Positions 1 to 64,000 of a stretch of DNA of 64,000 nt are shown piece by piece (position 1 is the first letter of the stretch; each line of letters starts with the position of its first letter). Location of the stretch: positions 8,346,902-8,410,901 of the forward strand of contig NC_087076.1 in the NCBI RefSeq assembly GCF_026151205.1, in the 5' to 3' direction. The notes beneath the pieces are model-generated. The model was not told the DNA's origin. It searched no databases and was given only the letters and a program-made list of their open reading frames with translations. Source of the DNA: Bolinopsis microptera (taxonomy: Eukaryota; Ctenophora; Tentaculata; Lobata; Bolinopsidae). The position numbers were made by a program, and so were the translations under genes.

Positions 1-362
1 CCTCTCTAGAATCAGTCGACACACACACACACACACACTTGGTCTAAAGACTTGTGTGGGAAGGTAGTAAGTGGGGGTGTTTCAGTGTACTATGAGGATG
101 ACGAGGACGGGGGACCCTAGTTACGATGTCCCCTCCGGGTGTAAAGAAGGAGATACGGTCCAAATAATGACTCTGAATGTTGCCTACAATTAGGACATTG
201 ATGAATTAGCAATCATAGCAGGCGAGTGTGGTTATTGAAAAATTTACCTAGGCGCAAATTATTTGACTCATGAGATCTAGCAATTCACAAGTTCAGTTTA
301 TTACCATCGTTTTTGGGTTGGCAGATTTTACAGGACTATATTTTATCTAAACGGGTTTAGAA

Positions 363-481
363 ATAAGTTCACGTGGTAACATGTAATAGCGGACTCACTG
401 TATCTCAACTCAGATAACCAATAAAGAGTAACATGTAATAGCGGAACTCACTGTATCCTCAACTCAGATAACCAATAAAGA
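363..481. repeat. Two-copy direct repeat, about 50-57 bp
   Basis: AACATGTAATAGCGGA.CTCACTGTAT.CTCAACTCAGATAACCAATAAAGA occurs twice in succession. 1-360 otherwise holds only a short (AC)n run at about 20-38. Confidence 0.85.
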
Positions 482-578
482 ACTGTATGAAATGGACACC
501 CTATTCCTTCGAACTATCAATTATATCTTATTCCATCTAATCAACACAACTATATTGATCCTACTCTACAACTCATTG

Positions 579-940
579 AAATCTACTATAAATCATGACG
601 GTATACACAGTGCACTCTACCTGAATCTACTATAAATCATGACGGTATACACAGTGCACTCTACCTGAATCTACTATAAATCATGACGGTATACACAGTG
701 CACTCTACCTGAATCTACTGTAAATCATGACGGTATACACAGTGTACTCTACCTGAATCTACTATAAATCATGATTCATGACGGTATACACAGTGCACTC
801 TACCTGAATCTACTATAAATCATGACGGTATACACAGTGCACTCTACCTGAATCTACTATAAATCATGACGGTATACACAGTGCACTCTACCTGAATCTA
901 CTATAAATCATGACGGTATACACAGTGCACTCTACCTGAA
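579..940. repeat. 44-bp tandem repeat, about 8 copies
   Basis: Unit: CTGAATCTACTATAAATCATGACGGTATACACAGTGCACTCTAC (two parts, AATCTACTATAAATCATGAC and GGTATACACAGTGCACTCTA). Copies are almost identical; one has an extra ATTCATG. 941-1600 shows no gene. Confidence 0.95.
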
Positions 941-1601
941 CTCGACGAAGAAACTACCATGACTTTCCTGCAAGTTGTAAAATATGGAGATGTAGCCCAG
1001 TGTCAGTACTGCTAGGTTCGTATGGTGGAGGTGCTGAGCGTGTTAAAAAACGATTCATGATCAGCAATCTGTTAGCGTGAAAACAGTCAGTTTACAACTT
1101 CGATTACACTATTAAGATGGGCTAACTTGGCTAATGAGGGGATTGATATATATAGAATACCATTGTTCTTAAAGTTGGCAAATAGACTGGTTACTGGTAT
1201 TATATTGCAGGAATGTTAGACGTTTTCCATAAGTATTGTGTAAGACTGCTGTCCCTTGTCTTCTCTGATCAGCAAGTATAAACGATAATAGCGGTTGCCA
1301 ATAAATCTACAGTTTGTTTATGTTCAGCTTTTGCTCATGGTCCACTCATAATTCACAAAGCATTGAGCGGAGAGTCCCAACTGTGCGGAAAACAACCAAT
1401 ATTGTGATTACAAACCCGCCACACTTATATTATGTAATATGTTGGGCCTCTGATCAGAATTTGAGGCCCAATTGTTGAAGCTAGAAGGCAGAAGCTAACA
1501 ATGAGGTCTGTGAGCCATGCTCAAAGCCCCTCAACATGTAGGACATACTAAATGCTTTTAAGTGGCACCTTTCTGCCCCACAAATGGTTTAGGTAGGCAA
1601 G

Positions 1602-2049
1602 GTGTGTTCTCCTAATGTGAATTCTCGCTATAGCCCCTTTGCTGAAATAATGAGTGATAGTGGTGACAGATTTTATGATGATGAGGGTGGATATAATGAT
1701 GATGAAACCATTCAAAAAATTTCAAATATTTTCGAACTATGTCACATTGACTTTACAAAGTTACGAGACAAATCTTTGCAAACCGATAACGAGGTTGATC
1801 CTAGCATAACGGGATCATTACATTATATAAACGATATACCTAGTTAACAGACAAAATTAGGCATCCGAGGGAAACCCGAGGTTAAGGTGGGTCACGACAA
1901 GATTTTGGCAAGGATCGTTCGTAGCTCGTCATTGACAGGGCCAGCATTAATGAGATTAGATGATTTGTTGGCGCAAGACAAGAGAAGGCCCAACTATAAT
2001 AATAAATACCCACAAATTAGGAAAAACACCACCTCACAACAACAATGAA
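1602..2049 (+). pseudogene. 148-codon frame interrupted by one in-frame TAA
   Basis: From 1602 the frame is open with an acidic, hydrophilic composition (SDSGDRFYDDEGGYNDDETI). It meets TAA at 1845-1847, then continues in the same frame with LGIRGKPEVKVGHDKILARI, a basic helical stretch (RLDDLLAQDKRRPNYNN) and a stop at about 2047. One substitution would give a continuous ORF, so this looks like a recent pseudogene, perhaps of a retroelement protein. The family is not recognised. Confidence 0.4.
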
Positions 2050-5000
2050 TGGAACAGTAAGGTACTCACAGTAAATTTAGAGTCCTTAGCTTCAGCTTCA
2101 CCGACAGTTACACTAGTCTCCTCTGACATCCTTATTAAGAATATTGAGGTTAAGTTACTGATTTTGTCCTGATACAGATCGTGAGATCATGGTAAAATAA
2201 GAATCATCGGTTTAGCCCATGTGTTAATCAGCAGTATGATGACAAATACTTGAGTACTTAAATTAATTACTGGAGGTACTTTATATCGTTTGTTAATAAG
2301 CTGGAAATTATCGGAAATATTCAGAGTTCTTGAAATATGTAGTGTAATGAAATAAATATTCTCAACATTGAAATATGTAGTGTAAATATGTAGTGTAATA
2401 ATGTAGTGTAATAAACCTGCAAACTTAAAAGCAGCATGACTATAGCATCGTCATCGTTAATCAGCACTTTCGGTCTATAACAATTACTGATTGGGAATTG
2501 GTCCGTAGTGGCAGCCAATCTTTACTCAATATGAAATGATAAAACTATTCAAGTGAAGTTCATATGACAGTAAACGTGACCCTGAACGTGGCGATCTGTA
2601 AAATTAATGGACTATTTTACGGACAGGCATTTACAGTTAAATAATTCACAGTAACAATTAACATGATAAAACTATTTAAGGAATACAAGGAATACAAGGA
2701 ATACAAGGAATACGAGGCATACAAGGAATACGAGGCATACAAGGAATACGAATTTAAAATCTTAAGTTACAACAGTAACTGTTAAGATAATAACAATTTG
2801 TCATAAGATTTAGATTTATAATGTTAATATATAATTTACTAAAACGAAAAAGAAAGATTTTGTGAATAAATATTTTGTTTACAGTCTCCTTGTTAATGCT
2901 TGAGCCAGGCCACTTTGCGCTCGTTGTTGCGCAAAAAGACGAGAAGAAATGAGTGTGGTATTGCTACAGTGTTAGTGCAAGCAAAAGCAAAATGAATTGG
3001 TACAAGATAGCGCTGGTACAGCACGATATTCAATGTTTAAGTGAAGTTTATATAAGATTAAACGTGACCCCTCAATATACAGTTTATAAAAAGTTGGTGC
3101 ACTGTCTTGAGGGAGCGTAGTTACTAAGTTACAATTTAAAATAGTAATTATAGCAACCAAGGTTTATTTTGAAGATAAAATAAGCTGACTAACTCACACA
3201 CGGCGAGGTGAGTTCTGACAGATTGTCGTCTTCCAGTGACTGGGCAAATATAACAATACTAAAAGTTATCAAGTTACCCTTTCCAGCTAATTTATCAGCT
3301 TTCAGTGGACAAGATAAGGAAAGTAATTTGACACTGCTTTGGGAAGTATAAATCAGCTAACAACAATCAAATATCTCTGTTTTTTTGTGTTTTACAAGAT
3401 AGCAGAAACATTGCTTGGAATTTGATAGCTGAAATACACGTAAGGGTCTCTCAGAAACGATGAAATGCGGAAAATTCCCCAGCTAAGTTAATTTATTTAA
3501 GTTACTTTGTCTTTATTTAGAAAGTCAAATGCTCTGCACAGTTCATTATTTCAAAACAATCAAATTGGTAAGCAAAGGCACAACTTTCTAAATTTATGTA
3601 GTTGGCACTGATAATCGTTATAGTTTTATATTATATCAATCATGAGAAGATTTGTTTGCTACCAATTTCGATTGTTTCAATTGTTCTAAATTGTACATTC
3701 CCATGCTGCATGTTTACAAAATATCCATTAACTATCTGTTTATTAAGCTTAATCAATGAATGTATTTACGTTAAACTTACATTTCAATATTCCAGTGAAT
3801 CAGTCAAATGGTTGGAACTTAAAAGCTCACAACTTTGTTACTTAACAGCACTTTAATTCTTAAAAAAATATTTGTGAATAAATGGCCACATAGTACCTCC
3901 TTATGTGACCTGATGGATTCTTTCAAGACATTCTTTGATTTTTAAGAGTAGACTAAGTGATAACAACATAAAAGTGGACGTAAGTATTGAGTAAAGCATG
4001 TTGCAACATTCAACATCATATTCTGAAATTGTACTAATTAAATTCAAGCTATCGAGAATTGCACTAAAAATTAACAAAATTTCAGAATATTAATATGATG
4101 ATGAATGCTGTAACGTGAATTCACTTACCTTCATTATAACATTGTCACGGAGTCTGTTCAGAAAAAGTTCGGCATTTACTTCAACCGCCAGATGAACACT
4201 CGTATATAATATTTCAATATTCTAATAAAGGACCATTACTGCACACAAATGGTCAAACTTTATGTTCTACAACATAACAAGATTAAGTAAATCAGTATTT
4301 GGTGTAAACATTGACTGGTACTATGGACCAGTCCCCAACCAAAAATCAATCACCAAATGAGCAAGTATTTGGTAATTCCCTGAGAAAACTTTGATGGAAT
4401 GGGGGGGGGGGGGGGGGGGGTTCTGGGATTAAGTTCTGTACGTGACGTCGGCTTATTGTAATTTTGGAATCTTTCAAAACGACCCACCGACCACCCTCAT
4501 GGTAATAACTGTTTTTTCGGGTAATAATTAAGACACCCACCCCCTTTTGCGGGCTTTTTGCGGTACAAACTGTTGAAAAATCACTGTCCTAACAGGCTGC
4601 GTTTGCCCGCTGTAGCAAAAAGAGCCCGCTGTGGACATAAAGCTGTTTCAGTGTATACGACTTGCATGGACACAACATTTTAAAAGGTCATTATATTGGT
4701 GGTGATTATATGTACTGAAACATGTTTGTACTACATGACACATCATCCAAGAACCAGTAGTTGAAATACATTTTAAAATAAATTAAACACTGTACCTTCT
4801 CAAGTGGACAAATCAACAAAGGCCACTTTTTAAAGTTATACAAAAGATCAATCACATTCTGTATAATAAATATTATCACACTTTCGAGCCAAATTTGGCA
4901 GGAAAGCAGAATTGATATTACATGCCCCGATGGGGAGCACTGGCTCTCACCCGGGGGCATGAAATATCGATCAGTTGCTCAGAGAGAGCCCGATATTCCC

Positions 5001-5405
5001 ATAGGAACAAGGAGCCCACTCTCAACAACAGTTCTACTACTGTGAGGTACTGATTTAAATAAAGATTTAAATCAACAACCTGAAGTTGTCTATGACCGTA
5101 AATGCAATGTTCAGATGATCTTTCCATGGTCAGGAAAAATTTATATATATATCTGGTTTTAAAAATATTTCCTTGCGTTTGAGATGTGTCAAGCGAAATA
5201 ACATTTTTTGTTGTAAAACTTTTTCAAGCTGTTCCTTTTTTACTGCACTTCATAGTTCAAAGCCTAATTAGGCTTCGGATGATAAAACTAAGTAAAAACT
5301 CCCTGGCTTGTACGAGCTTAAATGACTTAAGGTTACGGGGCTCAAAAAATTTTGAGTTCTTAGCTTAAAGCGTTCTCATTTTATGAAGACAATAGTGAAA
5401 AAGAG
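2050..5405. other. No recognisable gene
   Basis: AT-rich DNA. Contains a GGAATACAA/GGCATACAA 9-bp repeat at about 2680-2750 and a poly-G run at about 4400-4420. The ORFs here are short, overlap on both strands and lack family motifs. Confidence 0.6.
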
Positions 5406-5578
5406 GGAGTGTCACGCCACGCCCAATGTAATTGGGCGTGGCTTACGAAACTTTCAGGAAATCTAAGTTTGACCCATATCTATAATCTCTGAAATTTTGG
5501 TGCAATTTGGAGACGAATTACGTGAGTAATTAAGAGGTTGCGTGTGGGTAGTCACTTTTGGGCCACCCTGTACGTACT
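5405..5578. repeat. MITE-type repeat, copy A (related to 18148-18285)
   Basis: Shares CACGCCCA.TGTAATT, ACGAAACTTTCAGGAAATCT, GAATTACGTGAGT.ATTAA and GGTTGCGTGTGGG.AGT.AC with the second copy. Both end GGGCCACCCTGTA, like the TIR of the mariner-like element at 53.3 kb. Confidence 0.75.
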
Positions 5579-5929
5579 GCAGATAATTTCAGCAATTATG
5601 ATGGACTAGATGTGTATATAATATTAACTGATTGTTGATATTTCATATATATAATATTGGTAGCAGTGGACAATTTAGGTTACCTCTGTATTGTGCTCTG
5701 CCAATTGCATTACTTTACTTAATTTATTGTATATAGTTTATATATAATACTGTTTGACACATTTTTCACTTTCTATAATAATTCTTTCATTCAAATTTCT
5801 GATTGTTTCTGAATGGACTCAGTGAAGACAAGTTCTAATGGAAATAAATAGCTGAATAACATATCGACATTTCCATGTCATATTCATATTCTGAAATAGT
5901 ATTAATTCAATTATAACGATCAATATTTC

Positions 5930-6048
5930 GCTCCTACTAAATCGCTCGCCCAAATTTTAAGAAAATTCTTGTGAAAAGGCCATTTGGGTATGAAATGATC
6001 TGAATCGGTGTCTTTTTGGACGCTGATTCCGAATCACCGGACCCCCCC

Positions 6049-6080
<32 letters not shown>

Positions 6081-6350
6081 ATGACGTAGAGTAAAAATGC
6101 TTCCCTGTACTGGAGAGTTATGGGCAAAAAACCGTTTTGGTCACGTGACAGGCTAGTAAAACATGAATTCGATTGTTTAGGGCTCGGGTTAGGGTTAGAG
6201 TTGTGGTAAGGGTTATGGATAGCTTCGGGGTTATGGTCAGGGTTAAGGTTGGGATTAGGGTTTATGTAAAACTGTTTTGTACGGCTGCAAAACCATAAAA
6301 ACCAAAGTCATGTGAAATTTTTGGGCGAGCGAATTAGTAAAAGCGCCAAT
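5930..6350. mobile_element. MITE with telomere-like core, copy 1
   Basis: Inverted ends: CGCTCCTACTAAATCGCTCG with CCCAAATTTT, and AAATTTTTGGGCGAGCGAAT with TAGTAAAAGCG. The interior holds GGGTTAGGGTTAGAG-type repeats (6183-6265), a poly-C run at 6043-6080 and GGCTGCAAAACCATAAAAAC. Second copy at 17025-17395. Confidence 0.8.
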
Positions 6351-7070
6351 ATTTACATTAAAATTTGACGACGAAATTTATTTCAAACAAAATATATAAC
6401 TGTGAAATAGTTATCCACTGTAAAAATAGTTTTTAACGAAATCTGAGCAGATATGAAGATAAAACTGCAACTGACAAATTTTATTTGAATTAGAATCTGT
6501 CAATGAAAGAACTATCAAATCATGAGACTCAATAACACTACACGGATCCACCAGATCTCTATAATAAGATGAGCCAAACGGATTTTCCGCATTTCAGCAA
6601 TGGTAATTGTCTAGCTATATAAAAATAGACACCCTCGAAAAATGAATATATACCGTTATTATTAATTTAAAGCCGTCGACGAGTCCAACCCTGCGCGCGT
6701 TTTGGTAGGTTATAAACCTACAAAAATTTTGTGGTTATGACTGATTTTTTACGGATGATATTTGTTTCATTTTCTTCATCGAAATATTGAATATATAACC
6801 CGAGGCACGATCGAATCAACTTTCAAATAGCGCGCGCCGGGTTTTAGTCCATTGACAATGAAAGTAAAGTAAAGTAAAGTAAAAATTATGACATAACATC
6901 ATTACTAATGTCTACAAAGTATCATCACACTACATGGAAAAATTACTATTTTTCCATCAAATTTAAAGGTAATAATTTATCAAATATTAATCATGAATAA
7001 AAACAACATTACAAAATTTAATTTATTCATACTTCCCAGTGGAGTAAAGATTTATAAAACGTTTCTTTGC
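6351..7070. other. No gene seen
   Basis: AT-rich; contains an AGTAA pentamer run at about 6860-6885 and short GC-rich patches (GCGCGCGTTTTGG, ATAGCGCGCGCCGGG) also found in other dispersed repeats of the window. Confidence 0.5.
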
Positions 7071-7425
7071 TACTTGTAGCGCGATGCACTACTGGGTCGC
7101 GCGCGCATCAAATAATGCTTCTCGCAATCAAATAATGCTTCTCGCCGTATGCAGATCGGCGAGATGCGAAGGATTGACATCGTGAATCAACTTTGCTACA
7201 TAAGGATGGAACCACAAATAATCATTGTGTTTTTCCTTATTACTGATATAACTGGTACCTTCAATTCTTGTTAAAACTTCTTTCGAAACATTCCAAAAAT
7301 GAATTGTAGCGCGATGCACTACTGGGTCGCGCGCGCATCAAATAATGCTTCTCGCAACTTCGGTAGATCGGCGAGATGCACCACTGTGCCTCACCGAGCT
7401 GCGAAGGATTGACATCGTGAATCAA
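7071..7425. repeat. Dispersed GC-rich repeat, duplicated
   Basis: TAGCGCGATGCACTACTGGG followed by TCGCGCGCGCATCAAATAATGC occurs at about 7077 and 7306. A related GCGATGCGTTACTGGGCCGC appears at about 55150. Confidence 0.75.
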
Positions 7426-8180
7426 ATATTTTAGCTTTCAGTTTCTGTTTCATTATCTTAAAATTTATTCCGCTTTTATTTTTATTCCAATCTACAGTTA
7501 TTCTCGATTCCTTGCTAGCAGTCCGGTTAATTTAGTACCTTTAGTGGGTCTCATTTAATCATTAGCTCTAATTAAAGAACCTCTCAGTCTCACCCTCTCG
7601 GATTTTCACCGCTCCGTTCATTTTTATAGCTTTATTATTTTTATATTTTTGCTACACTTACTAACACGTGTGCATTACAAAGGAGCAATTGTTTGCGAAG
7701 GCATTCTAGAACGGTATATATTTTAGCTTTCAGTTTCTGTTTCATTATCTTAAAATTTATTCCGCTTTTATTTTTATTCCAATCTACAGTTATTCTCGAT
7801 TCCTTGCTAGCAGTCCGGTTAATTTAGTACCTTTAGTGGGTCTCATTTAATCATTAGCTCTAATTAAAGAACCTCTCAGTCTCACCCTCTCAGATTTTCA
7901 CCGCTCCGTTCATTTTTATAGCTTTATTATTTTTATATTTTTACTACACTTACTAACACGTGTGCATTACAAAGGAGCAATTGTTTGCGGAGGCATTCTA
8001 GAACGGTATATATTTTAGCTTTCAGTTTCTGTTTCATTATCTTAAAATTTATTCCGCTTTTATTTTTATTCCAATCTACAGTTATTCTCGATTCCTTGCT
8101 AGCAGTCCGGTTAATTTAGTACCTTTAGTGGGTCTCATTTAATCATTAGCTCTAATTAAAGAACCTCTCACCCTCTCAGA
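7425..8180. repeat. About 292-bp tandem repeat, 2.5 copies
   Basis: TATTTTAGCTTTCAGTTTCT starts units at about 7425, 7717 and 8010; each continues through GCTAGCAGTCCGGTTAATTT and CATTTAATCATTAGCTC. The third breaks off near 8175. Copies are nearly identical, so the duplication is recent. Confidence 0.9.
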
Positions 8181-8644
8181 AAACTCCGCTTGGAGATATT
8201 CCTTATTACGCTCTAAGTTATTAATTTTCCTTGTGTTTGAATCCTGTCACTTTTTAACTGTTTTTAGTCTTTGTTATTTTCGGCCGATTTCTGCACTTTT
8301 ACACTGGGTCATCTTCATAATTTCTGGGATTGAGACGACTTATATCAGCATTTAAGGAAGAGTTTGCTTGTCTGACTTACTTCATTAGACACTTCTGGTC
8401 AAGAACTGAACAAGAACTACATTCGAAAACTGGAACATCTGAATGACTCCGCAACCCAGGAATCAACTACTCAGTTATTATCGCTCAATAATCGGTTTGG
8501 TATCGACGTTACATACTTTATTATTTGAAAAAAAAAGCTGATTTTAGGAACCAGGGAATTAAAGTTACCCTCCTAAGGCTAACATTAAATCGCTGATTTT
8601 ATTTATATATATCACTTTTTTTGTTCTTTCTTTTCCTTCAAAAC

Positions 8645-8870
8645 ATTCCAGTACATTGTGCAGAAAGTTGGAGATGAAGCCGTAGTACGTACATGTAGCA
8701 TTGCACTGGATCGAACTTGCAGAGTGTGGTTTCCTCCAGTCTGCGCCGTGCGCTTATAATTATATAAACATATGCGGCGCAGATCGACTGGAGGAGATTG
8801 CACTGTGTAGGCTCCGGTGTAATGTGATATGTATGTACTACGGCTTTACAAATTTTGGAAGCAATAAGCA
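8645..8870. repeat. About 220-bp imperfect palindrome
   Basis: GAAGCCGTAGTACGTACAT at the left pairs with ATGTATGTACTACGGCTTTA at the right. ATTGCACTGGATCGA..., TTTCCTCCAGTC and TGCGCCG pair inward with CGGCGCAG, GACTGGAGGAG and ATTGCACTGTGTAG, leaving an AT-rich loop near 8755-8775. It would fold as a long hairpin RNA or act as a short foldback element. Confidence 0.75.
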
Positions 8871-8899
8871 TGTAGGGATATATATCTGATACCAATCGT

Positions 8900-9700
8900 A
8901 TATACTAAAAATACTCTAGCACAATTGTAACTGCAGTTTTACAGAACTCTAAATGCTTAATGAATACTCTTGCAGGTACCACCCGTATTCACACTCAGAC
9001 CTGAGTTTAGTCATTTTCCGATACGAGATTGGGGACGGGTTCTATAAACAAACAAACAACAAACAATGATCTGGCCCGTAACATTTCGAGAAGAAAGCGG
9101 CGCGCGCAGACGAGTAACATCCGTCAAAGAAAATATATGCTTTTAAAAAAATATATACTTTTTCAAAAAACATATATACTTTTTTATTATTATCAAACAG
9201 AGTCTGATATGAGCAGAGCTGTCCGGTATTGTTCTTTCCATTTTTAATTACAAATTAGGTCTATCTACGCTGCGCAGTGCCGCTAATGAAAATATTCGTT
9301 TTCGAAATTGCTCTTTCCATTCACCTAACCATGTGCTTTCGCGCCACTTCGGGGGCGCGCGCTACTGCAAGCAAAAGGGCTCTGGATAGATCAACTCTTT
9401 CCATACATCATTGCTCTAACCAGAGCCCTCTCGCTTGCAGTAGCGCGCGGCCGCCGAACTTGTGAAACAAGCACGTCACGCAGTACACGTATACACATGG
9501 CTATATGAACGGTAGACGTTAAAAACTAGTACGTGGAGCCGCGGCAAAGTAGCAAAATGCGCGGGCAGTTCTAAAATTTATAATGTCGCCGCGCCTCACG
9601 TCTTGTATCTTTGTATTATTAGACAACAACATCAAATTCACTGTCCATATTTTGTAACAAAATCTAAAATTTCATAATACATGGTGTTGTATATGTTTTA
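8900..9700. repeat. Dispersed GC-rich repeat cluster
   Basis: Contains CTATCTACGCTGCGCAGTGC with CGCTAATGAAAAT (inverted copy at about 16450), GAGAAGAAAGCGGCGCGCGC (also about 16630 and 55425), AAATATATACTTTTT strings (also about 17690-17780) and CACGCAGTACACGTATACAC with ATGGCTATATGAA (also 16350-16400 and 55650). No real gene. Confidence 0.7.
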
Positions 9701-9769
9701 ATATCACTATAACTAAAGCGGACAAGCTTTTTATTTTACAACAATATCATTCGGTCTCCTTGTCACTGT

Positions 9770-10335
9770 AACACTTAGAAAGAAACACGAAGATTGAACA
9801 GCGAGACAGGGAATGGACAGTGAGACAGAAATTGAACAGTCAGACAGAGAATGAACACCGAGAAAGATTGAAAGGTAAGACAGGGAATTAACTCTAAAAT
9901 AGAGAATGAACACTGATGCAGAGATTGAATAATGAGACGGAGAATTAACGTCGAGACAGGAATGAACAGTGATTTAATAGTTAAACAGAGAATGATCACT
10001 GAGAAAGAGATTGAATAGTTAAACACATAATGAACGTTGAGACAGATTGAATATTGAGACGGAGAATGAACGTCGAGACAGAGAATGAACATTGAGACAG
10101 ATTGAATAGTGAGACGCAGAATGAACGTCGAGACAGAGAATGAACATTGAGACAGATTGAATAGTCAGACGGAAAATGAATGTCGAGACAGAGAATGAAC
10201 GCTGAGACAAAGATTGAATAGTTAAACAAGAAAATGAACACTGAGACAGAGATTGAATAGTTAAACAGAGAATGAACGTTGAGACAGATTGAATAGTGAG
10301 ATGGTGACAGATCGAATAGTTAGACGGAGAATATC
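9770..10335. repeat. Minisatellite of about 17-35-bp units
   Basis: Degenerate GAGACAGAGATTGAA(C/T)AGT and GAGACAGAGAATGAACA units alternate for about 560 bp. It resembles the 11.5-15 kb array in the GACAGAGA core and may be an older relative. The Ser/Phe/Leu/Cys-rich ORFs across it are artefacts. Confidence 0.9.
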
Positions 10336-10435
10336 ATAATATGGTTAGTTTAATATCTAATATCTAAAATGATTGCACGGCTTTTACAGTAATATATTAT
10401 CAAACATAATCTTATCTATGTTATCTATATTAGTT

Positions 10436-11400
10436 TCTTTTGTAAATATAGGATGCCACATCATTGGCGGTATCTGACAGTTTCTTATATAATAATGCAC
10501 GGACATCATCGTCCATCACGTCAAACTCGGGATCATTAACGAAGGAAGTTATTCTGTTTGAAAGCTCCCGCCAATCTCCTTTATATAGTCTATGTCCCGT
10601 TTCTTCTTTCTTTTATCCCCATTTCCTCCAACCTCATCATCTTCTACTTCTTCATCCTCGTCTTCTGATGCTGGATAATCGCAGCATTTGTTTACATCTG
10701 CATCAGCTGGCCATATCTCAATATCGCTTCCTGCAAAAATAATATCGGATTTTATATTTTGACTATTATAAGAATTGGAAGCAAAGCAATAGGGAAAACC
10801 TTGCAAACCCTGCGGAGATGTGATTTATGACTCTGATGGCAGAGAGTGACAACCCACTTTAACAGACAAAATTATCTTTGTCTTTCCAACCCTGATAACA
10901 ACCAGAGTCCACACGGATACCTCGCCTCGGAGGTCGAAGTAATGCCCTGCCTTTGATATTGATAATAATATTTACTGTAGGAAACTTCATATTTTCTCTA
11001 CAAGCAGGCTCCACACCTCCTACATCGACGCGGACGCACGGCCATAGCACATGAACGAGTTATGAACCTCAATTTTGTCTTGTCTATTCAAATTGGAATG
11101 TAAACATGCATACAGATCAATTTAACAGACCTTTATCTTTTACGAAGAACGGTATGTTTCTGTAATCTTCAGGTAGGTCCTCCCATTTCATTAAACCATC
11201 ATCGATAGCTTGAAAAATATGTCTGCAGGGGATGTGAGTCCTGCTGAAGTTTCTGCAGGTGCAAGTTGGTCCTCTGATGTTCAGTTGGTGGGGCTCAGAC
11301 TGGTGAGAGGATTTCACATGGAATACTCCATCAACGACCTTGCACACTTTGCTTGACCGTTTACCTTCTAAAATTACTGGCTGTTATTCAAAAAATCAAA
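10436..11400 (-). pseudogene. SWIM zinc-finger protein remnant (possibly MULE-like transposase)
   Basis: At 11347-11117 a 76-aa frame holds a SWIM finger: CTCRNFSRTHIPCRH, then IFQAIDDGLMKWEDLPEDYR. C-x-C-xn-C-x-H with the DLP..YR follow-up is usual in MULE/FAR1-like transposases and ZSWIM proteins. Next on minus comes an acceptor-like TTTTGCAG at about 10731 and an acidic then basic stretch (SEDEDEEVEDDE, DKRKKKR). A frame change is needed to reach DWRELSNRITSFVNDPEFD and VMDDDVRALLYKKLSD, which ends near 10436. Upstream domains are not found. Either a spliced 3' end or a decayed element. Confidence 0.5.
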
Positions 11401-11499
11401 CCAAGAGAGAACACATAATATTTTGTCGCTTTATAATTCAAATTATTACTACAAAAAAATACTCGATTCTCCAGAAATTTGCCTTGCACATATAATGTA

Positions 11500-14400
11500 G
11501 TAAGGAGAATAACTACTGAGCTAAATATAGAGTAACACTGACAAAGACAGAGAGTACTTACTGTTCTCAGGAGAAGGAAACCCTTGGTTGGAAGACAGAG
11601 AGTTGATACTGAGTCGGAGAATAATTACTGAGGGAAATGTCTAGAGTAACACTGATGAAGACAGAGAGTTACCACTAAATGAGAGAGTAACTACTGAGGG
11701 AAATGTAGATTAACACTGATGAAGGCAGAGAGTTAATACTGAGTGGGAGAATAACTACTGAAGGAATGTCTAGAGTAACACTGACGAAGACAGAGAGTTA
11801 ATACTTTAATACTGTGTGGGAGAATAACTTCTGAAGGAAATGTCTAGAGTAATACTGATGAAGATAGAGAGTTAACACTGATTGGGAGAATAACTACTGA
11901 GGGAAATATAGAGTAACACTGACGAAGGCAGAGAGTTAATACTGAGTGGAAGAATAACTGCTGAGAGAAATGTAGAGTAACACTGATGAAGACAGAGAGT
12001 TAATACTGAGTGGGAGAATAACTACTGAGAGAAATGTAGAGTTACACTGATGAAGACAGAGAGTTGATACTGAGTGGGAGAATAATTACTGAGGGAAATG
12101 TCTAGAGTAACATTGATGAAGACAGAGATTTAACACTGAGTGGGAGAATACCTACTGAGGGAAATGTAGAATAACACTGATGAAGACAGAGAGTTGATAC
12201 TGAGCGGAAGAATAACTACTGAGCGAAATGTAGAGTAACACTGACGAAGACAGAGAGTTAATACTGAGTGGGAGAATAACTTCTGAAGGAAATGTCTAGA
12301 GTAACACTGATGAAGACAGAGTATATATATTATACAGCCGTTGTCAGACCTTCTCTGACATACGCTGCGACAATCTGGCTCAATGGTGTGTCCAAAAAAC
12401 ATAACCTAACAATTCTTAGCAGTGTACAGCGGCTGGGGAACATCCTCATAACAGGAGGGTTACCATCGACTCCTGGAGCAGCACTAGTATAGACATCATC
12501 ACCGGAATCATCCCTATTGATCTGGTGATGGAAGAGGAAGCAGCAGAGCTCTCAGACTCAAATCCAACAACCAGTGGATATATGAGCCGATGGTAAACAA
12601 GAAGGGCAACCTAACCACCCACACAAAACTTAATGAACAGTTACTAAAGGCTATCAGTCTCAACTCTGAAGGACAAGATCAACAGACAACATCACTGAAT
12701 GTTGACATTGGTTTCAACACAGAAATTCCCCGACTCTCTGAGTATGAGCTTATGAGGTAATCGAGAATGACACCAATACTATACAATGTTACACAGACGG
12801 CTCCAAAATGAATGAAAAAGTTGGAGCAGGAGTGTACATTGTGGACAACGACACCCCACATGTGAGGAGTCATACCACCAAGGAATCAACTCAACCGTCT
12901 TCCAGGCCGAAACCTTTGCCGTAGGCACTGCGGCAAAAATATTACGGGAATCTGGGACCAAAACTAGAAAAATAAACATAAACTGCGATAGCCAGGCGAC
13001 AATAATGGCAATGAGCAACATCAAAGTCAAATCTAAAAGCACCAGCACGGCTATAAGTGAGCTCAACCAACTAGCAATGGACAATCAAGTCCTACTACGA
13101 TGGATACCAGCTCACAAAGGCTACGATGGCAACGAAAAGGCAGACTCTCTTGCCAAAAAAGGCTCCGACAATCTGGACTCCGCTCAAGTGCAACTACCAA
13201 TACCAAAAGTATTATGGAAGGGAGCACTGCGGAGTATAAGTCATCGGAAGATGAGGGAAAGATGGAGAACTTTACCCCACACTCACTTTAAACGAGTATG
13301 GAGACAAAAGTTCGCCAGATCAATCCCGAAACTTGGCAAAGAGAGCACAAGAACAGCAACACAATTCCTCACGGGACATTGTGAACTAAACTACCATATC
13401 AATAAGTACAACGGTCCCTAAAACCTGTCCACACTGTCTCATGGAAGAGGAGACAATGAACCACTTTATTGGTCAGTGCCCGAAATGGTCTTACCAGCGA
13501 CGAGGATACTTTGACTCCTTCTACCTCAGTGTGACAGATATAGTGGACAAGTTCTCATTACCAAGGATCATCGGCTTCATACAAGCAACAAAACGTTTTA
13601 CCAAATGTGGAGAGGACAAGGCTTAACCTTACTTTCTTCACAGATTAACGGTACCGGGGTAAGCACAGGGCTTCAATGCTCCATCTTATAGTGGTTTTGA
13701 TCTATTCCTTAGTAGTAAAGACCACTGCCCTCTACGAAGAAGAAGATGAAGACAGAGAGTTAATACTGAGTGGGAGAATAACTACTGAGCTAAATATAGA
13801 GTAACACTGACGAAGACAGAGAGTTAATACTGAGTGGAAGAATAACTGCTGAGAGAAATGTAGAGTAACATTGATGAAGACAGAGAGTTAATACTGAGTG
13901 GGAGAATAACTACTGAGAGAAATGTAGAGTTACACTGATGAAGACAGAGAGTTGATACTGAGTGGGAGAATAATTACTGAGGGAAATGTCTAGAGTAACA
14001 CTGATGAAGACAGAGATTTAACACTGAGTGGGAGAATAACTACTGAGGGAAATGTAGAATAACACTGATGAAGACAGAGAGTTGATACTGAGCGGAAGAA
14101 TAACTACTGAGCGAAATGTAGAGTAACACTGACGAAGACAGAGAGTTAATACTGAGTGGGAGAATAACTTCTGAAGGAAATGTCTAGAGTAACACTGATG
14201 AAGACAGAGATTTAACACTGAGTGGGAGAATAACTACTGAGAGAAATGTAGAGTAACACTGATGAAGACAGAGAGTTGATACTAAGTGGGAACTGGGAGA
14301 ATAACTACTGAGCGAAATGTAGAGTAACACTGACGAAGACAGAGAGTTAATACTGAGTGGGAGAATAACTACTGAGGGAAATGTAGAGTAATACTGACGA

Positions 14401-14945
14401 AGACAGAGAGTTAATACTGAGTGGGAGAATAACTACTGAGCAAAATATAGAGTAACACTGACGAAGACAGAGAGTTAACTCTCAGTGTGAGAGTAACTAC
14501 TGAGGTAAATATAGAGTAACACTGACAAAGACAGAGAGTTAATACTGAGTGGGAGAATAACTAAGTTGAGAGAAATGTAGAGTAACACTGATGACGACAG
14601 AGAGTTAAAACTGAGTGGAAGAGTAACTACTCAACTACTGAGAGAAATGTAGAGTTACACTGATGAAGACAGAGAGTTAATACTGAGTGGGAGGGTAGCT
14701 ACTGAGGGAAATAAAGAGTAACACTGACGAAGACAGAGAGTTAATACTGAGTGGGAGAATAACTACTGAGAGAAATGTAGAGTTACACTGATGAAGACAG
14801 AGAGTTGATACTGAGTGGGAGAATAACTACTGAGAGAAATGTAGAGTTACACTGATGAAGACAGAGAGTTAATACTGAGTGGGAGAGTAATTACTGAGAG
14901 AAATGTAGAGTAACACTGATGAAGACAGAGAGTGAACAATGAGTA
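11500..14945. repeat. Minisatellite array of about 60-bp units (split by the LINE)
   Basis: Units contain GAAGACAGAGAGTTAATACT, GAGTGGGAGAATAACTACTG and AG(G/A)GAAATGTAGAGTAACACTGA. About 14 units precede and 20 follow the LINE at 12322-13744. ORFs read from it on minus (Ser/Leu/Cys-rich) are repeat artefacts. Confidence 0.93.
12322..13744 (+). pseudogene. 5'-truncated LINE with RNase H domain, inserted in a minisatellite
   Basis: Begins in the end of a reverse transcriptase (YYTAVVRPSLTYAATIW, VQRLGNILITGG, TPGAAL) and continues to an RNase H domain: YTDGS near 12790, VFQAETFA near 12900, CDSQATIMAMS near 12985, and WIPAHKGYDGNEKADSLAKK at 13098-13160. A Cys/His tail (HCELNYHIN, CPHCLMEEETMNHFIGQCP) follows near 13380-13475. 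This domain order is that of I/Jockey-like LINEs with RNase H. Frame changes and stops break the ORF. Both ends abut GATGAAGACAGAG of the surrounding array (12309-12321 and 13745-13757), with (GAA)3 at the 3' end. Confidence 0.85.
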
Positions 14946-14989
14946 GGGGGACATAAAATATGAAGTGCATGATTGTTGAATTACTCACA

Positions 14990-15550
14990 CTGTAAGTTTG
15001 ATGTTATTCGATGAACCAACAAATCTCACATAGGCACAGAATTTAGTGATCGTTTCATCGTTTGCAACACCAATAAAAACCTGAAAAATGGAAGTAATGA
15101 TGTAATATGTATTATATAATTATGTAGGGGACAAGGTTACAACGAAACAGAACATGTTACAATCATCAAAAAGCGAGGATTTTATATCAAGATTAATATA
15201 CAATGTAATATATTATATTTTATGTAATATATTAATATTATTATATAAAGGATCATAGCAAGTATGTTGAACCTAATCATAACAATTTGAGGTTTCAATA
15301 CTTACGTCTTACATACCTAAAGCCAGTCAATATCTGTTTCAATGTTTCTATCATGGCAGTCCAGAGTAACTATAGCTGTATTCTCTTGCATGTTTATTAT
15401 CAGTTTCGCATCAATGAGGCAGAAGGAAGTCACTGACGAAACGTATGCATTCAGCATTGCACAACTTGCAATGCACCTATTATGTTGGTAACCGTTGATG
15501 CTGTCTGTCACAGCAGATGAAAAAGCACTCGAAACAACGACCATGTAGCT
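14990..15550 (-). other. Possible pair of minus-strand exons, unknown protein
   Basis: 15544-15318 is open and ends at a good donor, TTTAG|GTATGTAAG (15317/15316). 15080-14991 follows an acceptor CATTTTTCAG|GTTTTT and stays open to a TGA: VFIGVANDETITKFCAYVRF and a short tail. The longer frame of the first exon ends in TAG exactly at the donor, so the two do not join without a problem. No recognised family. Confidence 0.3.
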
Positions 15551-16077
15551 CTTTCAAATTCAAGCTGTATAACTATAGTCTATAATGCATATTATAATAT
15601 GATCTAATGATGCAGGCGAAGCTAGGTCAGGAACGCAGCAATGTGAACCGACGAAACCGGAAACAGGTAACCAAAGATCTCTGAATTCTCTGGTCCATTA
15701 TTCAGTTCTGATGTTTCACACACATACCTAAAATGAAGTGAATGTTATGAACAGTTATTTTTAAAAGAATACTAACTTGTATTATTTTTCTTCCCAATAT
15801 AATGATATACCAGTAGTTTGGCAGTCCAATATATTTTCTTATATAAGATAACTGTATCGAGTGTACTTCTATATTATTTAACAAGAATCAGCTCTACAAA
15901 AGAGAATTGGAGTTGCTAAAAATAGCAAAAAAAACAAATACATCTAAGTTGAGGTCAAACACAATGAAAAGTTTTCCAATGTGAAATTAATAGAAACATT
16001 TCCAATGGGAGTTTTTTAGAGGGTGAGACCTTTTTTAAATAAATTCAATGTCTAAAACAGAATTGCATATACTGCAT

Positions 16078-16345
16078 AGGCTCAATAAAATGTGACCTCC
16101 AGATCAGTAAAATTAGGGGCGCTGGGAGACCTGCATAGAGTCCACTAGTATTTAATATTAGCCTGTACTGGCTCGATAAAATGTGACCTCCAGATCAGTA
16201 AAATTAGGGGCGCTGGGAGACCTGCATAGAGTCCACTAGTATTTAATATTAGCCTGTACTGGCTCAATAAAATGTGACCTCCAGATCAGTAAAATTAGGG
16301 GCGCTGGCAGACCTGCATAGAGTCCACTAGTATTTAATATTAGCC
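16078..16345. repeat. 91-bp tandem repeat, 3 copies
   Basis: GGCTC(A/G)ATAAAATGTGACCT, CCAGATCAGTAAAATTAGGG, GCGCTGG(G/C)AGACCTGCATAG and AGTCCACTAGTATTTAATATT repeat in order. The third copy runs into a dispersed repeat. 15600-16077 holds nothing I can identify. Confidence 0.95.
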
Positions 16346-16349
16346 CTAT

Positions 16350-16830
16350 ATGAACATATTCACATAGCCATGTGTATACGCGTACTGCGTGACGCGCTTG
16401 TTTCACAAGTTGAATATATATTTTGCCGCCTACGGCGGTCGCGCTATTTTCATTAGCGGCACTGCGCAGCGTAGATGGACCTAATTTGTAATTAAAAATG
16501 GAAATAACAACCGGACAGCACTACTCAGACTCAGTCTCCTATTCTAGAAAAAGACTGAGATTTGAGCTGTTATTGACCATTGTTAATGGTCTGGCCAGGC
16601 GCGCGCTACTTCGTAGGACTTGCCATCGAGAAGAAAGCGGCGCGCGCTACTTCGAAGAAATTTAGACGAGTAACATCCGTCAAAGCTGCTAAGGACCACA
16701 GTGTTATCTATGCAGGATAAAATTCATTTTCTTGTCATCATGCGCGCGCGCTCTTGATTGACGGTGTCAATCCGTCGAGATCGTTGCTCTGCGAAGCAGA
16801 GCAACGATCGTCGAAGAATGCTAGTTTGCG
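16350..16830. repeat. Dispersed GC-rich repeats with a short hairpin
   Basis: Inverted relatives of the 8.9-9.5 kb cluster. Ends with GATCGTTGCTCTGCGAAGCAGAGCAACGATC (about 16778-16809), an almost perfect hairpin, next to (GC)n-rich DNA. Confidence 0.75.
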
Positions 16831-16837
16831 CGTTACC

Positions 16838-17022
16838 TGAGGACCCCAGGCTATTATGTTCATTAACATATAAAGAATAAAGATTTGGCGGAATGACAGG
16901 CTGAGCGCGGCCCAGTAAGTTTGCGCGGCGCGTCGAAGCGGCGAAGTCCAGGCGCTCAGCCTGTCATTCCGCCAAATCTTTATTTATGTTAATGAACATA
17001 ATAGCCTGGGGTCCTCAGGTAA
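16838..17022. mobile_element. TIR element, TTACCTGAGGACCCC family, complete copy
   Basis: Starts TTACCTGAGGACCCCAGGCT, then ATTATGTTCATTAACATA; ends with the exact inverse, TATGTTAATGAACATAATAG, CCTGGGGTCCTCAGGTAA. Inner arms AAGATTTGGCGGAATGACAG and CTGTCATTCCGCCAAATCTT also pair, leaving a GC-rich loop (about 16905-16945). A 185-bp foldback MITE. Partial copies occur at 49.8, 51.0, 55.2 and 55.8 kb. Confidence 0.85.
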
Positions 17023-17024
17023 GC

Positions 17025-17395
17025 GCTCCTACTAAATCGCTCGCCCAAATTTTAAGAAAATTCTTGTGAAAAGGCCCTTCGGATGTGAAATTAATCTAAA
17101 TCGGTGTATTTTAGGACGCTGATTCCGAATCACCCCACATTACATAGGGTAAAAATGCTTCCACGGAGATTTATTGGCAAAAAACCGTTTTGGTCACGTG
17201 ACAGGCTAGTAAAACATGAACTCGATTGTTTAGGCCAGGGCTCATGGTTAGGGTTGTGGTAAGGGTTATGGTTAGCTTCGGGGTTATGGTTAGGGTTAGG
17301 GTTGGGATTAGGGTTTATGTACAACCGTTTTGTACGGCTGCAAAACCATAAAAACCAAAGTCACGTGAAATTTTTGGGCGAGAGAATTAGTAAAA
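17025..17395. mobile_element. MITE with telomere-like core, copy 2
   Basis: Second copy of the 5930-6350 element with the same inverted ends and GGTTAGGGTTAGGGTTGGGATT core (about 17280-17315). It lacks the poly-C run. It is directly abutted by the TTACCTGAGGACC element. Confidence 0.8.
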
Positions 17396-17559
17396 GCCGT
17401 CATCATGACGTCATCAGATTCTGTCAGTATTTCAGTCAGGATGGTTAGGTGAAGTTTCATTGCATGAACAGTGTCAAGTTGATTTTACTAAAATGCATCC
17501 CGAGAGGGCACCCATGTTTTCGTGTCGGTCTATCTTGTTCCGTTTTTAAAAATACGTCT

Positions 17560-17835
17560 GCAACATGCGCTTTAATCTACTAGTTAGTAACGCGCGAAAA
17601 CTTAAACGCAAGGCGCCTTCTCGTACACGCCATGACGCCATGTTCGAGAAGGGGCCTCACGAAAAATATATGTTTTTCCGCAAATATATACGTTCCAATA
17701 AACATATGTTTTTTGAAAAAGTATATATGTTTTTTAAAAAAGTATATATGTTTTTTGAAAAAGTATATATTTTTTTAAAAAGCATGTTGATGTATTTTCT
17801 TCGTAAGGCCCCTTCTCGTACACCGTAGTAACTGT
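17560..17835. repeat. AT-rich tandem repeat, AAAAAGTATATATGTTTTTT units
   Basis: Four or five units of about 25 bp between 17680 and 17790, flanked by GGCGCCTTCTCGTACAC and GGCCCCTTCTCGTACACC. The 87-codon ORF through it is an artefact. Confidence 0.7.
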
Positions 17836-18147
17836 AAAAGCCTTGTTTAAATTGTTAATGGATTGACTTATATTAGTGCCGTAGTGCGCTTCAAAAAATG
17901 AAATTTAGACAAGTACGTATCGTCCGTCAAACAATGAATTGTAAGTTTAACCTACCAAGACTCGCGCCGGGTTGGAATTAAATTTAACGGGTGATACTCT
18001 TAAAATATTTGTTCCAAATAATTGAAGTGCTTTCCCAAAATTTCAAGTTGGTTGTTCATGCAATTTAACCGAGTTATGACCCTTTTAGTTTTAAGATATT
18101 GCATTATTGCAGATGCGTGATCTCGGCACTTAATCAGTCAATAGCGA

Positions 18148-18285
18148 ACGAGAGGGATTGGCGTGCCACACCCACTGTAATTAATTAAATTTGACGAAAC
18201 TTTCAGGAAATCTAAGAAGAATTACGTGAGTTATTAAAGGGTTGCGTGTGGGCAGTTACTTCTGGGCCACCCTGTAGTACTAGTC
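18148..18285. repeat. MITE-type repeat, copy B (related to 5405-5578)
   Basis: See copy A; ends GGGCCACCCTGTA. Lacks the central CCCATATCTATAATCTCTG block of copy A, an internal deletion. Confidence 0.75.
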
Positions 18286-20478
18286 TAGAAAGAAAACGAT
18301 GACATCTTCTTATTACGGTGATGGGCCGATAACACGACCTGGCAATACTCGTGTATTACCAATTATACCAGTCTGATGAAAATTAAAACAAAATATCTTG
18401 GATTATCTGAAATGTCATGGTAGACAAAATTACAAAATTGTATCACATTTTTCACATATTTCAATTTCATACAAATTGGATAGTTCATGTATTCGGTGTA
18501 TGCATCATATTTTGTAACGTTTTAAATACAGAAATGATAATTGATAAAAGATGACATGACAAAGAATAATTCAATCGGCTAAACCAGAATAAATGCTCAT
18601 TATTCATCGTCCAATTCAAAGCTATTTACTATTAGGTCATGAAAACGGAAACGGTGTTTGGGCTGTAACGGATCCAAGATCAAAACCAAAAAAATCGGAT
18701 CAAAAATGAAAAGCTAAGGTGTAAAAGAATAATCTTAAAGCAGAGATTGAAAAGTCAATTATTAATCTCAACAAACAATAAAGTTTTCAGTCATCAATAT
18801 TCACAACAAATCGGTCCAGGAATAATACAGATCGCGCCTAACTCTTGTCGAGTGCTAATAAGATGCTCAATCGACAAAAGCCTCGTCGTCAGTGCTGTTG
18901 AGATTTTCCATAGAAGGTGGAGTAGTTGCTAACTCTTTACATCTGCAAATAATTGTTCAAAGTTAGGTCTCGAACATCAAACAGTCCTACCCTAAATGGT
19001 AGTTTTCTACCCAAGAGTAAGTTCACAGTATAAATCCAGTAAGCTTCGAGTTAAATTAAACAACAGGGCTTTTTCAGCAGAGAGGAAAAAATGAGAAGAT
19101 TTTCACAAATATTATGCGTATCCAAAATTCCAAGAGCATAGAAAACCAATAAAAGTGAAATTTATTTTTCCAAACACACGACAAAAGACTAAAAAAGAGT
19201 TTCGTTGAAAACATTGTGTTTTTTAGCATGCTGTGAATGTTTAATAATCTCTTCGCCTTATTTCAACACTCGATTGATTCAACGTTTTCGAAAATTTAGC
19301 CTCTAATTTTAGAATAACTACACATTGCAAGTGCTATGTGATATCACTATGCCCCGTAAGTACTTCGCTCTTTTTGGCCCTCTTCAGGAATGTTAACTCA
19401 GTTAACAGTTAATAGGACGACCGTCGACCAGATCAGGCGGGTATAGGACACAAGGGCGGTACTTACCTAAAAGGGTGGACACGAAGGCGGACGAGTAGGT
19501 CACTAGGGCTGATTACATGACTCACTTCAACATGGACACGAGGGCGGAATCAAACACCGTCCTAAATGATGAACTAGTAATTTTAAATTTTCATACGCCC
19601 TCGTGCCCTTCACCCTTGTGTCTTCCACCCTCGTGTCCGTTTACCGATTGGGGTTGTATGAATTTAACTTACTTATTATATATGAGGGGTAAAAGTAATA
19701 TAATGTTTTTTACATTTCCAAAGAAATGAGAAGTCCAAACCTAATTAGAGGCGGTATTAATTGTACACATGTCCCAGGAACAGACTAACTCAAACTGTGA
19801 CTTTTAAAGGATCTCGTTATCCACTTGTAACACAATTCACTTCAGCGAGAACTTCAGCCTAGCCCCTGTTAGGTCCTTAGTTGACTAATACGTCAAGTAG
19901 GTGAAGCTCATCAGAAGAGGGACATGACTTTAACATGGTAACGTGCGCTCGCACGCCGACATTTCAGAATATACACTCTCCCCTCTTTTCGAGATCTTAT
20001 TCGCCACTGAACCATCTTTTCTCTTGAGTGAGTGATTAAAATACCAATGACCCCTCTCTAATTCTCCACCGGCCACCTCCCTGGCCCTCCCTTAACGTCC
20101 TGTTATCTGACCATTTCACCAGTCACCACTGCAGGGTCTTACCAATCTCTAATGTACAGTATACAGTATGCAATGTACATGATAGTAATATACACAATAT
20201 TTTGTCAGCAACTCAGGAGAGAGATTGTCACACTCTGCACTGCATCACAATAACTCACAACACATTGAGAAGCTGTTCTGTTACAGAAACAGAGTCGGTG
20301 TCTGTTTTGCAACATCTCATCGCACGAGAGTGAGAATATTTTAATGATCTGGGGTTATGTTTTAGCTGAAAGTCTTGTAGCCGATCTATCCCTGACATTA
20401 ATACCTCAGACTGTACATTTTTATGAGTTATGCGCTGCTAGTGTAGCTATAACAAATACCTTACACTGTTAAATCTGA
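18286..20478. other. Downstream flank of RAF, no gene seen
   Basis: AT-rich. A cluster of CACGAGGGCGG / CGCCCTCGTG strings lies at about 19440-19640, forming loose inverted repeats. The RAF 3' UTR should lie near 20478; a minus-strand ATTAAA at about 20344-20339 is a possible poly(A) signal. Confidence 0.5.
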
Positions 20479-20577
20479 TTAACGGAGTAGGAACACTGAC
20501 CTGCTCATACAAGGTTCCGAGGTGCTGCGAGTCAGCTTTGGTAAGAATTGCTTCACTTTTTCTAACTCTTTAATGAT
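20479..20577 (-). CDS. RAF: RAF exon 8 (C-terminal 14-3-3 site)
   Basis: Acceptor ATTCCCAG|ATCATT. Encodes the last kinase helix and [12 protein letters not shown], matching SLPKIHRSASEP of BRAF; Ser535 is the activating 14-3-3 site. Reading on gives SRSVFLLR and a stop at 20481-20479. A donor-like CAG|GTCAGT at 20501/20500 could instead splice to a longer tail further downstream. Confidence 0.85.
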   Translation of the reverse strand: MIKELEKVKQFLPKLTRSTSEPCMSRSVFLLR

Positions 20578-23500
20578 CTGGGAATAGATTACATTTTACA
20601 AACATACACGCCACTAACATACACTACAAATTATTACTGATTTCGATGTCTCAATCATGGACAAATAAATTTAAGGTGGAAGGGATATCAGTAAGGAAAA
20701 AGGAATCAATTTAATCTTAGAATTTAATCGAACCTGTCTAAATGTTGGCCTCTCTTTGGCTGGTCTGCTTTTATAACAATTCAACATCAGTTTTTTGAGG
20801 TCACCGGGGCAATCTCTTCTGATCTTTTTGGGGTCAGGAGTTAACATTCCCAGGCCCACTTTGAATATAATCTGATCCTTAGTAGTGATATGATTGTACG
20901 GTAGACAGTTCGTACTGAGTTCGTATAGGACTATTCCAAACGCGTACACGTCTGAATAAATGGAGTAGGGTGAATCGTTTCTGATAAGCTCAGGAGCCAT
21001 CCACAAGATGGACCCACTTGGCTGGCAGTTGATGAGCTGCTCAGAGTTACTCCACCTGCTCTTCACAGTTGCCAGACCAAAATCTCCGATCTTAACCGTG
21101 CTCTCGTCGGATAGGAAGATGTTGTTAGACTTGAGGTCCCGGTGGATAATGTTACGCGCGTGAAGATAGTTCATGCCCTGAGCTGTCTGGCGAGCTATTT
21201 CCACCAACTGGATCAGCTCGAACCTCACTTCCTCCACGTAGAGTCGCGACGACAGTGTGGAACCGTCACACCACTGAGTCACAATCGCGATGTAAGGTTT
21301 TGAAATACAGCCTACAAACAGCAGGATGTTGACGTGCCTTGTTTTCCTCAGGATGGCCACCTCGTTTTTGAACGCCTGCAACTGTGCAGGGGTGGGATAC
21401 GTTACATTAAGTTTCTTAACAGCAACCACACCGTGCCAGTAACCCTTGTAAACAGTCCCGAACGAGCCAGATCCGATCCTCTTGTCCACGACCACGTCCT
21501 CTTCCGAGATCTCCCAGTCGTCGGAGGAGTAGACGCGGTGTTTTCTGTTCAGAGTGGGTGAGGGCGGTCCGGGAGTGGGTGTGCTTTCTCTGCGGACTGT
21601 GGATACGGACGACTTTATGCTGCCGCTACGTCGCCGTGGTAAACTCCGTACTTATTTATGTTGTACGTGACGTTCGGTTCGGATATACTGCGGGTCCGGG
21701 GCACAAAGTTATCGTCGGTAGGGTATATTGGAGTGTGGAGCACTGCGTTTCCGTACCTGCTGAAATATAATGTGATGTTAAACGTTTGACCCTAACCATA
21801 GTTATGCCGATGAAATTTTAACTGGATCACTGTAATCGCTAAAAGGAAGATGTGCTGACGATATAATAGGAGGAAACACAATTAGTTTGGAAAGGCAGGG
21901 ACCAAGGTCAAAAGGAAATCGCGGCACGTGCAGAATCGCGATTTTTCCCATTCTCCGCGACAAATCACGATTTTTGACGTTTGCCGAGACAAAAAGATCC
22001 TCGCGACAAATTGCAATTATTCCAGTTCTCTGATGACCAAATTTGCGCATTCTCCTTTAAATCCGAGGGCCAAATATCACGTTCTTTGTTATTATATGGA
22101 ACTAATCACATCCACAGCCTTCCGAATGTAGGTACGGACCGAAAAAGTATTTTCGGCTCATTATGCTCAGGGTAGCATGAAACATGAACAAAAGTAGTTT
22201 CTAGAAAAACTTTGAAAATAATTTCGATTTAGAAAATTTTCGGTCCGAGTCATTCTCGATAGGTACAAGGAAAGTGCCTCAATATGTAAGTTACTCTCCT
22301 TGTTTCTATATAAACATAACTTTTATAATAATTCTTACGTGATAATTATAACAATTTTCTATTATCACTAGAAGCCGCACAGACCTACCATTTACACACA
22401 AACCAATTAGTAATTTTCATTACCCTAATCCTATGAACCAGTTCATCCCTAATTCATAATTCGTGTAACAACATCATGAAGAAGAGTTTGTTTAGATCTT
22501 AACACCCAACACTTAAGATGATTAATATAGATGCTATTGTTTTTCCTGACGAGCCTTTCGCTCCCTAATCTATCTATACTAACAAGCTAGTTAACGAATT
22601 TATGACATCTAAGTTAGCTCTGCAAATACATTATCTTTCGCAAAAGCAAATTCACCGCGATTTTGCCGCCTAGTTTGACTTGTCGCGGGCCGTGGCGCCA
22701 CGATTTTTGGCCTAAATAATCGCGATTTTCTTTTGTCCTTGGTAGGGACCGGTGAGAGACAAAGACAGAAGGGTTTCAAGTGAATTTAGTTCGATGGAAA
22801 ACAGGTGGAGTAAGGCAAGAGTTCGGTAGTAGCGAGTATATTAGTGTCTCACGAGGAGCCGACGGTTGACAAGGTTGGGTGACGGCTTGTTAGGAACCGT
22901 AAGCTAACAGAGGCAACATGTATGTGGGGTAATAATTTGTATAAATAGTGCGATTCTGTGGTCTGTAATCTGTACCTTACGTTGTGTCTGATGATAAGCA
23001 TAGTTGGAATTTATAGTATTCAATATTATGATAACTTTTGTAACTTTACAACAAGATTTCCAACACATTATGTGTATAATAGACGACTAACGTGACTAAA
23101 ATGACTCGATTTCAATCTGATGAGAGATTGTGATCCAGCTTGACACGTTACTCGTTTGCTAAGATTCACCCTCTTTTGTTTTTTAATTAGATGTCGATAG
23201 TTTTAAAAGTCAATGCATTACCAACTTGCCTTCTGATAATAATGATAAGAAAAATTGTTCTAGATATAATATTATGTTTTTCCTGATTTAAAAAAGTAAT
23301 TCTACTTTCTGATGTTTTTAATGTTACGTCATGAAAAACGTGTGACACTAAACGTAGTTATGGACAATGGACATGTTGATCTTATCTCATAGATACCAAA
23401 TTGACGTACACAAATCTGATAGAACGAATAACGGCCAATGGTGCAAAAAAGTGCAGTGATTGGTCAATACTAATGACTCAATAGTGCGATTCCGCACCCA

Positions 23501-26500
23501 CCGCACTTATATGTTGCCTCTGATTGCGATCAACCATCATATGTATTAAAATATAAAAGTCTTTAAACGGAACATTGTAGAGCGTATAACACTATTTTAA
23601 AATGAGCAAACCTCTCGAACTCGTCATTCTCCATGGTTGTTTCTTGGCACGTGGTAGGAGCGTACTTAACACACTTCTCGTGGTACCTTCCATTGCAGTA
23701 CATACACCTGAGACGGACAAATCCGTTATTTTCTAATCCTGTTATACTCAATTTTCATTTATTTATGTTTAATTAAGTTAAAAGTTTTAAAGGGGCTGAG
23801 TTAAAAATTTCAAGGAATTTGCTGGAAACCTAAAAGTGTCAAATTAAATAATCTTTAAAGTATTTTTCGGAAACTGTGGACCAGGAGACCAGAGGGGGCT
23901 AGCTTTGCCTAGTGCCTCCCTCTGTGACAACTTTAAAAGAAAGTGGTACCGGGGGTCAGTGTGATTCTTGGGATTCCTGGAACCGGAAATCAGCTTTTTC
24001 ATTTTGCCAATAACTCAAAAAGTAAGCATTTTAATGCCATGATATGTTGATCAATAACTCCTAGATAAACATGCCTATGCGGATTCGAACTTCAAAGCCA
24101 TTTCGAAGTCTCTACGACCCTCAGAAGAAAAGGGGCAGTTACGTCATTGGGTCAATTAAGGGGGCATACACCAAACCTGTCCAGACCAAATGACCTCATA
24201 GGCAGTTCAGTGACCTTCTAGCGCACCGTTTCCACACCAAAAAAATTATTTTGAGAATACCTATTTTTGTAATCGAGCATTTCCTGGTTAAGAGTGCAAT
24301 TTTCGGATAAAAATAATTTTTTGGTTAAGACGCTATAAGTTAATCATTTCTTGCGGTATCGGTTCGAAATTTTGCTCGCCGTTTATTCACATCTATTTCA
24401 AAGTGTGTGTAAAATCTTGATATCGTATCTAAAAAGGCTGGTGTGTTATGAATTTTTATGAAGGTATGTCCAAAGTTTGACGAGTATTTGAATATTTGCA
24501 GGACGTGGCCTACTTATAAATAGATAATTGTTTGATTGAATAAGTTAGTGTGAATAATAAGTGTGTTATATACTAATTAATTTGGCAGCGGTTTATTTTA
24601 AGATTCATTTTTCAAACAATTTCATTCGTGAGTCACGTTTATCTGTATTTAAGTTTACTGTTTGAATTATTTGTAATTTCTTTGCCAAGGAAACGTTCTA
24701 AGTTCACGAGGATCACAGTTTGACTCACAATACAGTGAAACGTGATTTGTGAATTGAATGATTGATGCTGCCGGCAATTTACAAATAATACGTAAGATAA
24801 GATATATTATTATTTGTTCTTTTCTGATGAGGGAGGGAGGGAGGGAGGCAGGGAGGGAGGGAGGGAGGGAGGGAGGGAGGGAGGGAGGGAGGGAGGGAGG
24901 GAGGGAGGGAGGGAGGGATGGAGGGATGGAGGGATGGAGGGAAGGAGGGAGGGATGGAGGGATGGAGGGAAGGAGGGAAGGAGGGAGGGATGACCACATA
25001 GGAGTATTTTAGGTTTGGCTCCTGAAAGTCTGCCACGAGCTCTAACACATACTGGGCACTGGCCACCATAAATACCTCCATGCAATTTCTCCATTCTGCA
25101 AAAAATATCTGCAACAATTGTGATAATTTGACCCCATGCGCTCCCATACGACGCAATATAACATATATGTCGAAGTCGCGTGTTATCTCGGATTTATCAG
25201 CAACACTAGGCCCGTTGAAAAGATTGAAGATGAAATGATTGATTCATCTCGGTCGATGTTCGAATGAGCCTGAAGTCACGTGTGAGGAGGGAACTCCTCT
25301 CACTGCTCGCAGGATGAGGAGCGGGCTCGTAAAGTCCTTCCACAATTCCACATCTAAGTTTCCTGTTTTTAATTGACCGTTGGTCGTAAAAATTGGTAGA
25401 GTTTACGCTCTGTTGGTTATTGATTTAAAGTTTTCAGTAGAAGCCCCACTTCCCGTTGCCATGGTTGTTGAACGTCAATGTAGTATCTATACAATGCAGA
25501 CAGCTTCACGAACTACATCTACCCAGTGCCCAACTATTTGAAGTCGATCACAATATAAATGTTTTTTTTTCCCCAATTTTGTTATGGTTTAGGTAAGCTA
25601 CTTTTCAATCAATAGGTGGGTAGGCGACAGTTTAAATGACCTTCAAGGCCACTAAGGGGATGAAATGTCTTCTTACGAAGAAGAAGGACAAACCGGTTTC
25701 ATCAGATTACGAGAAACTGTCTAAAGGTAATGTTCCAGTATTAGTTCCTTTCCACTAACGGAAGTAAATCAAAAACTCAACCACACCGTAGCTTAGAATT
25801 CACAATTAATTACGAGGATTTCAAGAATACCTTAATTTTCTTAACTTTACAGAACTAACGAACAAACAAACCCTACAGAAATAACGAACCCTACTGAACT
25901 AACGAACCATACAGAACTAACGTTAGTTCCTACAGAACTAACGACGTGCCATCGAGTGACGATAATCATTTTTGCTTGCCTTGGAATGTACGTGGTGTAC
26001 ATGACCAAATTGTACCCCTCTGGATTTTACATAGACTTCCTCAAAAAATCTGGCTTCAATACAATCGTTGGTAAGATTACATGTTCGATGAACAATAATT
26101 TTCGTGATAAAACATTTCACATTTACTTAAGCTGCAATTCGGAAAAATATGCATTTGGATTTTAAACCAAGGTGACTCTTGTATTTATGATCAACACAAT
26201 AATCAATAAGAGCTGCTCTTTTTTAGGTACTGTTTCTATTTCTGCAGCCCTAATAACCTCCCCCGCTGGACCCTATATCTACAAATGTCTACCAAAAACC
26301 ATCAGAAATACGTCTCTTTTCAAAAGATACATGTGTGTGAGTATCTTTAACCTGATTTGCTCCTCTCTGATGGCCGTGGTTCGAGTACTGCTTGATAGGA
26401 ACTCTGGAGAATCAGTCATTTTCGGGACAATAGCGTTACTGAGGGGTATTCAGGGGTTTGCAGTGGGCATACTGTATGTGGTTTTGCAGGTGAGCATCTT

Positions 26501-29500
26501 TTTGTTTGGGGAGCTGCTTTTTGTTTCTTTATCTTTTTTCCGAACCTGTGTTTAGCGCAGAGGATGTGATATACGGCACCAAAGATATAAAATTAAACTT
26601 ATATGTTCAATGTTCATGTGCTACTGTGTGTTAAGTCCTGGTATACGAAATAGACGAAATCTCCGCGCATTTCAATTTCGTGGGGTCACGTTCGTGGACC
26701 GGTAGCTGAACTACCGGTAGCTGAACTACCGGTCTACCTGCGCCTATTTCATACACCAGGACTTTAGAAGAACTCTTAAACTTTCAAATCGAATTATTAA
26801 TAATGCATTTCAGGGTGAGGTAATAGATTTGTATCTCAAGGGAGATAAGACAGCGATGATCTTGATAAGCAGCTTCATGCAAGTTGGGGCAATACTTTCA
26901 ACAATATTGGGGACTGAGCTGTTTGTAGCTGGTGGGTGGGTATTAGTTAGTATTGGTCTGGCCTCCTTCAACATCCTTCCCCTTTTATTACTACCATGCT
27001 TAACGGACATACAAGTAAAAGAGAATCTTCATCAGAGAGTTGAATCAACTGATGAGGAAGATTCCTCTGGCTCATCAGACCAATGTAATAGTATAGGCCC
27101 TCAATCTATTACACTGTGGTCACGAAAAGTCGCTTTCTACTTTCCCGATGTAGTCCTATTCCTCAATAATTCGGTATGCGAACTGATCGGGTTTGTGCTC
27201 CCGGCAAGGATATTGTATTCTTCCTCCATTTCCCTTTCTTCAGCTGTACAATTACTACGCATCTTCAGCACTGTCTCACTTGTATCTGCTTTAACGTTGA
27301 GCTTCATTGCTGGTAGAATTAAAAGGTTTAATGTTGTAGTCACCATGGCAGTAGGAAACTTGTTCTTTCACTTCGGTGCAGTCGTGGCATTTGGAGCGAC
27401 AACAAATAATTTCAAATTCTTGGACTTTACACACCAGTTGTTGATAGGATTGACGCTAATGGGGCTAGGGGAGGCGTGCCACCTTAATCTTTATACACCC
27501 AGCAAGTTTTCTTTTTACGAGAAGTGGAATTTACACAACATTGGTCTCGGAGAACAAGCTGCCAAGATCTACAATGTTGTTGCAAACCTCGCTTCTTGTC
27601 TTGGAACAGTTATCTCAGCCCTGTCGTTGTCGGACGAAAGTGAAATCCCAACTATAGTTGCAATTTCAGGACTTGGTGTTTCCTTAACGTTAGGACTATT
27701 TCTATGTAACCTGGTCAAATAAGTTTGGACTTACGTACGTTTTAAAGTGGACGATATGATAATTAGATTTTTTAAAACATTACACATAAATTTAATTGAA
27801 TTTTCAATTTGTGCAAATTATTATTTAGCACAATTATCACATGAGTAGATTTAATTTAAGAAGCTGCCTCCCAGGCTGCTACTCTTCATTATTAGCCAAT
27901 ACTCTATGAAATTAAAATTAAAACGAATCATAGAATGTTTAAACGATTATCTCAACCCCATATAATTAACTTAATTGTTAACATTTCTAAGCCTCATAGT
28001 CGCAATTCATCTTAATTTATGCGAAAACTTATTGTTATTAACCACACTGTATATACTACACTGTATTACTACCACACTGTATATACTACTCAGTACTTGC
28101 CCTGAAACCTCTCAACAGTCCTTAAATATATCAACTGCATCAAAAACAGCCCATACTTCTGTGGGAAGTTGTGGGAACATAATCTTAAGTTCCACTTACT
28201 CCACAAACTACTTATCATCCCAGTCAACAACCCTCAGCAATACTTCCTCGAAACACCTTAATACTATCCAGTATCCACATGATAACTACTTACCCCAAAA
28301 TCTCCAACACCAACTACTCGTCAAACACACAATCTTAACAACACCCGACATCAAAAATATAAGGGCTGTTCTCTCCTGGTGTTGGGATGGCCTGTGGTGC
28401 TTATCTCTTTTTAGTAACCCTACGCCACTATGTGCCACGACACTATACTAGTGTACTAGCTGTAGGGGGTAAGTCCTACGCGCCAGGAAGTGTGCATCTT
28501 GATGACTGCATCAGACCGGATTTGAACCCGGGACCTTTCCACAAGAAAGCAAGAACAACTCCTGATCAAACCTACCAAGATGCAAATGTTGTGAAATAAC
28601 CCCAATTGTACTCCAAGCACACCCATTGAAACTCCAAAATCATCCAGTGCAGCAGCCTCTCAAACATCAACTACTCCTTAATTTACTCCACAGTCTTCAG
28701 TCTACAACCAGCTTCCAGTCCTCTAAACAGCCTCCTAGAAACAACCACCTGCCGGCCACCATCCCTACAAACATTTAAGAGTTTATAAATACCATGAATT
28801 CTTGTCTGAAACAATTTAAAATTTGATTTTTAATTGTTAAATTTTGCCCCTATTTCACACCATCCCAAAATCCAAATTTCTCGTTTTTTAAAGTAGAGAA
28901 TGAATGACTTGTTCACGACTTACCATTATCCATTTTTTACGTTTTGAATTTTTGATAGAAATATTTGTAGATCATGAATACGATGTTGTCACATTGAAAC
29001 GTTGAATAATTCCTTTTCTGATAGGAGCCTTTTCCTTGTTGCATCAAACGGGATCAATAGAAATTTACCCAAGAAAACATTTCAACTATGCGACTCATAA
29101 ATAATATTCCAATTAAATCAGGATTTTACATTATCCATATAATCGTTATATAGTATACTCCGAAGTTTCAATAGAGTCTAGAAACTTGTCGTGAATTTCC
29201 TTTAAGATTCCTTTCCACGATCTTGTCGTTTTACTATTGGTTCGAATCAATTTTATTCTAGCAGTGATAAACAGAGATGTGTCTTTGAACGGCCAGGTAG
29301 CGCAGTTGGTTAGCCAGCTTTGCAATCGTGAGGTTGCAAAGGTTCAAATCCCACTGCCTGCCTGGTCGTGGGGTGAGTGTCGTTGACATTCAGCTAAGGA
29401 TCGTGAGTGGTCTATGCAGCCCCCCGGTCTACTCAGCCGAATACTCGAGAAATCGGGTGTGAGGGTTAAATGAGGAGCTGCACATTGCAGCAAAGTCTCG

Positions 29501-31290
29501 GGCGAAGAAAGTATGGTACACACTACCTTAACCGTCACTGGCTAAAAACAAATCCTTCGGCTTCCTGTAATTGGCTGGTTGCACTTGTGTAACAATATGG
29601 CTGTTGGAATACTCCGAAGTGAAATAAGTGTCTATATAAAAAAAAGGGTGAAAGTTACAACACGATTTACGCAGAAGGGTGACAAATCCAGGTAATGTTG
29701 GCTCAAAGTTGCAAAAATTATTCATAGGTTATGCAATGAGTTATTAACATAATTGTCTTGATAACCTCATAACAGTTTGCACAAATAACTTAAGTCGATT
29801 AATTCTGCACAATCCCGTGACTTTAAAGGAGAAGTTCGCACAATTTAATTATGAAGATAGTGTGAGCTGAATGGGTGACGGAAAGTGTGATGATTCTTAT
29901 GTTGCGACAGCCGACTTTAAAAAGAGATTCTGTAATTTAGCAGGCTCGTTGAAAAAATTGAGAAAAAATGCAAATTTACATAATTTTTGATGCAATAAAA
30001 CTGACTATTAAAGAATTCTATTAGCCTCCTCCCTGCGACCACCGGCTTTCTAGTTCGTTTATAAAATAAGCTCTGAGTATCTAGATTACTGGAATTATAG
30101 ATTACCAGGTTATAGAAGCTCTGAGCTTCTATAACCTGATATAAAAGCACTCACCTGTAACCCGTGAGCAATAACCGCGTGCACACCGAACAGGATGCGA
30201 TCTTGAGGTAAGTTTTCCTTTCTAAAGTGTGGGGAGACGGTGAACCTCCTGTGTAGTCTATAGTGATCTGATCAGCATCTATGTCCTCTAAGTAGCTGTT
30301 CCATTCCAACCTTTCACTGCGACAATACATTATTATAGGATTGCGTATTTTTGACTTATAGACCACAAAAACAGCGAGTAATAAGCTATAAGCTAATTTG
30401 AAGGACTGAGAAAAGTTGTTACAAAGATACGGTGGTAAAGTTAAGTTAAGTCCGTGGTGACCAATACCCCCCCCCCCCCCCCCCCATAACAAACTTACAG
30501 TGTCAAAGTATCGTAAGCGTAACAATCAGCAGTCGTCAGATCTCTCAGTTTCAGACCTTTGGATAAAGTCTCTTCTAATGTCACGTCACTCTTAACTTTA
30601 ACCTGGATTTACAATTTCAATAAGAGAACTTCAAGATAAAGGCATTTATAACCCTAGCAACGCTAGAGGGTAGCAATTATCCTCCTCTTTAGTACAAGGA
30701 GGTTGATCTGCATATCGATGGGAACATGTTTACTGTGCAAATTTGTACACGCTTAAGTGTAAACAGGAAGAAGAAACTTGGCCAATAATCTAAGTTATAC
30801 CATATTTTTAACGTACGATTTCACGAGAAACCAATTGGTGACTGTCTCATAAACACTCAAAATATGACCGAACTGTGCAGTGTGCATATTAAGTAACCTT
30901 TGGCTATTTTGGCTAATTACAATTATGATATGATAGCAGCATATAGAATTATTAAATACTAGTGTAACCCGGCCTACGGCCGGGATTTCACTGCCGCAGT
31001 TAAAAAGGGTAGGAGTAATTACCCGCTGAGTCAAAACCCGCATTAGGTGACCCAATAGTTTCTTAAACAATAATCTCATAATCAGTTATTTCTTGTGGAT
31101 AATTAAGTCATTATTAGCCATGAGGCACCACACTCCATGATCATAAGGTCTGAACACCGAGTATTACACCTCATCACTCCCGTCTTGAACCGCTTTCTAA
31201 TTTTATTTAAATCGTTATAGAAATTAACCCTTGTTAACTCCGCACCACACCCGCATATTATATTTTAAAACACGCATAACATTGTCGTAT

Positions 31291-31326
<36 letters not shown>

Positions 31327-34300
31327 GTCCAAACAGACCCCAAACGCTAACAGTCCCCCCTCCCCTAATAAGCTTAAGGTATAACATTACAGCGAATCTT
31401 CCGGGCTAATCCAATTATGACGCTACTTAAATGCAGCTATAACATATTACACAGTAATGAGAGAGAGAGCAAGCCCCATAACTCTTGCCGTTCTGCTCAA
31501 GCAATTTTATGTAACATTTGTGGTACAAAACCATCAATTAAACCACTTACCACCGGCCGATTTAAAAAAAAATTTCCTATGGGCTTCATCAGAGTTTTGT
31601 CGGCACTATACCGAAAAAACCAGTCCCGTAACTATTACCGTTTTTTTTGTATAACTGTTTGGAAATTACACACAGACACACACACAGACACACACACAGA
31701 CACACACACATTCTGGTGTTATTAAGTTGATTCTTTCTGGGCGACGGCTGTACCTGCTTGCGTCATCGAACACTGAACAGCAAGATAATGTTCGTCTGAG
31801 CAAGATGATAGATTTTGCAATATCTGCAGGATCGGTAAATAATGACTTGCGTGCGTCATGCCAGGTGGTTATATCAAACAAAAGACGCAAGAATAGTATT
31901 GGTATATCTATAACAAAAAAAAGCACTACTACGATCAACTTAATAACACCAGAATGTGTGTGTGTCTGTGTGTGTGTCTGTGTGTGTGTCTGTGTGTAAT
32001 TTCCGAACGGTTATACAAAAAAAACGGTAATAGTTACGGGACTGGTTTTTTCGGTATAGTGCCGACAAAACTCTGACGAAGCCAATAAGCAAATTTTATA
32101 AAAATCGGCCGGTGGTAAGTGGTTTAATTGATGGTTTTGTACCACAAAATATGTTACATAAAATGGCTTGAGAAGAACGGCAAGAGTTACGGGGCTAGCT
32201 CTCTCTCTCTCTGCATATGTAGCGTATATATTACATGGCGTATATATTACATGGTCATATAATACTATAAACTTATTAGGGGAGGGAGTGCTCAAACGGT
32301 CTGTTTGGACTGTAGAGAGAGTTCATACTTTCATACGACAATGTAATGCATGTTCACAAATATGATAGGCTGGTGTGGTGCATGGTGTTAAGGGTTAATT
32401 TCTATTGATTATTGATTAAGAATTACTATCTTTTAAGCATACTATTGGATACGTGAGGGCACTCCGAATAGAATTGCTCGCCTAATCCGGGTTTTGACTC
32501 AGCGGGTAATTACTCCTACCCTTTTTAACTGCGGCAGTGAAATCCCGGCCGTAGGCCGGGTTACACTAGTAATATAAATACCGATAGTTTCTTCCTGATA
32601 TCCACGGCAGAGCGTGCGTATCCGTACGTTCAAGGAGTGCCCATATATCACAAAATGTAGAACCGCGCGCTTCTTAAAAATCAAATTTATTCGTCTGTCA
32701 TTGCCCGTGTGGCAATTTCACTTATTTTGGACAAAGCAGCACACATAACCTTTATTATCGATGCTAATATCCGCAGTTGTGTTACGAGGCCCCCAGAAGA
32801 AGTAAGACTGAAATTGGCAGTAAAGAAACGTGGTCAGCCTTCAATAGCTGGCTGCTGGCTGTTAGATAAGAGCTTGATTATATCACTAAATTCTCAATTA
32901 TAAAAACTACCTGACGGTATGCTTAATATATTAATTTCATTGGTAATACGAAAGATAATTCTAAAATTACATAAAGCCAACTAACGTGAGCACTGGCCAC
33001 AATGAGTCTAATACATTGCTATGATGTACATTTAGGACCTGAAATTGCACATTTGTAATCGGATGAATTAGGGGGAAAGGTATCTTAAGGGGGGTTTAGG
33101 GGGTATTATGAAGAGGGGTATGAGGGGGAGGATGAATTAGGGTGAGAGGTATTAGGGGGGTTTATGGGGTATTATGAGGAGGGGTATTACTGTATTAGGG
33201 CCAGTGGAGGGGGTATTAGGAACATAATACAACTGCGGCCACGGACTTCATTTCATTGCCCTGCACTCTGCAATGCTTAGAATATACCTGTTAGCAACAC
33301 TTGGGGATCTATAAATATGTTTTTTAAAACATAGTAGCGACTTATGATTACATGTTTTAACACTGTTAAATCAACAGGGTGAAACCCTCGTTTAAATCTT
33401 CAGAAAAAAAGCCTTCTTCAAATATCATGTCTGGCATAACTGTTATTAGTACTTCAAATCGCTGTTAGTATTCGTATCTTTCGTAATATTATCTTAAATA
33501 CAATCCTACTTAGTAGTTAGTGGTCAGAAAGATTACTTGATATTGAGAAGTCTGCCTAAAGTTACCACCTGCAAACTGTGCAGCTGTTGCAAAGTGTGCT
33601 GCAGAGTGCATCATGGAATCCCTGCAGAACTGAGTAATTCTGCTTATAAACAAAGAGCTGATAATTACAAGCAATACAATAACAGTTAGGGCAGCAGTTA
33701 GCACGCTTACACTTATCAGTTGTTTACTGTTTACTGAGGTTGAAGGGGATGGGCTGCTGATTTGGATATACTTATAAAGATGAGTAACTTTACTGTTTAA
33801 ATTCCTGGACAGAATATATTTATTGTAAAATTAGATAAATAGCAGACGTAAAGCTATGTAATGTGATAAGAAGAGTGCTGTATCAAATCAATATTCGACA
33901 TTCGCCTTCCATCAGCAATTAAGTTTCTTCTTATTTTTGTAAAACTTTGGTTTACAAATTTTAATTATATGGGGCTACACAATACATTTCTCCCTCATCT
34001 CTTCAAGTTTTAAATGGCAGCAGTTTTAAGAATCAATTTTGCACATCTTCAATTTGTAAGTCCCTGTTTCCTCACCCCCAAATTAAGGTCTAGCTCGCGC
34101 TAGACTCAATTGGTCCTCGTCTAAAAGCAACTATAAAGTCAATGAGTTGAACTGTAGTTGCGTGAAATATGATATGCCTATCTCGAAAAATTCTTCCCAT
34201 GACAATTCGCCGAAGTCAAGTTGTAAAAAAGTGATCTTTATTAGCAAACTTTGCCTAATGATAAGGGTGTTGTTGTTGTGAGTAACCACTAACCAGCTGT

Positions 34301-37300
34301 GCTAAATGCATATATTCTGGTATACTCCGCTCAATTTTAATGTAATTAGCTAATAGCTATAATTAGATATTCAGATCAAGACCAATTAGCCTAACAACAC
34401 TTCGTACTAGCCACCAAAGTGTGAACCACATGTTCTATAAGCTGTAGAGTACCACTAGAATACTAGCTCGCAGCTGTTGTGGAGACACATTTGTTTGTCT
34501 TTGTTACTGAAGAAAGTTGGGACAAACTCTAAAGGAGAGCTGCGAGCCCAGGTGATGTGGGACAGGGAAATTATTACTTTGTTTCTGTCTGGTTCTAGTA
34601 TACCGTTACAATAATGACTAATATATGTAAAGAGGGTTATCTGGCGTATATCGGAATATTTCCGATCTAGTAGTAGTAACTCTTACTTACCAGTAACTCT
34701 TACTCACCAGTAACTCTTACTCACCAGTAACTCTTACTCACCAGTAACTCCTACTCACCAGTAACTCTTACTCACCAGTAACTCTTACTCACCAGTAACT
34801 CTTACTCACCAGTAACTCTTACTCACCCGTAACTCTTACTTACCAGTGTGTGTTGTTTGTTAGGGAAGAATATTTTGACGTGTCTCCCCGAAAGTCTCAT
34901 CAGGACGGTATCGGTCTGGATACGAGGTACTTCCTCTGACTTTAACCTTTCCACCTTGTCGCGGTAATCTTCTATTTTCCTCTGTAGCTCCGCTTCTTCC
35001 TGTCGTTAATTAATTGATTAATTGGGTGCTATATAGAAAACGGAGTTTCTCTAGGTATTTAGTGTATGCTAGTCAAGCTCTAGTCACGTAGCACGAACGG
35101 CAGGGCGTACCGGATAGTAGAAATGAAACGAGTAACTAAAAAAGGAGAATTAAATAAATGGAAAAGTAATACAAAGTGAACGTCAACAGATAAAAACTTC
35201 CAAGTGTTCGCTCCAATCAATTGACGTGACTAATCACAAATGGTAGTGCTCAGTAAGACTGGCTACCGTCAATTTGAATCCCTTAAAATGATCAAGGGGC
35301 AACTCAGAAGTGAGCTCTCCACTTCCGGCTCTTCGGGTATACTCTCAAAACTCGTCACGCCACACTGCGTGACGGCACAACGCATTTGCTTGTACCACGC
35401 GACACGCCGTCTCGCCAATGAGCACTCCACTAGCAGTCACGCTGTGGTCGCGAGGACCAACCACAGGCCTGGCTGTAAGTCAGGTGCAAAGTGAGCGGAC
35501 GGCTCGTTTCAGACAGTTAGTCTGACAGTAGTTCTGCCAGCCAACCGACTTACACTCAAATGTGTAACTCCCAAATACGAACATATAAAAACATTGGTTA
35601 TTATATAATACCCGGAAACACATACTAAATTATACGTCCCGTAAACGTTATACTAAAACTAAGATATCCTAAAAGATATCTCTAAATACCATATTACAAC
35701 ATCTCTACCCAAAAATTTTTTTCGAATATTTTAAAACAATAAAATAATCGCCCTACTCAAAATTTAAATTTCAATGCTTCCACGCATCAAAAGTTCAAAA
35801 CTTAAAAATGAGTCAAGCCTCAAAGTATAATACACATCCCTAAACCTGTGCATTAAATTTAAATCCTCAAAAACAAATACAACATATAAAATTGCCTTCC
35901 ACAATCCTTCCAAAACCTTCCAAAACCTTCCAATACTTCCTTTTTCACCAAGTTGTAGAGTCTTCGGTGTTGAGTCTTCATCATCTGATAGAGATGTATC
36001 CGAATCTCTAAATCGTTCTTGACAAGCAAACAAAGAAGTCAAACTAAAAACGAAAGTTTCTAACGTTTCCGTCACTAAAGCAGCCCTGAACGGTTCGTGT
36101 TGCGAGTAAAGATCCTAATATCCCTATCAGTACTGTTCTGAAAGATACACGTGTTATACCTAAGTAAGGTACTATACCACTGCTAAGTACTAAGTAGAAA
36201 GTTTAGCTAAGTGAGTAAGACTATACTGTACTGAAACTAGATTCCAAAGTAAGTGTACTTCCCTATCCGGGCATCTCCTCGTCTTCTACTGGTTGAAGAG
36301 TTTTATAAGATCCGTAACTAGTCTAACGTTGTATCCTAGACGATCAGGTTGTCTCCGTTCCTCAGGTCTCCTAGTGTTATATCTGCGCTCCTCCCTCGGA
36401 GGGCTCTGTCTTCTTAGATCCACAGGAGAAAGCGATCCTGTTGTGTTAATGTCGTGCCCCACTGTATCATATGACATAGAACTTCTATGACCCATCGTTC
36501 CTTCACCAACAACCGGACTCGATGATCTTCTAGCGGCCGATCTTTCTCTAGCCGGAGTGAAGAATTCTGCAGAATTATCAACTGTTTCTACACTATCGCC
36601 TGAGGGAATGTTATGTGTGAGAGGTGTCACCGTACGAAAACTAGGATTTGTAGAATTCAGATCTAGTTGAGCAGGTCTATTAACAGCCTTAGGAGTTGAA
36701 CTAAAACTAGGTTGTTTATAAATGCTAGCTGCACCATCCTTCTCCAGACGAAACTTCTTCGGATGAACCTCTCTTCTCCTCACAACTGGTGCTCTTCTCA
36801 GTTGAAAATCTGTCTCCTCTTCACTATTACTATCGGAATAATCTACAAATCGCTCCGATGAGTCCGTCTTTAACTCAGCTCCACTGCTCTTAGCCTTATT
36901 GTAAATGTATGCCTGAGGTGGCTTACTTGCTGTACACAAGACCCCTCTCTCTAGAGAGCTTACATCTCTAGTAACCGCTGAAACATTTTCCACCGCATCA
37001 ACTGCTCCCGCAACTACTGATGCCTTCTCTGTAGTATCAGCCTGAGTAAGACTACAATTGCAATGGCGGCTATCAACTTCAGGCGTAATCTGAACAACGT
37101 TTACTGTGCTATGGTCATCACTAAACTTCTCATCAAACAAGAACCCCGGAATCATACTATCCTCAACACTCAACTCATTGCAAGATTCCTCGATCATATT
37201 ACTGCAATCATCCTTAACCACTGTCTCGCTGCTAACCGGTACCTGCAGCCTCTTAAACAGTATCGGGTGTTTACATCTATAATGTTCACGTGTCACCCGG

Positions 37301-40300
37301 TTTACTCCCTCTAAGGCAGCTTCAAGACTAAAAGTGCAACTGCTACTAATGCTCGCTACATTTTCTCGAGATTTACCATAACCCTGGTATTTATAGCGGT
37401 TAAATCCACCACACTTCTGGTTTCTCTTCCCCGAGATATGATTCGTGGTAAAAGTACAGTTAGCAAGCTCCTGAAGCTTCCTGATGACAGAAGACGACAC
37501 TTTCGAAAATCTCATTACAATCTCATAAATACGTGTGTTTTTGACCGCGGGTGACCTCCTCTTAAATCTAGGGCCACCCTTTAGAAGTTTAAAGGCACCT
37601 GACTGTTAGGTCTATACACTCTGTTCCAACTCTGTTGGCCATAACCACTCTGATATGAAGACCCTCTGTCTTGATATCTACCTCTATTACCAGCTAATCT
37701 GCTCGGACAGTTCCTCTGAAAATGTCCAATATCACCACACTCCCAACAACCTTCCAACTGATGGCGAACGTTACGATCATCATTTCTCATGGTAGCTTAA
37801 TCTCACAAATACGAGCTATCTATCTAGATTTAACTGTACTGCGAAGCTTACAAACGGCTGTAAAACTGAGTGCTCGTTAAAACGATAGCACTGGAATATA
37901 CACTATACAGGTACCACAAAATGCGTAGCAACACTTACCAAATCTAGTAGGAAGTACTGAAGATCTAAGTCAACCTCCACGTAATTCTTCTGAACTGCGA
38001 CGTAACCCCGAACTTAGCTTAGCAAATGACAACGTTAGGATCTTATCGAAACTATACTGAATATAGGTGATAAAAGAAGAATCACGAGCGAGAAAATAGC
38101 AACACTAAAAGTGGCCTCCAGATATAGAAAACGGAGTTTCTCTAGGTATTTAGTGTATGCTAGTCAAGCTCTAGTCACGTAGCACGAACGGCAGGGCGTA
38201 CCGGATAGTAGAAATGAAACGAGTAACTAAAAAAGGAGAATTAAATAAATGGAAAAGTAATACAAAGTGAACGTCAACAGATAAAAACTTCCAAGTGTTC
38301 GCTCCAATCAATTGACGTGACTAATCACAAATGGTAGTGCTCAGTAAGACTGGCTACCGTCAATTTGAATCCCTTAAAATGATCAAGGGGCAACTCAGAA
38401 GTGAGCTCTCCACTTCCGGCTCTTCGGGTATACTCTCAAAACTCGTCACGCCACACTGCGTGACGGCACAACGCATTTGCTTGTACCACGCGACACGCCG
38501 TCTCGCCAATGAGCACTCCACTAGCAGTCACGCTGTGGTCGCGAGGACCAACCACAGGCCTGGCTGTAAGTCAGGTGCAAAGTGAGCGGACGGCTCGTTT
38601 CAGACAGTTAGTCTGACAGTAGTTCTGCCAGCCAACCGACTTACACTCAAATGTGTAACTCCCAAATACGAACATATAAAAACATTGGTTATTATATAAT
38701 ACCCGGAAACACATACTAAATTATACGTCCCGTAAACGTTATACTAAAACTAAGATATCCTAAAAGATATCTCTAAATACCATATTACAACAGCTATTAG
38801 CAATAAGTCAGTAAGTTATCATTTTTGAGACGTGTATAAATCCGGTTTGTAATCATTATTATATAGTTTATTTAAGACAAAGGTCAACCTTAATCAGATT
38901 TCTGGCCAGCTCAGTCATGAATTGTTATCGAGTTGAAGAATAAAATCAACGTACTGCCCTTATTATCTAACCACTAATAAACAACTAGTTCTTCAAACGA
39001 TCTAAGACATTTAACAATTTGTTAGTTTTTGCCCAAATTCCACGGGGAGATCATATATCCTAAAGAAGAACCAATCCAGCATGTATATTGTAAATTGTAA
39101 TTTGTAAATGAATTTTGAACTCAAGTATACTCGGTTATGACATTAACCCGTTACAAGTATCTCTATCTTCTAAATGCACTGCCCCATAGGCCTAGGGCCC
39201 ATACAAACAAATTTAGGCTGAAGATGACAACTTAGATAATGAAGATAGCGCTGTAAATTGTTCGTTTTTTCTGAGTCAGATGTCCAGACGACGATGATGA
39301 TTCCGATGTAATCGAATGATTAAGTAATTAATTACATGTGACTACTACTGACTACATGACATGTTTTGACACGTGACATCGAGAAACCGTACAGCTGTTG
39401 CATCAATCAATTAAATCGAAGTATCGTTGTCAAAATATCCACCCTAAACAGATATCTAGCCAATTTTTTGTTGTTGGTGAAACACATTAAACAGAACGTA
39501 ATCACAACAAAATATATCGAATGATGTTGCTCTAAATATCAAGTATGTCTGCACGTGCATTGCATTTGCGCGTTCCACTCTGATCCTATTACAGGTTACT
39601 ATACAACTTCATATTTCTCATCCAATTTGCACGTAGACGAACATACAAACAGAAACCTCCAAATTATAAGGTAGATGACTAAATTTGTACATTACATAAT
39701 TAGTATCTTTGTACATTACATAATCTTATTAGTGATGACTAAATGACTACTGGTTAATCGTTCCCAGTTTCAGCTACTCAATGATAACTTAGTGTAAATT
39801 GGGTAAATTTTACCGTCGTTTTGTCCCGGTGATGGGACCTGTGTAGAAAAATTTATCAGGAAGTTGAAAGAATAATTTGATGTATAAATCTTCAATATTT
39901 ACCAAATGAAAACTCTCGTCCGCTTGATAAGAGAATTTGTCTTAAGTTATGAGTATGAAGGAGAAGCAAAAATTAAAGCCTCAGCTCACAACAAAGTTGA
40001 TGAGCAGATGCAAATATACTGTATAATTTGTACTACGAGCAAATTATTTTCAAGAGGTACATCTTACTACATATTTTAAAGCGAGACGGTATATAATATA
40101 TATCTGTTGCCATTTTACTGACACCACGACTTCAAATTTAACACGACTTTCCGCGAAAACCGAGAGATAAATATTTTTTGAGTGGGTCGACTGCTTTTAT
40201 GGCCTTTTGACCAGCATGAAGAAGTACTAAATTTCCCAAGGAAGGAATAATGTAGGTCTCAAAAAAATGTCTGAATGTCTGAATGTCTGAATGTCTGTTG

Positions 40301-43300
40301 ATACCACAGGTTCCTGCTAGTGAACAAAAGCCGTGTGCAGAAACCTGGGACTGCCCCGTACCATTATCCACATTATCAATGATGATGGTACGGAACATGC
40401 ATTGAAATATGCCCTCCTATCATCATGGTGAGTATAAGTCAGATGCGGGATAAGTGTAGATAAAAAACTAATTACTTTTCGATTGAAAAGGCCGAAACCG
40501 GAGGGATTTTTATTGGGGTCTTAAAATTAAAATTACTCTTCACAAGTTGTATTTTATCTTGATCTCGAAACTTGAATATTGAAAACACTAATTATTGGTT
40601 CGAAAATAGCCTCATGCCCCTATCAAGATTCTAAAAAAAGTGCGATGAGATTGGATTTTGAGACTAAAAGTGCGATTTTCACGTGTCACGTGCAGTGGCG
40701 AAATGTACTCCCCACCAACCCCCCCCCCCCCCCCCCCCCCAGCCTGCAAGATTTCTTGCCCCACAAATTATTTTCTATTTAAAAAGATTTCGCGAGTCCC
40801 TTTGTAAGCGAAATTGTAAGTAAGTTGCTTTATGTCGCTCGATGTTTATTTCTCAGAATTGTAAGTATGTCGCTGTTATTGGATCCATAAATAACGAAAA
40901 ATTTACGTGCGTATTTTTATGAATTATATTATGTTACATATTGTAAACGTGGTAAGCCTCTCGTAGCACGATGGTTCCCAGTGACATAAATTTAAAAAGG
41001 GACTAGGAATCCAGTCTGGAAAGAAAAAACGGCTACCATATATTTTTAAAACGACTACCATAAATTTTTCGGCCGCTCCGCGGCCGGATAACAATTTCAT
41101 TTCACTTTGCTAATTATATGCTAATTATATTACAGAGGTTTAGTTATTCATTAGTATAGTTATTAGTTCATTAGTATAGTTATTCATAATTGCCAAAAGA
41201 GTGGAAAAAATTATCCGTCCCGGGTATCGAACTCGCAATCTGCTAATCTGGAACCGACGGATTAACCAACTAGGCCACGATTCCATACATGCATTGTAAT
41301 ATTTACATATAGATATTCGTGCGCTCCTGCAACTTAAGGTAGTACTATACTAGACTTTAGAATGGAATCAATGTAAGGATCCAGAGTTAATTACCTGCTA
41401 GGATTAATAAGTCAGTTCTCCAGTTGAAGAGACCCTTTATCAAACTTTTACCGGACCTCCTTTAATGGCAACCATGGTAACTATAGTAACCACTGTGAAT
41501 CTTGATCTTATAAACCGATTAGTATCGACAACAACTAGTATCCTTTAAGACTTAGACAGTACAGAAAAGTAAGCCGTCAGAGTAACACAAGTCACAACCA
41601 GTAATAATTCAAAACAATCAATACCAAAAGTTCATTGACCATGAAAAGTCGGCTTGATGATAAAGACGAAAAGGCCAGCAATATGAGGAATAGTATTATG
41701 GGACCGTTGCATGGTAAATAAACTAAGAATAAACACGCTGAAAAGCGATGAAAATGCAAGCGCGCGACCGAATATGTAGTGCTGAAAGAGGATGCCGAAA
41801 TCTCGCGGAGAATCTCACGATATTGTGAGCCTAGCTATGAGATTTAAACGAAACTCGCAAAAATCTGGCAAAAATCTCGCGCGCGTTACGTCGAAGTTTT
41901 CACGCTATAAACAAGTGATAAAATACACGTTAACTTTAAGAGTATAAAATACATGTTAAGTTCCTAATTCCCTCAACTTTTAAGTTAAACTTTTTCTGTT
42001 TCCTCATTTATTTACAAATTTTGTGCGATGAGTCTGGCTCGCAATCTCGCATAAATCTTGACCTGGGGCCTCATGCGTAGCATACGTTGTCTCACTTCTC
42101 ACAACCGATAGCGACCAACAGGTATCGTCTATGATTAAAAATAAGAAAATCAGCTGGCATTCTTCCTGTAAAATCTCATTATCCTATTCCTGATAAATAC
42201 CTTATCATTAATTGCAGGACACGTATCGCTAGATTGATCTGACTTCACAATTTCGGGCACATTTTTAGAACGTTAGAGGAGTTGGTTGCTATGTTTCTTA
42301 AGGACCTGTTTTTGCTTGTTTTATGTACCAAGCTAGCTGGTACTTGGAGATACGGATCTCGAAGGGAGACGACCTAGCAGAGAAGAGTGTGTGGTGGACA
42401 TCTGCAATTCTCTTAAAGAAGAGGCTCAGGAAATAAGACGAGAAGGATACTCTGCTATAGACAAAGCAGATGCTATCGGAGAGCAAGCTTATTGGGTAAA
42501 GGATGAGGCTTTTGAGCTTAAAGATAAAGCTTAAGATATCAAGGAGAGAGCAATGGAGATTCTGATCTGAGCTAGACGTTGACAGTAGCATTTGTACATA
42601 CAGTCATACCCGAAGTGCTGCAGATAATAACAAGATTTGGATCGAATTAGGTGGTGTCTTCAGAATTCACAAGATCAAGATCTGAAATATCCGAAACTGT
42701 TGTAAAGAGCAGATTGTTGGAACTCACATCTACGCTGATGAGGAGTTGATTGGAGCGGTCATCCAGGCTTTAAATACCTACGATTTTATGGTGTCTGATA
42801 AGGATCCAACCTACGCCTCAAGAATCACTCTACACCAGCCTCTGCCCTCTGGCTCTACATATCAGTATTCTTGAGTTGCAGGTCTGGGGTAGTGGACCGT
42901 TCCAACAAGACGACAAGTTTGCCTAAAACTAAGATATCTGAACAATTTGGATTTTAATCATGTGCAATGTGCATGATGCCATGCATAGGTGCAGATTTCG
43001 TTTTGAGGTGAACTTTTAAGTTCTCGAGAAATTTTCTTAAGTTTGCTTTTTTTTCCTCCTCGGGCACATTCGTAACCTACGGGCCAGGTAAACCTAAACT
43101 ACATATTGACCGTTATGTACGTCGGTATCTGTTGAGGAGCCAAATCATCTGAAAAGCCCTAAACCTATATTTTGCTCAGGCACGTAGCCAGGATTTTTCT
43201 TTGGGGGAATGGGGGGGGGGGGGGGGGGGCTGTCGGCGAGCAAAGCTGCAAGCTGTGGCAGGGGTCTGGGGGCGCGGCCCCCAGCGGAGTCCAGGTAAGG

Positions 43301-45422
43301 GGCGGACCCCATTGGCGGGGGCTAGGGCCCACATCCAGAAACACGCCATCTTGCCAGGCAGCCTAGGAGGAAATTTTTTTTGGGAGGAAAAACGGGAGGA
43401 AAAAGAGGAAATTTTTGAGAAGTTACTCCTAAATTTCGAAATATTTTTTTGGAATAAAGACAAATTAATTGAGGAAATTTTTGAAGAAAATATTTCGATT
43501 GTATAAAAATCAAAGAGGAACATCCTGTCAGTTTTGGAACACAGTGAAATATTCTGATTGGAGAATGCAGATTACTATTGTGAAGTTACCAAATTTACGT
43601 GAGTACTTGATTCTTTTCAATCCCAGTTTACTGCTGTCCTACAAATTTCTTTAATGCCAAATGTCGTCTAAAACACCCTATTTTGCAAAAATTTTCCGGG
43701 GGGCTGTGCCCCCCTAGCCCCCGCCAAGGGGCTCCGCCCCTGGACCCCGCTGGGGGCTGCAGCGGGACCCCTGCCACAGCTTGCTCGCTTCGCTCGCTGC
43801 GCAGCTGGATTGGACAAAAATGTATGGTTTGGCATTTAATTATTGCCTACAATCCTGACCTGAGTAATTTACCCCTTTGAGACTTTATTTTGGGTTGAAA
43901 ATTGAGTTTATCGAGAGGAAGTGAAAAATCTCTGGTTCAAATTTGGATTTGAAGCCATGTTTAATTTTTTCTGTTGAGGTCAATTTTTTGCGCAGAAAGC
44001 GTTTGATTTTAGGGGAAAAAATTTATGTTTGCTTTTAATTTTTATGGTGCCGACGACACCTGAAATCGACGAAATCTGCAGGGGTGATGCCATGATGATA
44101 ACTATATTCAAGCTGATTTTTGGGATCAACTTATTTTTTACGTGGGAATTAGTGTACTTTTATACTTTTTATCTTGAACAACTAGAAAAATGAGTGTGAA
44201 CGGTAGAACTAGATGAACATTTGTAATTTGAAAACTACTGGATTAAAAAGTCGATGACTGTTTTATTGATTGCAAATTAAAATACAAACTCATAGAATCA
44301 ATGAACCCATATAATACATGTGTATTAAATTCTCAATTAATGCACCCTGAGTCCTGACCGACATGCAACCTCTTCTTCAATCCAACACCTTACAATGATG
44401 AGGACTGCAATCAACCAATAAGTCAATTAGCCTTTCATTAGGTTCTAATCCAAAATGATAAATTAAAGTGCAATCACAAGAGCATGAATCATCAAATAGA
44501 TCGAAATATTTTTAGAAATGCAAGTTGTATCTAAAAAGATATTCTCAACATCAGTTCCAGTTGGCTAAAAGCTGTGCCTTAACTTTATCTCATTCTAAAC
44601 AATCATCTTTACTTACAGTGGACCATTTACGACCTTGTCCAATGAAATATTTTTTCTCTTTCTCTCAATGTTTCAATGTGATAATTGTGATGCAGTATAT
44701 CACTTGGTATTTCCGCATCGTTTTTAATGAATGTAATGAACCAATACAACACTGTATTGTTTTCTATTTTGATCTACTAAACAAGACGGTTGAATTTAAA
44801 AATCATGTGTGCAGTATCTCTCAAGGCCATGAAAGTAACATCCACAGTGAAACTCAATCACACCACAGTATTATTTATTTCAATTAAGTTAAACAGTAAT
44901 TCTCTGTAAGGAGATTTTGAACTTTGGACTTGAAAACTTGTGTGATAAACAGTGGTATTCACAAGTGTTACCGCTTTAAGTTGGTGCAAATCAGTACTAT
45001 CAGTTGAAAATGGTTTAATTGTGGCTGCGTAACTGTCCAGAAGATCAACTCAACAACCCTCATTAAACTGATTAACATGAACTTTTTCTTTTGACATAAA
45101 CACTGTGATAAATTGAGGTTCACTGAATCAGCCTATCAACAGCCTATTTATTCCGAACTGGCTGAACAAAAACAATAAAATAACAGCCACCGGTTAAGTT
45201 AAAAATATGACGTAGAAAATATTGAATAAATTCAGAATACACACAGCATGATAGATATCTCCTATGAGAATAGAAAATGAATAAAAATGAGAAAATTTAA
45301 GTTGTAGAACGAACCTCTAGATATATTGATGGTGGATTCTCCATAGCCCCAAACTGCCTTTGCAACTCCCTTAAGGATTGCTCCTGTATCCTCATAATCT
45401 GCTGAGCCTCTTTCACGTCCAT
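20479..45422 (-). CDS. RAF: RAF serine/threonine kinase (BRAF type), 8 exons, whole coding span
   Basis: RAS-activated MAP kinase kinase kinase that phosphorylates MEK at the plasma membrane. I joined eight minus-strand exons: 45422-45315, 34999-34844, 30602-30499, 30316-30155, 23707-23612, 21759-21652, 21544-20734 and 20577-20479. Every junction keeps phase, and the total of 1644 nt gives 547 residues. Domains in order: N-terminal NPPSIYLE motif (29-36), RAS-binding domain (about 76-144), C1 zinc finger (152-197), CR2 14-3-3 site RSISEP (232-237), acidic N-region SSDDWEI (251-257), kinase (about 262-515), C-terminal 14-3-3 site RSTSEP (532-537). SSDD instead of SSYY and the NPPSIYLE motif are marks of BRAF rather than CRAF. 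The protein is shorter than human BRAF, mostly between coiled coil and RBD and around CR2. Least certain are the 107-bp intron 6 and the last 7 codons, which could instead be spliced at 20501/20500. Confidence 0.93.
20734..21544 (-). CDS. RAF: RAF exon 7 (N-region and entire kinase domain)
   Basis: One 811-nt exon holds SSDDWEIS and the whole catalytic core. Visible elements: P-loop GSGSFG (269-274), catalytic Lys288 in [13 protein letters not shown] with Asp381, DFG at 399-401, activation segment LATVKSRWS with Val405 at the BRAF V600 position, then [10 protein letters not shown], and [13 protein letters not shown]. All catalytic residues are present, so the kinase should be active. It ends FRQ|GTTCG, phase 0. 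Confidence 0.97.
21652..21759 (-). CDS. RAF: RAF exon 6 (CR2, inhibitory 14-3-3 site)
   Basis: Acceptor TATATTTCAG|C. The exon carries [21 protein letters not shown] is the CR2 14-3-3 binding site equivalent to S365 of BRAF and S259 of CRAF. Its frame is not the frame of the kinase exon, so an intron is needed between them. Donor AATAA|GTACGG at 21651 with acceptor GAACAG at 21545 restores phase (107-bp intron). The skipped DNA stays open in the kinase frame and is rich in Ser/Pro/Arg, so another junction, such as CCGCAG, is possible. Confidence 0.8.
21899..22744. mobile_element. MITE-like TIR element in RAF intron 5
   Basis: Ends AAGGTCAAAAGGAAATCGCG and (inverted) CGCGATTTTCTTTTGTCCTTGG; the flanks share AGGGACC (an imperfect 8-bp duplication, CAGGGACC/TAGGGACC). 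The interior has several CGCGATTTTT/AAATCGCG strings and no ORF of note. An 8-bp duplication would fit a hAT-type non-autonomous element, but this is inference. Confidence 0.6.
22745..23611. other. RAF intron 5, remainder
   Basis: No exon, element or strong repeat recognised; AT-rich with unremarkable short ORFs. Confidence 0.5.
23612..23707 (-). CDS. RAF: RAF exon 5 (second half of C1 zinc finger)
   Basis: Encodes C178-x2-C181-x4-H186-x2-C189-x7-C197, which completes the C1 ligand set begun in exon 4, then an acidic linker. Acceptor CCGTCTCAG|GTGTATG, donor GAGAG|GTTTGC, phase 2. The reading continues into exon 6 only with the acceptor at 21760/21759. Confidence 0.92.
24829..24990. repeat. 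(GGGA)n / (GGGAT)n purine microsatellite
   Basis: About 160 bp of GGGA repeats with GGGATGGA and GGGAAGGA variants, in RAF intron 4 just upstream of the nested MFS gene. The Gly/Arg/Glu and Pro/Ser reading frames across it are repeat artefacts. Polypurine tracts like this can form triplex or quadruplex structures. Confidence 0.95.
25636..27722 (+). CDS. Major facilitator superfamily transporter, 4 exons, nested in RAF intron 4
   Basis: Exons 25636-25726, 25936-26070, 26227-26489 and 26814-27722 join in phase (1, 1, 0) to a 465-aa multi-pass membrane protein. A short basic cytoplasmic N-terminus (KKKDK) is followed by a TM1-like segment, a middle part with [18 protein letters not shown] (like the MFS motif-C region) and GGW near the end of TM6. 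An acidic Ser/Glu/Asp loop sits between the two six-helix halves, followed by a second half with GRIKRF (an MFS motif-A-like loop). Length and pattern suit a DHA1/SLC18-like carrier, but I cannot name the substrate. The gene lies wholly inside RAF intron 4 on the other strand, so it needs its own promoter. Splice sites: AAAG|GTAATG, CCTACAG|AA, GTTG|GTAAGA, TTTTTTAG|GT, TTGCAG|GTGAGC, CATTTCAG|GG. The first exon is the least certain. Confidence 0.82.
25857..25945 (+). repeat. Tandem 3' splice-site-like repeat before MFS exon 2
   Basis: The 3' splice site of MFS exon 2 (CTACAG|AACTAACG) is preceded by three or four degenerate copies of the same string: ACAGAACTAACG, ACAGAAATAACG, ACTGAACTAACG and ACAGAACTAACG, about 20-27 bp apart. 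Several contain a usable AG, so alternative acceptors are possible. Only the last one keeps the frame I used without extra residues. Confidence 0.7.
28470..28600 (-). repeat. tRNA-like B-box fragment
   Basis: On the minus strand GGTCCCGGGTTCAAATCCGG is a Pol III B-box consensus; no convincing A-box or cloverleaf surrounds it. Probably a SINE or tRNA fragment. Confidence 0.3.
29290..29740 (+). mobile_element. tRNA-related SINE-like repeat in RAF intron 4
   Basis: The head has an A-box-like TAGCGCAGTTGG and a B-box-like GGTTCAAATCC with tRNA-like spacing. 5' GGCCAGG can pair with CCTGGTC at about 29361, like an acceptor stem, but the T-stem does not pair properly, so it is not a functional tRNA. 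A non-tRNA body follows to roughly 29740; its 3' edge is not clear. Confidence 0.55.
30155..30316 (-). CDS. RAF: RAF exon 4 (end of RBD and first half of C1 domain)
   Basis: Runs from acceptor GTCGCAG|T to donor TACAG|GTGAGT. It contains the LEWN tryptophan strand of the RBD, then the start of the C1 finger: His152, C165-x2-C168, and LLLTGYR, equivalent to LLFQGFR in BRAF. The codon split at the donor (AG + G) joins exon 5 exactly at the conserved RC.xC. The following intron is 6.4 kb and contains the MFS gene. Confidence 0.93.
30499..30602 (-). CDS. RAF: RAF exon 3 (core of RAS-binding domain)
   Basis: 34 codons plus 2 nt, from acceptor AATCCAG|GTTAAA to donor ACT|GTAAGT. It encodes the RBD helix ([21 protein letters not shown]), equivalent to the BRAF/CRAF KAL..RGL.PECCAV segment. 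The Arg of KLRDL corresponds to the RAS-contacting Arg (CRAF R89). RG is RD here, a small departure from the family. The next intron is only 182 bp. Confidence 0.92.
30957..32571. mobile_element. Long foldback (terminal inverted repeat) element with internal microsatellites
   Basis: Ends are inverted copies (TACTAGTGTAACCCGG ... CCGGGTTACACTAGTA). The outer about 85 bp are near-perfect. Further in, about 31290-31720 and 31925-32345 pair again, including (CT)n tracts, a CAAGCCCCATAACTCTTGC-type segment and (CACACAGA)n / (TGTGTGTC)n runs beside a GTTATTAAGTTGAT/ATCAACTTAATAAC inner repeat around a loop at about 31740-31920. The left arm is longer owing to unmatched DNA near 31060-31200. No transposase seen. 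It sits in RAF intron 2. Confidence 0.85.
33064..33225. repeat. G-rich degenerate repeat in RAF intron 2
   Basis: Alternating G-runs (GGGGG, GGGGGG) with ATTA/TATTATGA spacers; a unit like GATGAATTAGGGGGAAAGGTAT occurs about twice. Many runs of 3 or more G within short distance could form quadruplexes on the plus strand. Confidence 0.7.
33510..33835 (-). other. Possible coding exon with one transmembrane helix
   Basis: An open minus-strand stretch follows an acceptor-like TTCTGTCCAG at about 33810. It shows a Ser/Pro/Thr-rich segment, then one strongly hydrophobic helix ([19 protein letters not shown]), then a short polar tail and stop at 33510. It resembles the last exon of a type I membrane protein. 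It lies within RAF intron 2 on the same strand, with no partner exon found. It could be chance. Confidence 0.25.
34675..34844 (-). repeat. 17-bp minisatellite made of copies of the RAF exon 2 splice donor
   Basis: Ten exact-length 17-bp units. On the RAF strand each reads (C/A)TGGTGAGTAAGAGTTA or the GTAAGTAAG variant. The unit nearest exon 2 is the real 5' splice site (CTG|GTAAGTAAGAG); the others repeat the same donor consensus into the intron. Use of a distal unit would add multiples of 17 nt and shift frame unless three units were retained. Confidence 0.9.
34844..34999 (-). CDS. RAF: RAF exon 2 (coiled coil and start of RAS-binding domain)
   Basis: 52 codons, phase 0 to 0. A charged coiled-coil stretch ([19 protein letters not shown]) leads into the first RBD strand, [13 protein letters not shown], which matches the RVFLPNKQRTVV strand of BRAF and CRAF. 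The acceptor is AACGACAG|GAAGAA. The donor is CTG|GTAAGTAAG, which is also the last unit of a 17-bp tandem array of donor-like sequences. A retrotransposon target duplication lies 28 bp upstream of the exon. Confidence 0.92.
35033..35701 (-). repeat. 3' LTR (relative to the element)
   Basis: Direct copy of 38124-38792. The exact outer edge is ambiguous by 1-2 bp because the target duplication and the LTR end share ATA. An 84-codon ORF on the plus strand lies entirely inside it, is repeated in the other LTR, and is not evidence of a gene. Confidence 0.9.
35764..36075 (-). CDS. Small third ORF of the LTR element
   Basis: 103 aa between the second ORF and the 3' LTR in element orientation. Contains an acidic run ([10 protein letters not shown]) and a hydrophobic stretch near the C-terminus. 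I do not recognise it; it may be a chance ORF or an accessory ORF in the place where some LTR elements carry a third gene. Confidence 0.3.
   Translation of the reverse strand: MTETLETFVFSLTSLFACQERFRDSDTSLSDDEDSTPKTLQLGEKGSIGRFWKVLEGLWKAILYVVFVFEDLNLMHRFRDVYYTLRLDSFLSFELLMRGSIEI
36286..37515 (-). CDS. Second ORF of the LTR element (pol-tail-like)
   Basis: 409 aa, Ser/Thr/Glu-rich and without any catalytic motif I recognise: no YxDD, no DTGA protease motif, no HHCC/DDE. The C-terminal 50 residues are Arg/Pro-rich and end near [12 protein letters not shown], resembling the tails of Ty3/gypsy polyproteins after integrase (R-x-PPDRLGY). This suggests an internal deletion removed the enzymes and left a fused gag/pol remnant. 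It is intact, which is notable for a derelict element. The tail similarity is from memory of the family and needs a profile search. Confidence 0.6.
   Translation of the reverse strand: MRFSKVSSSVIRKLQELANCTFTTNHISGKRNQKCGGFNRYKYQGYGKSRENVASISSSCTFSLEAALEGVNRVTREHYRCKHPILFKRLQVPVSSETVVKDDCSNMIEESCNELSVEDSMIPGFLFDEKFSDDHSTVNVVQITPEVDSRHCNCSLTQADTTEKASVVAGAVDAVENVSAVTRDVSSLERGVLCTASKPPQAYIYNKAKSSGAELKTDSSERFVDYSDSNSEEETDFQLRRAPVVRRREVHPKKFRLEKDGAASIYKQPSFSSTPKAVNRPAQLDLNSTNPSFRTVTPLTHNIPSGDSVETVDNSAEFFTPARERSAARRSSSPVVGEGTMGHRSSMSYDTVGHDINTTGSLSPVDLRRQSPPREERRYNTRRPEERRQPDRLGYNVRLVTDLIKLFNQ
37581..37790 (-). CDS. Gag-like zinc-knuckle ORF of the LTR element
   Basis: 69 aa with one CCHC knuckle, [14 protein letters not shown], followed by a Gly/Arg/Tyr/Gln-rich basic tail ([18 protein letters not shown]). 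This is the nucleocapsid end of a retrotransposon Gag; capsid sequence is missing. It lies shortly inside the 5' LTR, in element orientation, 65 bp before the next ORF. Confidence 0.75.
   Translation of the reverse strand: MRNDDRNVRHQLEGCWECGDIGHFQRNCPSRLAGNRGRYQDRGSSYQSGYGQQSWNRVYRPNSQVPLNF
38124..38792 (-). repeat. 5' LTR (relative to the element)
   Basis: Upstream LTR on the element's strand, expected to hold its promoter. Starts TGTTGTAATATGG (reading minus) and is followed by the putative primer binding site TGGAGGCCAC at about 38120-38111. Confidence 0.9.
41215..41286 (-). repeat. tRNA-like sequence (SINE head or degenerate tRNA)
   Basis: Reading minus: A-box-like TGGCCTAGTTGG and B-box-like GAGTTCGATACCC about 40 nt apart, starting GGAATCG. 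I could not close an acceptor stem, so I favour a tRNA-derived repeat over a working tRNA gene. Lies in RAF intron 1. Confidence 0.4.
42290..42872 (+). pseudogene. Broken ORF in RAF intron 1, unknown family
   Basis: Conceptual translation shows protein-like composition split by stops and frame changes. A helical Glu/Ala/Lys-rich part ([20 protein letters not shown]) ends at a TAA near 42532. A later segment, [20 protein letters not shown] to a TGA near 42873, is also open for about 50 codons. Between them are further stops. It looks like a decayed retrocopy or gene fragment on the opposite strand to RAF. I do not recognise the family. Confidence 0.4.
43182..43800. mobile_element. GC-rich inverted-repeat element
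   Basis: Left part (about 43200-43330): a G-homopolymer, then GCAAGCTGTGGCAGGGGTCT, GGGGGCGCGGCCCCC and GGGGCGGACCCC. Right part (about 43695-43790) is the inverse order: GGGGGCTGTGCCCCCC, GGGGCTCCGCCCC, then GACCCCTGCCACAGCTTGC. The loop is AT-rich (about 43370-43680). Dispersed elements with CACGTAGCCAGGATTTT edges are familiar in invertebrate genomes, but I cannot name a family. Lies in RAF intron 1. Confidence 0.6.
45315..45422 (-). CDS. RAF: RAF exon 1 (N-terminal BRAF-specific segment)
   Basis: 36 codons from an ATG at 45422, ending in ENPPSIYLE at donor GAG|GTTCGT. Human BRAF carries the same NPPSIYLE motif after a similar helical segment. An in-frame TGA lies about 30 nt upstream of the ATG, which supports this start. 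A TTTAG just before the ATG could also be a 3' splice site, so a 5' UTR exon or extra N-terminal exon upstream is possible. Ends in phase 0, matching exon 2. Confidence 0.85.
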
Positions 45423-46257
45423 GACTAAAGTAAATTTTAGGTTAGTAACTCATGAGTGATTATAAAGTCAAGGGGATAAGGCGATTATTTTTGTCTAGTC
45501 TTGAATGACTTTTTTCCAAGCAGTTTCAATAAACTAACAGATGAGTGCGTTTATTTTTGTATGAAAATCAATAGTGATCATCAATAAGGATATTCAACTA
45601 GCACATCACATCATTCCCAAACAGTTCGTGAAAGGTATTAGATTGTTATAAAAGGAACGGTGTTAATATAAAATACCGACAATGCTGCTAGGAATTAGAC
45701 AATACTTACTACAACCTCTAACAAGAATTACGACCATTGTTTCATTTTGGCGGACGCTAGATTTCCATTCCACATTCACTATAACTATAAATATAAGCTA
45801 TAATCAGCTCACTTCATAATAATAATATTGAAACACATCAGTACACTACGCATGGCACGTACAAATTGGGCTTATTACATAATACTATACATTACATAGT
45901 ATACATTAAAATACGCTCGCGCTGCCGGCTGCGCATTCATTGACCACAGGCTAACTATACACCACATCTCCACAAGCAATCTTCGTGAGCGTGCGCACGG
46001 CAAGTTGACATGGTAACGAACGGAAGTAAGTAAGGAACACGTCATATATTTGACCCACCTACCGCAATCTCCAAAATCCACGTTTTTCTGCAAAAACGAC
46101 TATTCGTAACCTTTCAGTATTGCCTTTTTACAAAAGGGTGTGAATGGAAAAAATTGTCAATAAACAAGGTACAAGATTTTCAAAATCAAATCTAACATGT
46201 CACGTGATTATGACATCACCTGAGCTGCAGTTCCATTTCCCGGTAATAACCAAGAAT

Positions 46258-46303
46258 CAACCTTGTAAACTCAACCTGCAAGGTTGAGTTTACAAGGTTG
46301 ATG
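46258..46303. repeat. Near-perfect short palindrome
   Basis: CAACCTTGTAAACTCAACCT and AGGTTGAGTTTACAAGGTTG are 20-bp inverted arms with about a 4-nt centre, about 0.85 kb upstream of RAF exon 1. It would extrude as a hairpin; role unknown. Confidence 0.85.
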
Positions 46304-46533
46304 TTTCTGACCTAAAGTTGCTACACTGTTGAGACGGTTATCACAGTTTGAAAGTTTGGGAAGCTTTGAAAATTACAGGATTACCTAAATAAATTCGTCA
46401 AAAGCACTTCTATCATGAGCTTAAGTGTGACAATATGTTTGTTACATGGTCTGAGTGTGTGACAATATTTGTTGTAAACATGGGCTGAGTCGTGAGTGTA
46501 CAACAATATTGTAGTAACATGGGATGAGTGCAT

Positions 46534-48473
46534 TAGAGTGGTTCATTTTACCAAAAGTTGTTCAAATAATTAGAAATCATATCTTATTAGTTGCTCTATA
46601 GGGTCAGGAACGACCAAAAAATTTTTTTTGACTCTAGTGTTCCGGATATGGTCCGCACATGCCACGCCCATTTTTATAGCGTTTCTTATACAGGTAAAAT
46701 TGTCTAAATCGTCAATTTAGTCATGAAGGAGTATGGAAGGAGTTCTGAATGTGTGCTCCTCTAATATAAACAGTAGAAAATGGTTAACTTTAGTCGAGGT
46801 CTCAGGTCTCTACAATGTCGGGAAGTTCCTGCAGGAGTTTGCGCATTGCGCTGAAGCGTGGGATTCACTGCGCCAAAAGTGAAGGTCGTAGAGACATGAG
46901 ACCTTGACTAAAGTTAACCTTTTTATACCATTACTATAGTAGTGTGACACTTTCAGAGTCCTGAACACATTCCTATATCACTTAATCGTCAATTATATGA
47001 ATTTTACCTGTTAAAATATATCATCTTTAACTGATATCAATTTAGTTTAACACTGTTAGCTTTTAAATAGGAAATAATTTACTTCACACCAAACTAACAC
47101 ACAATATGAGAGTATACAAAAAGGAGGCTTTCTTGGAGACTACCTGGACCGAGCATCAAAATAGTACACATTGCTGCAGTCATTGTCGAGACTCAAAAAT
47201 GAGAGGGTCTAGTTGTGGGATTATACTGGATAACAGATATGATGAGTGGTAACATCCTACAAAAGAATGTTAGCTTACTAAGTAATTTTCCTCTTAGCGA
47301 ATCCTACGAGAACTTAACTAAGTTCCTCCTAGTCCTAAGCATTATCTTGTTTCAGAGGGACTGAGTCATTTTAAAAGATGAAGCCAAAGAAGAGATTCAT
47401 CTGTTCCGTTCATAGCCGATAGTTGTGAAGAAGGCATTTGCACTCTGTAATTTGTAAGCAAATTTTTTCGATATTTATAGTTATTTACTGACCTTGACGA
47501 ATCAGCAAGATATCACTGGACCTCGTTAGTCGTTAGTCATGTTATGCTGATCCAGTTAGTTACGAGCTATCAAGTAATCATTCGATCTCATTAATACTGA
47601 TCCTATCAATGACGAGCTATGAAGTAATCAGTGGATCTCGTCAATACTCATCCTGTCAGTGACGAGTTATGAAGAAATCAACGAAGACCTCATTAATTTC
47701 CTTGTTCCACGAAGATATTCAATTCCTCTGGTAACCAAACCCCTTCTGGCCTACTTCTGAACATATATGAAGATTCGAAAACCAAGTCTACCTAAATCTG
47801 AACTTTCTGACTGCGTTGGAGAATGGAGAACAATCGAGAAATGATAACCAGTCCCAGGATATAATCAAAGTTCAATTTGGAATCTTTTTGTATTTCTTTA
47901 TGGTGTGTGTAAGTTTGGTGTGAAGTAAATTATTTCCTATTTAAAAGCTAACAGTGTTAAACTAAATTGATATCAGTTATAAATGATATATTTTAACAGG
48001 TAAAATTCATATAATTGACGATTAAGTGATATAGGAATGTGTTCAGGACTCTGAAAGTGTCACACCACTATAGTAATGGTATAAAAAGGTTAACTTTAGT
48101 CAAGGTCTCATGTCTCTACGACCTTCACTTTTGGCGCAGTGAATCCCGCGCTTCAGCGCAATGCGCAAACTCCTGCAGGAACTTCCCGACATTGTAGAGA
48201 CCTGAGACCTCGACTAAAGTTAACCATTTTCTACTGTTTATATTAGAGGAGCACACATTCAGAACTCCTTCCATACTCCTTCATGACTAAATTGACGATC
48301 TAGACAATTTTACCTGTATAAGAAACGCTATAAAAATGGGCGTGGCATGTGCGGACCATATCCGGAACACTAGAGTCAAAAAAAATTTTTTGGTCGTTCC
48401 TGACCCTATAGAGCAACTAATAAGATATGATTTCTAATTATTTGAACAACTTTTGGTAAAATGAACCACTCTA
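46534..48473. mobile_element. Non-autonomous hAT-like transposon with 569-bp terminal inverted repeats
   Basis: The left arm 46534-47102 and right arm 47905-48473 are inverted copies of equal length with few mismatches. The 5' end TAGAGTGGTTC fits the hAT terminal rule YARNG. It is flanked by an exact 8-bp duplication GAGTGCAT (46526-46533 and 48474-48481), the hAT target-duplication length. The 0.8-kb middle has no transposase-like ORF but does have internal degenerate repeats near 47510-47700. It lies about 1.1 kb upstream of the RAF start codon. Confidence 0.85.
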
Positions 48474-48497
48474 GAGTGCATGCATGTGACCCCCAAC

Positions 48498-49240
48498 CGG
48501 ACCCATGTAGCTGAGACACCTCACAGCAAGTAGACCAAAGTGGCTCTTGCTTGTGAAAGGTGTAGCAACTACCCGCTGAGGCGGTGGGTTGGGAGTCCCC
48601 CCTGGGATCATTTCGTCCGTAAAATTTTACACAATATAAAAGCTACAATAAATTATCTATAAAATTTATGTAAACAAAGCTCGTCTTCTGAGGAATGAGA
48701 TTGAAGGATACGTCATCCAGTCTAAGGTGCTGGGCTTTTTGTCTTCCTCTGATTCCCCTGAGTGCTATGAGTGCGCTTCGTAGCAGATCAAACCTGAATC
48801 GTGTTCTGATGTCCAATGTTATTACTGAGTAGACCTGTGTGTAACAATATTTTGTTAAATGGTCTGACTGTGTGACAATACTGTTCCAACATTAGAGGAG
48901 GAGTGAGTGTGAACAACCTTAAGAAATTAGTATAGATATCAAGGTCAGTGCCAAGTGAGATATGAAATGGTCGTAAAAAGATCAACTACCCGCCAAAGAG
49001 TTGGGTTGGGAGTCCCCCTGGCATCATTTCTTCCGTAAAATTGCATGTAACAATTACAATAAATTATCTGAAACAAATTTACATAAACAAATCTAGGAGA
49101 CCTCAGAGCTCGTCTTCGAGGGATGAGGTAGAAGGATACGTTTTGCAGTCCTATATGTCGAGCTGATGATCGTTCTATAATTCCCCTGGGAACTTGACAG
49201 ATCATAGCAGATCAAACCTGAGTCGTGTTCTGATATAATT
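48498..49240. repeat. Degenerate direct duplication
   Basis: Blocks CAACTACCCGC...GGTTGGGAGTCCCC...CATTTC.TCCGTAAAATT (about 48565 and 48985) and AGCTCGTCTTC.GAGG...GCAGATCAAACCTGA.TCGTGTTCTGAT (about 48675-48810 and 49108-49235) occur twice in the same order, about 420 bp apart. No coding potential seen. Confidence 0.6.
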
Positions 49241-52200
49241 TTTGACCTGACTCTTGGCTTCTATTTTGAAGTCAGCTATTATCTCAGATACAATATCTAC
49301 GAACACAGTGTAAAGCAGTCCCATGCCTAGCCTCCAGATGTCGTGAAGACTAGTGGGACAAAGGATCCTTTCCCTGACCGAAATACTCTCTCCTCATACA
49401 AATATTGCTTCTCTTTCTCATGTTCACTGTATATTTTATTTAATGACTTGTTGTATCACGTCGTGACCCCCAAATTGTCGTTTCACTGTAGCATTTCTAC
49501 GATACAGGGGGACAATGTATGACAAGTGGCTTACACATGTATTCGAGTCGCAGTTAGGATGTGTGACCCTATTGTCAAAAAATGCTGTACAAGTGTAAGA
49601 TATGGAAGAACTGTATTAAAGTATGGCGTGGTTACATGATGAAAAGCATATCAGTGAAGATAAAACAAATTCTTGTTCGCACTTAATTTAAACAGCAACA
49701 ACTATACATGCGCGACACGCTTTCAATTTCAGATTTTTGCAATTTTTTGTATTAATACACTAAATAATATTGATTTAGTTTTATGGAAAACAGTTGATTT
49801 CTTACTGGGCCGCGCTCAGCCTGTCATTCCGCCAAATCTATATTCCAAATATATATGCCAAATCTATATGCCAAATCTATATTATGTTAATGAACATAAT
49901 AGCCTGGGGTCCTCAGGTAATTGATTTCAAATTAATTTTAAATGCATTGGGTAAAAGTTTTATTAAAAAAATCATTTTACAATTTCGTATTTGTCCATCG
50001 CAGTTGGTCGAGTACTGAGTGATCAATCATCTTCACATGTTTACTGTTTCAGTTTAGTGTAGACCTTGTTGTAGAAACTCAGTACGGTGCTCCGCAGTTA
50101 ATGTCATTCTGTATCATACGAAAATGCATAGCTAGCATGAGGTATGATAATCCCTCGTATCGGAATCTTTTACATATCTAATCGATTGAGTACCTGGGGA
50201 CCCCGTTTTAGGTTTTCATACACGTATCAGTCATGAATCAAGCATATTTACTAAAATCTAATATTAATATAACTACTGTGTTTGAGAACACAAAGCCCGG
50301 GGTCCCCGGGTAAGTTAAAGCTGAAAATATTCTGAGTGATTTGTGTATTTGGTAATGGTACTGGCTATAGCACTGACAACTGTGAACTGAGCACTCTCGT
50401 GAATAGCTATTTGTCAATAGTTTACGAATGACTCCATTATTAACCGTTCTCTTTAAATTATGTAATAAAATTATTAGAATATGATCTTTAAATTATGTAA
50501 TAAAATGATTAAAATATGAAAGTTGACATAAATTCTGTGATATGTCTACCACCTTTTTCCACTTGATTGTATTAACCTTTAGACCTCCGGCTTTTGTGTT
50601 CTTTAACACGATTGATATATAATATGGTGGAATGACATTGGTCGCGTTTTTGGTGTGGAATGCTAGGCGAGTTGTCGTGTGATCATTAACAATTCAGTAA
50701 TAGTAATACTAGTTATACCATCATGAAACCTTTGATCCGTCAAAGTTCGGGATTGCAATTGCAATTGCAAATTGACCAAAACAAATGAGAAACTTCATAA
50801 AGTATCACAACGCTACCGCACTAGTAACTTACAACATGTCGCTTGTCGGCTTGTTGCCACTCTGTCACATACTGCTTTTAAAAGGTCTACCGATATGCGA
50901 TTATCATTACAAAACATATATTTTGCGCGCTCAGCATTCCACGCGCAAAAACGCGCCCGTCCGAGAGACCTGCGCGTATTAGAGGGTTCAGTCTCACCAG
51001 GCTATGTTAATGAACATAATAGCCTGGGGTCCTCAGGTAATTTATTTCAAATTAATTTTAAATGCATTGGGTAAAAGTTTTATTAAAAAAATCATTTTAC
51101 AATTTCGTATTTGTCCATCGTTAAAATAAACTTGTTGTACGTTTATAACCTACCAGCACCCCGGCGAACGCCGCGGGCTTCATATTGCTGCGCGTGTTAA
51201 AACAAATTTTCGGCATAAATTTGTCAGGAGATCGACTGTAATTCCGTTTACGAACCTTTTAAAGATATTTGACAGTGCCGATTCTATCCCTTAAAGGATT
51301 TTCAATAGTGTCGAGGAAAAATAAAACATCAAATTCATTCATCTGAATATTAGTAAAGGTTATAATGATATCAAATCAAGATTTCAAACGCGTACAATCA
51401 TTAACTCTAATCAAGTATTGTCAACTGTGATTAAAGATCATAGCAAAGTATGCTATCCTATATGTAAGCTACAATGAGGAAGAAACAGCATTATACAACA
51501 GTATTACAATAATAAATATATGGATAATACCAAAATGTAACTATTACTGCTAATAAATACAGTTTAAAGATAAACTTATCAAATTTAAAATTGACACGAA
51601 ACTAATACGCGGTTTATATTAGAATGCAACACAAACACTAAACACATCAAATAGAAACAAAAAAAGATATCTCGCACTGTCAGTCATTACATATTACAAT
51701 TATATAAATAACACCGAAGAACTCATATATCAACAGCTCGAGTAGCGCACACTACTGTTCCAATTTGAGTGTCTGACAGTGGCAGGGGAAGCGTCCAAGG
51801 TTCGATGCCGCGACCGTGATCTTTTAAACATTTTGTGAAAGTCGTCTTTGTTTAAGAAGGTCCACTTCCAGTAGCCCATTTTCTCCCCACATAACATTTC
51901 TTCATCCTCAGTGCTCAGCAAGACCTGTTTTATTTTCCATTACAGTAATTCCATGTTCCAATGAAATCTAACTCTTCAATTTTAATATCAGCGGTCGGAT
52001 CCTGAAATATGGAAGTGAAACTCAGTAAATTTTTACAGTCAAGTAATACTATAACTTCTATTCGTAAAATTTTACAAGATTTGTTTCCAGTTTCGGACAA
52101 ATTCACAATATTACTACATAACAACTTAGTAATGTAAGCAGTAAGGGCCCTCTCCAAATTTTAATCTGTAGAAGTGCACGTGCAAATAACGCGCGGCTTC

Positions 52201-52380
52201 AATGCAAAAATACGTGTGTGCTCTTGGCGCGCGCTAAAACTCTGCGCTGAAAATATTGGTTTGGTACGTACCACAACGAGAGTTTTAAAATTCCCACCAA
52301 TTTCAAACTCCAGAAAAAGAATCCGAAATTTTGGGACAGCCTAAAACATATTCTGATTAATGCTTTACGACTAAACTGAC
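49241..52380. other. Repeat-rich intergenic DNA
   Basis: Holds fragments of the GGGGTCCTCAGGTAA family (49800-49920 and 50995-51118, whose shared tail TTGATTTCAAATTAATTTT... is a duplicated segment). A diverged GGACCCCG/CGGGGTCCCC pair lies at about 50195-50312. GCGAACGCCGCGGGCTTCAT at about 51158 has its inverse at about 54893-54913. Confidence 0.6.
51729..52157 (-). other. Possible exons of an unrecognised gene
   Basis: Two overlapping minus frames look protein-like. 52001-51930 after TATTTCAG: DPTADIKIEELDFIGTWNYC, then a stop. 51921-51730 after AATAAAACAG: STEDEEMLCGEKMGYWKWTF, then a basic RSRSRHR tail ending at TGA. They are in different frames only 9-20 nt apart, so they may be alternative ends of one gene or chance. 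Confidence 0.25.
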
Positions 52381-52388
52381 AACTACAG

Positions 52389-53272
52389 CAAATCTATTTT
52401 CTCTACGAACTGGGCCCGAGTTACTTGTTTTAAAATACAGCAAATCCATCTTCTCTACGAACTGGGCCCGAGTTACTTGTTTTAAAATACAGCAAATCCA
52501 TCTTCTCTACGAACTGGGCCCGAGTTACTTGTTTTAAAATACAACAAATCCATCTTCTCTACGAACTGGGCCCGAGTTACTTGTTTTAAAATACAGCAAA
52601 TCCATCTTCTCTACGAACTGGGCCCGAGTTACTTGTTTTAAAATACAGCAAATCCATCTTCTCTACGAACTGGGCCCGAGTTACTTGTTTTAAAATACAG
52701 CAAATCCATCTTCTCTACGAACTGGGCCCGAGTTACTTGTTTTAAAATACAGCAAATCCATCTTCTCTACGAACTGGGCCCGAGTTACTTGTTTTAAAAT
52801 ACAGCAAATCCATCTTCTCTACGAACTGGGCCCGAGTTACTTGTTTTAAAATACAGCAAATCCATCTTCTCTACGAACTGGGCCCGAGTGACTTGTTTTA
52901 AAATACAGCAAATCCATCTTCTCTACGAACTGGGCCCGAGTTACTTGTTTTAAAATACAGCAAATCCATCTTCTCTACGAACTGGGCCCGAGTTACTTGT
53001 TTTAAAATACAGCAAATCCATCTTCTCTACGAACTGGGCCCGAGTTACTTGTTTTAAAATACAGCAAATCCATCTTCTCTACGAACTGGGCCCGAGTTAC
53101 TTGTTTTAAAATACAGCAAATCCATCTTCTCTACGAACTGGGCCCGAGTTACTTGTTTTAAAATACAGCAAATCCATCTTCTCTACGAACTGGGCCCGAG
53201 TTACTTGTTTTAAAATACAGCAAATCCATCTTCTCTACGAACTGGGCCCGAGTTACTTGTTTTAAAATACGA
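52389..53272. repeat. 52-bp satellite, 17 copies
   Basis: Unit parts: CAAATCCATCTTCTCTACGA, ACTGGGCCCGAGTTACTTGT, TTTAAAATACAG. Copies are nearly identical (single-base variants such as CAACAAAT and GAGTGACTT). No ORF crosses it. Homogeneity implies recent expansion. Confidence 0.97.
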
Positions 53273-53313
53273 CAAAGTTAACTGCTGAATGTTCCCGGTC
53301 AAAAATTAATTAT

Positions 53314-54085
53314 ACAGGGTGGGCCAAAAGTCAGTGTGCAAACGTTGGCCTTAATAGCTCAGTCACTGAGTGCCCAATTGAAATACTTCCTTCTGGTATG
53401 ACTTGGTACCACCACTGGTTCGAGGAATTTGTCAACTCGAAAAATATTCGCGTTCATTTTTTTCAAATGGAGGTTCATTTTCACATTTATTTGATAGTTT
53501 GGATAGTCGGATCAAGCTAAATGTTATTGAATTGTGTTTGGCCATTCGAATTACGTTTGTCCTGAAAGAATTAGAACTGTAGCTTCTCAAATGACCGAGA
53601 TATGAAGCATAACGAGTTTATTCATTACGTGTGATCAGGTGATTGGTTTACGTAATCACCTGATAAGGTGACCCCGTTAACTACCCCGTTAAACATTATG
53701 GGAATTGTTAAGGGTGCCCAATTAAGGTGTCGTGTCACGGTGTCACATAATCACCCAGTCAATTTTGTTAACGAGATACACAAAATGCTTGATAACTTCG
53801 TCATTTCTAATCCGTTTTGCCTCATGTTTTCAGATCATATGCAACATTTGATAATCTACCGTCTCTGAAAACATTAGGCGTTCAGCATGTTCAGAGAAAA
53901 CAATATAGGTGTTTTAATATTGAATGGGCGTGGTCTAAAATATTCGAATTTTCAAATTTTGACGACGGAATCCTCGAACCAGTAAGTACAGTATGCCATC
54001 TGCAAAGCAACAGCTCTCAAATATAAAACACGGTGGAGGTATAAGACCCAACGTTTGCACACTGACTTTTGGCCCACCCTGTAGT
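53314..54085. mobile_element. Mariner-like non-autonomous TIR element
   Basis: Perfect 34-bp inverted ends TACAGGGTGGGCCAAAAGTC + AGTGTGCAAACGTT and the inverse at 54052-54085, with TA at both edges as expected for a Tc1/mariner target. 772 bp; the internal ORFs are short and show no transposase motif. It directly follows the 52-bp satellite. Confidence 0.85.
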
Positions 54086-56700
54086 TTATATTAAAATATT
54101 GTCTATTGTCTATGTTTTACTATAATGCTGGGAGCCTTGTTGTAAATAATAGGGTACATACCATTCCTTGAAAGTCGTTATTTCGGAGTGAGCAATCATT
54201 TTGTTGACTAGCGAATCTAAATTGAAATAGTCGAATATCACTCAATTTCAGTTGCAGGTCGACATCCTTAAAATTAGAGAGCAAATAATTTTATTTTGTA
54301 CTCTACTTCAGTCAATATAAATAGAAATTACAGCAATTTGAAGTAACAGCATATCAAGCTATATCATACATAATTATGAAAGCCTCGCAGAGATCTCGAT
54401 TAAATCTGTAAACGTACATTTAACGGTAAGATATATAGGTAGCGCGCAATATAAGCGCACGCATAAAACCAATATGGCTGCCACACAAAGCTACAAACTG
54501 GAACAAGAAATGAAAATTGTGAATTCAACCAGCTTGGATACTATTATCCAACGCGACATTGGTTTGAGCGCATTATCGACACGTTTTAAATGCGCGGAAC
54601 ATTTTTGTGCGCGGCACTAGCATTTTAAATTTTCAAAATTCAAATCATAGCCAGAGTTATGGTTATTTTTCAAGAAAAATTTCGAGGCAAATTTTACGTG
54701 TAAATTATTCATTTTTCATTCATGATCACTCATAATTTGAACAATTTACCTTGGATTGAATTGAACTCTTCAGTATTCGATGATTAAAACAATTGTTTCA
54801 AGAACAGAGTAGTTTTAAAGCTAAACATTCGCAATTTGTCTTAACAGGAGTCTTGGGAGAATTATAAAAATGAAATTTAAACGTTTTAGCGGCGCATGAA
54901 GCCCGCGGCGTTCGCTGGGGTGACCAGGACGCGCGCCGAGTTGGAACAAATATTTTACGAGTATTACCCGTTAGCCGCGCAAACTAGCATTTTTGCTTCG
55001 CATCGTCGATCGTTGCTTTGCTTCGCAGAGCAACAATCTCAATGGGTTGACATCGTCAATCAATATTCAAATGTAAGCTTGGTGCCGATAAAAACTTTTA
55101 AATTATTTACATGATAAAATTTTATAAAAACAGCTTGTACAGATTTGTAGTGCGATGCGTTACTGGGCCGCGCCGCGCATCCAATAATGCTCCTCGCAAT
55201 CAACTTCGTTAAATTGCAGCGAAATTTACTGGGCCGCGCTCAGCCTGTCATTCCGCCTAATCTCTATTTAATAACAACATTAAAGCCTGGGGTCCTCAGG
55301 TAAAGCGAAATGCGCTACTGGGCCTCGTCGAGCTGCGAAGAATAAACATTGTCAATTAAATTGACCATTGTTTGTTGTTGATGACTTGGCCCGGCGCACG
55401 CTACTTCGTAGCACTTTCATTTCGAGAAGAAAGCGGCGCGCGCTACTTCGAAGAAATTTAGACAAGTAACATCCGTTAACAATTAAGTACAGATTACTTC
55501 ACCTAACCATGTGTTTTCGCGCCGCTGCGGGCGCGCTTGTTTTACAAGTCACAAGTCAAGAAACGCCGTGAGGCGGGTTGCTCTAACAAAAGCCCTCTCG
55601 CTTGCAGTAGCGCGCGTCCGCCGTAGGCGGCAAAAGAAACAAGCGCGTCACGCAGTACGCGTATACACATGGCTATGTGAATGAGGCGGGCGCGCGCCAC
55701 TGCAAGCGCAAGGGCTCTGGATAGAGCTAAGAGCAAACAGATTATTGTCATTTAAGTTCACTTTACCTGGGGACCTCAGGCTATCATGTTCATAAACATA
55801 GAATAGAGATTCGGCGGAATGACAGGCTGAGCGCGGCCCAGTAAAGTTCACTTTATTTGGTTTTTCATTTTTGTCGCCCAGTAACTAAAACGCAACAAAT
55901 TAAAAATTTTAAACTTGCGTGTGCACCCTTTCAAATTTTAATGTAAACATGCATACAAATAAAATGTAAATTTGTTGTATTTAATATTTATATTACAGTA
56001 TACACAGTTCAGTATTTTATATTCGTGCGATATTACAAAATATTTGAGTTACAATAATAAATTTAAAGATAATTTAAATTTTTTAACTTTGTAAAATAAG
56101 TATTACTAAGTAAGCGCCATGAATTTGGGTCAGCCTTGAATTTTGGCACCCTAAATTATTTATTTTGCCTCAAAATATACTTATGAACTGTTTTCAAAAC
56201 TGATTTAGTTTTATTAAGTAAAACAAAATTTAAGTAAAACAAATTGATTAGCACACATCTACGTCTAGGCAAATGGTAAAGGACATCGCCTATTTATAAT
56301 TAAGAGACATTACACCTTGGTGTAAAGATGGAATCTCCAACGGGTCAGCGTTATTCAGACTCAGTTACATATCTTAGAAAGCGCTTGCGCTTTGAGGTAT
56401 TAAAGACAACGGTTATTTCGATAAGGGGGGACAGAGGGCCCAAGTTGCGATATAAACCAGACAATATTGAAGATTTAGATTTAAATATTGAGCCCTTTGG
56501 CTAGAGAATACTTTCTTGGATATTTTCGATAGTTTTTAATATTGATAATATTAATGAATTGTAATTGATTGATATGTAATATTTAGGCCCGTGGCCAGTT
56601 TTCATTACACCTTGGTAGAGCGTTCTGTCAAAAGATCACACATCGAATCTTGTTAAGGTCTGTACTATACATACATACATGTTACATGGCGAGATCTCCA
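54086..56700. other. Dispersed repeats, no gene
   Basis: Includes GCGCATGAAGCCCGCGGCGTT (inverse near 51158), TIR-family pieces at about 55225-55305 and 55765-55850 (CTGGGCCGCGCTCAGCCTGT and GGGGTCCTCAGG), GAGAAGAAAGCGGCGCGCGC (about 55425) and ACACATGGCTATGTGAA (about 55665). The rest is AT-rich. Confidence 0.6.
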
Positions 56701-56710
56701 TCCAAAAGGA

Positions 56711-57445
56711 TTAGTCTGCGTCGACTGCGTCATTACTTTGTATTATACAACTTCGGCGGGTAACATTTCTCCATCCCTTTCGGTCTGCAGCTAATCTTCT
56801 CATACAATCAATCGTGAGTCCATTACGATCCAATCTCTGCTCAGCATCCTCAATGAATACATCATTTAAGCTCTTCCTAGGCCTGCCTCTTGATCTCTTC
56901 CCATGCTTGGGTTTCCATTCAAGTAAATAGTTGGGTAACCGATCTTCAGGCATTCTACTGACATGTCCAAACCAACGCAGCCGTTTTGTTGTTATTATGT
57001 CAGCAAGGGCAGTTATTGATGCCCTTCTTAAAACATCCTCATTACTTACTCGATGGAACCACCTCACTCTCAGGATTCTTCTTAAGCAGTACTGATGGAA
57101 AGACTCCAATCTTCTTGTCTGCACTTGAGTCGTGTTCCATATCTCACATCCATAGGTCAGAATGGTAAGAACAGCTGCAATGTAGATTCGCACTTTGTTG
57201 TTAATGCTTATGTTCTTATTCTTCCAAATGTTGTTGAGTTGGTTAAAAGCTCCGGTTGCTTTTCCAATCCTGACACTTATTTCTTTATCAATCTTGCCAT
57301 CTGATGTAATTTTGACACCTAAATAAGTGAATTGAGTGACCTGCTTTGCAGAGTTTCCATCGACAGTTATATCTATGGTCCTATTCTCTGGGAGTGGGTG
57401 CTGCGATGTATCTTTCCCAATGACCATGATCTCTGTACTATACAC
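56711..57445 (-). pseudogene. Non-LTR retrotransposon fragment (C-terminal part of reverse transcriptase ORF)
   Basis: 244 codons open on minus. Typical post-RT LINE signature: QFTYLGVKITSDG, then RIGKATGAFNQL, a YGCEIWN box, CLRRILRVRWFHRVSN, RLRWFGHVSRMPED and a final basic GKRSRGRPRKS. The catalytic RT palm (with YxDD) is missing upstream, so it is 5'-truncated. It ends in DAVDAD* without an obvious tail. It lies just beyond the 3' end of SLC2A13 copy 1, which is on the same strand. Confidence 0.85.
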
Positions 57446-57517
57446 TATACACTATTAAATGGATTATATTATGTCCTACTTACAATGTGAGCTGCAAATT
57501 TGTTGCTTGGAAAGTCA

Positions 57518-57736
57518 CTACTCATTCAAGTAATTGTTTTTATTCTTTGGCTCATATCCAGCCTTAAATCCCGCAAATGTAAGCCTGCTTTCAAAAAGTT
57601 CTTCTGTATGTTCAAGTGAAATTCCTTTCGTTTCCGGTAAACAAATGAAGAAATAAACCATTCCTACAAACGTTATTGCACAGTAGGTGAAGAATGCTCC
57701 AGATGGTGTTGCAGCATTCGAAAGTTGGAGGAACGT
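57518..57736 (-). CDS. SLC2A13: SLC2A13-like copy 1, last exon
   Basis: TM12, [20 protein letters not shown], then a polar C-terminal tail ending YLNE and a TAG at 57520-57518. Acceptor TTTCAG|ACG. The same length (219 nt) as the last exon of copy 2. Confidence 0.94.
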   Translation of the reverse strand, partial: TFLQLSNAATPSGAFFTYCAITFVGMVYFFICLPETKGISLEHTEELFESRLTFAGFKAGYEPKNKNNYLNE

Positions 57737-60700
57737 CTGAAATATAAACTGTGTAGCAATATATATGGTTATTAGTGAAAAATCAAAATATTTAGGTAAA
57801 GCATAATAGACTAAATCGTAAATACATGAACACTAATTCTTCTTAAGACTTAAAATAAAATCAAAACTTAGTTAAACATTTATGAAACATGAGAAATTTT
57901 TATAATACTGTGATTCATATTTCTATTTTGATTTCCCTATAATATGTAAATGTCATTATAACAATAAATGGACTATATATAATAATAATACCTGTGAAAT
58001 TATGCTATTGCAGACCCAATTAGTAAATGTCGTCAAAGAAAGAGCTGTATCCCTTGCCCAGTTTGGAAAAATTTCGCTTGCAGGAATAAGACTTGTTAAT
58101 AATGGTATTTAGTATTTGAAATGTATATTACCTAAATCTTACACATCTGTCATTCCAAGTTGGTTGAGGAAATTACCTTCAAGTCACAATGAATAAGACT
58201 ATAAAACTTAAGCAGTTGCTGCATTTTGATAAAATTTTCCATATTTACCTGTTGATGGTCCAAGGAAGTGGGCCCATTCCTGGTGCAAAGCCCATGATGT
58301 AGATAATTAAGCCCACTATAGCTAACCACGATTCTTTCGTCTTACAAACTTTTTCTATATCTGTGACTCCTAAGAGAGCAACATCAATATTTTACTATTA
58401 GTATAGGGATCATTAACAGGTTATGTAAGCCAGCTTAAGGAAGAAGGCTGAGGGGTTTATATTTTATAAATGCCAAGAATAGTGTTATTTTATTGAGGTG
58501 AAGGTAAGGCCAGGGTGCAGGTGGGTCAATGGCCAAACTCAGGCTTGCACAATAGTATTTGAATGATTCCTTTTATATCATTTCTTTCAGCTGCAATTTT
58601 GCTGAGGATACAAATTCTTGTTTCCGATGCATTGTATCACGTTTCGATCCACCATGATGTTTTATATCACTCACCTGAAGCACAGTATTGTGTTATATCC
58701 GAAATTAATGTCACATTTGTTGATAAACACATCAGACTCCCAGATGCACCCTCACAAATTCCACATTTATTGTTTGACTCAACACAGCTATAACATGATT
58801 CAGCAATTATTTCACCAGCACAATCCGAAACTCCTGAAAGAGACCAAATTAATGTAGTTGAAATTAGAAGCTAGTATATCTTGTGGAAAATTTTAACGCT
58901 CATAATCAGGTGAAGCAAAAGGAAATCTTTCAATACGGTACCTGCAACATCCATTGCTTTTGAAGAATTTGTGATAACTATGAATGCTACTCCAAGTAAC
59001 GATAGTCCCAACATCATCACAGCCATACTTCCAAGGAGTAATTTTTTCCTCCCAAAGCGCTCAACACCGAATAAACCTGATAGGATTTCAATGTTTATAA
59101 AATTACAGTTCTGTAACTTTTACCTTTCTCTTTATAGAATAATTGGATCAAAAGAACTCTAACTTAACTTTGAAACAAACCTATGAATGTAAATGTGACA
59201 TTAGCTGTGCTAACGGCTGTTGAAAGCCAAATTGCTTTATTTGCTGATGCACCAGACATTACCAATATTGTAGCTGAGTAGTACCTGGACATAATGGGGT
59301 GTGGATACAGAGCATTAGTTATTGAATTATAATGTCATTTTACCAAATAAATTCCAGTGCATGTAATTCAACTGTATGATTTATCTAACAATTTAAAATG
59401 TAGATTTTAAAGGAGATTAGTTAGCTACTTACATTACAGAATTAATGCCCGAGAATTGTTGAAATAGTTGCAACATTACTCCAAGGAACAGTGCTCTTCT
59501 TACTGCCTTATTCTTCATCATATTTACCAAGACTTCAAATCCTGAGAGCAAGCAATTTTATTAAATTTACATTATATTTAACCTCTTAAAGTTTGTGCAT
59601 ACAATTATCATTGCTAGCATATACTGACTGAAGTTGTGTTGATTACTGTATTTAGATAATATATAAATAATTAACCTTTTCCACCAAGCTTCTCATTTTC
59701 ATTGGTTTGTTTAAAATCTTCTGCTATTTCGTTCATTTCCTTTGAAACATCTTCTGTTCCTCTGAGCTTTTAATGATATTCATTAAAACATGAAATATAT
59801 TTTCACTGTATGACAATAGGTTAGTTTTCTATGAATCAATTTGCTTTGTTTAAAACTGATATATTTTTTTTCTACTTCATAAAACCGGAGCATAGTGGTT
59901 CCACCTATGAATTTGGGTTTTTTATTTTGATAACATTCTATCAACTGTCATGTAAATTCCTCATACCTCGATTAGAATGGCCTTCGCTTGTTCAATATCT
60001 CCTCGAAAATAAAGCCATCTTGCACTTTTAGGCATAAAAATAAAGAGGACAAACATGATTGTTGATGGAACACAACTAAGTCCCAGCATCCACCTGTATA
60101 ATGTTAGGGTGCTAATGTCAACATGCCTTAAAGTTATTATTATATAATTGTGCCTTTCATTAGTTCCTAGATATCGAGAAGAAACCTTATAAAACTTGAT
60201 AAGAAAATACAAATTTGTGATGTTCCTTACCTCCAGCCACCAGAAATTGGTTCAAAAATCCCTGCCACAATGCTGCCTACAAGTATACCAATAGTAATGA
60301 GAAGTTGGTTACAAACAGTCATGGGTCCTCTCCAATCATTGGGTAATTGCTCAGCTATGTACAATGGTCCTGTCATTGACACAAAACCTGGAAGTTGTTT
60401 GATTTTTAACTGCATGGAATTTTAGCAGTCTGATTACCAGATTCTAACTTCGTCAATGTTTCCAGAAAATTTGAATATCTCATTTATATAGATTATAGAA
60501 TTATGACGTTTTTAAGGGGAAAAGTTCTAAGGAAGCATTGAATATTGATTGTCATTTCCAGTCACGACGAAATACTAAACATGTAGTCTATTGTAGCCCT
60601 ACCTATTGCAATTCCATCAAGAGCCCTACCAACCACTAGAATCTGCCAACTAGGTGCTATTGCCATGATAAAGGAAGCAACTGTAAGTATAGCAGCTCCA

Positions 60701-61597
60701 GCCATCATACTTATCTGGGAATTGAAATTTACAACTTGTTTTAGATGAATCTTAAACGATTTATCTACATAAGAGTTGTTATTTGATCGACAGCTGGAAG
60801 TTATGAATTTATATAAGCTCAACATTACCTTTCTACCCAAGAATTTGTTGAGGAAGCCTGCCATAAGAGCTCCTACTGCGCATGCCCATATTGCTGCGCT
60901 TACTATGAGCTCCTTCCTGCTGTCCCTTTCCTTAAGAAATATTTATCAAATATAGAGCATAGTCTTGAGGAGAGGGGTTAATTTAACTTTTATTTATATA
61001 TTTATATGTGTATAGTGATTCTAATTTTGTCTTAGCCTTATATTGAGTTATAATACTCTTGCTCATTTTTACACATTTGCTTACATCACTCACAGTCAGC
61101 CGCTCTGACATGGTCAACCACCTTCCTTGTGTTGTTGGTTAATCATATGAGCGGGATATAAATACCTCATTTCATTTCATAATTAAGTACTTAATATAGG
61201 ACAATGAATCGTAACATTTTGTATGGTGTAAGGGCAGGTTAGATCAGTACAAAGATTTCTACAAGATTGGTAAGGCCAGGGTCACCAGTCAAGTGAAGTT
61301 TCCACACGGCACTATCTTATGAAATTGTTTATCACTGTTTTAGAATTCTAATTTGATTATCTTACAGTGAACACAGTCATCAATATATAATATCAATACA
61401 ATGAATTAACAAAGTGTACATTATATAACCCCTTTCATTATCCTCCACAAACATGAACTAACCTCCAGGTCCCATGTGGGTTCGTCACCTGCAAGAGCAA
61501 CTAGACAGCCACTCATCACTCCTGTATCGTACCCAAAGAGAAATCCACCCATTACCGCTGAGAAGACTAACAGCTTTGTCTTATACGGTAGCCCCAT
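57518..61597 (-). CDS. SLC2A13: Proton/myo-inositol cotransporter (SLC2A13/HMIT type), 13 exons
   Basis: A GLUT-family MFS sugar transporter of the plasma or vesicle membrane; HMIT members couple H+ to inositol uptake. I joined 13 minus-strand exons in phase: 61597-61463, 60930-60829, 60714-60603, 60387-60231, 60093-59967, 59766-59676, 59541-59433, 59284-59181, 59076-58942, 58833-58675, 58369-58249, 58076-57992 and 57736-57518 (1656 nt, 551 aa). Visible motifs: [14 protein letters not shown] in TM1, [37 protein letters not shown] in TM7, [29 protein letters not shown] and LPETKG near the C-terminus. Exon 10 encodes a Cys-rich insert (C.SC....KCGIC) before TM10, the large extracellular loop typical of HMIT. 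It is shorter than human SLC2A13 (648 aa), mainly at the N-terminus. The start ATG is the first in exon 1. Confidence 0.93.
57992..58076 (-). CDS. SLC2A13: SLC2A13-like copy 1, exon 12
   Basis: [20 protein letters not shown] and [10 protein letters not shown] (TM11). Acceptor CCTGCAAG|C completes the split Ser codon; donor CACAG|GTATTA, phase 0. Confidence 0.94.
58249..58369 (-). CDS. SLC2A13: SLC2A13-like copy 1, exon 11
   Basis: TM10 with [15 protein letters not shown], the HMIT version of the GLUT PxPW motif. Acceptor CTCTTAG|GAG, donor CAACAG|GTAAAT, phase 2. The following 172-bp intron is absent from copy 2. Confidence 0.95.
58675..58833 (-). CDS. SLC2A13: SLC2A13-like copy 1, exon 10 (HMIT Cys-rich loop)
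   Basis: Seven or more cysteines in a hydrophilic insert ([30 protein letters not shown]), with an N-glycosylation-like NVT. This extracellular loop separates HMIT from ordinary GLUTs. Acceptor TTTCAG|GAG, donor TCAG|GTGAGT. Confidence 0.92.
58942..59076 (-). CDS. SLC2A13: SLC2A13-like copy 1, exon 9
   Basis: [15 protein letters not shown] (second motif-A loop, TM8-TM9) then TM9. Acceptor CTATCAG|GT, donor GCAG|GTACCG. Confidence 0.93.
59181..59284 (-). CDS. SLC2A13: SLC2A13-like copy 1, exon 8
   Basis: Completes MYYSATIL and TM8 ([15 protein letters not shown]). Acceptor GTCCAG|GTAC, donor ATAG|GTTTGT, phase 1. Confidence 0.92.
59433..59541 (-). CDS. SLC2A13: SLC2A13-like copy 1, exon 7
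   Basis: [20 protein letters not shown], the TM7 signature of GLUT/HMIT carriers, split in the SVMYYS motif by the donor AAT|GTAAGT. Confidence 0.94.
59676..59766 (-). CDS. SLC2A13: SLC2A13-like copy 1, exon 6
   Basis: Central cytoplasmic loop, charged and helical ([19 protein letters not shown]). Acceptor TTAAAAG|CTC is weak in pyrimidines but keeps frame. Donor AAAG|GTTAAT. Confidence 0.85.
59967..60093 (-). CDS. SLC2A13: SLC2A13-like copy 1, exon 5
   Basis: TM6 followed by [13 protein letters not shown], the PESPRWL-type motif at the end of the N-half. Acceptor TATACAG|GTGG, donor CGAG|GTATGA, phase 0. Confidence 0.92.
60231..60387 (-). CDS. SLC2A13: SLC2A13-like copy 1, exon 4
   Basis: TM5 region: [20 protein letters not shown] (the P.Y.aE..p...RG motif) and GISGGWR-like end ISGGWR. 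Acceptor TTCCAG|GT, donor GGAG|GTAAGG. Confidence 0.93.
60603..60714 (-). CDS. SLC2A13: SLC2A13-like copy 1, exon 3
   Basis: TM3 and [12 protein letters not shown] (sugar-porter GR.LxGxGxG motif). Acceptor ATTCCCAG, donor ATAG|GTAGGG, ends in phase 1. Confidence 0.92.
60829..60930 (-). CDS. SLC2A13: SLC2A13-like copy 1, exon 2
   Basis: TM2 with [15 protein letters not shown], the MFS motif-A loop between TM2 and TM3. Acceptor TTCTTAAG|GAAAGG, donor AAAG|GTAATG, phase 0. Confidence 0.92.
61463..61597 (-). CDS. SLC2A13: SLC2A13-like copy 1, exon 1
   Basis: 45 codons: [10 protein letters not shown], then the TM1 motif [14 protein letters not shown], ending WDLE at donor GAG|GTTAGT. The Asp/Gly pattern of TM1 is diagnostic of sugar porters. 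Confidence 0.93.
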
Positions 61598-62200
61598 TTT
61601 GAAGTGACACCCTCACAAGAAATCTAGTGACTCATTCAATACACAACACAATCAGAGATTTACAAAATGGAATTGGGCGTTAAAATTTGTGGCCAGAACA
61701 CGGGAAATATCGAGCTCTTTCCCAAAGGTTCTAATATTTATTTAGGGTCATATTGCAAAGGTTATTAAAAACAACCCCTAAGATCGTATAATATTAAGTA
61801 AACCTAATTTTCTGGTAACTTTGGTAACCGATTACTCCGCGGGAGTGAGTACTGGCTTCAAGATTACAGGGATTCTAATTCCATTATGCACGTTGTTAGG
61901 GTTCATGAAGGTTTTCTGTCCCTAACTGTACTTCATCAAAACTCAGATATTGAATATTCTGTTCAGTTTTAACATGATATGATTATAATGTATGTTACTC
62001 AGCAAGAGTTGACACTTGACACTGTTCTAGATCATTCAACCTAAAAATTACAATAGGAAAATGTGTTAATTTTAGTACTGTTATCAATGTCAACTTTTAA
62101 CAATTCACCACACACTCTGATATATCACAAATTTGTACAGAAAATGATAAAATTGCGTTACTGTTAACAGCTGTTATCTAACTTACTTTTACTTACCAGG
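61598..62200. promoter_or_regulatory. Putative bidirectional promoter between SLC2A13 and MRPL49
   Basis: Head-to-head start codons are about 0.6 kb apart with no other gene between. The interval is AT-rich without an obvious TATA box tied to either start. Housekeeping MRPL genes often share such compact promoters; that it works this way here is inference. Confidence 0.45.
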
Positions 62201-62722
62201 ATGCAGTGCATAAGAAAAACATGCAACAGTATACCCGTCTGTACAAGATGTTACATCGGTGCCATGGGACCAGGTCTCTCTAGATCCGGTATCAAGCAAC
62301 CCGATTATGGTCAGGTCCCACGAATAGATAGGACTCAATATAAAAACTATCTGAAAACTTTGGAAAAATCAGCACTTACTCAGGACTCTGGAATAAAGAT
62401 TTCCAACTTACCTAGGAGTGTCCCAAACGCAATGCCTAGTGGTTGGGTGCCTCCTCCAACAAGCATACCACAACTTCCTTACTTTGTGTGGCGGAATGTA
62501 GATCAGACACTTCCAGTCGAACACAAAGAAAATCAGGACTTTCATAGGTTTACACAGATAACAAAGATTGAGGGGGATATTGAAGCTTTAAGAGGTGCAG
62601 TGGAGAACTTCTTGGATGATGAGACTATCCCAGTGGTGGCTAATGAGGTCACTGGGACAATCACTTGCTTGGGCTGGAGGGCTTTTGAAATAAAGAAATG
62701 GCTACAGTTTCAAGGATTTTAA
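62201..62722 (+). CDS. MRPL49: Mitochondrial large ribosomal subunit protein mL49
   Basis: 173 aa, single exon in this window (human MRPL49 is 166 aa). The conserved C-terminal block is clear: PSGWVPP, PQLPYFVWR, LPVEHK, then TQITKIEGDIEAL, VANEVTGTITCLGWRAFEIK and KKWLQFQGF at the very end, matching the PTPSGWQPP...LPYFVRR...VRKVEGDIWAL...QVNEVTGTLRIKG...LLEKGF pattern of mL49. The N-terminal part is basic with Cys/Arg/Lys and would serve as the mitochondrial targeting region. A CTTACCAG just before the ATG leaves room for a 5' UTR exon. A poly(A) signal AATAAA lies at 62907-62912. Divergent from SLC2A13 copy 1, 603 bp apart. Confidence 0.93.
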   Translation: MQCIRKTCNSIPVCTRCYIGAMGPGLSRSGIKQPDYGQVPRIDRTQYKNYLKTLEKSALTQDSGIKISNLPRSVPNAMPSGWVPPPTSIPQLPYFVWRNVDQTLPVEHKENQDFHRFTQITKIEGDIEALRGAVENFLDDETIPVVANEVTGTITCLGWRAFEIKKWLQFQGF

Positions 62723-63081
62723 GATCACGTGGACTTAGATCCTTTATTTTGTATTCGGAGCTGAACTTTGTAGTAAATTATTCTCATCTATTTGATTGTA
62801 TAAAATTGGGTCATTCTATTTGTCCATATTGTGTTGTTGAAACTCTGGACTTTTCTACAGAAATCTACATAATGAATCACAGTTTTTTTAAGAAGCAAAA
62901 GTTTAAAATAAAAAATTATCAACATTGAGTAGTAACCAATATTATAAGCACAGTTTAAAAATCACTCGATACTTTACGATTGACTGTTATAGCTTAATAG
63001 CTAATAAACACCTTTTGTTCATCTTTAAACATAGCAGTGCGGATCGACATATTGAAATCTAATTATATATTATCTAATTTA
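62723..63081. other. Convergent 3' interval between MRPL49 and SLC2A13 copy 2
   Basis: The two genes converge with 359 bp between stop codons. The MRPL49 poly(A) signal at 62907-62912 falls here; no other feature seen. Confidence 0.6.
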
Positions 63082-63300
63082 TTATTCATCCTCATTGTTT
63101 ACGATTTCTTTCTTTCTTAATCCAGTCTTGAGTCCGACGAAAGTGAGACTACTCGAGAAAAGCTCTTCAGTGTGCTCAAGGGACACACCCCTCGTCTCAG
63201 GGAGACAGATGAAGAAGTATATCAGACCAATTAGTGTTATACCACAGTAGATAAAGAAGGCCCCGGAGGTTGTAGCCGCCTTCGTTAGTTGTAGGAACGT
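63082..63300 (-). CDS. SLC2A13: SLC2A13-like copy 2, last exon
   Basis: Acceptor TTTTTAG|ACG, 72 codons and TAA. TM12 plus [16 protein letters not shown]; the tail differs from copy 1 (KKEIVNNEDE). Confidence 0.94.
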   Translation of the reverse strand, partial: TFLQLTKAATTSGAFFIYCGITLIGLIYFFICLPETRGVSLEHTEELFSSSLTFVGLKTGLRKKEIVNNEDE

Positions 63301-64000
63301 CTAAAAACAGATTGTCACAGTACCACGTAATATTGATGTGAGGAATTTTACATTGTTGTTCAGTGTCCACTTATAAGTTAGCTTTCGAATTTATGATTGA
63401 CCCAATGTTAATGTTATTGTGACTTGTGAGGCTAGTTATTTTACCTGTGAAATGATACTGTTGCAGATCCAGTTAGTAGTAGTAGTGATGGACATGGCAG
63501 TATCACGTGACCAGTTTGGGAATATCTCGCTGTTTATAGTCCATGGTAGAGGTCCCATACCCGGAGCAAAGCCCATAATGTAGACCACCAGTCCGACTAC
63601 AGCTAACCAGGAGTATTCTGTCTTGCAAACTTCAGACACTTTACCACCTGGAAAGGGAGAAGGTAAAGTGAAGACTTGTTTCATGCTATGAGCCATTACA
63701 TTCCCTTGTAATGATTATCGCAGGCTTGTGAATAGGCGTATATTTATAGTTTTATATACTATCGGTATCACAATCATAATATTTAGCTCTAAATGGAACC
63801 CACTGTTACATCTGAAAACAAAGTCAAGATCAAATGTTCAAGCTGCAGCGGCTGGTGTTACTCTATTAAAAATATTCGCACATGCTCATGGTGCCAAAGT
63901 AATGTCCATGTCAAATGTTTTAAGGATAATTTAGGCTGTACGAGTTGCTGTGAAAGTATCATTCCTGGATTTCACGCAACCTACTATGAAATCTATGACG
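63082..64000 (-). CDS. SLC2A13: Second SLC2A13-like transporter, 3' end (partial, runs past window edge)
   Basis: Two exons are visible: 63647-63445 and 63300-63082. They encode TM10-TM12: [20 protein letters not shown], then [35 protein letters not shown] and a tail ending NNEDE*. It is closely related to copy 1 with the same last-exon length, but the exon 11/12 intron of copy 1 is missing here: GPLPWTINS and EIFPNW are contiguous. Upstream exons, including the Cys-rich loop, must lie beyond 64000 or be lost; none is seen between 63648 and 64000. Tandem duplication is the simple explanation. Confidence 0.9.
63445..63647 (-). CDS. SLC2A13: SLC2A13-like copy 2, penultimate exon (fused 11+12)
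   Basis: Acceptor CCTTTCCAG|GT, donor CACAG|GTAAAA; 203 nt, against 121 + 85 nt in the two matching exons of copy 1. Reading is uninterrupted across the former junction in the TINS/EIF motif. Confidence 0.93.
63793..64000 (+). CDS. C1-like zinc-finger ORF, partial, runs off window end
   Basis: Open from ATG 63793 to the window edge (about 69 codons), with an in-frame TAA right before the ATG. The Cys/His pattern is C-x2-C-(12)-C-SW-C-QSNV-H-VK-C-x6-C-x2-C, then SIIPGF. This resembles the second C1 finger of diacylglycerol kinases, epsilon type, where CxWCxxxVHxxC...C is followed by LIIPP. It is plus-strand, inside the unseen 5' part or upstream intron of SLC2A13 copy 2. With only one finger visible, it could be another C1- or PHD-like protein. 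Confidence 0.5.
   Translation, partial: MEPTVTSENKVKIKCSSCSGWCYSIKNIRTCSWCQSNVHVKCFKDNLGCTSCCESIIPGFHATYYEIYD

Follow-up and report, generated by a model that had tools for sequence, protein, structure and literature searches.

How does a gene fare when one of its splice donors has been copied, along with the last bases of the exon before it, into a tandem array? This is raised by ten successive copies of a 5′ splice site in the RAF kinase gene of the comb jelly Bolinopsis microptera, and it leads to two further questions, namely how the spliceosome chooses one donor among ten that are near-identical, and whether breakage or slippage is more frequent at splice donors than elsewhere. The array is best read as a ‘mirage’ (a minisatellite lying over an exon border) in a new lineage, with several counterparts in a genome that abounds in arrays; a regulatory role for it, as in the original suggestion that copy number could tune RAF output, is unproven.

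The RAF gene and its repeated donor

The gene was followed on the minus strand of the window, by which we mean the whole 64-kb stretch of DNA that was analysed. RAF exon 2 (34844..34999, minus strand) encodes a coiled stretch and the start of the RAS-binding domain (RBD); its 5′ end at 34999 was placed by reading of ACGACAG/GAAGAAG (here and below a slash marks a splice border), and its 3′ end is at 34844, where the terminal letters on the minus strand are ..AACAAACAACACACACTG. It is joined in phase 0 to exon 3 (30499..30602, minus strand), which encodes the rest of the RBD, across a putative intron 2 of 4241 nt (30603..34843, minus strand). Exon 4 (30155..30316, minus strand) carries the end of the RBD and the start of the C1 domain, and going by the kinase-domain motifs found downstream of the RBD exons (20997..21477, minus strand) the gene looks intact. 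As a check on exon identity, 34844 was spliced to 30602, and 30499 to 30316. The joined exons 2–4 yielded an open stretch of 142 residues that matches the Pfam RBD (8.6e-12) and has RAF1 chains as its closest relatives of solved structure (2.7e-15), the RAF1 alignment being gapless over the exon 2/exon 3 join of the donor 1 product (..NKQHTL/VKVK..). Exon 2 has a single match in the assembly, which comprises 264,652,675 bases in 232 contigs and represents one haplotype.

Two further elements were noted around exon 2. Just upstream of it, in intron 1, are identical 300-base direct repeats (window 35031-35330 and 38122-38421) that lie 3091 bp apart and have between them gag-like ORFs and, by eye, a zinc-knuckle-like stretch; the repeat pair and its gag-like ORFs (35031-38421) look like an LTR retroelement. 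Intron 2 holds a short inverted-repeat element, GCTCGCAGCT..AGCTGCGAGC (window 34466-34547), that is MITE-like by eye.

Directly after exon 2, ten 17-bp units follow one another on the minus strand from 34843 to 34674, with starts at 34843, 34826, ... 34690; TRF reports the array as 34675-34847, with a period of 17, 10.2 copies and 96% matches. The unit is made up of four exon bases (ACTG) and 13 intron bases and hence spans the exon–intron border. Unit 1 (34827..34843, minus strand) reads GTAAGTAAGAGTTACGG and contains the productive donor, ACTG/GTAAGTAAG; units 2–9 (34691..34826, minus strand) follow, and unit 10 (34674..34690, minus strand) continues into ACTACTACTAG. All ten units open with GTRAGT, which is GTAAGT in units 1 and 10 and GTGAGT in units 2–9, such that the edge units differ from the inner ones at +3, as concerted evolution that leaves out the edges would predict, though no more than a handful of variants is present in total. 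Ten near-identical consecutive 17-mers are not a product of chance. The original prediction, that the donor of RAF exon 2 exists in ten tandem 17-bp copies placed at the exon 2/intron 2 border, was borne out by TRF and by in-register reading of the minus strand: the exon is real, the unit is ACTG followed by GTRAGT, there are ten donor-like sites and the length of 17 bp is indeed indivisible by 3. Some details needed amendment. The intron had been started at 34844, and its first base is 34843; CTG had been placed before every donor, and whilst all ten units are donor-like, unit 2 is preceded by CGG and unit 6 is GTGAGTAGG.

Tandem arrays are prone to mis-sizing in assemblies, and an artefact of this kind could in principle account for the array. 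The units, however, differ from one another at defined places (1, 2, 6 and 10) and those parts of the flanks that were tested are single-copy, which makes an artefact very unlikely, although the unit number may still be off. Since tandem arrays are numerous in the window (78 TRF rows), it could also be supposed that RAF has a dispersed satellite, or an intron-like mobile element, as a chance neighbour. Against this, the first four bases of the unit are coding exon, and a genome-wide search with the consensus unit at 0–1 mismatch returned nine places, 9/9 of them inside the RAF array. The check suggested with the original prediction, for the same array away from exons, thus found none, and a dispersed satellite or introner-like element, which can hardly be credited, is refuted for this assembly. 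When up to two mismatches were allowed, 40 places were returned, comprising 10 in the RAF array and 30 elsewhere, the latter being fewer than the 85 from a reversed-pattern control.

Products of the ten donors and birth of the array

The gapless RAF1 join and the RBD match point, by homology, to donor 1 as the donor of the productive mRNA: splicing from it joins the exons and gives the only product predicted to be intact. Use of donor 2 shifts the frame and leads to a stop six residues into exon 3 sequence, whilst with donors 3–10, or with the intron retained, reading ends at an in-frame TGA within the GTGAGT of unit 2 (34823..34825, minus strand). A premature stop consequently results from 9/9 distal RAF donors, and in-frame isoforms of the IFI6 type are not among the predicted products. 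It had been proposed that the frame would be kept if three (51 nt) or six (102 nt) units were retained; both products are still nonsense because reading runs into the TGA of unit 2. Behind this lies a simple rule: GTRAGT holds either TAA or TGA, and a period that is not divisible by 3 brings one of these into frame within the first three units, whatever the phase of the intron; with the 17-bp period it is framed by unit 2. The rule offers a simple reason why arrays of this type need not yield aberrant proteins. A minisatellite with multiple splice donors was reportedly described by Turri and colleagues in 1995 in human IFI6 (6-16), where the unit is 12 bp and the frame would be kept.

Donor 1 is not distinguished by its strength, because the predicted U1 pairing of donors 2–9 is equal or better (donor 1, −10.7 kcal/mol; donor 2, −13.1; donors 3–9, −10.8), and this counts against the reading of the array as a mirage in which donor 1 alone is used. 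Ten near-equal U1 sites, with every distal product nonsense, would suit a poison-donor rheostat, in which distal donors compete for U1, the resulting transcripts pass to nonsense-mediated decay and unit number sets the dose of RAF; IFI6 moreover gives a precedent for minisatellite donors in use. However, the same property is found in arrays of unrelated genes (see below), the rule given above makes the stop automatic such that selection is unneeded, and amphioxus mirages are described as leaving splicing undisturbed (PMC3087553, PMC3902484). A rheostat is therefore considered improbable.

The mirage reading, in which the proximal donor is productive and the others are near-neutral bystanders, is given a probability of roughly 80%. 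The array would have originated when 17 bp straddling the RAF exon 2/intron 2 border were duplicated in tandem. The site without its nine extra units reads ..CACACTGGTAAGTAAGAGTTACTACTACTAG.., in which the letters ACT, with which the unit starts at the exon end, recur 17 bp later; slippage between the two members of this short direct repeat is the probable mechanism. Ordinary expansion inside the array may then have followed, with the edge units keeping GTAAGT and the inner units coming to have GTGAGT in common. To judge from the gene structure, the intact exon-proximal donor would continue to give normal RAF mRNA, and the other nine donors would sit in the intron as bystanders, any use of which should give a nonsense transcript. 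A near-neutral array is expected since the proximal donor is intact and distal use is nonsense; its cost would be at most a slight loss of RAF mRNA to nonsense-mediated decay. That the array is present at all may, on the evidence of the sample described below, reflect a genome that is very rich in tandem arrays.

Repeated donors elsewhere in the genome

Arrays of period at least 7 were tallied in a 284-kb sample composed of the 64-kb window, the stretches L022 and L023, and 20 stretches of contig C1. They number 155 and cover 28,178 of the 283,901 sampled bases (about 10%). GTRAGT lies inside six of these 155 arrays, and where it is present in many copies the array begins at an exon in 3/3 cases (RAF, L022 and L036); the other three arrays, of 2.0-2.6 copies, are at window 376, window 7426 and L035:3895. 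L022 contains an AGC-kinase-like C-tail exon (Pfam Pkinase_C, 3e-6) with a 22-bp unit, and L036 a TGF-beta-receptor-like gene with 28- and 31-bp units, for which the Pfam match (Activin_recp, 0.005) is below the curated cut-off. Both give sensible proteins when spliced from donor 1, and premature stops from all of their distal donors (5/5 in L022 and 28/28 in L036). A second array in L036 (9394-9570; 12 bp, 14.8 copies) was observed shortly past the next donor, CAG/GTACAG.

Clusters of GTRAGT were also collected along C1, where ten were listed, a GTGA run at C1:449233 was left out and the remaining nine were taken in order. Five of the nine adjoin a readable exon (the other four being L047, L049, L050 and L051), and in two of these five, L048 and L052, the array is donor-spanning; several of the array-flanking exons were called by reading, with a Pfam match absent. 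The donor-spanning array of L048 follows a sushi-like exon of this sort, without a Pfam match. L052 has an LMF1-like exon (Pfam LMF1_C, 1.7e-28) with arrays on both sides, one of 14 bp at the acceptor and one of 65 bp that spans the donor. In L045 an array abuts the donor of an exon that is CDK-like by eye and has no Pfam match, and the CDK-like exon of L044 has one array ~30 bp into the intron and a second that carries an acceptor-like TTTCTCAG/GTAGTGAC. The array in L046 ends ~22 bp before an acceptor-like CAG, the exon being called by eye with no Pfam match. In both L046 and L052 the GTRAGT that flagged the cluster is on the antisense strand. Donor-spanning arrays are thus found, by reading, in four more genes, which are AGC-kinase-, TGF-beta-receptor-, sushi- and LMF1-like, and a donor array is therefore not special to RAF. 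Other arrays were recorded in passing: AGGTRAGT arrays with 32-bp spacing on the minus strand at C1:36576-37703 and 761375-762150, perhaps one dispersed family; degenerate TTAGGG-type arrays at window 6177-6262 and 17246-17315, away from contig ends; and, at window 52384-53270, an array in which a 52-bp unit is present in 17 copies that are 99% alike.

It is possible, although doubtful, that splice donors in this genome are hotspots for the birth or retention of arrays, for example through transcription-linked breaks or through tolerance behind an intact first donor. Triples of GTRAGT outnumber those of the reversed word (27,384 vs 10,840) where the single words are equal (324 vs 313), and for AGGTRAGT the figures are 2,085 vs 194, but a small number of long arrays inflate these unit counts. 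Counted as clusters, and among the matches listed, which are partly listed by strand, AGGTRAGT is in excess over its control (7 in 9.36 Mb vs 5 in 39.75 Mb; P 0.003 to 0.04, depending on normalisation), whereas GTRAGT is not (10 in 1.29 Mb vs 12 in 2.11 Mb; P 0.30). Within the 284-kb sample AGGTRAGT occurs inside arrays 0 times, against three for the reversed word. An array lies near 13 of 147 exon proxies, crude ones that rest on a codon score whose training set of 871 codons came in part from array-flanking exons; the shifted mean is 7.2%, and 96 of 500 shifts were as high. With this shift control and these proxies, arrays were therefore not significantly enriched overall at exon borders in the 284-kb sample. 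The hotspot evidence is mixed, the tests being in conflict with one another. The genome-wide excess of donor-like words in arrays is not predicted by plain random placement and to that extent counts against the mirage reading. A tentative extension would be that consensus donors seed arrays several-fold above matched words, and that a sizeable number of genes carry repeated donors, placed behind one that works and made harmless by the nonsense rule.

Comparison with known exon-border minisatellites

To our knowledge, the exon-border minisatellites of amphioxus have remained a curiosity of cephalochordates for which no mechanism has been offered. Several such arrays in a distant, array-rich genome make the choice of one donor among many, and the fragility of donors, testable at scale. 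A search for work on ctenophore minisatellites or on tandem repeats at splice sites, which covered titles and the starts of abstracts and few subscription papers, returned no relevant paper.

Minisatellite-like duplications of exon–intron borders were described in the globin and Adh3 genes of amphioxus and named mirages; they occur at both 5′ and 3′ borders, have six and three units in two haplotypes, and were found by RT-PCR not to interfere with regular splicing (PMC3087553). TnC and PGBD5 were later added, and the mirages of Adh and TnC were stated to generate no aberrant mRNAs (PMC3902484). The RAF array resembles those of Adh3, BflGb6/BflGb9, TnC and PGBD5 in having tandem border-spanning units with splice signals, and its 17-bp unit falls within the 10-72 bp given for amphioxus Adh3. 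Donor and acceptor borders are both affected in the amphioxus genes described and, by reading, in the Bolinopsis genome. The RAF array differs in lineage (a ctenophore) and in gene (RAF), and is known here from genome sequence; GTRAGT is kept by 10/10 RAF units, whereas in the amphioxus arrays not all units keep the donor. A ctenophore origin agrees with a glutamate receptor on contig C12 (L054), the first lobe of which matched just four solved chains at 1e-15 or better, three of ML032222a iGluR (Mnemiopsis leidyi) and 4zdm (Pleurobrachia), all of them from ctenophores. With a longer stretch of L054 ML032222a came twelfth, and a further receptor, L053, had no ctenophore chain in its best 60. 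RAF was also judged too dissimilar from vertebrate RAF to come from amphioxus.

Human IFI6 is likewise similar in that the array stands at an exon end and its units act as donors, two downstream repeat units being reported to serve in this way and to give protein isoforms (PMC4526556), whereas with the 17-bp unit of RAF the distal donors are all nonsense. By analogy, this use of downstream units would count against the view of the distal RAF donors as bystanders. Tandem copies of splice signals also result where introns are reported to be gained through the tandem duplication of stretches that contain AGGT (PMC4974935), but the RAF intron already exists and grows, and no new one is made. The RAF array joins the known exon-border minisatellites: it lies outside the chordates, and belongs to a class that is already in print.
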